Origin: an uncultured Ignavibacteria bacterium
Lineage (GTDB): Bacteria > Bacteroidota > Ignavibacteria > Kapaibacteriales > UBA2268
Direction: 5' to 3'
Length of the DNA stretch: 50,868 bases
Assembly (NCBI GenBank): GCA_903862655.1
Contig: CAIOZA010000087.1
Coordinates: forward strand, 1-50,868
This document shows positions 1 to 50,868 of this stretch, one piece after another. The notes beneath the pieces were generated by a model. It was not told the DNA's origin. It did not search any database and saw only the letters and a program-made list of their open reading frames with translations. How positions within the stretch are numbered: the stretch's first letter is position 1; every line of letters starts with the position of its first letter. A program made the position numbers and the translations under genes.

Positions 1-1066
<1,066 letters not shown>

Positions 1067-1204
1067 GTTTATAATTTTTTTGTGAGTTATATTAATGATT
1101 TTTTACGATTATTCTTCATGACTTAGTGATACTATAATATTACGCTTAAAAAGACTTCCCAACGCAACTCAGAATCGTTCTTAGATTTTTTAATAAAGTT
1201 TATT

Positions 1205-1319
<115 letters not shown>

Positions 1320-1329
1320 TTATTTTTAC

Positions 1330-1368
1330 AAAAACCCTTGATTCAGAAATGAATTAAGGGTTTTTTTG
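1330..1368 (+). terminator. intrinsic terminator of the rRNA operon
   Basis: The arms ACCCTTGATTC and GAATTAAGGGT pair with a single G-U wobble and are followed by a run of T. It lies 10-15 nt after the 5S gene, where an rrn terminator is expected. Confidence 0.85.
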
Positions 1369-1380
1369 TGTTTTGTGTTA

Positions 1381-1625
1381 AATAATTCATACTCTATATA
1401 AATATCATCATTTAGGTATTTATCGTCAAGATTAGTTAAGATTGCTTTAATTTAGTTGAAATTATACTTCATTAATATTTCATCAGCTGAAAGGCAAGAT
1501 GAATAAACTCCACTCAGTTTCAATAAATATGGCTTTTAGAATTGTCGTTTACGTGAAATATAAAGATAAACAATTATTCTGATAGAAATTCGAATGCTTG
1601 GATAGATTTATCTGTGAGTATCTCA
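1381..1625. other. intergenic AT-rich stretch, no clear gene
   Basis: This lies between the rRNA terminator and the next convergent gene. A 27-codon reading frame (1499-1582, ATG preceded by GAAAGG) is the only small ORF with a ribosome-binding-like sequence, and its product resembles nothing I recognise. No strong hairpins or repeats were seen. Confidence 0.5.
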
Positions 1626-2063
1626 TTAGTCAGTTATTTCTGTGAATTCCATATAAATTCGTATCAATTTCCCTTTTCTGCTATAAGTAGTAGAGTCTCC
1701 TGTTTTTGGATTCGAAAGAATAACCATAAAAGTAGAATCATTCATTGTTTTAAAATATGCTCTTGTATAATCTGCTTTCCACTCAGGATATTCTTTATGA
1801 CTTTCAACTTTGTTATTTCCATATTTAATAAAATTAATGCATTTAAGATCACTAAAAACAAGAGAATCTAAAATTCTGAATTCTTTGATGAGAATCGAAT
1901 TTTGAATGGTATAATCAATACTAATTTGAGTGTTATGTTTTTCGATTTTTGGGCTAAAAATATTATTTATTATTTCTTCATCCATCTGGGCAGTTAAAAT
2001 CGAAACACCAAAAAAATAAAAGGGGATTACACCAAAAACAATTAACCCCAATAACTTTTTCAT
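1626..2063 (-). CDS. secreted hypothetical protein
   Basis: I do not recognise the family. The 145-residue product starts with a basic N-terminus and a hydrophobic stretch (about residues 3-25, ending ..SILTAQ), which reads as a signal peptide, so it is probably periplasmic or exported. The remainder is polar with no cysteines, repeats or membrane segments. The ATG at 2063 is preceded by AGGTGA at a short but workable distance, which supports the start. It is transcribed away from umuC, and the two starts are about 95 bp apart. A divergent ORF on the plus strand covers the same DNA but looks like a shadow. Function is unknown. Confidence 0.6.
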
Positions 2064-2158
2064 TCATCACCTGTTTGCTTTGTTCTTCTATTACAATAAT
2101 ACACTTTTCTTGCTTAAATTTGTACTCTTATTTTTGTTGTATGATTTTATTTCAAAAT

Positions 2159-3430
2159 ATGACTGGTCCAATTGCGATAGTAGATTGTAATAATTTTTAT
2201 GCTTCCTGCGAAAGGGTTTTCAATCCCAAGCTTGTTGGAAAGCCAATAGTTGTTCTGTCAAATAATGACGGAATGATTATTGCCCGATCAAATGAAGCAA
2301 AAGCTTTGGGAATTCCTATGGGTGAGCCATTATTTAAGATAGAACATCTTGTACGGCAATACGATGTGAAAGTATTTTCTTCCAATTATACTCTGTACGG
2401 AGATATGTCCCATAGGGTTATGGCAACTCTGGAGCAGTTTTCTCCGGACGTGGAAATATATTCAATAGATGAAGCTTTTGTTAATTTTTCGGGAACCCCA
2501 CCATTAAAACTTACTTCCTATGCTCACGAAATTCGAAATACAGTAAAGAAATGGACTGGAATTCCAGTCTCTATTGGTATTGCAAATACTAAAACTCTTG
2601 CAAAGTTAGCAAATAAATTTTCGAAAAAAGTACCTGAACTTAATGGAGTTCTAAATATATTTGAGGAGAAGCAAGAAATTATTGATTCGTATCTAGAAAA
2701 AACAAACGTTGAAGATATCTGGGGAGTTGGCAGGCAATATACAAAAATGCTCTATGAGAGAGGTTACTATAATGCACTTCAACTTACAAAAGCAGACGAT
2801 AAGTTCATTCGGAGGAAGATGACAGTTATGGGATTGAGGACAGTTATGGAGCTGAGAGGGATTCCTTGTATAAAATATGAGTATTCTCCACCGTCAAAAA
2901 AGGCGATAATCTCTTCACGATCATTTGGAAAATCTGTTACTGAAATCGAACAGGTTAAAGAAGCTGTTGCTTACTTTACAAATATAGCATCTCAAAAGCT
3001 ACGACATCAAAAATCTTCAGCGAACATTTTGAGTGTATTTCTAAGAACAAATCCATTCAAGGAAACAACTCAATATCACAATGGTGTACTTATTCACCTA
3101 CCTGCTCCTACTGATATAACATCAGAAATGATAGAGTATGCCATGAAGGGAGTAGATCAGATATTTAAACAAGGAATTCTTTATTATAAAGTCGGAGTAA
3201 TGCTATCTGGTATTGTCCCAACTGATAGTGTTCAGTTTACACTTTTCGATGGTAAAAACAGGGCAAAAAAAGCGGATATATCTAAGATTGTTGATATGAT
3301 AAATATGGAGCACGGTGCCGGAACAGTTGTCTATGCCAGACAGGGCGTAAAGCGCGACTGGAGAACCAGATCAGAAAAGAAATCTCCAAGATATACAACA
3401 AATTGGGATGAACTTCCAAAAGTGAAATGA
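2159..3430 (+). CDS. umuC: Y-family DNA polymerase, UmuC type
   Basis: This is a translesion polymerase of the UmuC (Pol V catalytic subunit) type. Residues are numbered from the chosen start. The palm begins [15 protein letters not shown] with metal ligand Asp9, and YSIDEAF supplies Asp104 and Glu105. Helix-hairpin-helix and little-finger regions follow, and the C-terminus (from about residue 365) matches the DUF4113 tail of UmuC proteins. The 423 residues equal the usual length (about 422). An upstream in-frame start at 2075 would add 28 residues unlike the family, so I prefer the ATG at 2159. A TAAATTTG box at 2115-2122 fits a Bacteroidota -7 element. No umuD lies beside it, which is unusual for an SOS cassette. 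Confidence 0.93.
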
Positions 3431-3510
3431 GTATCTTACTGTTTTAACAAAAATTAATTTATTACATAACAGATTGTTTCTTTTTAAGCTAGACATGACT
3501 TAATATTTAG

Positions 3511-3518
3511 TAATTTTG
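3511..3518 (+). promoter_or_regulatory. possible -7 promoter element
   Basis: TAATTTTG matches the Bacteroidota -7 consensus TAnnTTTG and lies 28 bp before the ATG of the class V PLP enzyme. No good -33 TTG is found at the expected spacing, so this is weak. Confidence 0.3.
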
Positions 3519-3546
3519 TACATGTTAATTAAAAAAATAATGAAAA

Positions 3547-5013
3547 ATGGAAGAATATTTTAGAGGTTATCGTGATGGAATAATTGGTAATGACCAAACT
3601 TTCAATTCACCGTTCGGAAAAAAAAGAATTATTTATGCTGATTGGACTGCCAGCGGCAGAATGTTTAAACCTTTAGAAGAACAATTAATAGAGAAGTTCT
3701 TTCCTTTTGTGGCAAATACTCACACAGAAGCTACAAAAACAGGTAAAACTATGACAATGGCTTATCATCTTGCTCATGATATAATTAAGAAACATGTAAA
3801 TGCAAGCACGACTGATATTATAATTACTCCTGATACTGGTATGACTGGTGCAGTCAATAAGTTCCAGAGAATTTTGGGATTGAAAGTTCCTGAGCAGATG
3901 CAGAAGTTTATTCATTTAGATGAAGTTGACAGACCGATTGTTTTCGTTACTCACATGGAACATCATTCCAATCAGACTTCCTGGCTTGTTACTATGGCTG
4001 ACGTTGTTCATCTTGAACCTGACGCAGATGGACTTGTTAATCTTGAAGACCTAGAGAATAATCTGAAACATTTTGCTAATAGAAAGACTATAATTGGAGC
4101 ATTTACTGCATGTTCGAATGTAACAGGAATACAAACAAATTATCACGACATGGCAAAATTAATGCATGAGTATGGTGGTTATTGCTTTGTTGATTTTGCT
4201 GCTTCCGCGCCTTATATTGATATTAATATGCACCCTGAAGATAAATTGAAGAAGATTGATGCAATTTTCTTTTCACCGCACAAATTTTTGGGAGGTCCTG
4301 GTTCATCGGGGGTACTGATATTTGACTCGAAATTATATCACAATAAAATTCCTGACAATACAGGCGGTGGCACGGTCAAATGGACTAATCCCTGGGGACA
4401 ACACAGTTTCATAGAAGATATTGAAGCCCGTGAAGATGGTGGAACTCCTGGATTCCTTCAGACGATAAGAGCTGCCTTAGCTATTAAACTGAAGGACGAA
4501 ATGGGAGTTGAGAATATGTTGAAAAGGGAGAGGGAGATCGTTAAAATTGCTTTTGAAGAAATGAGGAAAATCCCTAACCTGCATATTTTAGCTGATAACA
4601 TTGAGCATAGGCTAGCAATTATGTCTTTTTATGTTAATAATATTCATTATAATTTAATTGTAAAATTACTAAATGACATATTCGGAATACAGACAAGAGG
4701 CGGTTGCTCATGTGCTGGAACATATGGACACTATCTTCTACATGTCAATATTGCTACTTCGAATAAAATAACATCAGAGATCGAGAGCGGTTGTCTGTTT
4801 GATAAGCCCGGATGGGTGCGGGCTTCTTTCCATCCTACAACAACAGATGAGGAAGTTTATTACGTCTGTGATTCAATCAAATACGTAGTGGAGAATATTG
4901 AAGAACTGGAAAAGGAATATACTCATGATCCATTGACAAATGAGTTTAATCACAGAAGTTTTGTTGACGGCGATGAAGAGAAGATAAAAAATTGGTTTGA
5001 GATAAAGAAATAA
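3547..5013 (+). CDS. class V PLP-dependent aminotransferase, cysteine desulfurase-like
   Basis: This is a fold-type I PLP enzyme of aminotransferase class V, the group containing SufS/IscS cysteine desulfurases. FFSPHKFLGGPGSSG carries the Schiff-base lysine (Lys246), HMEHHSNQTSW resembles the conserved EHHSN..W substrate/PLP region, and RGGCSCAGTYG carries the candidate persulfide cysteine (Cys387 or Cys389). At 488 residues it is about 80 longer than SufS, with an N-terminal lead and a C-terminal helical extension. Desulfurase chemistry is inferred; it could act on another beta-substituted amino acid. No scaffold gene (sufU, iscU) is adjacent. arsR begins 91 bp downstream on the same strand, but a palindrome between them suggests separate control. 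Confidence 0.85.
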   Translation: MEEYFRGYRDGIIGNDQTFNSPFGKKRIIYADWTASGRMFKPLEEQLIEKFFPFVANTHTEATKTGKTMTMAYHLAHDIIKKHVNASTTDIIITPDTGMTGAVNKFQRILGLKVPEQMQKFIHLDEVDRPIVFVTHMEHHSNQTSWLVTMADVVHLEPDADGLVNLEDLENNLKHFANRKTIIGAFTACSNVTGIQTNYHDMAKLMHEYGGYCFVDFAASAPYIDINMHPEDKLKKIDAIFFSPHKFLGGPGSSGVLIFDSKLYHNKIPDNTGGGTVKWTNPWGQHSFIEDIEAREDGGTPGFLQTIRAALAIKLKDEMGVENMLKREREIVKIAFEEMRKIPNLHILADNIEHRLAIMSFYVNNIHYNLIVKLLNDIFGIQTRGGCSCAGTYGHYLLHVNIATSNKITSEIESGCLFDKPGWVRASFHPTTTDEEVYYVCDSIKYVVENIEELEKEYTHDPLTNEFNHRSFVDGDEEKIKNWFEIKK

Positions 5014-5073
5014 AAAATAGATAGGATAAGTTGATTTCTTCTTCCCCAATATTCCCTCCCTCTATTCGTTTCG

Positions 5074-5089
5074 TCATTTAGCTAAATGA
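5074..5089 (+). promoter_or_regulatory. perfect 16-bp palindrome, candidate ArsR operator
   Basis: TCATTTAGCTAAATGA is a perfect inverted repeat ending 15 bp before the arsR start. ArsR/SmtB repressors bind such short dyads over or near their own promoter. The operator role is inferred from position and symmetry only. Confidence 0.5.
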
Positions 5090-5104
5090 ATAAACAAGAA
5101 AAAG

Positions 5105-5452
5105 ATGATGAGAGATAAAACTGAAATATTCAAGGCGATATCGGAGCCGAGCAGAGTAAGAATACTTATGATGCTTCTACAAAAGAAGCTATGTGTCTGC
5201 GAGATCACTCACATTCTCGGGCTTTCGACAGCGACCGCATCCAACCATCTGTCACTGCTCAGGGATAAAGGTTTCATCGAAGACGAGAAGCAGGGAAAGT
5301 GGATTAACTATATGATAGCCGATAGTCCCAAAGATCCGATCGTGAAGCAGATATTATCGCAGATGCCGCTCTGGTTCGGTGATGATGATATTATACAGAA
5401 TGATCTGAAGCAGATCGCAACTGTTGACCGGATGGTTATTTGCTGTAGTTAG
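5105..5452 (+). CDS. arsR: ArsR/SmtB-family metalloregulatory repressor
   Basis: A 115-residue winged-helix repressor. Residues 8-35 form the N-terminal helices with SEPSRVRIL. KKLCVCEI places Cys30 and Cys32 at the As(III)-sensing position of classical ArsR (ELCVCD in E. coli). The recognition helix LSTATASNHLSLLRD follows, then the wing. The C-terminus ends ICCS with an adjacent cysteine pair (113-114) that could add a thiol ligand. Tandem ATG codons at 5105 and 5108 leave the exact start open. A 16-bp palindrome sits just upstream. Downstream, across two dispersed repeats, lie an ArsF-like protein and arsM, which fits an arsenite-responsive regulator. No arsenite efflux pump or arsenate reductase is in the window. 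Confidence 0.88.
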   Translation: MMRDKTEIFKAISEPSRVRILMMLLQKKLCVCEITHILGLSTATASNHLSLLRDKGFIEDEKQGKWINYMIADSPKDPIVKQILSQMPLWFGDDDIIQNDLKQIATVDRMVICCS

Positions 5453-5455
5453 GGC

Positions 5456-5521
5456 TGTCATTCAGAGCGAAGTGTTATGAACGAGAGTAAACACAGATCC
5501 CTCTCTTCGCTCGGGATGACA
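5456..5521 (+). repeat. dispersed palindromic repeat, copy 1
   Basis: It runs from TGTCATTCAGAGCGAAG to TTCGCTCGGGATGACA, so its ends form an imperfect inverted repeat able to fold into one long hairpin. It belongs to the same GTCATTC...GAATGAC class as the copies at 5569 and 7129 but is more diverged. It begins just after the arsR stop and may end that transcript. Confidence 0.75.
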
Positions 5522-5568
5522 AAGTAGAAAGTTTCTTTGAGTTATGTTATTTAATTAATTGGTAAGTG

Positions 5569-5648
5569 TGTCATTCCGAACGCAGTGAGGAATCTCAGCA
5601 CGCATAAATACTGTATTCTCACGGTCGCTTCGCTCCCTCAGAATGACA
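5569..5648 (+). repeat. dispersed palindromic repeat, copy 2
   Basis: An 80-bp element from TGTCATTCCGAACGCAG to CCCTCAGAATGACA. Its reverse complement is nearly identical to the element at 7129-7206, including the central CAGTATTTATGCG core. The two copies bracket the ArsF-like gene and arsM in inverted orientation. Confidence 0.85.
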
Positions 5649-5687
5649 ATGAAATAGAATATATTTATTAACATAGAAACAAAAATT

Positions 5688-6104
5688 ATGAAAAAACTAG
5701 TATTCTCAGCCATCGTGCTTGTGCTAATGATTGCCTCTGTCGTAACTTCAGAAGCAAAAAAGGAAAAGCCTTATGTAACAATCAATGTTATGTATTTCCA
5801 TGGACCTACAAGATGCCAGGAATGTCTGCTGATCGAACAATTCACGCATCAGACCTTAACTTCTAACTATTACAGAGAGCTTCAATCATTGAAAGTAACA
5901 TGGAAGACCGCTGATTTCACATCAGATTCGACAATGGGTTATGAAGAGCACTACAAACTCGAGACTCAAACTCTTGTGATTGCAAGAATTGAGAATGGAA
6001 AAGAAGTAAAATGGATAAAGCTCGAGAAAGTCTGGGACTATCTCAAGGATTATCCAAAATTCGAGAAATATGTAAAAACAGCAATAAAAAAATTAATGAA
6101 ATAA
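5688..6104 (+). CDS. secreted thioredoxin-like CxxC protein, ArsF-like
   Basis: The product has 138 residues. A signal peptide (about residues 1-23, hydrophobic VFSAIVLVLMIASVV) is followed by a small domain with YFHGPTRCQEC, giving a CxxC pair at Cys43 and Cys46, and then alternating strand/helix segments as in a reduced thioredoxin fold. This resembles the family annotated as ArsF in ars operons of Bacteroidota. That name is from memory, and the biochemical role is not securely known to me; a periplasmic thiol-redox or arsenical-handling role is inference. It lies between two inverted repeat copies, 82 bp before arsM on the same strand, so the two are likely co-transcribed. Confidence 0.75.
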   Translation: MKKLVFSAIVLVLMIASVVTSEAKKEKPYVTINVMYFHGPTRCQECLLIEQFTHQTLTSNYYRELQSLKVTWKTADFTSDSTMGYEEHYKLETQTLVIARIENGKEVKWIKLEKVWDYLKDYPKFEKYVKTAIKKLMK

Positions 6105-6186
6105 AACTGATTTTTCTATCTACGTAGATTTGATAAAGCTATGAATACCTGCGCAAAAAAAATCTATTAATATTAAGGAGCAAATC

Positions 6187-6990
6187 ATGCAAACAGACAA
6201 CTCAATCAAAGAAATGGTACGCGACAAATACGCCCAAATCGCACTCGATACAATCGACTGCAAAACCACAGGATGCTGTGGCAGTCACAGTTTACCCGAA
6301 GTTTATAACATAATGAGTGATGATTACACAAAGTTAGACGGATATGTAGAAGAAGCAGATCTCGGTCTTGGATGCGGACTCCCTACGCAATATGCGAAGA
6401 TATCCGAAGGCGACACAGTTCTCGATCTAGGTTCAGGTGCAGGTAACGATGTGTTTATCGCAAGAAGCATTGTCGGAGATTCCGGCAAGGTAATAGGAGT
6501 TGATATGACTCCCGAAATGATCTCCAGAGCCAGAGTAAATGCCGAAAAGTTAGGATATACAAATGTTTCGTTTTTACTTGGTGAAATTGAAGCAATGCCA
6601 GTTGAGCGGAACACAATTGATGTCGTCGTCAGCAACTGTGTACTGAATCTAATTCCAAACAAAAAAGCAGCTTTTTCAGAGATTTTTCGTGTTCTCAAAA
6701 GCGGCGGTCATTTCAGCATTTCCGACATTGTTCTCAAAGGTGAGCTCAATCCTAAACTTCAATCTCCGGCTGAAATGTATGCGGGATGCGTTGCCGGAGC
6801 GATTCAGATGGAGGAATATCTTTCGACAATCACCGGAACAGGTTTTGTAAATCTCAGATTGGACAAACAGAAGAAGATAGATATACCGGATTCGATTTTG
6901 AGTCAGTATCTTGATCAGCAAGAATTATCCGAATATAGAAATTCAGATTTCGAGATAATCAGCATAACTGTTTATGCCGAGAAGCCGTAG
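6187..6990 (+). CDS. arsM: arsenite S-adenosylmethionine methyltransferase
   Basis: ArsM methylates As(III) using SAM, giving methylated and volatile arsenicals, in the cytoplasm. The 267-residue product has the SAM-binding motif VLDLGSGAGND (residues 78-88), acidic motif II GVDMTPEMI (104-112), and the three conserved cysteines at the expected places: Cys63 in LGLGCGLPT, Cys151 in VVSNCVLNL and Cys201 in YAGCVAGA. An extra CC pair (30-31) sits in the N-terminus. A strong AAGGAG precedes the ATG by 7 nt. A TAGATTTG box at 6125-6132 may be a -7 element. It completes the local arsR/ArsF-like/arsM group and is followed by an inverted repeat copy. Confidence 0.95.
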   Translation: MQTDNSIKEMVRDKYAQIALDTIDCKTTGCCGSHSLPEVYNIMSDDYTKLDGYVEEADLGLGCGLPTQYAKISEGDTVLDLGSGAGNDVFIARSIVGDSGKVIGVDMTPEMISRARVNAEKLGYTNVSFLLGEIEAMPVERNTIDVVVSNCVLNLIPNKKAAFSEIFRVLKSGGHFSISDIVLKGELNPKLQSPAEMYAGCVAGAIQMEEYLSTITGTGFVNLRLDKQKKIDIPDSILSQYLDQQELSEYRNSDFEIISITVYAEKP

Positions 6991-7128
6991 AAGTGGTTCA
7001 TTCTTAATTAAGGGAAGAATCCAGATTGAATAAAAATATCGAATATCGAACACTGAACACAGAATGATGAAGGGAATGGCAGGCAGGCTGGCATTCCTGC
7101 GCATGAGACTGTGTGAAAACTACGATTT

Positions 7129-7206
7129 TGTCATTCTGAGGGAGCGTAGCGACCGTGAGAATCCAGTATTTATGCGGACTAGATTTCTCACTGTGTTCGG
7201 AATGAC
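7129..7206 (-). repeat. dispersed palindromic repeat, copy 3 (inverted relative to copy 2)
   Basis: It runs from TGTCATTCTGAGGGAGCG to GTGTTCGGAATGACC and is the near-exact reverse complement of 5569-5648, with the same internal core. A plus-strand reading frame at 7064-7267 runs through it but shows no coding character. Confidence 0.85.
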
Positions 7207-7256
7207 CTCTACATCAGACTTTTCACACTGTCTCCAATGCTGGTATCTATTACTTT

Positions 7257-7387
7257 TTGTGCCGTAGGCACAGCAGATCGGTAGAAAGATGTAACCCTAC
7301 AAAATCACCTGCCGTCCCGTACGGGACGGAACGAAGAGAAGATGAACTATTTTCTACCGATCTGTTCTCCCTAACGGGAGAGCAGAT
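7257..7387. repeat. composite palindromic element with nested hairpins
   Basis: It contains a small hairpin GTGCCGTAGGCAC, then 13-nt arms AGATCGGTAGAAA (7275-7287) and TTTCTACCGATCT (7351-7363) enclosing the palindrome GTCCCGTACGGGAC (7314-7327), then the hairpin CTCCCTAACGGGAG. It abuts the 3' end of the minus-strand gene at 7389 and could end transcription there. It is probably a second dispersed repeat family, but no other copy is seen in the window. Confidence 0.7.
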
Positions 7388-7388
7388 T

Positions 7389-8039
7389 TCATTTTAATAA
7401 TGTTATCTTTTTCATTAAATAGTTTTGAGGAATTATTATAGACAAATAATATTGTCCGTCAGAACTATTCGAAACATCTATGTAATACGAGGATTGGTCG
7501 ATATCTGATGAATATATTGTTTTACCGTTTAAATCTATGATAGATATTTTCATAACCTCGAAGGAACTTTTTTTGGAAAGTGTGATAATCCCATTTTGGT
7601 TTTGTAAATAAAAATATTCGTCAAGTTTATAAATAGAATTATTATTATAATTATAGGAAGAAGGAAGGAACTCAATTATAATCTTTTTATCCCCAATATT
7701 ATATAACTTTGCAACCTCTTTTCCTGATAAGATTTCTTTAAGAACATAAGTAAAATCCGGTCCAGCATAAGAACCGGAAACCAAATGAGCTGTATAATAT
7801 TGCAATTTATCACTAATACCATAATTATCAATTACAGAATATTGTCTTTGAAAATCACCTCTACACCAAATGTAATAGAAGGAATAATCGTATCTACCAT
7901 CATTATTTTCATCATTAAGAATCATTAAATCAGAGCAAATATTTGATTTTTCTTCTATATATATCACTGTTGGCTTTACAGCATTGAGGATATTTATAGA
8001 TATAATTAGTAATAATAATATTAAAGTTATTCTATTCAT
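7389..8039 (-). CDS. secreted protein with T9SS-like C-terminal domain
   Basis: A 216-residue AT-rich gene. Residues 1-20 are a signal peptide (ITLILLLLIISINILNA). The middle is unrecognised, with CSDLMILNDENNDGRYDY resembling a short Asp-rich calcium-loop-like or VCBS-like stretch. The last 70 or so residues (LQNQNGIITLS...MKISIIDLNGKTIYSS...DGQYYLSI...KKITLLK) follow the pattern of a Por/type IX secretion sorting domain, so surface export is likely. No catalytic motif is visible. It stands alone between two repeat elements and the next minus-strand gene. Only the export signals are well supported; the function is unknown. Confidence 0.7.
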   Translation of the reverse strand: MNRITLILLLLIISINILNAVKPTVIYIEEKSNICSDLMILNDENNDGRYDYSFYYIWCRGDFQRQYSVIDNYGISDKLQYYTAHLVSGSYAGPDFTYVLKEILSGKEVAKLYNIGDKKIIIEFLPSSYNYNNNSIYKLDEYFYLQNQNGIITLSKKSSFEVMKISIIDLNGKTIYSSDIDQSSYYIDVSNSSDGQYYLSIIIPQNYLMKKITLLK

Positions 8040-8162
8040 GATATTTCTTCTGAATTAATTCACACTAATTAATCAGTGTTCATTTATATCTATTCTGTTG
8101 ATAACAAATCTATGATAAATAATCAACTTATCCTATACCAAATACTACTGATTTTTTACTCT

Positions 8163-9311
8163 TTACCTTTTCACAGATGCAATCTGTTTAACTGCATCTA
8201 TGAAAACATGAATCTCTTCTTCTGTTGTGAAGTAGGAGTAAGAAGCTCTTACAGTTCCCCAAGGATAAGCTCCGATGGGTTTAAGTAACAAGGGTGCACA
8301 ATGAAGTCCTGTTCTGACAAGAATGTCAAACGAACTGTCAAGAATATATCCCACTTCTTCAGGAACAATATGATCGATATTAAAGCAGAAATTTGTAAAT
8401 GAATTTTGATTGGATAGGTTGTAGCAGGTCATTCCTTCTATATCTTTCAATTCGGAGTAAATCAAATCGAATAATTTCTTCTTATGGGTGTAAATTTTCT
8501 CCAATCCTGTTTCGAGCACCCAGTTAACACCGGCAAGAAGTGAAATAATTCCAGGGTTGTTTGGTGTGCCGGCTTCATAATGAATTGGAAATCCTTCAGG
8601 CTGAAAAAGATTATCGCTATGAATTCCAGTACCACCAACTTTCAGAGGCTTAATATATAAACCTTCTTTTACAACTAATCCTCCGGTCCCTTGAATCCCA
8701 TAAAGAGATTTATGTCCGGTGAAAGCCATAAAATCCAGATCCCAACCATCAAAATCAATAGGTACATTGCCGGCTGACTGAGAAGCATCAACCAAAATAT
8801 AAGCTCCAAATTCATGTGCAATTATTGCTATTTTCTCTATATCTGCTATTGCACCTGTAACGTTGGAACAATGATTGACGGCAACAAGTTTAGTATTAGT
8901 CCTCATAGCCAATCGGATATTCTCCTGAGCGATATTGGCATGTTCATCACTATCGACTATGGTCAATTCAATTTTTCCTTCAAATTCGAGCCTTTTGAGT
9001 GGACGAATAACCGAATTATGTTCCAGACTTGTCATCACTACATGTCCACCGTCCAGATCAATGCCATTTATTACCATATTCAGAGCCTCAGTACTACCTG
9101 ACCCAAGAACAATCTGCAAAGGATTAGCTACATTAAATAACTTAGATAATGCTTCTCGGCACAATAACACATGATCGCCAATATCAGCCTTGAATCCTGT
9201 TCTTACTCCGTGATGTGATGGAATAGATAGACTATCGTTTACGGCATCGATCACGCATTGCGGTTTAGGAAAACTGGTAGCTCCATTATTAAGATATATC
9301 ATTTTGTCCAA
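8163..9311 (-). CDS. cysteine desulfurase family PLP enzyme
   Basis: An aminotransferase class V enzyme of 382 residues. MIYLNNGATSFPKPQ is the typical N-terminal motif of a cysteine desulfurase subfamily widespread in Firmicutes and Bacteroidota. SLEHNSVIRPL is the His-containing PLP stacking region, FTGHKSLYG carries the Schiff-base Lys201, and RTGLHCAP carries the persulfide Cys338. It would release sulfur from cysteine for Fe-S clusters or thio-modification, or possibly selenium from selenocysteine. No partner gene is adjacent. It is the second class V enzyme within 6 kb but is clearly a different subfamily from the one at 3547. The ATG at 9311 encodes MDKMIYLNN; the internal Met4 is an alternative start. 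Confidence 0.9.
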   Translation of the reverse strand: MDKMIYLNNGATSFPKPQCVIDAVNDSLSIPSHHGVRTGFKADIGDHVLLCREALSKLFNVANPLQIVLGSGSTEALNMVINGIDLDGGHVVMTSLEHNSVIRPLKRLEFEGKIELTIVDSDEHANIAQENIRLAMRTNTKLVAVNHCSNVTGAIADIEKIAIIAHEFGAYILVDASQSAGNVPIDFDGWDLDFMAFTGHKSLYGIQGTGGLVVKEGLYIKPLKVGGTGIHSDNLFQPEGFPIHYEAGTPNNPGIISLLAGVNWVLETGLEKIYTHKKKLFDLIYSELKDIEGMTCYNLSNQNSFTNFCFNIDHIVPEEVGYILDSSFDILVRTGLHCAPLLLKPIGAYPWGTVRASYSYFTTEEEIHVFIDAVKQIASVKR

Positions 9312-9448
9312 ACAATTTTTTTGCCTAAAATTTTTAGTACTGACGAGTGAAAATAATTATTAATAGAAAAAAATTAAAAAACTCTTTTTATTTGACTATT
9401 AAACTTCGTATAATTGTTATTTGAAATATACCTTAATCACATAAGACT

Positions 9449-10444
9449 ATGCAATCTAACCAATATTCGAATAAATCATATTACGAACTATCTAAGCATA
9501 ATATGCCTCAGGTAGCACTTTTTGTAAGCCTGCTAATAATTGGTATTGTACTTGTTTTTGTCGTGCTGATGCCGATGCTAGAAGAGTTCTTCAGGGGTTT
9601 TCTTAGCGGGCAAGTCTTCAACCATGGAGAGAAAATTTCCTACGTTATTGATTCAAAGGACAATCTTCATACAACAAACTATTTCACTACTTGGTCTGTC
9701 GACATTTACAAAAATTCACCTCAAGAGTCGCGATATTGGTTCAATCCGATTCTTTCATTCTTCCCTGTGGCATTCATTATTAGTCTTTTCATGTCAATAT
9801 CTCTTGGTTCACTGATGCCTATTTCAGCCGGATTTATCCGCCAGAAAATTGAACGCGAAATTGCAAATTTTATAAACCAGATATCCGTAAATTTTTTCGG
9901 CTCGGCTTCTGACGATGAATTAGCCGAAATCGCTATGATGATCAAATCAGCTGACCTTCAGCAGATGCATGAATATACAGATGATTGGGACATCAAACTT
10001 GAAGATCTAAAAATCCTGCAAAGAGCTCTTAACTGGCGGGATTCAAATTTATTGCACAAGATTATTCATTTGAATGACGGACTCACAATGTATATGCGAT
10101 TTTACTTTACGATGAAGTATAACAATGCTGTACTAGGTCTGGTCTATATTGGTGCGGCGGTTCTCATCATAATTGTTGGTCTGCGCGGATTGAAGTTTGT
10201 CCCTCCTACTCAGCCTTCGATTGTTTTATTCGCATTAGGGCTTGAATTTACTTTGCTCGTTACATACGCTTTTACATTGATGTATACACGACAGGAAGAC
10301 GATATGGATAGTGCTGTCGGATCCGGAGGTTCAACTATGAATAGTGATTCTATGTTTATGAGCAGTGATTTCGGAACATCTCGTGAAATAGAAAAATTAT
10401 TGAGGGTTTTCATCAAATCTTCCCCCAAGAAGCCTACGAAATAA
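9449..10444 (+). CDS. integral membrane protein of unknown function
   Basis: I do not recognise the family. The 331-residue product has four likely membrane segments: about 22-46 (VALFVSLLIIGIVLVFVVLMP), 108-132 (SFFPVAFIISLFMSISLGSL), 230-250 (VLGLVYIGAAVLIIIVG) and 258-280 (IVLFALGLEFTLLVTYAF). A helical, acidic soluble stretch of roughly 100 residues lies between the second and third. The C-terminus is Ser/Gly/Met-rich and then basic, and is probably cytoplasmic. The stop lies only 6 bp before the start of the TrmH-family methyltransferase, so the two probably form an operon. Nothing in the sequence points to transport or enzymatic chemistry. Confidence 0.75.
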   Translation: MQSNQYSNKSYYELSKHNMPQVALFVSLLIIGIVLVFVVLMPMLEEFFRGFLSGQVFNHGEKISYVIDSKDNLHTTNYFTTWSVDIYKNSPQESRYWFNPILSFFPVAFIISLFMSISLGSLMPISAGFIRQKIEREIANFINQISVNFFGSASDDELAEIAMMIKSADLQQMHEYTDDWDIKLEDLKILQRALNWRDSNLLHKIIHLNDGLTMYMRFYFTMKYNNAVLGLVYIGAAVLIIIVGLRGLKFVPPTQPSIVLFALGLEFTLLVTYAFTLMYTRQEDDMDSAVGSGGSTMNSDSMFMSSDFGTSREIEKLLRVFIKSSPKKPTK

Positions 10445-10450
10445 TTAAAA

Positions 10451-11239
10451 ATGATAGAAATCACTAATATCAATGATTCTAGAATTGAATTATACAAAAG
10501 TCTGCGCTTCACACCAAAATCTCACACAGAGGCTAATGTCTTCGTTGCCGAAGCTGAAAAAGTAGTCTTGAAAATGCTAGAGAGTTCAATCGAACCTGTT
10601 TCAATATTCGCAGTCCCAGAATTTTATTCGAAATATCCAGACTTGATAGAATTAAAGAAATTTCCTGAAGACAATCTCTTTACAGCAAACAAAGAGTTTA
10701 TGAATGAAATCGTAGGTTTCCGCATTCACAGCGGCATAATGGCAATCGGGAAAATTCCTTCCGACACTCCGATTATTGAATTAGATTCTAAAATTGTAGT
10801 TTTGAATGGGATTATTGATGCTGAAAATGTTGGTGCTATCGTCAGGAATTGCGCAGCTTTCGGATTTAATTCCATAATAATTGATGAAAAAAGTTCTTCA
10901 CCTTATCTTCGAAGAGCCGTAAGGGTATCAATGGGAAACGTCTTCGAGATTAAAGTTCATCATAGCAGAGATATAATAGTTACTATAAAGGAACTGAAAC
11001 GAAATGGAAGCCAGATTGTGGTCGCTGAAATTTGCGATGAATCAATTGCTTTAGAAAAAGTAAGTTTCAGCGATAAATACTGCCTGATTTTTGGCAGTGA
11101 AGGAAATGGCATAGATCCTAAAATTTTTGACCTATGCCATCAAATAGTTCATATTCCCATTTCTAAAAATGTTCCGTCTATCAATGTCGCCGCTTCTAGT
11201 GCAGTATTCCTTAATCATCTCACGAGCAAGCTAAGCTGA
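10451..11239 (+). CDS. TrmH/SpoU-family RNA 2'-O-methyltransferase
   Basis: A SPOUT-class SAM-dependent methyltransferase of 262 residues that would methylate a ribose 2'-OH in rRNA or tRNA. The three trefoil-knot motifs are readable: [20 protein letters not shown] (motif 1, with the catalytic Asn-Arg), [11 protein letters not shown] (motif 2) and [20 protein letters not shown] (motif 3). The N-terminal 100 residues look like the RNA-binding L30e-like substrate domain. The exact target nucleotide cannot be read from sequence. It follows the membrane protein by 6 bp. Its last 20 bp overlap the 3' end of the convergent cysteine synthase-like gene. Confidence 0.9.
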
Positions 11240-12338
11240 TTTTTTTGCATGCTATCGGCAAAATATTTCCCTTTGATTCGCTGTACATAGATTCTGCACA
11301 TTCCTCGCCTTCGCAGGACATGTGGCATACTCTTTTGAAAGCATGGAAGTTTAATAGTTCGACATCAACCGATAAGAAATCAGCTTTAACAGGTTCGTCT
11401 TTGAGTAAGTCTGTACTTAGATACTTTTTATTATCATCTGAAAAAACTGTAGCTATAATCGCATCATGCCCCATCTCATTCATTAGCTTCAAAGCACCGA
11501 TGAAGTTAGCCCCACTTGAAATTCCGACAGCTAATCCCAGCTCGGAAGCAAGTTTCTGAGCCATTATGATTGCGTCACCATCGTCAACAGGTATTACTTT
11601 ATTTAGCTGGTCAAGCTTAACTATTTCCGGAATAAATTCGTCAGAAATTCCCTGAATTCTGTGCTTACCTACTTTGTAACCCGTTGTCAGTGTCGGTGAA
11701 CTTGCCGGTTCGAGGGGATGAACCATGACTCCAGGATATTGCTCCTTCAGATATTTACCCACACCCATGATTGTGCCGCCAGTTCCAACACCAGCTATGA
11801 AAGCGTCCAATCTGTGTTCCCTGAAAGAAAGCTGCCACCAGATTTCTGGACCTGTGGTTAGATAGTGAGCTTCAACATTGTCGTCATTTGTAAATTGGCA
11901 TGGTAAAAAGGTATTATCCATTTCTGCGGCTAATTCTTCGGAAAATTTGATACTACCCAGAAAACCACCCTGAGCAGCTGATACAAGTCTGACATCAGCA
12001 CCAAGACTCTTCAACAAATTCTTTCTTTCCTCGCTCATCCAATCAGGCATAAAGATAGTAACGGGAAATCCCAGCGATCTGCCGATTGCTGCAAATGATA
12101 TCCCCGTATTGCCACTAGTCGCTTCAATTATTCGAGTATCGTCTTTGAGAGCTCCATTGTCGATGGCTTTTTTAATAATATGATAAGCCATTCTGTCCTT
12201 GATACTTCCAGTCAGATTGACGTGCTCAGCTTTAACAAAAATACGTCCTGGTTTACCCTTGAATTTAAAATTAATCTCCATCATCGGAGTGTTGCCAATC
12301 AAATACTTTAAGCCATCAACTCTTTTCTGAATATCCAT
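11220..12338 (-). CDS. cysteine synthase-like PLP enzyme with cysteine-rich tail
   Basis: A fold-type II PLP enzyme of the cysteine synthase/cystathionine beta-synthase group, 372 residues. [11 protein letters not shown] gives the Schiff-base Lys47, [12 protein letters not shown] is the substrate/alpha-carboxylate loop, and [12 protein letters not shown] binds the PLP phosphate. It probably makes cysteine from an activated serine plus sulfide, or a related beta-replacement product. The last 40 residues are unusual: [12 protein letters not shown] followed by two more cysteines gives Cys at 338, 342, 347, 364 and 371, suggestive of a metal or cluster site or a sulfur-carrying tail. The 3' end overlaps the convergent methyltransferase by 20 bp. 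A plain CysK ends before this tail. Confidence 0.88.
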
Positions 12339-12508
12339 GCTATAATAACTTTCTGCATTTTTGATTTAATAAGACATGTAAATTAATCAATTTTTGGAAA
12401 ACATTTCTTTCGTTCTCCCTATTTATTAATTAATGGGGAGTTCTAACATTACTCGGGCTAATTGGAATTCACTAAATTTTTAATTTAATAGCATTCGAGT
12501 TGGTATGG

Positions 12509-12958
12509 TTATTTTTCAAAAGAATGGAGTGTTGTTTCCGCGTCTTTTCCGCTTATCGTGTATTCAGCCTTTTCATTAGTTTTGGTGTTGTACAGTAGTA
12601 TATGGGCAGAAATCACGTCTTCACGATGATATGCTGCTTTATTGAAAGATTTTGTCCCGTCGACGAACGCTTTATAGCAGACTATTTCGCCATCTAATGT
12701 TTGATAGAAATATATTCCATAACTATCTCCACCCATAAATTTGGTTCCGAATACAATTACTTCTCCATCTTTGTGCTTTAGTGGTTCGGGATTTGGAACG
12801 GCTGAGCTTCGAAAATCAAGAATATCAATTATAACATCTGTCATATCTGTTTTTGTTTTACAGAATGATTCTTGAGATTTTTGTGAGACTAAGTTCAAAC
12901 TGGTAATAAGAACAAAAGTTAGAATTAGTAAAAAAATCAAAGGATTTGTAGGTTTCAT
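12509..12958 (-). CDS. secreted hypothetical protein
   Basis: A 149-residue product with a signal peptide (about residues 1-25, LIFLLILTFVLITSLNLVSQ). The mature part has short beta-rich segments (GEVIVFGTKFMGGDSYGIYFYQTLDGEIVCYKAF...) and two cysteines, with no motif I recognise. It follows nadC by 21 bp on the same strand and is the last gene of a probable run from the outer-membrane protein at 15119 through maf and nadC, so it may simply ride on that transcript. Periplasmic or outer-membrane-associated location is inferred from the leader. Confidence 0.65.
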   Translation of the reverse strand: MKPTNPLIFLLILTFVLITSLNLVSQKSQESFCKTKTDMTDVIIDILDFRSSAVPNPEPLKHKDGEVIVFGTKFMGGDSYGIYFYQTLDGEIVCYKAFVDGTKSFNKAAYHREDVISAHILLYNTKTNEKAEYTISGKDAETTLHSFEK

Positions 12959-12979
12959 AAAATATCCTATCGTTTGTGT

Positions 12980-13843
12980 TTAGATACCTTCGAATTCCAT
13001 GTGGATATTGGCTCCCATGACGCTGTGAGTCAGTGCGCCGATTGAGATTGCATTAATTCCTGTGTCGACGTAATCGGATAGATTTGTCAGATTGATTCCA
13101 CCGGATGATTCTATAAATATCTCGTTCCCGTTAGGATAGGAACGAATCAGCTTAACTGCTGATATTGTTCTTTCTCTGTTCATGTTGTCGAGCAGGAAAC
13201 CATCGAGACAACACTCAAGTGCTTCTTTGATCTGATCATCGTTTTCTACTTCAAGTTCAATTGGTAATCCAAAATTTTTAGATTTGATGGTTTTGAGTGC
13301 ATTGGTTATGCTTCCGGCTGCCTGGATATGATTATCCTTAATGAGTATTCCTGAGGACAGATCGAGTCTGTGGTTGAAACCACCACCCATCGTAACGGCA
13401 TATTTTTCGAATAGACGAAGTCCTGGAGTAGTCTTGCGAGTGTCGAGTATCTTTACATTGTGTGGTGTGGCTATCTCTGAATACTTAGAGGTAAATGTGG
13501 CGATACCGGAAAGTCTCTGCATAAGATTGAGAATAGTTCTTTCCTTGGTTAGGATTTCTGCTGCATCTGTCTCGATTACAGCAATGATAGCGCCGTTCTG
13601 GACAAAGTCTCCATCATTGAAATTCTTTTTTACAAAATCACTGTAGAAAAAATATGGGAGACAGTTAGCTCCTGCAAGCACCAGATCATCTTCTGCCTGG
13701 ATAATTGCTCTAACTTTATGAGAGCTGACATAGATGCCCTCAGTTGTTTTGTCGCCATCGGGAGTGTCCTCTTGAAGAAATTCATCGATTTTTCTGAGTA
13801 TATAATCTTCTGGCAAAGTTCTGATTTGTTCGTATTCGATCAT
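12980..13843 (-). CDS. nadC: nicotinate-nucleotide diphosphorylase (carboxylating)
   Basis: Quinolinate phosphoribosyltransferase, which converts quinolinate and PRPP to nicotinate mononucleotide in de novo NAD synthesis. The 287 residues match the family length. Diagnostic motifs are DTRKTTPGLR (quinolinate/PRPP site), LIKDNHI, LPIELEVENDDQ and FIESSGGINL. The start at 13843 overlaps the end of maf by 4 bp (ATGA), indicating translational coupling. nadA and nadB are not in the window. Confidence 0.96.
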   Translation of the reverse strand: MIEYEQIRTLPEDYILRKIDEFLQEDTPDGDKTTEGIYVSSHKVRAIIQAEDDLVLAGANCLPYFFYSDFVKKNFNDGDFVQNGAIIAVIETDAAEILTKERTILNLMQRLSGIATFTSKYSEIATPHNVKILDTRKTTPGLRLFEKYAVTMGGGFNHRLDLSSGILIKDNHIQAAGSITNALKTIKSKNFGLPIELEVENDDQIKEALECCLDGFLLDNMNRERTISAVKLIRSYPNGNEIFIESSGGINLTNLSDYVDTGINAISIGALTHSVMGANIHMEFEGI

Positions 13844-14466
13844 AATGTTTCTCTAGATGGAGTTGATATTTCATTGTTAAATTTATTGAGCATGGAATAA
13901 AGCATCTCGAGCGGAAGGCCGACTATGTTGTAGTAACATCCCTCGATGTGGCTGATGAATACAGCACCCATATCATCCTGAATGCCATAAGCTCCTGCTT
14001 TGTCGAGTGGTGAACCTCCTGCCACATAGGCTTCGATCTCATGCTTTGCTAATTTTCTGAAAGTAACTTTTGTTGCTTTTACCTCAGTAGTTGACTTACC
14101 TGTTGAAGATTCGACAAGTGAAACACCAGTATAGACAATATGTGTGTTGCCACTTAGCATGTTTAGCATTCGTTGAGCATCGGCAGCGTCAATAGGTTTA
14201 TTCAAAATAGTATTATCGAGACACACTATCGTGTCTGCACCAAGAACTATCGCAGGATAATCAACTCGTGAAGCGACTTCCAGTGCTTTCTTGAGTGATA
14301 GTTGTCCTGCATAATCAACCGGGTCGATGTGAAGAGGATGTTCGGATTCATCTATTGATGAATGAATAACATCGAAATTCAGAGAAATCTGAGTAAGGAG
14401 CTTACTTCTTCTTGGCGACTGTGAAGCAAGGACTAAAGGTAGTTTCAAGTTAATAAGATCAATCAT
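13840..14466 (-). CDS. maf: Maf-family nucleotide pyrophosphatase
   Basis: Maf proteins hydrolyse non-canonical or excess NTPs to NMPs. The 208-residue product shows LVLASQSPRRSKLL at the N-terminus, VLGADTIVCLD (catalytic Asp region) and SPLDKAGAYGIQDDMGA. The DKAGAYGIQ form is typical of the YhdE-type dTTP/UTP pyrophosphatase subgroup. It overlaps nadC by 4 bp and follows the outer-membrane protein gene by 17 bp, so all are probably in one operon. The dTTP/UTP preference is inferred from motif style. Confidence 0.94.
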   Translation of the reverse strand: MIDLINLKLPLVLASQSPRRSKLLTQISLNFDVIHSSIDESEHPLHIDPVDYAGQLSLKKALEVASRVDYPAIVLGADTIVCLDNTILNKPIDAADAQRMLNMLSGNTHIVYTGVSLVESSTGKSTTEVKATKVTFRKLAKHEIEAYVAGGSPLDKAGAYGIQDDMGAVFISHIEGCYYNIVGLPLEMLYSMLNKFNNEISTPSRETL

Positions 14467-14483
14467 TAAATTCAGTAGATTTT

Positions 14484-15119
14484 TTAGTTAAAGTAAAAAG
14501 TAAGTATAAATCCAAGCCCACCTAATCCGGTTTTAATATCGAAAGTGGAAGGGAAATCGCGCGTCTGCTCTGATGTTCCAAACTTATATAGTGTGCTGCC
14601 AGAGCTATACACAAAGCTAAGCGAATACTCCAGAGAAAGACTCAGGCTATTCACCGGGAACCACTCTGCTCCTGCGAATATTGCACCTCCGAATTGATAT
14701 ATTTTTGATGTAATTGACTGATTCTTGTTATTGATACCTGAAGTATCACGGTTCTCGTAAGATGTGATTAATTCAGCACCGTAGTATGCGATTATATTCC
14801 AGCCTCTAGCCGCATCGGTTCTTATTCCTGGAGTCAAACTTAAACTATAATTTGTTTCTGAGTAAGCTGATTCTGTATTGTCGGGCTTTGGCAAGGAAGA
14901 TGACCAATAACTTAGACCAATTGGAAGTCTTATAGCAGTACTTTTATTAATAAAAAACTGATATCCGACTCCGCCCTTGAAATTTCCGGGAGTGATGCTC
15001 GCACCTGCAAAATTGAACATGAGTGACTGATTGCCCATTCTGAGCGTGTCTGCAAGTTCAGCAGATGTTACATTAAGTGAAATTGTGATTAATAGAATTA
15101 ATATTATTCGTAAATTCAT
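14484..15119 (-). CDS. outer-membrane beta-barrel protein
   Basis: A 211-residue product with a cleavable signal peptide (residues 1-20, LRIILILLITISLNVTSA). Alternating amphipathic strands rich in Gly, Tyr, Ser and Thr follow (for example YGAELITSYENRD, SLSLEYSLSFVYSSGS), and it ends in an aromatic residue-rich strand (LGGLGFILTFYFN), as in small outer-membrane barrels assembled by BAM. No specific porin family is recognised. It is first in the minus-strand run OM protein, maf, nadC, hypothetical. Function is unknown. Confidence 0.75.
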   Translation of the reverse strand: MNLRIILILLITISLNVTSAELADTLRMGNQSLMFNFAGASITPGNFKGGVGYQFFINKSTAIRLPIGLSYWSSSLPKPDNTESAYSETNYSLSLTPGIRTDAARGWNIIAYYGAELITSYENRDTSGINNKNQSITSKIYQFGGAIFAGAEWFPVNSLSLSLEYSLSFVYSSGSTLYKFGTSEQTRDFPSTFDIKTGLGGLGFILTFYFN

Positions 15120-15241
15120 TATCTTTTAGTTAATATTGAAAAATCTTTTTGAAAAAATAACAAAAAAATTATAATTTTCTATTATTAGTAAGTCAAATTA
15201 ATCAAATATTTAGACTTAACCATTATACGAAGGAGAAAATC

Positions 15242-15922
15242 ATGTTGAAGTTAACCTACTTAAGTCATTCAAGTTTCCTTCTTGACGATGGAAACGAAAA
15301 GCTTATAATTGATCCGTTCATAACGGGCAATCCCAATAGTCCAATCAAAAATGTGGGCGACATCAAGGTTAATTACATTGTGCTGACACATGCTCACGGG
15401 GATCATCTGGGAGATGGAATCGAAATATCAAAAGCATGTGGAGCCACTATTATAGCCGTTAACGAACTGGCAAATTATGTCGCAGATAAGGGCGCAAAGG
15501 CACACAACATGCACATTGGTGGCGGTTGGAATTTTAGTTTCGGCAGACTTAAATTCACCATAGCTCACCATGGATCAGCCACTCCAGATGGAAAGTATAT
15601 GGGAGAGCCTGCAGGGGTTGTGATTAAGATGGGTGGAAAAACTTTATATCATACAGGAGATACCGGATTGTTCCTTGATATGAAGTTAATTGGTGAAAGA
15701 GATAAGATTGATCTGCTTTGCGTGCCAATTGGTGATAATTTCACAATGGGGATAGACGATGCTGTGAAAGCAACTGAGTTTGTCAATCCGGCTCTCGCCA
15801 TACCGATGCACTACAATACATTTAAAATAATTGAAGCTGATCCGCACGAATTCGTTGTGAAGGTTAAGAGTATTCGTATCAATGGCCAGGTAATGGAATT
15901 CGGGCAGACATTACAATTCTAA
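15242..15922 (+). CDS. UPF0173-type metal-dependent hydrolase
   Basis: A metallo-beta-lactamase-fold protein of 226 residues. LSHSSFLL and LIIDPFITGNPNSP at the N-terminus are typical of the UPF0173/UlaG-like group. THAHGDHLGDG is the HxHxDH metal motif, with further ligands in AHHGSA, HTGDTG (Asp) and PMHYNT (His). It is expected to be cytoplasmic with two metal ions, but no substrate is established. AAGGAGAAAATC gives a good ribosome-binding site before the ATG. The GNAT acetyltransferase starts 6 bp after the stop, so they are likely co-transcribed. Confidence 0.92.
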   Translation: MLKLTYLSHSSFLLDDGNEKLIIDPFITGNPNSPIKNVGDIKVNYIVLTHAHGDHLGDGIEISKACGATIIAVNELANYVADKGAKAHNMHIGGGWNFSFGRLKFTIAHHGSATPDGKYMGEPAGVVIKMGGKTLYHTGDTGLFLDMKLIGERDKIDLLCVPIGDNFTMGIDDAVKATEFVNPALAIPMHYNTFKIIEADPHEFVVKVKSIRINGQVMEFGQTLQF

Positions 15923-15928
15923 TGAAAG

Positions 15929-16483
15929 ATGAGACCTGAATTTAGAATAAATACAGCACGGCTTATTCTCCGACCATACACGATGGAGGATGTCGATAAT
16001 TTGTTTGCTCTATGGGGTGATCCGGATGTTATGAGACTCATCCCAGAGAGCGTTGCTGAACGTGAATTCATTGCAACTATAATGCCTTACATCGTTCATA
16101 GCTTTGCTGACTGTCAACCGGAAAATTTTAATAACTTTGGAATGATGGTTACACTGCCTGATACTGGAGAAGTCATTGGCTGGTGCGGCTTGATAAAGAT
16201 GTTCCCTTTCCCTGAGAATGTCGAGTTATATGTTGGGTTTGCCAAGCCATACTGGGGCAAAGGATATGCAGAGGAAGTGGCAGAAGCGTTAATGGATTAT
16301 GGATTCAATGTCTTTGGATTCGATGAAATAACTGCTGTAGTTGTACCCGAACACAATGCATCGAAACATATTCTCGAAAAATTGGGAATGGAATTCAGAT
16401 ATATTGTGACTGGCTCCCCTGAACAATGGAAATATTATGATGGATTATTGCTATATTCGAAGAAGAAAATTCTATCAAGCTAA
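15929..16483 (+). CDS. GNAT-family N-acetyltransferase (RimJ/RimL type)
   Basis: An acetyl-CoA-dependent acyltransferase of 184 residues. The start INTARLILRPYTMEDVDNLFALWGDPDVM is the RimJ/RimL signature. VELYVGFAKPYWGKGYAEEVAEALMDYGF carries the acetyl-CoA pyrophosphate loop (here PYWGKGYA), and PEHNASKHILEKLGMEF is the conserved C-terminal element. Substrate could be a ribosomal protein, another protein N-terminus or a small amine; it cannot be told from sequence. It sits 6 bp after the UPF0173 gene. Confidence 0.9.
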   Translation: MRPEFRINTARLILRPYTMEDVDNLFALWGDPDVMRLIPESVAEREFIATIMPYIVHSFADCQPENFNNFGMMVTLPDTGEVIGWCGLIKMFPFPENVELYVGFAKPYWGKGYAEEVAEALMDYGFNVFGFDEITAVVVPEHNASKHILEKLGMEFRYIVTGSPEQWKYYDGLLLYSKKKILSS

Positions 16484-16701
16484 AACCATTAGCTGCTCTC
16501 ACAAGTAACTGTGTTATGGGACATAAAGAGTCCAATTTATAGTATCGGTTAAAAAATTGTTACATTGCAGAAGAAAGTTATCTAAAAATTTATATTTATC
16601 ACCCTAATTTTCAAAATTCAACTTTTTAAATTTTTATTATGTTCTTCTGTTTTGTACTTTTGCCTATGAAAAATGAATAAATTAATAAATCTATCAAATC
16701 T

Positions 16702-18684
16702 ATGAGTGAATCAATCAATAGCCTAAAAAATGAAAAAATAGAAAAAAGCTTGCCAAAGTTTGGATTAATTGGTATAATTATTACAATGGGCATTGTATAT
16801 GGAGACATTGGTACATCTCCACTATATGTAATGAATGCATTAATTGATGGAACAAGACTTTCTCCAGATTTCATTATCGGTGCCATTTCCTGTGTAATTT
16901 GGACATTAACTTTTCAAACTACTATTAAATATGTTTTAATTACATTAAAAGCACATAATAATGGTGAGGGTGGGATATTAGCTCTGTATGCTTTACAGCG
17001 AAAGAAAAAGAAGTTTTTGTATATTTTTGCTATGATTGGAGGAGCGGCATTACTGGCGGATGGGGTAATAACACCTGCAATTACAATTACTTCTGCTGTT
17101 GAAGGATTAAAGCTTATTAATCCACAAATTTCGGTAATACCTATTGTTTTAGTTATTTTTATTGTTCTGTTTTTATCTCAGCAATTTGGAACCAATATAT
17201 TAGGAAAATCCTTTGGTCCAATTATGTTAATTTGGTTTTCTGTAATTGGAACCCTAGGTTTTGTAGAAATATTTGAGTATCCCATTATATTAAAGGCATT
17301 TAATCCATACTATGTTTTTATTTTTCTCACTGAATTTCCAGAAGGATTAATATTATTAGGAGCTGTATTTCTTTGTACAACTGGTGCTGAAGCATTATAT
17401 TCAGATTTGGGGCATTGTGGTTATAAAAACATTAAAATATCTTGGATATTTGTTAAGACCACGTTGATTTTGAATTACTTAGGTCAGGGTGCATGGATTC
17501 TGACACATCCAAATCTGACAACAGCTACTACTAATCCTTTTTTCTCAATAATGCCACAATGGTTTCTTCTGCCTGGTATTATCCTTGCTACACTGGCTTC
17601 GATAATAGCCAGCCAGGCATTATTGAGCGGAACCTTTACATTAATTTCTGAAGCTATTCAATTGAATTTATGGCCTAAATTAAAAATTGAATATCCTACA
17701 CAAGTCAAAGGTCAGATGTATATTCCATTTGTCAATTGGATGTTGTTTTTTTCCTGTATTTTTGTAGTACTATTTTTTAAAGAATCTTCCAATATGGAAG
17801 CAGCATACGGATTAGCAATTACTGTCACAATGATGATGACAACCATTCTTGTAACTTATTACCTCAGATTAAATAGAAACCAAAATATTTTTATAATTTC
17901 AATATTCTTATTTGTATTTCTAACAATAGAATCTACTTTTTTATATGCCAACGTAAATAAGTTTATGCATGGAGGATGGTTTTCTATCTTATTATCTTTT
18001 GCTTTCGGTTTGATAATGTATGTATGGTTCAATGCAAGAGAAATTAAAAAAAGATATTTGCAGTTTACAAATTTATCACAGTATCTGCCTGCTATAAGCG
18101 GTTTGCAGAAAGATAAAATGGTACCATGCTTTACTTCTAACTTAGTTTATTTAACTAAATCAGATAGTCCCACTGAAATTGAGAGCAAAATTGTGTATTC
18201 AATTTTAAATAAATTCCCAAAAAGGGCTGATAAGTACTGGTTTATTCATATTAACTATACTGATGAACCAAGCGGTATTGGATATACTGTAACAAAGTTG
18301 GTACCTGATATAGTTTTTAGAATAGATTTCCATATTGGTTTCAGAATAAGTCCTAAAATTAATGTGTTTTTTCGAAAAGTTATTGAAGAAATGATTTTAA
18401 CCAAAGAAATTGACATAACAAGCAGTTTCCCTTCATTGAGAAGTCATCACATACAAGGAGATTTCAAATTTGTATTGATAGATAGGATTCATAATTACGA
18501 TTTTGATTTAAAAATCTCAGATAGATTAATAATGAAATTACAAGAATTAATAAATAAAATAAGTATTACTGATAGTAGTGCATTTGGTTTAGACACCAGT
18601 GTTGTAATTGACGAAAAAGTTCCATTGCATCATAAAAATGTAATACAAGTTGATTTACATAGAATTATGCCAAATGAAAATTAA
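16702..18684 (+). CDS. kup: KUP-family potassium uptake transporter
   Basis: A proton-coupled K+ importer of the inner membrane. The 660 residues match KUP proteins. The family hallmark GIVYGDIGTSPLYVM lies near residues 30-45, and about twelve hydrophobic helices follow up to about residue 450. GALFL-type TGAEALYSDLGHCG (substrate path) and a 200-residue cytoplasmic tail complete it. The gene is visibly AT-richer than its neighbours. A TACTTTTG -7-like box lies at 16655-16662, about 40 bp before the start, without a clear -33. It appears to be monocistronic. Confidence 0.95.
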   Translation: MSESINSLKNEKIEKSLPKFGLIGIIITMGIVYGDIGTSPLYVMNALIDGTRLSPDFIIGAISCVIWTLTFQTTIKYVLITLKAHNNGEGGILALYALQRKKKKFLYIFAMIGGAALLADGVITPAITITSAVEGLKLINPQISVIPIVLVIFIVLFLSQQFGTNILGKSFGPIMLIWFSVIGTLGFVEIFEYPIILKAFNPYYVFIFLTEFPEGLILLGAVFLCTTGAEALYSDLGHCGYKNIKISWIFVKTTLILNYLGQGAWILTHPNLTTATTNPFFSIMPQWFLLPGIILATLASIIASQALLSGTFTLISEAIQLNLWPKLKIEYPTQVKGQMYIPFVNWMLFFSCIFVVLFFKESSNMEAAYGLAITVTMMMTTILVTYYLRLNRNQNIFIISIFLFVFLTIESTFLYANVNKFMHGGWFSILLSFAFGLIMYVWFNAREIKKRYLQFTNLSQYLPAISGLQKDKMVPCFTSNLVYLTKSDSPTEIESKIVYSILNKFPKRADKYWFIHINYTDEPSGIGYTVTKLVPDIVFRIDFHIGFRISPKINVFFRKVIEEMILTKEIDITSSFPSLRSHHIQGDFKFVLIDRIHNYDFDLKISDRLIMKLQELINKISITDSSAFGLDTSVVIDEKVPLHHKNVIQVDLHRIMPNEN

Positions 18685-18851
18685 TTATCATGAAAATTGA
18701 TGAACAGATGAGGGACATAAATATATTGGCTTTATTGAAATTTTTTTCCTGTATAATTTGAACTATTTTAATTCTTATAAAAATTGTGAGGAATGAAAGA
18801 ATTTAGTAATTTCATAAAGTCTAGGAGAATAAATTAGTATTTTATATATTT

Positions 18852-19589
18852 ATGAATGCACCATTTACGAGCATATACAAAGTGCGGTCTTATGAATCTG
18901 ATCTGAATAACAAGGTTAAGATCAGCTCTATATTTGATTATATGCAGGAGTCAGCATCACTCAATGCTGAACTCTTAAAGTTTGGTTATGAGGATATGCA
19001 GAGAGAAGGTTTGTTCTGGGTTCTCTCTCGTGCTAATATAGTAATCCATGAATATCTATCTACTTGGGATGAAATCATTATTGAAACGTGGCCCAAGAGC
19101 ATTAATAGTTATTTTGCTAACCGTGACTTTCGTTTCTATAATTCGGAAAAAGTCTGTATAGGAGCTGCTACAACAGCATGGCTTATGGTTAACCGTCAAA
19201 CTCTTCGTCCCGTTAAACCTGAAAATCTACTTCATGATATACATAAATATGACATTCCTCCTGGAATAGATGAGTTTCCCGAGAAAATTCCCGAACCGAA
19301 ATCGAAAACATTGTCATCAGAATTCAATATTGGATATAAGGATATAGATATCAACCAGCACACGAACAATGCCCGGTATATAGATTACCTTCAGGACTGC
19401 TGTGTGCAAAAGTTCTCTCAGAACAAGCAAATTGAATCTATGCAGATTAATTTCCTATATCAAACCAGAATTGGTGACACAATTCGATTATTTGTCAATG
19501 AAGATGAGCAACATCCTTATAAATCCTATATTGAAGCGGAGAACCAGGAAAAAGTCAAAGTGTTCAATTCAATCTTAAACTGGAAATAA
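18852..19589 (+). CDS. acyl-ACP thioesterase
   Basis: Releases fatty acids from acyl carrier protein. The 245 residues contain two hot-dog folds. The first (about 5-125) has the long-helix segment SIFDYMQESASLNAELLKFGY and FWVLSRANIVIHEYLSTWDEIIIETWP. The second begins near 150, with the catalytic-type sequence YKDIDINQHTNNARYIDYLQD containing the Asn-x-His pair of FatA/FatB-like bacterial thioesterases. Chain-length preference cannot be read. The MFS transporter follows 58 bp downstream on the same strand. Confidence 0.92.
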   Translation: MNAPFTSIYKVRSYESDLNNKVKISSIFDYMQESASLNAELLKFGYEDMQREGLFWVLSRANIVIHEYLSTWDEIIIETWPKSINSYFANRDFRFYNSEKVCIGAATTAWLMVNRQTLRPVKPENLLHDIHKYDIPPGIDEFPEKIPEPKSKTLSSEFNIGYKDIDINQHTNNARYIDYLQDCCVQKFSQNKQIESMQINFLYQTRIGDTIRLFVNEDEQHPYKSYIEAENQEKVKVFNSILNWK

Positions 19590-19647
19590 TCTAAGCACAT
19601 TTCAATTTTCATTAGACTACATTTTATGCATTGACTTTTAGGACAAC

Positions 19648-20883
19648 ATGGATAATTCTAAAACTAATAATATACTAAGCAGGCTGATGACTGTATCGGT
19701 CATAGTGGCGTCGCTCGGGTATTTCGTGGATGTTTACGATCTAATACTATTCAGCATTGTCCGATCAGCAAGTCTCAAATCTATGGGATATCAGGGGCAG
19801 CAGATTATGGATTATGGTGTTCTTCTTCTTAACGTACAGATGGTTGGAATGCTTATTGGTGGAATCATCTGGGGAGTGCTTGGAGATAAAAAGGGCAGAG
19901 TAAAAATCCTTTTTGCATCGATACTTCTCTATTCAATCGCGAATATTGCCAATGGTTTTGTGCAGTCAATCGAAGGATACACGATTTGCAGATTCTTTGC
20001 CGGACTAGGTCTGGCTGGTGAGCTAGGTGTAGCGGTTACACTTGTCCTGGAAATACTCCCGAAAGATATTCGTGGCTATGGGACTATGGTTGTAGCTACT
20101 ATCGGAGTCAGCGGAGCTGTGGCAGCAAACCTTGTCGCGAAGTTCTTCGATTGGAGAAGTGCTTATATTCTTGGTGGTGTGCTCGGAGCTTTGTTACTGG
20201 TTTTACAGATGAAGGTGAGCGAATCAGCAGCTTTCACTCATTCTCAAAATACAGCTGTGAAAAAGGGTAATTTCTTTGCATTCTTTACGAACAAGGTCAG
20301 GTTCTACCGCTACATGAAGTCAATATTCATAGGGCTGCCGATTTGGTTCAGTCTGAGTGTGTTAATCACTTTCGCACCTGAATTTGCCAAAGCATTGAAG
20401 ATCAATGGGGTGATTAATGCCGGCGATGCGGTTATGTATTATTATATCGGTGCTTCTATTGGTGATTTGGTAACAGGATTTCTAAGTCAGTATCTGAAGA
20501 GCAGAAAAAAGATACTATTCTACTCAATTACTCTGCTGACATTGATGATAGCTGTTTACCTGATGCAGTATGATATCTCTGTTTCGACATTTTACTTGAT
20601 TTGCTTTCTGACCGGACTTCCTGCCGGTTACTGGGCAGTCTTTGTAACTGTGTCGGCAGAACAGTTCGGTACGAATCTCAGGGCTACAGCAGCATCTACT
20701 ATACCGAACTTTGTAAGGGGTTTCGTTGTACCTATAACACTTCTGTTCCAGATGTTCGTTTATATGACCAACATCAGGATGAGTGGTGCAATAGTCGGTG
20801 GAATATGTCTTGTGATAGCCTTCATAGCCCTGCTACGATTAGAAGAGACATATCATAAAGAACTGGATTATGAGGAAGAGTGA
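19648..20883 (+). CDS. MFS transporter
   Basis: A major facilitator of 411 residues with about twelve membrane helices. The first helix carries Asp residues (GYFVDVYDLILFS), as in the sugar- or aromatic acid-proton symporter groups. The loop 2-3 signature is GVLGDKKGRVKIL, and CRFFAGLGLAGELGVAVTLVLEI is a helix 4-5 motif (R..xGxGxxGE) of metabolite-proton symporters. A central loop near residues 195-225 is polar. Substrate is unknown; carboxylates or sugars are plausible. It lies 58 bp after the thioesterase gene. Confidence 0.9.
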   Translation: MDNSKTNNILSRLMTVSVIVASLGYFVDVYDLILFSIVRSASLKSMGYQGQQIMDYGVLLLNVQMVGMLIGGIIWGVLGDKKGRVKILFASILLYSIANIANGFVQSIEGYTICRFFAGLGLAGELGVAVTLVLEILPKDIRGYGTMVVATIGVSGAVAANLVAKFFDWRSAYILGGVLGALLLVLQMKVSESAAFTHSQNTAVKKGNFFAFFTNKVRFYRYMKSIFIGLPIWFSLSVLITFAPEFAKALKINGVINAGDAVMYYYIGASIGDLVTGFLSQYLKSRKKILFYSITLLTLMIAVYLMQYDISVSTFYLICFLTGLPAGYWAVFVTVSAEQFGTNLRATAASTIPNFVRGFVVPITLLFQMFVYMTNIRMSGAIVGGICLVIAFIALLRLEETYHKELDYEEE

Positions 20884-20965
20884 GAATTAATACAGAATTG
20901 ATAATTAATAATTGATATCCAAATTAATCAGTCAATAATTTTGCTTGTTGAATCAAGAGTATGTC

Positions 20966-21382
20966 CTATTTGTTTTTAAGAGTATTTTGGAGTTCTTTTA
21001 ACGCGGACAAGTCGTGAGTGAGATCAATAAGATTCTTGATTGCTCCTGCAGTTAATGGAAAGTAAATTTCATTGAAACGCTTTTTGTCTAAATTTTCGGC
21101 GGATTCAAGAAGATTAATCAACATTTCACGTAGTTCTTCAATGGTTTTACGCATTTCATTGTGGAGCTGGGCAATACCATCTATTTCGGGGTTTCTGCGG
21201 ATGGTTTGGTTGAGATTCCAGATATAGGCTCCTGAAAAAATGATTTTATCTATCAGCTCTATTTCATTGAAAGTCGCGGCAATCTCTAGTACAGTAGCCA
21301 GATCATTGGGTTTGCGGAGTTTCCCATCTCTGATCGAATTCAGAAAATTAATGATTTCCAATGTGTCTACGGATGGATTCAT
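20966..21382 (-). CDS. hypothetical protein, mostly helical
   Basis: A 138-residue product without signal peptide, cysteines or membrane segments, and with predicted long amphipathic helices (LRKPNDLATVLEIAATFNEIELIDKIIFSG; HNEMRKTIEELREMLINLLESAENLDKKRF). I do not recognise a family. It follows the lipoprotein gene by 2 bp on the same strand, so the two form an operon. A soluble cytoplasmic partner or accessory protein is possible, but nothing specific supports it. Confidence 0.7.
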   Translation of the reverse strand: MNPSVDTLEIINFLNSIRDGKLRKPNDLATVLEIAATFNEIELIDKIIFSGAYIWNLNQTIRRNPEIDGIAQLHNEMRKTIEELREMLINLLESAENLDKKRFNEIYFPLTAGAIKNLIDLTHDLSALKELQNTLKNK

Positions 21383-21384
21383 CT

Positions 21385-22011
21385 TTAGTACTGAACTGTT
21401 GTTAGAATTGAATTGAACACTTTGACTATGTCGTCACGGGTTGGAAGTACAATTCCCTTTAGATTCATTGAGAATACTGACATTTCGTAATATTCATCAA
21501 GGGATGATTTATACACAGCTGAAATACCATTCATTGAGTTATCAGCATTCGCGTATTCATATTTTGAGAAATTGCGTGGCCCCATAGTTATAGTTGAATA
21601 TTTACCAATCTGATGAACGGATGCAGCAGTTTTTTTTGCCCGACGTTCCAGGCTAAGTCGAGCTATACCGAGCAGTCCTTCCTTGGCGAACAGTTCGTCG
21701 ATTTTATCGCCTTTCCTGATAAGGCTGAATACAACACAGATTGAATACTCTGGATTGACAGCAACTGCGATTACATCTGTAGGAGCGGTTTCTTCCATAT
21801 TAACAAGGAACCAATCACGTGGAAGATACGCTATCATATCTCCTGATATGGAGCGGATCATAATTTCAGACATTGTCAATTCAGGCTGAGGACTGAGATT
21901 GAGTATCAACGGTTTGTCATCAACTTTGTCGTCATGTTTAACGACAATACATCCACTTATGGAGACCAAGAGGATGAGAACTGCTAATATATTTATTGTT
22001 TTTGTGATCAA
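21385..22011 (-). CDS. lipoprotein of unknown function
   Basis: A 208-residue product starting with a lipoprotein signal (NILAVLILLVSISGC, lipobox ISGC at about residue 21), so it is lipid-anchored in the envelope. The mature part contains PRDWFLVNMEETAPTDVIAVAVNPEYSICVVFSLIR, resembling small PsbP/DcrB-like lipoprotein folds with a strand-helix layout, but I cannot assign it. It is upstream of, and 2 bp from, the helical hypothetical gene. Confidence 0.75.
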   Translation of the reverse strand: MITKTINILAVLILLVSISGCIVVKHDDKVDDKPLILNLSPQPELTMSEIMIRSISGDMIAYLPRDWFLVNMEETAPTDVIAVAVNPEYSICVVFSLIRKGDKIDELFAKEGLLGIARLSLERRAKKTAASVHQIGKYSTITMGPRNFSKYEYANADNSMNGISAVYKSSLDEYYEMSVFSMNLKGIVLPTRDDIVKVFNSILTTVQY

Positions 22012-22070
22012 CTTTATTGTCTATTAAAGCAAGTTATGTAATCCTGAATTTTATCGTAAGAAATCAAAAG

Positions 22071-22095
22071 ATTCCTGTATGCACAGGAATGACAA
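22071..22095. repeat. short hairpin, possible fragment of the GTCATTCC repeat class
   Basis: ATTCCTGT and ACAGGAAT form a perfect 8-bp stem with a 4-nt loop, followed by GACAA. The sequence AGATTCCTG...CAGGAATGACA matches the ends of the dispersed repeats at 5456-7206. It lies between two minus-strand genes. Confidence 0.5.
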
Positions 22096-22169
22096 TTTGT
22101 AAATTTTGTTACTGTCTCTTATTATAAAAAATAAGTGAATTGCAAAATTAACGAATTTAAGGCACATTT

Positions 22170-22832
22170 TTATTCAGATTTGAATATTTTTTCTCCGGCT
22201 TCGATTTTCAATTGAATAAAGTTCTGCTCTGGAACCCGGGCACAGCTGTATTTGTGGTTGTAGGCACAATAAGGATTGTAGGCATAATTGAAATCCAATA
22301 TCAAGTTTTCTTCGTTGTTGATAGGAAAATCAAGATATCTGCCAGCTTCGTAAGTTTCTTTTCCGTTGGTCTCATCGAAGAATGGGACAAAAAGTTCCGG
22401 TGGGTCAATCACCTGACCGTTCTTCATAGGAAGGAAACCTAGTAATGAATAGCTTGAATCCTTATACTTAAACTCTAGTTTGCAGTATTTGATCATAAAT
22501 CTTGTTATGTCTTCTTTCGAAGTTCGGAACTTGATAGTGTCCTGCTTCTCGAATTTGATAATTTTTGCAGTAAAAATAAATTCTTTTGATTCAGGGTAGT
22601 ACTTCAGTCCATCGAAAGCAGGTCTCATTTCTGCAGGTATTGGAGAATCCTTATCAGTTTTGAATTGATTATCTTTTGCCAATCTAAACTGAGAGAGTTC
22701 TGATGGATTGAATAGTGATTTATTCAGATCAGATTGAGTTTTGCCACCGCAATTCATCAGTGTAAACCCCATAAAAAGAAATATTAAGCAATTGCGAAAT
22801 TTCATTTTATTTTTCCGTTTAATATTAATCAT
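22170..22832 (-). CDS. DUF1684 family lipoprotein
   Basis: The C-terminal half carries the DUF1684 signature: a drive toward GRYLDFPINNEENLILDFNYAYNPYCAYNHKYSCARVPEQNFIQLKIEAGEK, with the conserved NPYCAYN and the CA.VP..N element. The N-terminus has a hydrophobic leader ending LMNCGGK, consistent with a lipoprotein of atypical lipobox. The annotated ATG overlaps the upstream stop as ATGA, which favours translational coupling; Met10 (22805) is an alternative start giving a cleaner leader. The function of DUF1684 is not established. It is in a run with the DUF2007 and FNR genes. Confidence 0.85.
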   Translation of the reverse strand: MINIKRKNKMKFRNCLIFLFMGFTLMNCGGKTQSDLNKSLFNPSELSQFRLAKDNQFKTDKDSPIPAEMRPAFDGLKYYPESKEFIFTAKIIKFEKQDTIKFRTSKEDITRFMIKYCKLEFKYKDSSYSLLGFLPMKNGQVIDPPELFVPFFDETNGKETYEAGRYLDFPINNEENLILDFNYAYNPYCAYNHKYSCARVPEQNFIQLKIEAGEKIFKSE

Positions 22833-23275
22833 TTATTTAATTTAAATTCAGTGTTGCAGTTGTAGCAAAAGTAAGTCCTCTTCTGGATGGGGATAGGGAA
22901 ACCAAAAATTAATATTGATGCAGCAAGTATTTTCTCAGAAAGACCATGTGGTCTAACGTTATCAGAATCGCAGTTTGGGCATTGAATATTGATTTTATTA
23001 TTATCTTCCTTAATGTCATCGATTGGTATTTCTGAAGATTCTATCTCGGAATCATCGTTTAATTCAATATGTGCTGAAGCAATGATTTCTGATGCCCGCT
23101 GGAAATCAGTATCGAGAACATAAAGTTTTATACCACCGGCAACAGTCGAATTGATGGCATAGGATACATTATCGTCGCGTGTGAAACATTGGATACCTTC
23201 AGATTCGAGCATAGTTCTGGCAAGATCCATTTCATAGGGATAAGTGAAAGTAGCCAATTTGATTTGCTTGTCCAT
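22829..23275 (-). CDS. DUF2007 protein with C-terminal zinc ribbon
   Basis: A 148-residue two-domain protein. Residues 1-70 (IKLATFTYPYEMDLARTMLESEGIQCFTRDDNVS...GGIKLYVLDTDFQRASEIIA) match the small DUF2007 'putative signal-transducing' domain. An acidic linker follows. The C-terminal part has CPNCDSDNVRPHG and YFCYNCNTEF, four cysteines in two CxxC pairs, as in a zinc ribbon, with a short hydrophobic patch (ILAASILIFGFPIPI) between. Partner and role are unknown. It overlaps the DUF1684 gene by 4 bp. Confidence 0.85.
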   Translation of the reverse strand: MDKQIKLATFTYPYEMDLARTMLESEGIQCFTRDDNVSYAINSTVAGGIKLYVLDTDFQRASEIIASAHIELNDDSEIESSEIPIDDIKEDNNKINIQCPNCDSDNVRPHGLSEKILAASILIFGFPIPIQKRTYFCYNCNTEFKLNK

Positions 23276-23302
23276 AGATCTTTCAAATGAAATGTTGATG
23301 TC

Positions 23303-24127
23303 TTACCATGATTCAATGTGCAGTGAGCCAGGTTTTGCCTTTGTATGGCGTGTGTAGCCAAATTTATCAAGATAATTTGAAACTGACGTCACCATCTTCG
23401 GATTGCCGCAAAGGAAGAAGTGAGTTTTCTCGGGATCGATCTGGAATCCAACTTTCTGCAATACCTGAGCATCTAGATGTTCTTCTATGTAGCCTCTAAG
23501 ACCGGGCCAGTTGTCGTCAGACTTAAGGAGTGTAGGAAAGTAGAAAAAGTTTTCGAATGTACTCGAAATGAATTCGAGTTCGCTAAGATAGCCTAAATCC
23601 CAAGGGTAGGCTGCTCCATGCATTACAGCGAGTTTGATCTCACGGTGATCGTTTATATGCGAGCGAAGGAAGCTAATGTATGGCGCAAGTCCTGTGCCGG
23701 TAGCTACCATAACTATATCTCTGCCTTCGGGTGTATTGTTCAAAGTAAAAATGCCATGAATAGTATCTCTCACCCAAAGGCGGCTTCCAACTGTAAGATT
23801 GAACAGACGAGGAGTAAGTTGACCTGATTTGACCTGACTTATATAGAATTCAAAGTTTTGTGTCTGATGATTAGCGGAGGCGATGGAATAGGATCTGACA
23901 ATCATTTCGTTATCGGCAATCCGCTCAACAGATGGAACTGAATTCTGAGATCTCGGTTCCTGACCAAGTAATCCGATCGTAGTGAACTGTCCTGCTTTGA
24001 ATAAAGGATGTGGATCGTCGGTTCTGATGCGAAGAATACAGAGATCCGGTGTGAGCATAATTTTTGCAATAACTGTCGCGTTGTAAGGTGAAAATTCCAT
24101 TGAAAATCCGTTAGTAGTTTTAGTCAA
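23303..24127 (-). CDS. fpr: ferredoxin/flavodoxin-NADP+ reductase
   Basis: An FAD-dependent reductase passing electrons between NADPH and ferredoxin or flavodoxin, 274 residues. The FAD domain has VRSYSIASA (RxYS motif) and the phosphate region QVKSGQLTPRLFNL. The NADP domain has MVATGTGLAPYISFLRSH and HFFLCGNPKMV. The C-terminus KPGSLHIESW resembles bacterial Fpr tails, in which the last residues stack on FAD. It leads the minus-strand run FNR, DUF2007, DUF1684, with a 27-bp gap to DUF2007. The symbol is by family resemblance. Confidence 0.88.
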   Translation of the reverse strand: MTKTTNGFSMEFSPYNATVIAKIMLTPDLCILRIRTDDPHPLFKAGQFTTIGLLGQEPRSQNSVPSVERIADNEMIVRSYSIASANHQTQNFEFYISQVKSGQLTPRLFNLTVGSRLWVRDTIHGIFTLNNTPEGRDIVMVATGTGLAPYISFLRSHINDHREIKLAVMHGAAYPWDLGYLSELEFISSTFENFFYFPTLLKSDDNWPGLRGYIEEHLDAQVLQKVGFQIDPEKTHFFLCGNPKMVTSVSNYLDKFGYTRHTKAKPGSLHIESW

Positions 24128-24414
24128 TTAACAAATAATAATATAACAAGAAAATTTATAAATTATAAATGAAATGTTGGCTAAATGATGATTTTCTATT
24201 AAATGTGCAGTATTTAGTGAATATTTTGTGCTTTTGTTGATTATACTACTAGAAAAAAGTCTAGTTTAAAAAATACAAATGAATTTTTCTACAAATTCGC
24301 TTCTATGAGACGGATAGCACATTAAATTTAAAATTAAAAATAATGAATTAAGGCTTGAAAAAAGGAATCATAAAGAAGAAATTATGACCGGAATAAATAA
24401 AAAGAAAAAATATA

Positions 24415-24446
24415 TTTGTCATTAATTAAAATTTTCCCTAATTTTG
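24415..24446 (+). promoter_or_regulatory. Bacteroidota-type promoter of the tRNA cluster
   Basis: TTTG at 24415-24418, a 20-nt spacer, then TAATTTTG at 24439-24446 exactly fit the TTTG-N19-21-TAnnTTTG consensus of the Bacteroidota primary sigma factor. Transcription would start near 24453, about 17 nt before tRNA-Tyr. The 240 bp between the FNR start and this promoter hold no gene. Confidence 0.75.
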
Positions 24447-24469
24447 TAAGCTCGAATATAATCGAGAAC

Positions 24470-24553
24470 GGGCAGGTACCGAAGTGGTTAAACGGGGCAG
24501 ACTGTAAATCTGCTGGGCTACGCCCTACGGAGGTTCGAACCCTTCCCTGCCCA
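24470..24553 (+). tRNA. tRNA-Tyr (GTA)
   Basis: An 84-nt class II tRNA. The acceptor GGGCAGG pairs with CCTGCCC, the anticodon loop is CTGTAAA, and a long variable arm (GGGCTACGCCC) is present, as expected for bacterial tRNA-Tyr. CCA is not encoded. Confidence 0.95.
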
Positions 24554-24578
24554 CACCAAGGATATAGATTTTAATTGC

Positions 24579-24651
24579 GCGGGAGTAGCTCAGTTGGTAG
24601 AGCATCAGCCTTCCAAGCTGAGGGTCGCGGGTTCGAGTCTCGTCTCCCGCT
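24579..24651 (+). tRNA. tRNA-Gly (TCC)
   Basis: 73 nt. Acceptor GCGGGAG pairs with CTCCCGC, anticodon stem TCAGC/GCTGA, loop CTTCCAA, so the anticodon is TCC. The T-loop GTTCGAGTC is normal. Confidence 0.95.
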
Positions 24652-24923
24652 CGATTTTAATAGAGCGGAATGACAATTAAAATAGGATATGCCGGTGATT
24701 TTACCGGAGAGTTGTCCCCTTGGGAGACTGAATAAGTCGAAGTAAATATAGCACTATTATTAGTGCGTTTGAGTGAACAAAGGTTGCCAGCTAAGAGCAT
24801 ACTGTGTCTATCCCATTCATTTATCTTCTACTCATCCAGTTTAAAAATCAGTAATTATTGCCTTTTGCATGATTCGCATTATTCTCGATCGATTGAGTAT
24901 TTTTAAAGTTCTTTGAATGTACT
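24652..24923 (+). other. structured spacer between two tRNA genes
   Basis: 270 nt without a convincing gene. Three hairpins follow one another: CCGGT(GATTTT)ACCGG at 24692-24707, an imperfect GTCCCC/GGAGAC hairpin near 24713-24727, and a perfect GCACTA(TTAT)TAGTGC at 24751-24766. It could be processed spacer RNA or a small RNA cut out of the tRNA transcript. It matches no RNA family I know. Confidence 0.35.
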
Positions 24924-24996
24924 GCGGGAATAGCTCAGTTGGTAGAGCATCAGCTTCCCAAGCTGAGGGTCGCGGGTTCGAATCCCGTTTCCCGCT
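24924..24996 (+). tRNA. tRNA-Gly (CCC)
   Basis: 73 nt. Acceptor GCGGGAA/TTCCCGC, anticodon stem TCAGC/GCTGA with loop TTCCCAA, giving anticodon CCC. It is nearly identical to the tRNA-Gly at 24579 apart from the anticodon and a few stem positions, suggesting local duplication. Confidence 0.92.
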
Positions 24997-25008
24997 CTGG
25001 AGATAACC

Positions 25009-25081
<73 letters not shown>

Positions 25082-25090
25082 CTTTAACAA

Positions 25091-25119
25091 TGATCAGGGA
25101 TCAATGAACAATGACCAAT
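25091..25119 (+). repeat. left inverted repeat flanking the four-helix-bundle gene
   Basis: GAACAATGACCAAT here (25107-25120) matches 13 of 14 bases of the reverse complement of the sequence at 25594-25607 on the other side of the gene. Further CAATGA-type units surround both arms, including GGTCACTGAACAATGAAT near 25144-25161. Confidence 0.6.
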
Positions 25120-25214
25120 TATGGTATTATTTTTTAAAATAACTGGTCACTGAACAATGAATACAAAATTATTAATTAATACAGATTTTAGGATTAATCC
25201 GTAATAATTATAAG

Positions 25215-25571
25215 ATGAAAGAGAATGTTGTTGCACGGAAGTCAGAAGAATTCGCCATAAAAGTTGTTCATGTTTATCAGAAGTTAGTAGAAAATAAAAG
25301 AGAGTTTGTTCTTTCAAAGCAGTTTTTAAGAAGTGGTACTTCGATTGGAGCAAATATTGCCGAATCTGAAGGTGCAATTTCAAAAGCAGAATTTTCATTA
25401 AAAATTTCTATGGCTTACAAAGAAGCTTTAGAGACTAAGTACTGGATAAATTTGATGAATAAAACTGGTTATCTTGATGTGGAATTAGCAGAAGATCTTA
25501 TAAATGATGCTGATGAATTGTCAAAAATATTGTTCTCTATAATTAAAACGACAAGAATCAATAAACAGTAA
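25215..25571 (+). CDS. four-helix bundle protein (S23/23S rRNA intervening-sequence type)
   Basis: A 118-residue protein of the four-helix bundle family first found in intervening sequences of 23S rRNA. Recognisable parts are RKSEEFAIKVVHVYQKL, the family-typical FLRSGTSIGANIAESEGAISKAEFSLKISMAYKEALETKYWI, and the helical end LINDADELSKILFSIIKTTR. Function is not known; it folds as a pentameric helical bundle. It lies inside a tRNA/secE transcript and is flanked by imperfect inverted repeats built from CAATGA units, so it reads as an inserted, probably mobilisable, unit rather than part of the ancestral operon. Confidence 0.92.
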   Translation: MKENVVARKSEEFAIKVVHVYQKLVENKREFVLSKQFLRSGTSIGANIAESEGAISKAEFSLKISMAYKEALETKYWINLMNKTGYLDVELAEDLINDADELSKILFSIIKTTRINKQ

Positions 25572-25580
25572 CTTCCTGTA

Positions 25581-25607
25581 TTGATCATTATTCATTGGTC
25601 GTTGTTC
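25581..25607 (-). repeat. right inverted repeat flanking the four-helix-bundle gene
   Basis: TTGATCATTATTCATTGG and the following GTCGTTGTTC mirror the left arm (TGATCAGGGATCAATGAACAATGACCAAT), with GAACAACGACCAAT on the complementary strand. Confidence 0.6.
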
Positions 25608-25617
25608 TTTGTAAAAT

Positions 25618-25690
25618 ACGGGCGTAGCTCAATTGGTAGAGTGGCGGTCTCCAAAACCGTAGGCTGAGGGTTCAAGTCCTTCCGCCCGTG
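25618..25690 (+). tRNA. tRNA-Trp (CCA)
   Basis: 73 nt. Acceptor ACGGGCG/CGCCCGT, anticodon stem GCGGT/ACCGT, loop CTCCAAA, anticodon CCA. It directly precedes secE, a common bacterial arrangement. Confidence 0.95.
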
Positions 25691-25724
25691 CAAATTAACT
25701 TAAACATAGTAAGCCGGATAAGAT

Positions 25725-25910
25725 ATGATTGGAAAGATTAAATCATTCGCAAATGACGTAGCCAAAGAAATGAAAAAAGTTTCTTGGCCCACCAAAGAAC
25801 AGTTGAAAGAATCAACAACTGTTGTTGTAGTGACAACATTGTTGTTCACTGTATTTGTCTATTTGATTGATTGGGTAGTTGCTCAGTCTATGAAGTTCCT
25901 GTTCAAATAA
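25725..25910 (+). CDS. secE: preprotein translocase subunit SecE
   Basis: A 61-residue single-span SecE of the short bacterial type, part of the SecYEG channel. KSFANDVAKEMKKVSWPTKEQLKESTTVVVVTTLLFTVFVYLIDWVV shows the conserved amphipathic helix with the KVSWP element, then one membrane segment (about residues 33-57). The position tRNA-Trp, secE, nusG is the classical one. nusG begins 22 bp downstream. Confidence 0.97.
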   Translation: MIGKIKSFANDVAKEMKKVSWPTKEQLKESTTVVVVTTLLFTVFVYLIDWVVAQSMKFLFK

Positions 25911-25932
25911 ACAATTAAACTGACAAAAGAAA

Positions 25933-26481
25933 ATGAGAGAGAGTAAAGAGTTTAAATGGTACGTGGTGAGAACTTATACAGGGCATGAGTCCAAGGTTAA
26001 GTTATCACTGGAAGCTGAGATAAAGCGTCTTAATCTTGCAGATAAGATTAAAGATGTGATTATACCTCAAGAAACAGTTTTCGAAGTACGTAATGGCAAG
26101 CGCAGGACAAGAATCAAAAACTTTTTGCCCGGCTACATGATTATAAATGCTATTTTAGATAAAAAAACGCACGACATAATTATCAATTTACCATCGGTGG
26201 TTGCTTTTGTTGGAACAAAAGTTGAGCCTGCTCCGCTCCAGCAGCACGAAATTGATAGAATTTTGGGCAGAGTTGAAGAAAGAAAGAGCATCGAAACAAT
26301 CGAGACAAGTTTTGAAATTGGGGATCCTATTAAGGTTATCGAAGGTCCGTTCACAGGATTTAGCGGAACCGTTAAGGAAGTAAACAATGAAAAACAAAAA
26401 CTAAAAGTTGAAGTTGGAATTCTCGGACGTAAGACACCAGTCGAATTAGATTTCAGACAGGTTGAGCTAGAGAATCATTAA
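25933..26481 (+). CDS. nusG: transcription termination/antitermination factor NusG
   Basis: 182 residues. The NGN domain begins KEFKWYVVRTYTGHESKVKLSLE and includes KNFLPGYMIINA. The C-terminal KOW domain is FEIGDPIKVIEGPFTGFSGTVKEVNNEKQKLKVEVGILGRKTPVELDFRQVE. It binds RNA polymerase and couples it to Rho or the ribosome. Between secE and rplK, in standard order. Length is normal. Confidence 0.97.
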   Translation: MRESKEFKWYVVRTYTGHESKVKLSLEAEIKRLNLADKIKDVIIPQETVFEVRNGKRRTRIKNFLPGYMIINAILDKKTHDIIINLPSVVAFVGTKVEPAPLQQHEIDRILGRVEERKSIETIETSFEIGDPIKVIEGPFTGFSGTVKEVNNEKQKLKVEVGILGRKTPVELDFRQVELENH

Positions 26482-26533
26482 TAGATTAAATAGATAATAA
26501 GCTTTTACAGTAATATAGTAGAAAGAAACTACA

Positions 26534-26959
26534 ATGGCTAAAAAAGTAATGGGGGCGTTCAAACTCCAATTGAAAGCCGGAGAAGCAACAATGGCACCAC
26601 CGGTAGGACCGGCATTTGGCCAAAGAGGCTTGAATGGTATGGAGTTTGTAAAGCAATTCAATGCTAAAACACAAAAACAGCAAGGCACAATTTTACCAGC
26701 TGTTGTGACCTTTTTTTCGGATAAATCTTTTACATTTGTCGTCAAATCACCACCGGCACCTGTTCTTTTGATTAAGGAAGCTAATGTTAAAAAAGGCTCC
26801 GCAGAACCACACAAAATTAAAGTTGGTTCAGTTACAAGAGCGCAGCTAGAGGCAATTGCCAAAATAAAGATGGAAGATCTGAACGCTGACACGATGGATA
26901 GTGCTGTCAAAATGATCGCCGGAACTGCAAGAAGCATGGGCATCACAATTGCAGAATAA
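26534..26959 (+). CDS. rplK: 50S ribosomal protein L11
   Basis: 141 residues, the standard length. The N-terminal domain has [38 protein letters not shown], and the C-terminal RNA-binding domain ends [20 protein letters not shown]. It binds the GTPase-associated centre of 23S rRNA. The ATG at 26534 begins [11 protein letters not shown], as expected. Confidence 0.98.
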
Positions 26960-27013
26960 GTGTTAAGATTAATTAATTAGAAATTGTTTCAATTTAATAA
27001 ATAAATAATAGTC

Positions 27014-27718
27014 ATGAGAAAGCACGGAAAAAGGTATAAGGCATTAGTTAAGCAATACAACCAAAAAGAAGTATTTAATTATACGGATGCGGTCGAATTG
27101 GTCAAGAAGAATGCCACAGCTAAATTTGACGAATCTTTCGAAGTAGCAATCAAACTGGGTGTTGACCCGAGAAAAGCAGACCAGCTGGTTCGCGGAACAG
27201 TTTCACTTCCGCATGGAACAGGTAAAACAGTTAAAGTGCTGGTTGTAGCTAAATCCCCCAAAGATAAAGAAGCTTTGGATGCAGGTGCAGATTTCGCCGG
27301 ATTCGAGGAATATCTCGAAAAAATTAAAGGCGGATGGACAGATATTGATGTTATCATCGCTACACCTGATGTAATGGGCGAACTGGGTAAACTAGGCCGT
27401 ATTCTCGGTCCCCGTGGTTTGATGCCAAACCCTAAGAGCGGAACTGTAACATTTGATATTGCACAGGCAGTTAAAGATGTTAAAGCCGGTAAGATCGAAT
27501 ATCGCGTTGATAAAACAGGTAACGTTCATGCCGCAGTTGGCAAATGTTCATTTGATTCTGCAAAATTAGCAGAAAATGTTCATGTATTTTTCAGCAGCGT
27601 ACTAAGAGCTAAACCAACAACAGCTAAGGGTAAATATGTGAAGAGTGTCTTCTTCAGCTCAACAATGAGTCCCGGTGTTGCGGTTAGTGATCAGTCGTTT
27701 GTTGTAAAAGAAAATTAA
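27014..27718 (+). CDS. rplA: 50S ribosomal protein L1
   Basis: 234 residues. Family landmarks include [35 protein letters not shown] near the N-terminus and [19 protein letters not shown] in the central domain. L1 binds the 23S stalk and can repress its own L11-L1 mRNA. A 54-bp gap separates it from rplK. Confidence 0.98.
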
Positions 27719-27818
27719 TTAACAAATTAGAATATTGCGCACTCATTGGTGATGGGCTTCTCTATTGGTACGAACCGGTAGCTGTCGCTGATAGAATGTT
27801 AATAAATGGTCAGGTAAA
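27719..27818 (+). promoter_or_regulatory. candidate L10 leader upstream of rplJ
   Basis: The 100-nt gap before rplJ carries compact, partly paired sequence (ACTCATTGGTGATGGGCTTC, TTGGTACGAACCGG, and a CTGTC-GCT-GATAG hairpin) of the size and position of the ribosomal protein L10 autoregulatory leader. I did not confirm the kink-turn fold. The assignment rests mainly on location. Confidence 0.5.
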
Positions 27819-28346
27819 ATGGTAACTTTAAAGCGTAAACAAGAAATAGTTGCGGATCTGGCAGATAGGTTTAAAAGAGCAAGCGGATATTACTTAGTTG
27901 ATTTTACAGCTATGACTGTTCTTGCTGCAATTCGCTTTCGCAGGGAATTGAAGAAGAGCAATCTCGAATACAAAGTTGCTAAAAACACATTAATCAAACG
28001 CGCCATCAAGGATTCTGGTATCGAAGATTTGATACCTTCAAAGAATTTCTTTGGTGCTTCGGGTGTTGTGTTTGCTTATAGCGATGCCGTAGCTCCAGCT
28101 AAAATCATCAAGGAACAATTCGATAAGTTCGACAAACCTAAGCTAAAAGCCGCAGTGATTGAAGGAGTTTATTATGACGGTTCAGAGTTAAAAACTCTTG
28201 CCTCATTGCCTTCGAAGCCGGAAATTATTTCCGGAATTATCGGAAGCCTTCATGCTCCGATATCGGGTATCGTTGGAACTATCAATGCAGTCATGCGTGA
28301 TGTTGCTTCATTGGTAGAAGAAGTTGCAAAGAAAAAGGCTTCTTAA
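27819..28346 (+). CDS. rplJ: 50S ribosomal protein L10
   Basis: 175 residues. KQEIVADLADRFKRASGYYLVDFTAMTVLAAIRFRRELKKSNLEYKVAKNTLIKRAI is the conserved rRNA-binding N-domain, and the C-terminal helix binds L12 dimers. It anchors the L7/L12 stalk. It precedes rplL by 66 bp. Confidence 0.97.
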   Translation: MVTLKRKQEIVADLADRFKRASGYYLVDFTAMTVLAAIRFRRELKKSNLEYKVAKNTLIKRAIKDSGIEDLIPSKNFFGASGVVFAYSDAVAPAKIIKEQFDKFDKPKLKAAVIEGVYYDGSELKTLASLPSKPEIISGIIGSLHAPISGIVGTINAVMRDVASLVEEVAKKKAS

Positions 28347-28412
28347 TTGAAGTTAAGCAGCAGAAATTTTTTATGTATAATTTGAAAATAATATTTGTTT
28401 AAGGAGTATATA

Positions 28413-28790
28413 ATGTCAGCAATAGTAGAAGAATTGATTGAGAAAATTTCCAATTTAACTTTAATGGAAGCAGCAGATCTCAAAAAAGCACTAGAAGAAA
28501 AATTTGGAGTAACAGCAGCAGCACCAATGATGATGGGCGCAATGGCCGCACCAGCAGCAGCAGCAGTTGTTGAAGAACAAACAGAATTTGATGTTGAATT
28601 AACAGAAATCGGTGCTAACAAACTTAATGTTATCAAGGTTATTCGCGAAATTACAGGCTTAGGTCTGAAAGAAGCAAAGGATCTAGTAGAAAGTGCGCCT
28701 AAAGTTGTTAAAGAAGCCGCAACCAAAGAAGAAGCAGCCGATATCAAGAAAAAACTCGAAGAGCAGGGAGCTAAGGTTTCTCTTAAATAG
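28413..28790 (+). CDS. rplL: 50S ribosomal protein L7/L12
   Basis: 125 residues from the ATG at 28413, which has AAGGAG seven bases upstream; an earlier in-frame ATG at 28395 would add six residues outside the family. The N-terminal dimerisation domain is followed by an Ala-rich hinge ([18 protein letters not shown]) and the C-terminal domain [23 protein letters not shown]-like (here [25 protein letters not shown]), which recruits translation factors. Confidence 0.97.
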
Positions 28791-28818
28791 TATCTTCGAA
28801 ATTACAGAGAAAATAACA

Positions 28819-28856
28819 GGGGAAAGCAGGCAATACGCCTCTTCCCCGGTTTTAAT
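28819..28856 (+). terminator. attenuator-like hairpin between rplL and rpoB
   Basis: GGGGAA (28819-28824) pairs with TTCCCC (28842-28847), with an inner AGGC/GCCT stem, followed by GGTTTTAATTTTAAA. The T run is weak, which suits partial termination that lowers rpoB expression relative to ribosomal proteins, as known between rplL and rpoB in E. coli. Confidence 0.6.
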
Positions 28857-29049
28857 TTTAAATGGTATTATTAATTATCAATTTTTTGCGTTAAATGAAG
28901 GAAGAAAACAATTGCCAATCAGTTGTTTTGAAATGTTTGGGATTTTTTGAGATATGTCTTCAAAAGAGAGATGTATGTCAAAAAGTCCTATTTTTTTCAT
29001 GTTATAATGTCAAAAAACAATAAAAATAAATTTGTTGCGGAGGGTATCG

Positions 29050-32000
29050 GTGGAACACACAAAATCTAATGTACAAAAAATCCTCAAATCCAAAGATGGT
29101 CTGGTAAGGCTTCGAGAGAGGGTGACGTTTTCGAGTAGCAGGATTGAGACTGACTATCCAGACTTGCTGAACGTACAGCTAGCCTCATATCGTGATTTTC
29201 TACAAGAGGAGGTCGAGCCATCGGAGAGGCTTTACAAAGGGTTGGATATGGCTTTCAGAACGAATTTTCCTATTGAAGATTCTTCCTCTATTTTCCAGCT
29301 GGAATATATTAATTATTCTGCTGACAAGCCAAAATATTCGGAAGAAGAATGCCGTGAGCGTGAATTAACCTATGCTAAACCATTGAAAGCAAGGTTAAGA
29401 CTATCGAGCAAGGCTGCTAAGGAATCTGAGGATTATATTGAATCAATTGAGCAGGAAGTATATTTGGGAAACATACCTGCTATGACTTCAAGAGGAACGT
29501 TTATCATTAACGGTGCAGAGAGAGTTATTGTTTCTCAGCTTCACCGTTCTCCAGGTGTATTCTTCGACGATGCTATGCATCCGAACGGAACAAGAATTTA
29601 CACTGCGAGAATCATTCCATTCCGTGGTTCATGGATCGAATTCACAACAGATATCCACGATGTGATGTTTGCATACATTGACAGGAAAAAGAAATTCCCA
29701 GTTACTACTCTTTTGAGAGCTATCGGATTCTCATCCGATGAAGAGATATTGAATCTCTTTGATTTAGCTGAATATTATCCACCCGAAGAAATGGATGAAA
29801 CAAAACTTGCAAGAAGAATCGCAAGCGATGTTATCGATCTTGAAACTGGCGAAATCATAGCAACAAGAGATATGATTGTTGATGAAGCATTGCTTGAGAA
29901 GATGAAATCAACAACAATAACTCCTGTCAGGCTATTCAATTATACCGATCCTACTGAAGAACCTGTCATCGCTAAAACATTGACTAAGGATACATCCCGC
30001 AATCAGGAAGACGCTCTTGAAGTTATTTATCGTCAGCTTCGTTCAAGTGAACCACCAGACATGGAAACAGCCAAGGCTCTTCTGGAGAAGTTATTTTTTA
30101 ATGCTAAGAGATATGATCTTGGAGCTGTTGGTCGTTTTAGAATTAACCAGAAACTTGGTTTAACAATTGAACAAGAAACAACAACTTTAAAAGTTGAAGA
30201 TATCGTAGCTATTATTAGACATTTATTGAAACTGCATGATACCAAGCAGACAGGTGACGATATTGATCACCTTGGCAACAGACGTGTCCGTTCTGTGGGC
30301 GAACAGCTTACAGCACAGTTCAATGTTGGACTTGCCAGAATGTCAAGAACTATAAAAGAAAGACTGAGTATACATGATGGTGAAAATTTATCCCCAGCTC
30401 AGCTTGTGAATGCAAGAACAATCAGTTCGGTTATCAATCAGTTCTTCGGAACAAACCAGCTGTCTCAGTTTATGGATCAGACTAATCCGCTTTCGGAGCT
30501 TACTCATAAGCGCAGAACTTCTGCTTTAGGCCCGGGTGGATTAACCAGAGAAAGAGCCGGATTTGAGGTTCGTGACGTTCACTATACTCATTATGGACGT
30601 TTGTGCCCGATTGAAACTCCTGAAGGTCCTAACATCGGTCTAATTTCCTCACTTGCTATGCATGCAAAAATTAATGAATTGGGTTTTATTGAAACACCTT
30701 ACAGAAGGGTTGTCAATGCTCATGTTACAGAGGAAGTAGTTTATCTGACAGCAGAGAAGGAAGAAGGATTCGTAGTTGCTCCAGCATCTATTCAGATTGA
30801 CGACAACATGAATCTTATTGGTGACAAGATAAAGGCTAGATTATCGGGAGATTTCGTAGTAATTGATCCTAATGAAGTACAGTTTATTGATGTGTCAACA
30901 GATCAAATAACAAGTGCTGCTTCATCGCTGATACCTTTCCTTGAGCATGATGATGCCAACCGTGCATTGATGGGTTCAAACATGCAACGCCAGGCTGTTC
31001 CACTTTTAAAGCCAAAATCACCAATAGTTGGTACCGGTATGGAAGCAAAAGTAGCTCTTGATTCAAGAACTCTTTTACTTGCAGAAGCAGAGGGTGTGAT
31101 ACACTACGTCTGTGCCGACTATATAATAGTTGATTATAATGACGCAAGATCAGATGAAGACAAAATAAAATCTTTCGATTTCAAGAGAAGAGTAGAATAT
31201 CCATTGTTAAAATTCTTTCGTACCAATCAGGACACTTGCATCAATCAGGTGCCGATTGTAAAAGTAGGACAGAAAGTATTCAAAGGAATGCCTCTTGCTG
31301 ACGGTGCTGCTACCGAAAACGGTGAATTAGCATTAGGACGAAATATATTAGTTGCGTTTATGCCTTGGAGAGGATATAACTTTGAGGATGCTATTATAAT
31401 TTCTGAGAATATGATAGCAAAGGATGTATTTACATCTATTCATATAGAGCAATTTACACTTCAGGTAAGAGATACAAAACGCGGGGAAGAGGAATTTACA
31501 CGTGAAATTCCTAATGTGAGTGAAGAAGCAACAAAGGACCTCGATGAGGGAGGTATCATCAGAACCGGTGCAAAAGTACAGGAAGGTGATATTCTTATTG
31601 GTAAGATTACCCCTAAGGGAGAGACTGATCCTACACCTGAAGAGAAGTTACTTAGAGCTATTTTCGGCGATAAAGCCGGCGATGTGAAGGACGTATCTTT
31701 AAAAGCTACACCAGGTTTGAAGGGTATTGTAATTAATACAAAATTATTCACTCGTCGTGCAGTAACAAATGAAAAAGAAATTCGTGCTGACGAGAAAAAA
31801 CGTCAGGATGTGCTTGCAAAGAGAGAAAGAGATGCTCTTAAGATGATTGATGATGATGGATTGTCAAGATTAATAAAAATTCTTGATGGTCAGAAAATTA
31901 TGGGTCTTAAGTTGACGACTGGCTCGTCGGTATTTAGAAGTGGTGCTACAGTAACAGCTGAAGCAATTAAAGAAAAATATATAGATGGGACTTTAAAGCT

Positions 32001-32886
32001 TGAATTAATAGATAGTCATCATACAGTATTAGCCGATAAGCACAAACAGGAATTATTGACAGAAATGTTGAAAAATTTCCAGGCTAAGAAGAATGATATA
32101 TTAGGTAATTACAAAGCAGAAAAGAATAAAATTGCAGCAGGAGATGAATTACAACCTGGTATTCTGCAGATGGCTAAGGTTTATGTTGCCAAGAAGCGTA
32201 AGCTTATGGTGGGCGATAAAATGGCTGGTCGTCACGGAAACAAAGGTATTGTTTCTAAAATTGTTCCAGTTGAAGATATGCCTTTCCTACCGGATGGAAC
32301 TCCAATCGAGATTATCTTGAATCCACTTGGCGTACCTTCTCGTATGAACCTCGGTCAGTTATTTGAAACAGCTCTAGGCTGGGCCGGGCAAAAGCTTGAT
32401 GTGAAATTTGCTACACCAATATTTGACGGTGCTACATGGGAAGAAGTTGAAGAATATCTTGCAAAAGCTGGTTTGCCGGCAGCAGGTAAGACTAAACTTA
32501 TCGATGGACGTACAGGTGAACCTTTCACGCAGGAAATTACAGTTGGCGTTATTTATATGCTCAAACTGTCTCACCTTGTGGAAGATAAAATACATGCACG
32601 TTCAATCGGGCCATATTCTTTAATCACACAGCAGCCGTTGGGTGGTAAGGCACAATTTGGTGGTCAAAGACTTGGAGAAATGGAAGTTTGGGCTCTCGAA
32701 GCTTACGGAGCCGCCCACACACTCCAGGAGATGATAACACTTAAATCCGATGACGTTCAGGGACGTGCTAAGATGTACGAAGCTATCGTAAAAGGTGACA
32801 ATATGCCTGATCCGAACATACCAGAATCATTTAATGTTCTTGTACGTGAATTACAGGGTCTTTGCCTTGAAATTGAGATAGAGTAA
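29050..32886 (+). CDS. rpoB: RNA polymerase beta subunit
   Basis: 1278 residues from the GTG at 29050, which has GGAGG six bases upstream; a TTG at 29032 would overlap that site. The rifampicin region reads [25 protein letters not shown] followed by [22 protein letters not shown], with the usual drug-contact residues intact. [29 protein letters not shown] and the C-terminal ...[15 protein letters not shown] are all standard. It forms the catalytic core with RpoC. The 259-nt gap after rplL contains the attenuator and no gene. Confidence 0.98.
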
Positions 32887-32929
32887 TTTTAAAAAAGATA
32901 ATAATTATATATATAAGAAGGAAATAGTC

Positions 32930-35900
32930 ATGCAGTCCAAGACGATACCTAAGAAAGGGTTTTCTCAGATAGCAATTAAAATTGCTTCTCCTGACAGCAT
33001 ATTGAACCGTTCACACGGGGAAGTGACAAAACCTGAAACAATCAACTATCGTTCGTTCAGACCTGAAAAAGACGGTTTGTTCTGCGAGAAGATATTTGGT
33101 CCTATCAGAGATTGGGAATGTGCCTGTGGTAAGTATAAGAGAATCAGGTACAAAGGCATTGTTTGCGATAGATGTGGAGTTGAAGTAACTCAAAAATCTG
33201 TCAGACGTGAAAGAATGGGGCATATAATGCTAGCGGTCCCTGTAGTGCACATCTGGTTCTTAAGAACCTTACCAAGTAAGATAAGTGCAATTCTTGGCGT
33301 TCCTACAAAAGATATTGAACGAATAGTATATTACGAATCATATATTGTTGTCCAGGCTGGCAATACCGGTCTTCAAAGAGCAGATTTGCTTACTGAAGAG
33401 CAATATTTGGAAGTTATGGGCTCCCTTTCTGAAGAAGAAAAAAATCTCGACGATGAAGATTCTAACAAATTTATTGCTCTCATTGGTGGAGAAGCAATCA
33501 AGGAAATGCTTAAAAGGATTGACCCCGAAGAGACCTACCTTGATCTGAAGTCAATACTTAGAGAAGAGACATCACAGCAGAAAAAAGCCGATTTGTTAAA
33601 GAGACTTAGAATTCTTGATGCTTTCATTCCTTATGAAGGATTAGCCGAAAGAAATAAACCCGAATGGATGGTACTCGATGTAGTTCCAATTACTCCTCCG
33701 GACTTAAGACCTTTGGTTCCACTCGAGGGAGGTAGATTTGCAACATCCGATTTAAACGATTTATATAGAAGAGTAATTATCAGAAATAATCGTTTGAAGA
33801 GATTGATAGATATTAAAGCTCCAGAAGTTATTCTCAGAAATGAAAAGAGAATGCTTCAGGAAGCAGTAGATGCTTTGTTTGATAACAGTAGAAGAGCTGT
33901 TAGAAGTGAATCTCAAAGAGCTTTAAAATCACTAGCTGACACATTGAAGGGTAAAACCGGACGATTCCGCCAGAACCTTCTTGGTAAGAGAGTTGATTAT
34001 TCAGGACGTTCGGTTATCGTTGTTGGTCCTGAACTGAAGTTGCATGAATGCGGGCTTCCAAAAGATATGGCTGTTGAACTTTTCAAACCGTTCATTATCC
34101 GTAAACTTATTGAGCGTGGTCATGTTAAGACAGTAAAAAGTGCCAAAAAGATGGTTGAGCGCAAAACTAATGAGGTTTGGGATATTCTGGAGAAGGTAAT
34201 CGACGGACATCCAGTACTTCTTAACCGTGCTCCTACTCTTCATAGATTAGGTATTCAGGCATTCCAGCCCAGATTAATTGAAGGAAAAGCTATTCAGCTA
34301 CATCCATTGGTTTGTACGGCTTTTAACGCTGACTTTGACGGTGATCAGATGGCTGTCCATCTCCCGATAAGTTATGAAGCACAGCTCGAAGCATTGCTAT
34401 TGATCCTGGCTCCTCATAATATTATGCATACACAGAACGGCGATCCAATTGCTGTTCCATCACAGGACATGGTTCTTGGTGTATATTATCTAACAAAGAG
34501 CAGACATGGATCAAAAGGCGAAGGCAAGTTATTCGCTTCTGCATCTGAAGTTATTATAGCCTTTAATTCAGGTATTGTCGATTTGCATGCTAACATTAAA
34601 GTTAGAATAAAAGGTAAGATGATATCCACAACAACCGGCAGAGTATTATTCAATCAAATAGTACCGGATGGAATAGGTTATTTGAATGAAGTATTGACTA
34701 AGAAAAGATTGCGTCAAATAATTGGTATTTGCTTCCGTACAGTCGGTTTGGCACTTACAGTTGAATTCCTTGACAATCTGAAGGAAACTGGTTTTGCTTA
34801 TGCAACAAGGGGTGGTTTATCAGTGTCGGTTGCTGACGTACTTGTTCCTTTGGAGAAAACAGAGATCATTAATGTTGCTCAGGCAAAAATTGATGAAATC
34901 GAATTTGCGTATGTCAATGGTGTTATAAGCTCAGGTGAAAGATACAACAAGATTATAGATACATGGTCAACGGCAACAAACAGAGTGGCTGACAAGCTTT
35001 ATCAGGATCTTATGAAAGCCGAACAGGGCTTCAATACATTCTGGATGATGCTTGACTCACAAGCTCGTGGTTCGAAAGAACAAATTCGCCAGTTAGCAGG
35101 TATGCGCGGTTTGATGGCAAAACCAAAGAAATCACTAAGCGGATCAACCGGTGAATTGATTGAAAATCCAATTATTGCGAACTTTAAAGAAGGTTTGTCG
35201 ATTCTAGAGTATTTCATTTCTACTCACGGTGCTCGTAAAGGACTTGCTGATACAGCTCTTAAAACAGCTGATGCCGGATACTTGACAAGAAGACTTCATG
35301 ATGTATCTCAGGATGTGATCATTAGCAGTCTTGATTGCGGAACAATCCGTGGTGTGGAAATGACAGCACTCAAAGACGGTGAAGAAATAAAAGAACCATT
35401 ATATGAGAGAATTCTTGGAAGAGTTACTCTAAATGATGTAATAGATCCTATAAGCGACAAGCTTATTTGTACTGCCGGAGTTATTATTGATGAGGTAATT
35501 GCACAGGCTATTGAAGAAAGTGCTCTAGAATTTGTTATGATTCGTTCGGTATTAACATGTGAATCCAGACGCGGAGTTTGTGCTAAATGTTATGGACGTA
35601 ATCTTGCAACCGGAAAGATGACTGACGTCGGTGAAGCCGTGGGAACAATAGCTTCACAATCAATCGGTGAACCTGGTACACAGCTTACATTGCGTACGTT
35701 CCATACTGGTGGTACAGCTTTGTTGATAGCCTCACAGTCATCGGTTACTTCTAAGTTTGACGGTGTTATTACATTTGAAAATGTTAGACTAGTAAAATAT
35801 GTTGATGATGAAGAAAACGAAATCAGCGTTGTAATCAGCAGAAGCGGTCTTATTAACGTTCTTGATCCTGATAGTAATCGTGTATTGACACATTACGATG

Positions 35901-37222
35901 CTACTTATGGAGCCGTGCTAAAGGTGCATGAGGGTGATAAAGTGGCTAAGGGTCAGATGATTTATGAATGGGATCCTTACAATGCTACCATTATCGCAGA
36001 ATTTGACGGTAAGGTAAGATTCAAAGACTTGGTGCAGAATATTACATTCCGCGAAGTTAACGATGAGCAGACAGGTCACATTTCGAAAGTTATAATTGAA
36101 TCTAAAGATAAAACTAAATCACCGATGATTGAAATCGTCGACGAAGAAGGTGCTGTTCTTAAATCTTATAACATCCCTGCAAAAGCTCAGTTAAGAGTGG
36201 ATGATGATGAACCAGTTGGTGTTGGAACAGCGTTAGTTAAGATACCTAGAGATTTGGGTAGAACCAGAGACATTACAGGAGGTTTGCCAAGAGTAACTGA
36301 ATTATTCGAAGCAAGAGCTCCTCAGAATCCTGCTATTGTTTCTGATATCGATGGTATAGTTAGATTTGATAAACCAAAGCGCGGACAAAGAATAATTGCA
36401 ATCACTTCGCTCGATGAAAAGACAACGATGGAATATGCAGTACCAATCGGTAAGTATGTTCTTGTGCAGGATGATGATTTCCTTCGTGCAGGCGAACGCT
36501 TGACAGAAGGCTCGATCAATCCACATGATATTCTTAGAATAAAAGGACCGAATGCGGTTCAGGAATACCTCGTGAACGAAATTCAGGAAGTTTACCGTAT
36601 GCAGGGTGTTAAGATTAACGATAAGCATATTGAAGTTATCGTACGTCAGATGCTGCAGAAACAAAGAATTGTGGATCCTGGTGATTCATTGTTCCTTGAA
36701 AACGACCAGATAGATCGTTTGAGATTTATTGACGAAAATGACAAACTAAAGAACCAGGTTGTTATCCTTGATAAGGGTGAATCAAAATTCAAAGTAAATC
36801 AGCACATAAGCAAAAAGAAATACAAAGAAGTAATAACCGATATGAAGAAGAAGACTAAAGGATTACCCGACAGCCGTCAGGCTGATGGAGCAATTGCTGA
36901 GCCTATGCTTCTCGGCATTACTCAGGCATCGCTTACTACTGAGAGCTGGCTCTCAGCTGCTTCATTCCAGGAAACAACAAGAGTACTTTCTGATGCATCA
37001 GTAGCCGCAAAGGTTGATCATTTGATAGGATTGAAAGAGAATATTATTCTTGGTCAGTTGATTCCTGCCGGAACAGGACTTAGGAAATATCAGGAAATGA
37101 ATGTTATTAGTGAAGTTGGTAATATTTTCGGAAAGCGAAATGTTACCCGTAAGATACAGCCCACTGATGAAAAATCATTAAGTGAGATTGAATTTGCTAC
37201 TGAACTAGCAACAATAGATTAA
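32930..37222 (+). CDS. rpoC: RNA polymerase beta' subunit
   Basis: 1430 residues. The N-terminal zinc site is [22 protein letters not shown], the active-site Mg motif is [14 protein letters not shown], the second zinc site is [13 protein letters not shown], and the trigger-loop area has [16 protein letters not shown]. The C-terminus ([20 protein letters not shown]...[17 protein letters not shown]) is complete. AGAAGGAAATAGTC precedes the ATG. The gap to rpoB is 43 bp, so they share a transcript. Confidence 0.98.
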
Positions 37223-37249
37223 TCTGAATTTTTAGGGCTATTAATTTTA

Positions 37250-37289
37250 AGAGGTTGTCTGCACAATATTGGACAGCCTCTTTTTTTTA
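37250..37289 (+). terminator. intrinsic terminator after rpoC
   Basis: GAGGTTGTC and GACAGCCTC form a 9-bp stem with one U-G pair, closing a 12-nt loop and followed by eight T. It lies about 30 nt after the rpoC stop. Confidence 0.9.
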
Positions 37290-37401
37290 TTATTGGAAAC
37301 ATTGTGCTTCTCTAGCCTGTGTGATAAGATGATAAGGAAGAAAAAAAAGATTTGTTATGCAGGTAATCGTGGCTTGCTTTCGAAGATTTAGATATAATAG
37401 T

Positions 37402-37435
37402 AAAAAGCATCCGGCGAATTGCCGGATGCTTTTTT
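37402..37435. terminator. bidirectional terminator between rpoC and the metalloprotease
   Basis: AAAAAGCATCCGGC and GCCGGATGCTTTTT form a perfect stem with a GAATT loop and flanking A and T runs, so it can act on both strands. It serves the minus-strand protease gene that ends at 37456. Confidence 0.9.
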
Positions 37436-37455
37436 GTAAATTAATGCTTTTGCTG

Positions 37456-40400
37456 TTAGTGGAGAACGATAAACTTGCGAATGAGGAATTCTCCTCCAGA
37501 TTGTATCATTATGAAATAAATTCCGTTTGGCAGTGAACTGACATCGAATGTAAATGATTGTTGTGCACGGAGATTGTCAGCAATCTGGAATACATTCTCG
37601 CCAAGATTATTTGTGATGCGGAGGAAGTCTACTGTTATATTTTCTTTCAGAACTTCTATGTTTATACTCTTCGATGCTATCAATGGGTTTACTCTGATCA
37701 GATTTGAGTTGCCATCTATCACATCTGAGTTGAAGTCTATATAATTGGACATTTCTGATCTGCATCTGTTCTGATTTTCTACTTCTGCGGAATATCTGCC
37801 ATTCTTAGTAGGAATGAGAATTTGGTTATACTCCAATGCAATTTCGTTATCATTAAAGAACCAAATATTGCCGTTATCAGAACTTGATGTAATTTTACCG
37901 CCTGAATTGGAAATTGATGGTGCTGATGGAGTTTCGTTGATTGTTACTTTAACGAAACCAGAATCACTGCATCCGTTCTTATTTGTTCTGACCAAAGAAA
38001 TGATTCCTTCGCCTGGTGATCCCCAACTGACATAGACAGAATCGCCATTGAAGTTTTTGGTTATTGTTCCTTTGATTATGCTCCATGTCTTTAGTGAATC
38101 GCCTATATTCTGATTAGTAAAATAGCGGTATTCCATTACATTGCATGCTGATTGAACACCGGCTATTGAAACTTTAACATTGGGATATAGATAAATGTTC
38201 TTATTCGTGGTAGTTTCACAACCAGAAAGTTTGTTTTTCTGGATAAGAGTAAGTGTTGCGCTACCCTTATCATTCCATCTTATTGTGACTGGATTATCGG
38301 TGGATTTGCCGACGATGGTTCCGTTAGTAGTCTTCCATTCAGCTGTTTCATTGGCAGCGAGTACAGTGTTGTAAGTGGTTTGGGTAAAACCGCATATTGA
38401 ATCATTTCCGGTTATTTGGGCTTTAGGATTAGAAATGATATGAATTCCTGCAATAACAGTATCGGGACATCCACCTGCATTATACTGAATGAGGATAACT
38501 CTTGCTGGAGCACCGACGATCCACCTAACTTTAATATAGTTTGCGTTGTATTTAGTATCGACATTACCACCTTCAATTATCCATTTTGATTTGTAATTAT
38601 TGTCGGTATTTGCTAAGAAGATAGACGTTGAACCTTCACAGACGTTGGTATCTGCAACGTCAAATTTAGCGACGGGATTAACGCTAACATCGATATCCCT
38701 CTGAAATGAATCATTACAGCCGGTTGTGGCAGATTGTTCCATCTTAATCCAGCCTCTGCCTAGTTTATCCCAAATGATATTGACTGTCGGTTGGTTATTC
38801 GGACCAATGATATTTCCACCCATTGCTGTCCATTTGTAGGAAAGATACGGCAAATCAGCTGTATAATATGTACTTACATAGTCAAGGCATACAATGTCTT
38901 CGATATTCGCTATTATTGGATAGATTTTGGAAATAATAAACAAATCTGAATTATTAGGCGAACTTCTTATCACGGGTAATGTGGAGACTAGTCTGACTCT
39001 GTATCGATAGCCGACGGGTATGGTATCTGGCAGTAAAGCACCCATAGAGTCAATACCGGAGGAGTTGTAATTCCATGTTGCTATATTTATTGGATTATTA
39101 AACAATCCCATAGTATCTGAAAGTTGGGCAGTCAGAACATTTCCAGATTGAAACATGCCACTAGCATTGAAGTATATCATGATATGCGAACCACCGCAAA
39201 ATATTCCTGAGACGTTTGTAATATTAATTCCACGGACAGTTGTGAAAGAGTATACGTCAGAATATGGAGTGAAGTTTGCTCCTACCTTAGCTCTGATCCG
39301 CCAGTAATAGACAGTATTCAACTTAAGATCTGAAGTTACTGAATATGTAGTCTGATTGTAATTTGATAAACTAACAACGGTTGTCACAAAATCAGATGTT
39401 TCGCTTAATTCGAAATTATAAGAACCGGCACCTGGATAAGCACTCCATGTGAAAGTAGGTCTGAGAGCGGCTTCGACAGTTCCACTTGTTGGAGTAATTA
39501 GCTGAGGCCTGTCAGTAACAGGAAAGTTTACTCTGAATGAAATAGTTGTGCCTGCACTGGTGATCTGATCTATACTTAAATCGCCATCACTGCCATTTGA
39601 TAGAAATGGTTTGGGGGTAGTGTTATTGCTAATAGCTGTTCGTGCTGTTTCGATAGAGTAATTTGCGCTATTCACAGTGCCATTCTGAGTAGATGTTCCA
39701 CCAGGGCGGTAGAGATATACTTCATCCGGTGGTCCATTTGAGTTGCCACTAGCAAGTGAATCAATTCTATAAATCAGTAATCCTGATCCTGGAAGTGAGT
39801 TTTCGAATTGTCCCGTTTTTTTCCTGTATTCAACGATGAAGAACTCGGAAGTTGACCTTGGTGAATTAATTCTGTAAGCATTATTCGTTGCGGAAGTAAC
39901 AGGATTGAGAGTATATGTCCCGGCCACTGTAATAAATGGAATGGAGGTTATCCACTGGCCGTATTTCATCTTCATGTATGCACCCATGTGCTGCGGTGGA
40001 TTTGCATTTTGCTCCATAAGATCCCATGGACCTACCGGATTTAGCCCATCGTAGCTATAATGATAAAGATCGGGTGAGCCAAGTGTATGGAACATTTCGT
40101 GTGCTAGAACACCATTACCATATTGAAGAGTATGTGAACGAATCTGGAAATTATAATCCCAAACTCTTTTACCGTTAATATTAACTGTTTGAGAGTAAAG
40201 TGACCACATGTGGGGCCAGAGTAGAGTAGCCCATGCTGTTGGCGAACCATAAACGATGAAGCATACATTGTCCACATAACCGTCATTATCATAGTCTATG
40301 TTGAGACTTGTAGGTATAGCTGAAGATACATTATTGCATGCGTTTTGAAGAAGGATGTGTTCTCGGTCACGACGTTGAGTGCCGTTATCTCCACCCGAAT

Positions 40401-41082
40401 ATCCGCTAGTGTTAGATGATGAGTAAGGCTGATAGTATCCTCTAGCTCTGTTATCCTGATATGAAACAACAGTTGTTCCGCTCGGTAAAGGATAGAAATT
40501 GGTTTGAACGGTAAGTTTGTTGTAAGATGCTTCTTTGAAATACTCCTTCATAGAGTTAGAAGAAGCAGCATTGAACATGTTGTCGTAAATGGAAGTATTG
40601 TCCGTAAACTCAGGATCGTCTGAGAATCTTATGTAGATAACAACATTGTTGATTGTGCCCTGATTGGAACCAAGCATTTTATCGGTTCCCTTAGTCAATT
40701 GCGGCTTTGGCATCTGACGCGTTTTTATAAATGGTTCACTGTCCTTTTCGATGATGCTTCTATCGGTGATTAGACCTTTGGTCAAGCCCTTTTCCTGAGG
40801 ATTGTTGATTCCTACTTTTAATCCGGTGGTAACCAATCTGCCGTTAATTTTATCGGCATAAACATACCATCCGCTTGTTTCGTTCTGAAGAATAGTAAAA
40901 CCGTCCTTGTCGTGAAGCCAGCTATAGAATTCATCTCCTGATGTGAAGCAGTGGCGTACAGTCCCGTCGGGTTGCTTAATATCCTGAGGCCAGTCCTTGA
41001 TGAATGCAGATTGGAGTGAATTGAAAGAAACCATCATAGAGACAAAAAGCAATAACAATTTTAAGGCGAAAACTCTTTTCAT
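37456..41082 (-). CDS. M6-like secreted metalloprotease with Ig-like repeats and T9SS signal
   Basis: A 1208-residue surface protein. Residues 1-25 are a signal peptide. The peptidase domain has the zinc motif HEMFHTLGSPD at residues 328-338 (His328, Glu329, His332, with Gly/Asp of the extended motif) and the leading NNVVIYIRFSDDPEF typical of M6 (immune inhibitor A-like) proteases. A fibronectin III-like segment (PTFTWSAYPGAGSYNFELSE, near 550-630) and several tandem PKD/Ig-like segments with repeated CxxS/C-type sequences follow. The last 80 residues (..RVNPLIASKSINIEVL...NGIYFIMIQSGGEFLIRKFIVLH) form a type IX sorting domain. It is probably cell-surface or secreted and degrades proteins. 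Confidence 0.88.
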   Translation of the reverse strand: MKRVFALKLLLLFVSMMVSFNSLQSAFIKDWPQDIKQPDGTVRHCFTSGDEFYSWLHDKDGFTILQNETSGWYVYADKINGRLVTTGLKVGINNPQEKGLTKGLITDRSIIEKDSEPFIKTRQMPKPQLTKGTDKMLGSNQGTINNVVIYIRFSDDPEFTDNTSIYDNMFNAASSNSMKEYFKEASYNKLTVQTNFYPLPSGTTVVSYQDNRARGYYQPYSSSNTSGYSGGDNGTQRRDREHILLQNACNNVSSAIPTSLNIDYDNDGYVDNVCFIVYGSPTAWATLLWPHMWSLYSQTVNINGKRVWDYNFQIRSHTLQYGNGVLAHEMFHTLGSPDLYHYSYDGLNPVGPWDLMEQNANPPQHMGAYMKMKYGQWITSIPFITVAGTYTLNPVTSATNNAYRINSPRSTSEFFIVEYRKKTGQFENSLPGSGLLIYRIDSLASGNSNGPPDEVYLYRPGGTSTQNGTVNSANYSIETARTAISNNTTPKPFLSNGSDGDLSIDQITSAGTTISFRVNFPVTDRPQLITPTSGTVEAALRPTFTWSAYPGAGSYNFELSETSDFVTTVVSLSNYNQTTYSVTSDLKLNTVYYWRIRAKVGANFTPYSDVYSFTTVRGINITNVSGIFCGGSHIMIYFNASGMFQSGNVLTAQLSDTMGLFNNPINIATWNYNSSGIDSMGALLPDTIPVGYRYRVRLVSTLPVIRSSPNNSDLFIISKIYPIIANIEDIVCLDYVSTYYTADLPYLSYKWTAMGGNIIGPNNQPTVNIIWDKLGRGWIKMEQSATTGCNDSFQRDIDVSVNPVAKFDVADTNVCEGSTSIFLANTDNNYKSKWIIEGGNVDTKYNANYIKVRWIVGAPARVILIQYNAGGCPDTVIAGIHIISNPKAQITGNDSICGFTQTTYNTVLAANETAEWKTTNGTIVGKSTDNPVTIRWNDKGSATLTLIQKNKLSGCETTTNKNIYLYPNVKVSIAGVQSACNVMEYRYFTNQNIGDSLKTWSIIKGTITKNFNGDSVYVSWGSPGEGIISLVRTNKNGCSDSGFVKVTINETPSAPSISNSGGKITSSSDNGNIWFFNDNEIALEYNQILIPTKNGRYSAEVENQNRCRSEMSNYIDFNSDVIDGNSNLIRVNPLIASKSINIEVLKENITVDFLRITNNLGENVFQIADNLRAQQSFTFDVSSLPNGIYFIMIQSGGEFLIRKFIVLH

Positions 41083-41141
41083 GATAAACTCAAACTATTT
41101 TTAAAAATGTATTTATTTTATAATAATTATCGGTATAAACA

Positions 41142-41149
41142 CAAATTTA
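41142..41149 (-). promoter_or_regulatory. candidate promoter -7 element of the metalloprotease
   Basis: On the minus strand TAAATTTG fits TAnnTTTG, with a TTG 22 nt upstream (41172-41174), slightly longer than the usual 19-21. Transcription would begin about 50 nt before the protease start. Confidence 0.4.
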
Positions 41150-41207
41150 ATGAAATAGTTACTAACGAAAGCAATGAAAGTAAATATAATTTATAAAGTT
41201 TATGGAT

Positions 41208-41387
41208 TTAACTATGTTTTTCTTTAAATCCCGTTAACTTCACTTTCACCCAGCGGTGGAAATTGTGGGGGAATTTCTGTTTGTCGGTGAACATCAGCAT
41301 ACACTCTCCGGTTACGGCATTCAGGTTGTGCTCCTTGATGAACTCTCTTGAGGATTGATGATCCGATCCCAACTACAGCCAGACGGC
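41208..41387 (-). pseudogene. broken copy of the CoA-binding protein gene (3' part)
   Basis: Read on the minus strand this encodes VWL*LGSDHQSSREFIKEHN, then continues like the intact gene at 43678-44133 to HRWVKVKLTGFK. By my count 49 of 54 residues match the intact C-terminus, with one in-frame amber stop where the intact gene has Gln. The 5' two-thirds of the gene is absent. The copy is in the same orientation, about 2.5 kb away. The rest of the 535-nt gap before 41618 has no gene that I can see. Confidence 0.9.
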
Positions 41388-41617
41388 TCTAAAACCAGCG
41401 GGAAGGAAGATATTTCTTTTCAAATGTAAATTCACACCTCTATCAATAGTTTTAACAAATTCAATGATGATAATTACAAGTCACACACAACTCCGAGATA
41501 TTCATAGAACGTAGTACAAACTGCTACACGCTTATCAACTTATCTACTACATTGTTTTATTTTATAAATTCTTATTTTACAATATATTTTTATTTTATTT
41601 ATATATATGGAGAAATT

Positions 41618-41989
41618 ATGACTAGAAGATTCATTCTTTTCGTTTTCTTATTGGGAATGATGTCTATTCTAGCTTATTCAGCTACAGAAACATTAAGAGA
41701 AGGAATTTGTGGAGACCGAATTGCACAAGTTGGTGCAGACCCCGAATGTGAACCTTCACAAGCAACTTGTTATGTAAAAATTTATTATGATGACGGTACA
41801 ACAGGCGAAGCAAAAATGGCAGTATGGGAACCAGCTACTCAATTGGGATATGGTGATATAAGGAATGTTGATGTTTGGTCGAGTCCAACAGGCGTTTATC
41901 ATTATAAAATTAATCTCTATTCATATAGTTATACTTTCAATGCCCCAACTGAACTAGTCGTACATACTTGGATTGCCAATCAACCATAA
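41618..41989 (+). CDS. small secreted protein, AT-rich cassette gene 1
   Basis: 123 residues from the ATG at 41618 (GGAGAAATT upstream); an earlier in-frame start at 41552 would put an odd hydrophobic lead before a normal signal peptide. Residues 1-21 (RRFILFVFLLGMMSILAYSA) are the leader. The mature part of about 100 residues has three cysteines (GICGD, PECEP, ATCYV) and beta-type segments rich in Tyr (YVKIYYDDG, YHYKINLYSYSYTF). I recognise no family. It is followed on the same strand by a hairpin and the second cassette gene, and both lie between two copies of a CoA-binding gene. Confidence 0.7.
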   Translation: MTRRFILFVFLLGMMSILAYSATETLREGICGDRIAQVGADPECEPSQATCYVKIYYDDGTTGEAKMAVWEPATQLGYGDIRNVDVWSSPTGVYHYKINLYSYSYTFNAPTELVVHTWIANQP

Positions 41990-42006
41990 TTTTCTTTAAA
42001 TATTTA

Positions 42007-42036
42007 ACAAGCCCGGATTTCATCCGGGTTTACTTA
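42007..42036 (+). terminator. hairpin between the two cassette genes
   Basis: CCCGGAT and ATCCGGG form a perfect 7-bp stem with a TTC loop, followed by a short TTTACTTATTT. It begins about 20 nt after the first gene's stop and could let the small protein be made in excess of the second. Confidence 0.7.
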
Positions 42037-42060
42037 TTTATAAAAAATAGGAATAAAAAT

Positions 42061-43620
42061 ATGGCAACTTTAAAAACAATTTTATTAATTTTTTTTATTT
42101 TAACAATTCTATCTTCCAATTATTGCCATTCCATTACAAAAACGAAGGAATTATCACCTATATTTGCTTTTTTTATTGAATTTCAAACTTGTGCTTCTTG
42201 CAATTACTTAACTATTAATCTCAACATTAATTTAATAGAAAAGAAATTTCCTGAATCAAAAATTCTTGTTTTTGTAAATATTGCAGATAGCTCAATGATA
42301 GATGAAAAAATATCAACCAAAATTAAATCTAAGCATATATATTTTTTAACACCTGATGATACTGATTCTTTAGAAAAGTCTTTAAGTGTGTCAGATTACC
42401 CAACTCTAATTGTGTTTAATTTCAATGGCGATGAATTATTGCGGTACAGTGGAAAGGAATTTGAAAGCATATCAAATGTAAAAATTATTAAAACCTATGA
42501 CATGAATATCATTGAAAGAACAAAGAAAATTAATTATCCTATTGGAGCCCCACGGGCACAGTCATTAACGATTTTGGATAGTATTGTTTACTATGTAGAT
42601 ATAGTAAAAAATGAAATTGGTGAATTTAATCTTCAAACCGGTGACTCAATAAAATCAATACAACCTGATGATTTTTTAAAAGATTATTCTTTAAGTAAAT
42701 TAAATAAAATTGATGAGCAATGGATAAATGAAAAGATGTATCCATTAACTAATTACAAATGTATTATCCCATTAAGCCTAGATAAAATTCTCTGCCTTAC
42801 TACAAATGTTGCTGGGGTAACGACTGACACATCTTTTGTTCCCAAGAATAATACAGTAGAAACAAATGTATGTAAGTTAATTAAGATATTGAGTGTTCTA
42901 GCAAATATTGAAAATGGATCAACTATTAAAATTGATAAATTTTTAAATGATGATTATACCTTAGCTCATTTAAAGAGATTCAAAAATGGTAAATTAGGTG
43001 CGTCTCTTTCTCTAATGGATAAAAAGAAATATTTAGGAAATTTAAAATTATTGGATAGTGCTTATATCTTCATTCAAGCAAGTAAAAATGATTATAGTGA
43101 TGCTGAATATCTATTATCTTATAGTGTTTTAATGAAGGCTTACGGCTTAGATAGCATTAATTTATACTCTTTAGGATTAATGGATTATTGTCCACAAAAA
43201 GATTCTTATTTTTATTTAAATCCTTTTATGAATGCATTTATTTCTTATAAGAAATCAAACAATCAAATTACTAAAATAGTTCCAAAAGGATTATTATGCA
43301 ACATATTTGATTCGAACGGAAAATTAGCCAAATTCTATAAAAATGATATTCAATCAAAGTATGTTTATTATTTGATGGAATGGTTTATTGACGAGGATAA
43401 AATAAATATTTTGATTTTACCGAAGAATAAAGAAAAATTTACTGATTTTTTTGTCATTAGTACATATAACCTTGAAGGTATATTCATCAAAGAAACATAC
43501 TATTACTATGATAATCTTGACCATATCTTTAGAGTACATTTATTTGGTAATTCGACTAACAATAAATGTTATCAATTGATACAATCAAAAGAAAGAAAAT
43601 GGCAATTATTTGAGAAATAA
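42061..43620 (+). CDS. secreted thioredoxin-like protein with propeller-like C-terminal part, cassette gene 2
   Basis: 519 residues from the ATG at 42061; an upstream frame to 41968 adds non-homologous sequence running back over the hairpin. Residues 1-24 are a signal peptide. Residues 32-140 read as a thioredoxin-like fold: IFAFFIEFQTCASCNYL has CxxC at Cys44/Cys47, then ILVFVNIADS and DYPTLIVFNFNGDELLRYSG, which includes the cis-Pro position (YP). From about residue 150 the protein is strand-rich (APRAQSLTILDSIVYYVDIVKNEIGEFNLQTGDSI), as in six-bladed beta-propeller lipoproteins of Bacteroidota. A redox or sensing role outside the cytoplasm is inferred. The gene is very AT-rich compared with its neighbours. 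Confidence 0.7.
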   Translation: MATLKTILLIFFILTILSSNYCHSITKTKELSPIFAFFIEFQTCASCNYLTINLNINLIEKKFPESKILVFVNIADSSMIDEKISTKIKSKHIYFLTPDDTDSLEKSLSVSDYPTLIVFNFNGDELLRYSGKEFESISNVKIIKTYDMNIIERTKKINYPIGAPRAQSLTILDSIVYYVDIVKNEIGEFNLQTGDSIKSIQPDDFLKDYSLSKLNKIDEQWINEKMYPLTNYKCIIPLSLDKILCLTTNVAGVTTDTSFVPKNNTVETNVCKLIKILSVLANIENGSTIKIDKFLNDDYTLAHLKRFKNGKLGASLSLMDKKKYLGNLKLLDSAYIFIQASKNDYSDAEYLLSYSVLMKAYGLDSINLYSLGLMDYCPQKDSYFYLNPFMNAFISYKKSNNQITKIVPKGLLCNIFDSNGKLAKFYKNDIQSKYVYYLMEWFIDEDKINILILPKNKEKFTDFFVISTYNLEGIFIKETYYYYDNLDHIFRVHLFGNSTNNKCYQLIQSKERKWQLFEK

Positions 43621-43677
43621 TAGAAATTCTACATTATAATTAAAGAATTTAGTTTATCATTTTTTTTCTAATTTCTA

Positions 43678-44133
43678 TCATACACTCTTGAATCCCGTCA
43701 AATTTACCTTCACCCAGCGATGGAAATTATGTGGGAATTTTTGTTTATCGGTGAACATCAGCATACATTCTCCCGTTACGGCATTCAGGTTGTGCTCCTT
43801 GATGAACTCTCGTGATGATTCATCATCTGATCCCATTTGTAGCCAGACATTCCTGATATCAGCATCCAGAGCTTCTTTCAGAGCTGTCTTTGCAAAGTTT
43901 TTATTCGTTACAACAACTACTCCCTCGACCTTACCCTTGGTCTGATCGATTGATTTGAGGCAGGGTATGCCGTCATACGAATCCATACTCTGATGCACAG
44001 GATAGAGATTGTACCCTTTGCTCTTCATGCTTTTGAAAACCATATTACCGAACTTCTTGTCATTACGCGATACACCAACGAATGCAAGATTCTTCAAACC
44101 TAAAAACTGATCGATTTTTTCTAACTTAGTCAT
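43678..44133 (-). CDS. CoA-binding domain protein (YccU type)
   Basis: A 151-residue Rossmann-fold protein of the CoA-binding family. LKNLAFVGVSRNDKKFGNMVFKSMKSKGYNLYPVHQ is the nucleotide-binding start, and VVVVTNK..., VWLQMGSDDE and NAVTGECMLMF are family elements. Cytoplasmic; binding of CoA is inferred from the family, and the role is unclear. A truncated copy with an internal stop lies at 41208-41387, so this is the functional parent. It precedes the lone MNT gene by about 50 bp in the minus direction. Confidence 0.88.
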   Translation of the reverse strand: MTKLEKIDQFLGLKNLAFVGVSRNDKKFGNMVFKSMKSKGYNLYPVHQSMDSYDGIPCLKSIDQTKGKVEGVVVVTNKNFAKTALKEALDADIRNVWLQMGSDDESSREFIKEHNLNAVTGECMLMFTDKQKFPHNFHRWVKVNLTGFKSV

Positions 44134-44186
44134 AAAATTAATTAAGAATTAAAAATTACGAATTAATAATTTATTAAAATTTCTTA

Positions 44187-44492
44187 TTAACAAGCAATAG
44201 AAAATACTGTTTGTGAATTGTTAACTACCCTGTCTCTTATAAGAATATTTATGTCCTGTTTGGTTCTGAGATCAATTTTATGACCCAGTAACTCGCATAA
44301 CTCATTTTCCATTCTTGCGACACCGAATAAACTGGGCATATTTTCAGGCTGAAATTCAACAAGAAAATCAATATCACTGCTTTCAGGATTAAAATCATTA
44401 CGCAAAGCAGATCCAAACAGTGCCAGTTTGGCGATGTGATTTTTCCTGCAGAATTCTTCTAGTATTTGTCTGTATTTTTCTATTAGTTCCAT
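44187..44492 (-). CDS. MNT-type nucleotidyltransferase
   Basis: A 101-residue minimal nucleotidyltransferase. HIAKLALFGSALRNDFNPESSDIDFLVEFQPENMPSLFGVARME carries the GS-x10-DxD catalytic motif. Such proteins act as the antitoxin MntA, which AMPylates the HEPN toxin HepT. A HEPN partner is normally adjacent, but the neighbours here are a CoA-binding protein and a lipoprotein, so this is an orphan in the window. Its own transcription cannot be judged. Confidence 0.9.
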   Translation of the reverse strand: MELIEKYRQILEEFCRKNHIAKLALFGSALRNDFNPESSDIDFLVEFQPENMPSLFGVARMENELCELLGHKIDLRTKQDINILIRDRVVNNSQTVFSIAC

Positions 44493-44564
44493 GTTTTATC
44501 ATCTTAATTTAATGTTAAAATTAAGAAAATTACTTTAACATTCCTCATAATTCTATTTATTTTA

Positions 44565-45128
44565 TTAATACTTTTTACCATTAATTTTTGCTGATTTCAG
44601 TTGTAATTCGCCTCTGAACCAACCTATTCTGATTAAGCCAACTCCTTTGGCATAGATTCGTGAAGACCCTCCATCCCTTGCAAAGGCAAAATCCTCAACA
44701 AGTTTACAGTTAGAAAATCTACCAATCTTTAGATCAAAAAATGCCAAATCTTCAGTCTTATATGTATGGATATAAACTGAATCGGTTATATTGTCAGAAA
44801 AATCCAAGTAAAGAGTTTCACCGGATGGACGATATTCGTAGAACTTCATTCCGTCAGCATTTCTAATATAAAAAGTATCTACTTTGCCAACTATATTTGT
44901 TCCATTGTAATTTGAAGATACTAGAATATAATAATTCAATTTATTGATTATCATTGTTCCGGTAACTGTTTGATTTAGTGTTTCAGTAGTATCTCCAAAA
45001 AACTCATAAATCCATTCATTGCCAATTTCTAATGGGAAATAATGAGAACTTGTCCTTTCAACAGGATTTTCTTTGCAACTCACCATTGTAAGAAGTAGTA
45101 TAACCAGAGATGTCAAAAGAGTTTTCAT
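44565..45128 (-). CDS. lipoprotein, unknown function
   Basis: 187 residues. The leader TLLTSLVILLLTMVSCKENP ends in a lipobox (MVSC), so it is lipid-anchored. SSHYFPLEIGNEWIYEFFGDTTETLNQTVTGTMII is typical of a Bacteroidota/Ignavibacteria lipoprotein family with the Y-x-P-L-x-x-G-N-x-W-x-Y motif, whose role is not known to me. The stop and start are close to the GH20-like gene (23 bp downstream of its end), so the two may be co-transcribed. Confidence 0.8.
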   Translation of the reverse strand: MKTLLTSLVILLLTMVSCKENPVERTSSHYFPLEIGNEWIYEFFGDTTETLNQTVTGTMIINKLNYYILVSSNYNGTNIVGKVDTFYIRNADGMKFYEYRPSGETLYLDFSDNITDSVYIHTYKTEDLAFFDLKIGRFSNCKLVEDFAFARDGGSSRIYAKGVGLIRIGWFRGELQLKSAKINGKKY

Positions 45129-45151
45129 TGATTGTTCCTCAAACTATAAGT

Positions 45152-47899
45152 TTATAACTTAATAAAAGATTTATATATTTGATTATTGACTAACTTAATC
45201 GAAATAAAGTACATACCGGGTAATAATTTTTCCACATTTATTAAATGTGAGCTTTGATCTGATTTTCCGGAATTTAATATTTCGCGAACTAATACATTTC
45301 CTGTCAAATCAATTATATCGAAGCTTATAGGCTTAATTTCACCTTTAATCTCCACTTTCAATTGATTAACTACAGGATTCGGAGATATAATGATATTTTC
45401 CGCTAAATCTTCATCAACTCCGGTTTTGATCGCTCCCATTTCATAGTATTGACCTTTTCCGTATGGTACTTTCGTTACCCAACCACGGTTGTCGTGAGCT
45501 TCGATGTAGTACTGCAGATATTCTGCATCTAATGGTACTTTCAGATCGAAATTAATTGTTCCATTATCGACTGTGGTATATTCAACGCTGAACGGATCAG
45601 TTGGATCAATCCTCCAGAATAAAGCGACTGTATCAGCCTTCCATCCGGCATCATAAGTATCTCCGGCAATCTCTCCTGAGATTTTTATTGTTCCAATAGG
45701 TTTAATTGAAGGATCTGGCGGCTGATGATAGATATATGGTGCATGATTCCAGCAATAGCGGGCGTGATGTTCGAGATAGTTATAGTTGGCTCCCCAGGTT
45801 GTGTAGAGCATTCCGAGGAAATTTGGTACGCCCTGAGAAGACTCTTTCGATATTCGGATTGCATTCTGATCCTGATCATAGAAAGGTGCAGTCATTTGTC
45901 TGAAACCCCTGTCCGAAAAATAACCCAAACTCTGCTTAGCTTTACCGAAGTTCCAGCTGACCATACCGAGTGTATTCGGGATTAAATCAGCAACACCGCC
46001 CAAATCGCCATTAACGAGATAATAGTTCTTCACTCCGGGAACTGCATTATGGTACGGATCGAACATATCTGTCCATGTCCATACATCGGCTTTGGGATTG
46101 ATTCTCTTGATAATGTCAGTACATTTATTGACATTATCTCCCAGTATCTGACCAGGTGTAAGTCCTCGTGACTGATCGCCTGCGTCCCAGTTCATGGTTC
46201 GTATCTCATCGTGATTCATGAAGTATATATCAGGCTGAGCAAGACTATCCAGCAGCTTCAGCTCGCGTTCGATTATATCATATACTTTCTGATCGCTCAT
46301 GGTTACCATCACTTGTCCATCATATACAACAACTGCGTGGTAATATGACATGAACAAAGTATCACCGTTCTTAATCGACCCTGTCTTTTTGATTCTGAAG
46401 GTAGGGGGTTGGTGCCAGCTGTCGTAGTCACCGGGCCAGGGATTAACGTATCCCATCTTTTTATCAACTAAGGAGTCATAATCTATGGCTTCCATTATTA
46501 CAAGATCAAGCAGGGGATTATCAACACTTAATGGAGCTCCTTCCCTGCGTATCAGATTGACGAAAGCAACTTCCTCAAGCACAAGATCATCGAACCAGAA
46601 TTTGCCTGCTGTTGGTCCCCAAACGCCCCAATAAACATTCATTGTGTCGGCATCGAGCGAATTGAAAGTTACATCAAACTTCTGCCAGCCTGTAGTTGTT
46701 GAAGGCACATTTACATTTTGATAGCAGAGTCCTCTGCCTTTATTGCCAATAGCAGTAATTTGAAATTGTGATGAGAATTTAAGATTTTCTGTCTTAACCC
46801 AGGCTGATGCATGGAACTGAGTATAAGGTTTAACCTTGAATCTGGAGCTGACTCTGGCATTCATGTATCCGCCGATTTGCTCAAAACCGCTGAATCGGAT
46901 TGACACATTGCCAGAATGTTTTTCTTGAGTATCTGCGAAACTCATTACTCCGGGCTGATCAATAAATCCGAATCCGGGGAAATTATTGCCGTTATGTGTC
47001 TCAAAACCCGGATTGCTCAGCGTTACATTCGAACTTGGGACAATCTTTGCCGTATCGCCCTGTATCACAAATTTCTGTCCCTGAACTGGTAAACCCGATG
47101 CCAGATTCGGATCCCAATACAGAAGTCCGTTTGAATAACCGAATGACATACATCCCGGAACAAATTTCATGTATTTCGAATTAAGATATTTCCTGGCTGA
47201 AACGAGAGAATCCCTGTATCTCTGTGGCTGTTGAGAGATAAAGTCATACTTGTAATCAGGTATAAAAGCACCGTTGAGTTTGTTCGCAGAGGCTCTGTCT
47301 ACCATAGTTTTCAGAATTGTTGTGTTGTTGCCCACCAGAAAATTTGTCGGGTAATAGTACCATCTAATCGGAAACTCCGGAGCATCCACAACACGGCAGG
47401 CACGAAGGTAATTCTTCATGTTTAGCTTGTTTACCATCTGGAAGAATGTAGTGATGCCATAGAACAAACCTGCTTCGTCGCTTCCTGTGATGATCGTTCT
47501 GATCGGCATAACATCGATTATATATCCCTCAGGACCTGGGAATGTATCCGATATCTGAATCTTCTGATCGGGAATCATGTCAAGCAACCTGTTTGCCTGT
47601 TTGCCGGCAATTGTAAGAACTACACCTTGATGAACAGAATCAGCCTCCCCGAATAGCACTATTTTAAGTGTATCCATTCCTGCTTTGCGCATTTCTTCGT
47701 TAAATATAGAAGCTGACTTAAAAGCCGGGGAATTTACGTCAAGAAATATAGATGCACCGTTGAGAGAGAAGACTGCACTATACTGACCGCGTATGTATGC
47801 ACAGCGCGGCTGTGGAGTTAGTGGTGTCAGATCCTGAGAAATTAAGGCAGTAGCACCAAGCATGAAAAGAACGATTAATACAAGTAGATTTTTCATCAT
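45152..47899 (-). CDS. GH20-like secreted glycosidase with inserted CBM-like domain and T9SS signal
   Basis: 915 residues from Met at 47899, which has CTGGAGAAGTTA upstream; the longer form adds ten residues before the leader. Residues 1-22 are a signal peptide. About 25-165 resemble the GH20 N-terminal domain (PQPRCAYI..., EGYIIDV, ITGSDEAGLFYGITTFFQMV). The catalytic barrel starts VVDAPEFPIRWYYYPTN and contains NHDEIR (Asp564, Glu565), equivalent to the GH20 Asp-Glu pair. Between its first strands and that pair sits a jelly-roll insert (NPGFETHNGNNFPGF to FWFDDLVLEEV, about 290-440), as in CBM4/9-type modules. The C-terminal 80 residues are a type IX sorting domain. Hexosaminidase activity is plausible but not certain. 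Confidence 0.78.
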   Translation of the reverse strand: MMKNLLVLIVLFMLGATALISQDLTPLTPQPRCAYIRGQYSAVFSLNGASIFLDVNSPAFKSASIFNEEMRKAGMDTLKIVLFGEADSVHQGVVLTIAGKQANRLLDMIPDQKIQISDTFPGPEGYIIDVMPIRTIITGSDEAGLFYGITTFFQMVNKLNMKNYLRACRVVDAPEFPIRWYYYPTNFLVGNNTTILKTMVDRASANKLNGAFIPDYKYDFISQQPQRYRDSLVSARKYLNSKYMKFVPGCMSFGYSNGLLYWDPNLASGLPVQGQKFVIQGDTAKIVPSSNVTLSNPGFETHNGNNFPGFGFIDQPGVMSFADTQEKHSGNVSIRFSGFEQIGGYMNARVSSRFKVKPYTQFHASAWVKTENLKFSSQFQITAIGNKGRGLCYQNVNVPSTTTGWQKFDVTFNSLDADTMNVYWGVWGPTAGKFWFDDLVLEEVAFVNLIRREGAPLSVDNPLLDLVIMEAIDYDSLVDKKMGYVNPWPGDYDSWHQPPTFRIKKTGSIKNGDTLFMSYYHAVVVYDGQVMVTMSDQKVYDIIERELKLLDSLAQPDIYFMNHDEIRTMNWDAGDQSRGLTPGQILGDNVNKCTDIIKRINPKADVWTWTDMFDPYHNAVPGVKNYYLVNGDLGGVADLIPNTLGMVSWNFGKAKQSLGYFSDRGFRQMTAPFYDQDQNAIRISKESSQGVPNFLGMLYTTWGANYNYLEHHARYCWNHAPYIYHQPPDPSIKPIGTIKISGEIAGDTYDAGWKADTVALFWRIDPTDPFSVEYTTVDNGTINFDLKVPLDAEYLQYYIEAHDNRGWVTKVPYGKGQYYEMGAIKTGVDEDLAENIIISPNPVVNQLKVEIKGEIKPISFDIIDLTGNVLVREILNSGKSDQSSHLINVEKLLPGMYFISIKLVNNQIYKSFIKL

Positions 47900-48027
47900 T
47901 AACTTCTCCAGATTCTTTAAATTATACAATACAAAATAGTATTAAACAATCTAAAATGCAAAAGTTACAAAAAAGGATGAAAAATTGTCTTAAAAATAAT
48001 TTGTACTGCTAATGTGATTAAATGAAA

Positions 48028-48075
48028 AATTGGAAAATAGTGTGTGTTCCACATGCAGTTGGAGCACACACTATT
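48028..48075 (-). terminator. terminator after the OmpA-like gene
   Basis: AATAGTGTGTGTTCC (48036-48050) and GGAGCACACACTATT (48061-48075) form a 15-bp stem with one U-G pair. In the minus direction it is followed by TTTTCCAATTTTTC. It separates the OmpA-like gene from the GH20-like gene downstream. Confidence 0.88.
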
Positions 48076-48088
48076 GTTGTAAGAATAA

Positions 48089-48916
48089 TTATAGGTTTGC
48101 TATTTTGCCTACTTTAACAAAAACATTAAATGTACTGTTTGATTTTGGAGATTCAATCGGTTTCTCTTTTCCAGCTTTCTTTTTATCCTTCGCTGGCTTT
48201 GCTTTGACTGATTTTGTATTGTCAGAAGCCAAATCTTTCTCAAAAGTAATTTTCTTTTCGGGTAAAGAGATCGATTTAAAATAAGATTTGATCACATCAA
48301 TTCTATCGTTTACTAGCTGATCAATTTGTTGTTGTCCGGTAACTTTTTCTTTCTTAGTCTTAATCTTACCTTTTTTATCGGCAACCTGAATATTCTTAGT
48401 TGTCTCTTTAAATTGTGAATCATGAGCATGAATAGTGATGATTACACTGGCTTTGATGTTGTTGTTCAGAAAGTCCTTCAAATCTTCAAAGAACGGTTTG
48501 TACATACCAGTCAATTCAGACTGATTTGAATTGAAAGCATTGAATTTCATAAGGTCAAGACCAGTTTCAATTTTTTTTACTTTGAAATTCTGTGTCATTT
48601 CTGTGTATTCTTTCACAGCTGGAAGAGTGAACATATAATCTTCGCCCAGCACCATGTAATCTTTGAACAATACGGAATAAGACATACCTGGAGTCAGAAT
48701 CTGCTGATAGGTGCCATCCTTCGAGTTAGTTTTGGTCGAAGTTTTTCTTCCGTTCGCATCACGAAAACTGACAGTTGTTGTTACCGTTTGACCGGATTGG
48801 TCAGTGATCTTGCCCTGAAGAAGTATAACAGTATTGTTCCCGCTTTGAGCATGAGCAGTACCTGAAATATTCAAGAAGATGCAAACAGACAATATGAAAA
48901 AAAGAATTTTATACAT
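48089..48916 (-). CDS. OmpA-like periplasmic protein
   Basis: 275 residues. Residues 1-23 are a signal peptide ending AHAQ. A carboxypeptidase-regulatory-like beta-sandwich (about 28-90, VILLQGKITDQSGQTVTTTVSFRDANGRKTSTKTNSKDGTYQQIL) is followed by an OmpA-like region (about 120-250): LMKFNAFNSNQSELTGMYKPFFEDLKDFLNNN, VIITIHAHDSQ and QQIDQLVNDRIDVIKSYFKS. The Lys-rich inserts KDKKKAGKEKP and KKGKIKTKKEK are unusual for an OmpA domain, so peptidoglycan binding is inferred with caution. A minus-strand -7-like TACTTTTG lies at 48968-48975. Confidence 0.75.
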   Translation of the reverse strand: MYKILFFILSVCIFLNISGTAHAQSGNNTVILLQGKITDQSGQTVTTTVSFRDANGRKTSTKTNSKDGTYQQILTPGMSYSVLFKDYMVLGEDYMFTLPAVKEYTEMTQNFKVKKIETGLDLMKFNAFNSNQSELTGMYKPFFEDLKDFLNNNIKASVIITIHAHDSQFKETTKNIQVADKKGKIKTKKEKVTGQQQIDQLVNDRIDVIKSYFKSISLPEKKITFEKDLASDNTKSVKAKPAKDKKKAGKEKPIESPKSNSTFNVFVKVGKIANL

Positions 48917-49428
48917 TTTAACCTTTATTTATTTTTTGTAATTTTTTACTATTCATTACGTATAGTACAAAAGTATAGACATATATAGAAAAACTAGTCT
49001 GAATCTTAGTTTCTAATTAGTTCTTTCAAAGTAATATTTACTTATTTTTATATATTTTTATACTATAATTGAGACTATTTTGATACTCGTTTTTAAAGTG
49101 ACTTTATTTATTTCCTTTTAAAAATATGTACTTTTTTGTTAGTAAATATTTTAGATTCCAGCCGATACATATCTAATGGAGTTATCTAACACAAATTTAT
49201 GTGTTTTTTAAATATTGATCAAATCCAGATTTGGATTAATTACAATTCAATAAAAATAAAAAAGTAAATTAATAACTTTTTCCTAGATTATCATTATCGT
49301 TTTTATAGAATTATTAGTATTTTTAAGAGTAGAAAAATTTTAATATTTTTTAAAAGAAAATTCTATTAAAGTTATTAGTCAGATTTAGAAATTATTCATA
49401 TGAAACACTTTCAGCTTATTCAACTGTC
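48917..49428. other. AT-rich intergenic region before the recombinase
   Basis: About 510 nt of strongly AT-rich DNA with no ORF of note. It contains the candidate minus-strand promoter noted for the OmpA-like gene. I found no clear attachment site or repeat. Confidence 0.5.
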
Positions 49429-50538
49429 ATGAAAACAGAAAATAAAAGATTTGAAGATTTACTCAAAAAGATTCGTGAAGAAAATAAGGAGAAACGAATA
49501 AATATCCGTGTTAGGAAAAATAAGTATGCCTACACTGTTTATCTTGATTATTTTAGAAATGGTAAACACGATTATTACTTTTTTTCGAATGCACAGAAAT
49601 TAATTGGCAAACCAGAGTCAATCCAAGATGATATTGAACTGATTGATCATATTCGTAATTTCAGAAATATAAAAGAACGAGAAATAAAAGATAATCCTGA
49701 TAAACTCTCTTTATCATTTGAATCAAAAGATTCTGATTTTATGGCTTACTACGATGACATTCAGAAAAAGAACCAGAGACCACAATATCAGGGCGCATAC
49801 AGACATCTTAAAATTTTCTTTAATGAAAGACCAGTGAGGTTCAGTGAGTTGAACTACAAGGTTTTTGAGCAGTTTAAAGAGTACATTATGAAAGAGGTTG
49901 GTGTTAATACTGCCGCAGGATATTTGGTTATTACCCGAGCAGTTTTGAACAAAGCTATACGGGATAAAATAATCAAAGAAAATCCAATGAAAGATGTAAG
50001 GATAAAATCTGTAGATTCTGATATTGAATTTCTTGACGAAAAGGATTTACAAAAGGTTATCAAAACTCAAACTAAATTGATTGAGATTAAAAATGCCTTT
50101 TTATTTTCATGTTTTACTGGTTTAAGACGGTCTGATATGTTCGCTCTTACTTTTGATAGGATCAGAGACAACATGTTGAAATTCAGACAAAAGAAAACTG
50201 ATAAAGAAGAATATTTACCATTGAACGCAGATGCCTTAAAGATTATTAATGAACAAAGAAAACGTCACCCTGATTCTGATAAAGTTTTTCACTTTAAAAG
50301 CATTCCAGGAATGCAATATTCGCTTTCTAAGTTTTTGAAAGAAGCAAAAATAGAAAAATCAATACATTACCACTGCTCGAGGCATACATTCGCTGTCCGT
50401 TGCCTAAACAATGGCATTGGTATCTATCAAGTCTCAAAGTTTCTTGGACATGCGAATATCAAAGCGACACAAGTATATGTAAAATTCGTTACAGAAGAAA
50501 AACGTAAAGAAATGGATAAATTACCGAACTTGATGTAA
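49429..50538 (+). CDS. tyrosine recombinase (site-specific integrase)
   Basis: 369 residues with an N-terminal SAM-like core-binding domain (about 95-190, FMAYYDDIQKKNQRPQYQGAYRHLKIFF) and a C-terminal catalytic domain. The catalytic residues are readable: Arg in FSCFTGLRRSDM, Lys in the beta-hairpin around QKKTDKEEYLPL, HxxR in HYHCSRHTFAVR, His/Gly in KFLGHANI and the nucleophile Tyr in ATQVYVKF. This is the type used by integrative elements in Bacteroidota. All parts are present, so it is probably active. Its element, if any, would lie beyond the window or is only this gene. Confidence 0.93.
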   Translation: MKTENKRFEDLLKKIREENKEKRINIRVRKNKYAYTVYLDYFRNGKHDYYFFSNAQKLIGKPESIQDDIELIDHIRNFRNIKEREIKDNPDKLSLSFESKDSDFMAYYDDIQKKNQRPQYQGAYRHLKIFFNERPVRFSELNYKVFEQFKEYIMKEVGVNTAAGYLVITRAVLNKAIRDKIIKENPMKDVRIKSVDSDIEFLDEKDLQKVIKTQTKLIEIKNAFLFSCFTGLRRSDMFALTFDRIRDNMLKFRQKKTDKEEYLPLNADALKIINEQRKRHPDSDKVFHFKSIPGMQYSLSKFLKEAKIEKSIHYHCSRHTFAVRCLNNGIGIYQVSKFLGHANIKATQVYVKFVTEEKRKEMDKLPNLM

Positions 50539-50868
50539 AGATAATTAATTTACTTGATATTAGACAAATTGAATTTAAAGTGCACTTAACATTAGCATAG
50601 AATGGTAGAAAATTTAAATCTTACTTTAATCAGATTTCAGGTTATGCAAAAAATTGAATAACCTCACTATTATTATTTTTGATACCATTTTTATTTGCAT
50701 ATATTCGCCGTTCATAGATAAAATTATAGAATAGGCATCAATTAAGTCTCCATGGTGCTCTGATTTGCAATAAAAATAATTTTAGAGTGATAGTAAAAAG
50801 CACAATTTCGATGTTGTGTAACGATTTTTTTTGTTCTGTAAATTTACTTAATTTATAAAATATTTAAA
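50539..50868. other. AT-rich end of window, no gene seen
   Basis: 330 nt after the recombinase. No ORF longer than a few dozen codons, no tRNA-like sequence and no recognisable attachment site were seen. The next gene lies past the edge. Confidence 0.5.

Follow-up and report, generated by a model that had tools for sequence, protein, structure and literature searches.

How did an intact gene and a broken copy of its own 3' end come to lie on either side of a pair of other genes? This question is raised by a locus of an uncultured Ignavibacteria bacterium, which we analyzed within a window of 50,868 nucleotides (the whole stretch of DNA under study, one of the 148 contigs of a 4.07 Mb genome). 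Among named genomes, its nearest rpoC match (80%) was the MAG Bacteroidetes/Chlorobi group bacterium ChocPot_Mid, followed by Bacteroidota, Ignavibacteria, Candidatus Kapaibacterium and Chlorobiota entries, and we therefore speak of a Kapabacteria-type genome. The fragment is followed by two plus-strand genes and then by the intact gene, with both copies on the minus strand; the remnant, which adjoins an M6-peptidase gene, retains only about the last two fifths of the gene. The intact copy encodes a CoA_binding_2 protein (PF13380: residues 14-126, E 1.6e-23, 83.8 bits against a gathering score of 22.8). The features of the locus, in window positions, are:

41208-41405, minus strand: 3'-terminal remnant of the CoA_binding_2 gene, with homology to residues 89-150 at 41220-41405 and one amber codon; frame closed by a stop at 41208
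41311-41347, minus strand: 37-bp block, candidate exchange point; identical to 43775-43811
41406-41617, no strand: AT-rich spacer ahead of the gene pair, GC 0.241; single-copy in the genome
41618-41989, plus strand: gene for a 123-aa protein; hydrophobic N-terminus; three cysteines common to its homologue in genome G069
42061-43620, plus strand: gene for a 519-aa protein; N-terminus hydrophobic; CxxC region weakly matching a thioredoxin fold, the rest unassigned
43678-44133, minus strand: intact CoA_binding_2 gene, 151 aa, with the PF13380 match
43775-43811, minus strand: 37-bp block of the intact copy; identical to 41311-41347

The original prediction, which was made from the letters of the window, held that the end of the CoA-binding gene is directly repeated around two plus-strand genes, and both statements were borne out. 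In a BLAST search of the window against itself, fragment and intact copy were 87.0% identical over 161 nt (E 2.5e-50), and alignment of 41224-41399 with 43688-43863 gave 84% identity over 176 nt in direct orientation. The local alignment of the repeat scored 217, far above the maximum of 36 reached in 200 mononucleotide shuffles. In translation, residues 89-150 were 84% identical, interrupted by a single TAG, and from VWL onward the two copies encode the same residue in 49 of 54 codons, the very count that had been predicted. The fragment had been placed correctly but ended too early, at 41387, as homology reaches ~41405. Both intervening genes are present as ORFs that start with ATG. With the dust filter on, this repeat was the longest that self-BLAST found in the window, and the remaining two matches corresponded to two tRNA-Gly genes and to an 80-bp inverted pair. 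The latter (91% identity; 5570-5649 and 7128-7206) lies on either side of a 138-aa ORF and a methyltransferase gene, and its 56 matches in the genome, its own included and many of them partial, define a dispersed repeat family.

Whether the repeat is young can be read from the differences between the copies, which affect 29 of 177 positions. A Nei-Gojobori count that left out the amber codon gave a dS of 0.95 and a dN of 0.060 over 58 codons, half of the synonymous sites being different, and alternative estimates of dS were 0.97 and 0.73. Such mostly silent divergence under selection indicates that the copies are not the product of a recent duplication, a reading that we rejected on a dS of this size. 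In the last 44 codons, which are free of frameshifts, 14 synonymous differences stand against one non-synonymous difference (dN 0.009). Across the initial 14 codons that can be compared dN is 0.25, so the part of the fragment nearest its broken edge is, judging from these counts, less constrained. From the counts we infer that the fragment belonged to a functional gene during almost the whole interval since the two copies parted, and that the break came late. The minus strand of the remnant (41208-41372) also holds a putative frame of ~54 codons past the amber, with TTG as its first codon and almost without amino-acid changes.

The residues in which the copies depart from other members of the family were compared in 24 aligned sequences, out of 38 relatives' loci. 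At residue 92 the fragment has G, as do 20 of the 24 relatives (two have D), and the intact copy has D; residue 93 is F in the fragment and I in 22 of the 24 relatives; and residue 99, which is Q in 23 of the 24, is a stop in the fragment. Thus, neither copy is simply derived from the present form of the other, and by this comparison the fragment is an allele of its own that did not arise simply through decay of the intact copy.

One run of 37 bp (41311-41347 and 43775-43811) is identical between the copies, which elsewhere are 13-16% diverged. When mismatches were reshuffled within codon positions, the probability of such a run was 0.010 (20,000 trials), a value weakened by the fact that the test was chosen post hoc. 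This identical block may mark an exchange point. The broken edge of the fragment (~41405) lies 58 bp from it, homology runs ~55 nt upstream of it, and the amber codon is also upstream, so that an exchange inside the block would leave a complete reading frame. This restored frame, together with the direct orientation of the repeats, is what speaks for the idea put forward in the original prediction, namely a recent duplication of the gene end around a cassette that can be excised. The silent-site divergence speaks against it, as do the relatives that carry the large gene of the pair with no CoA-binding gene nearby (see below), and we hold it to be very improbable. What survives from that proposal is recombination at this gene as the best account of how the locus originated, but not recombination starting from a fresh duplicate.

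We then looked at the distribution of the CoA-binding gene. The CoA protein was matched at E 1e-3 in 54 of 100 relatives and at E 1e-25 in 26 of 395 genomes of the phylum (its own genome included in both counts), the best other matches being 34-37% and 38-40% identical, respectively. The intact gene fits the PF13380 profile over its residues 14-126, yet its best relatives found are only 34-40% identical to it, and in these searches the two copies are by far each other's nearest relatives. None of 37 pattern-scan matches in named genomes was a close relative, pattern scans of viral contigs (sensitive to close relatives only) gave no match, and a single 26% match in a Microcystis phage was not informative. 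The closeness of the two copies would be as expected for one gene drawn from two related lineages.

The main rival to that reading is that the two copies are old tandem CoA paralogues, both long under selection, and that the gene pair was inserted with deletion of the 5' part of one of them. Tandem paralogues would account equally for the pattern of dS and dN and for the direct orientation. We found no such tandem pair when 40 loci were inspected together with as much as 1.5 kb on either side (39 CoA matches at E 1e-3, at most one per locus; two of these loci are distant homologues in the genome of the window itself), nor in 15 loci of 12-20 kb, each with one match. It should also be noted that this scenario needs a duplication, a long joint maintenance and a separate insertion-deletion, and we consider it unlikely, even if it deserves to be taken seriously.

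We next turn to the pair itself, which had been described as clearly different in base composition. This holds for the 519-aa gene (GC 0.254, GC3 0.198) but not for the 123-aa gene, whose overall GC is an ordinary 0.368 in spite of a low GC3 (0.202); another gene of the window (7389-8039, GC 0.258) is equally AT-rich. Both proteins are putatively secreted, as read from their hydrophobic N-termini, and neither had a match in Pfam (E 0.1) or NCBIfam. The larger one had also been called propeller-like, a description that found no support in Pfam, NCBIfam or PDB sequences: only its N-terminal CxxC region matches a thioredoxin fold, and weakly so (family profiles against PDB: tryparedoxin, profile positions 23-109 and 29-125, E 3.6e-4 and 1.4e-3), leaving ~390 residues outside the match. 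A single-sequence model of this protein (pLDDT 35) was too poor for a structure search. The likeness to tryparedoxin-like proteins consists of the weak profile match and of the CxxC of the window protein; the 519-aa family does not keep CxxC throughout, the first cysteine being missing in the G071 row of the alignment. That the large protein might act on disulphides of its small neighbor is guesswork based on their anatomy.

A profile search at E 1e-8 detected the 519-aa family in 9 of 123 genomes of the order, its own included (8 of the 122 others), which is a patchy distribution, and the five aligned relatives are 18-38% identical to the window protein. The original prediction had tied the pair to the repeat. 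In all eight stretches around relatives of the large gene (5.8-16 kb), no CoA-binding gene was matched at E 1e-2; in three of them (L062, L065 and L067) the contig breaks off beside or within the large gene. The repeat is thus no regular companion of these genes, and in the stretches covered that tie did not hold. Repeats of another kind surround the large gene in L068, where direct repeats of 29-35 bp lie on both sides with larger repeats nearby; L062 has three short palindromes, and the remaining six stretches had no repeats at E 1e-4 (L069 covers only 455 bp past the gene).

Among 60 genomes searched, the 123-aa protein had one relative besides itself, in G069, where the homologue directly precedes a 519-aa relative that runs off the contig end. 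Its N-terminal match is in a different frame and the match crosses a TAA, which counts against a clean pair there; this copy may be broken. In G071, the 519-aa relative is preceded by a 149-aa cysteine-bearing protein that is just 22% identical to the 123-aa protein. The genome G061 has no 123-aa-like gene, and the ORF directly upstream of its 519-aa relative encodes 261 aa, presumably an RNA methyltransferase. Only an unrelated 72-aa ORF lies upstream in G030, and upstream of the relative in G479 there is no ORF of 45 codons from ATG. In G024 (L068 5256-6649), the 519-aa relative is preceded by a protein weakly like the 187-aa protein of the window (44565-45128; 31% over 61 residues), together with its tandem repeat.

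Could the pair have arrived as a mobile element? Some prophages integrate in such a way that a replacement 3' gene end displaces the old one. Taking this into account, an integrase-bearing element could have inserted at the 3' end of the CoA gene, brought a replacement end and later lost its integrase. The order of intact gene, insert and displaced 3' end has this geometry, the 37-bp block would fit att sites, and a tyrosine recombinase gene is present at 49429-50538. No recombinase or integrase was found between the repeats, where there are only the two genes without a Pfam match at E 0.1, and the integrase that does exist lies 5.3 kb beyond the intact gene. The block stops short of where the homology ends, ~55 nt further upstream, the sequence between the repeats has no second copy in the genome, and relatives of the large gene occupy other loci, with direct repeats on both sides in only one of eight (L068). 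The marks of an integrative element, that is, an internal recombinase and terminal inverted or att repeats common to other copies, are therefore absent, and we regard this origin as improbable. As for the recombinase gene itself, it is located near the contig end, in a stretch of 26-32% GC.

A transposon or a cassette with repeated ends was rejected, as the insert has no inverted ends and no copy elsewhere in the genome; when 41380-41620 was compared with 43600-43700, the sole exact match of at least 9 nt was one inverted 9-mer. A phage or plasmid origin was likewise set aside after searches that gave no informative match: the 519-aa protein had none in viral contigs (pattern scans, sensitive to close relatives only) and the 123-aa protein had none in plasmids. 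An assembly artefact, in which gene versions of two strains were joined, has in its favor that the genome is in 148 contigs, that MAGs supplied its three nearest named rpoC matches and that an exact repeat of 37 bp can mislead an assembler. It is opposed by the broken edge, which is 58 bp off the block and joins sequence that is single-copy in the genome, and we find it most improbable.

The locus is probably a product of recombination at the CoA-binding gene, and the reading that we favor, tentatively and at a little short of even chances, is that of a displacement scar left by a past exchange of DNA with a diverged relative. A starting chromosome with a CoA_binding_2 gene would have received DNA that carried the same gene followed by the two-gene unit. 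Recombination would have been anchored in or beside the CoA gene, and an illegitimate join, or a second exchange, would have taken place inside its 3' third. The incoming gene end and the two genes would thereby have been installed, and the old 3' end, now with an amber codon, stranded beside the M6-peptidase gene. The large dS with low dN, the G kept at residue 92 and the mutual closeness of the copies favor alleles of two lineages, and the patchy occurrence of the large gene in the order also counts for such a scar. The insert is bordered by a homologous part of the gene at one end and by the displaced remnant at its other end; tandem paralogues would look alike. Counting against it, no one-copy locus is at hand from a donor or a same-genus genome. 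The relatives searched included no genome of the same genus, so that the direction and mechanism of the event, namely which copy was resident first, what the donor was and whether homology joined the DNA at one side only, are matters of inference. The same arrangement would result from a circular molecule integrated by a single crossover, or from an integrase working on the 3' end of the gene.

Comparable scars have been proposed for Vibrio T6SS loci, in which the old 3' end and immunity genes would have been shifted behind incoming modules (PMC5361080). The authors name homology-facilitated illegitimate recombination as "perhaps" the route and call such events quite rare (PMC5361080), a rarity which counts against our reading; the process is described for transformable bacteria (PMC3240628). 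The likeness to the displaced effector ends and orphan immunity genes of Vibrio is the incoming module beside a conserved gene part, with the old 3' remnant behind it (PMC5361080). The present locus differs in that its steps come without a population series to order them, and in that the displaced gene encodes a small CoA-binding protein, not an effector, of which the pair is not a known partner.

We also asked which copy is the older resident. Two genes separate the intact CoA copy from a glycoside hydrolase (GH) gene that lies upstream of it at 45152-47899, and in G014, one of 15 relatives' loci examined, the end of a GH homologue (44-47%) immediately precedes the CoA gene. This is a hint that the intact copy occupies the ancestral position and is resident at least in its 5' part. 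The hint is thin, since in the 12 other relatives that match both genes these are apart, on different contigs in ten and on the same contig in two (28 kb in G016 and 2.3 Mb in G047). Base composition does not decide which copy is older. The fragment has a GC3 of 0.70, against 0.50 in the stretch of the intact gene that it matches and 0.46 in that gene's 5' part; the intact gene is thus even in this respect and no chimaera is visible in it, with the little power that 150 codons afford. Over 59 codons, the fragment has G/C at 16 of 24 GC/AT differences and the intact copy at eight; in codons 5-54 the numbers are 12 of 16 versus 4 (P 0.08, not significant). The region downstream of rpoC cannot polarize the event either, as it is not conserved: with 11 window proteins tried on 13 of 80 rpoC loci, just rpoB and rpoC were matched (matches longer than 35 residues), L070, L075 and L076 spanning 1.5-3.4 kb past rpoC and L087 ending inside it.

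Two further observations concern the sequence next to the intact gene. Directly upstream of its start, 44136-44175 is an AT-rich heptamer-like repeat (AATTAAG/AATTACG type), which stretches of contigs C135, C69 and C14 resemble. The adjacent MntA-like nucleotidyltransferase gene (44187-44492) was rejected as an MntA-type antitoxin, as it scored 37.6 bits against NCBIfam NF047752, below the cut-off of 60, and no HEPN match was found among the nine proteins scanned at this end of the window.

It would be a bold step, and one to which we assign only the slimmest likelihood, to see in the small cysteine protein and the thioredoxin-like protein an undescribed, patchy two-gene module of Kapabacteria-type genomes that spreads without a recombinase of its own through exchanges at host genes and leaves through the 37-bp block with the host gene restored. 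The event itself is of an ordinary kind and leaves known mechanisms unchallenged. The locus is a legible record of gene gain in a lineage for which no close sequenced relative turned up in the searches. It shows how divergence at silent sites can set displaced alleles apart from new duplicates, and the uncharacterized gene pair that came to lie within it is mildly interesting and may merit a separate study.
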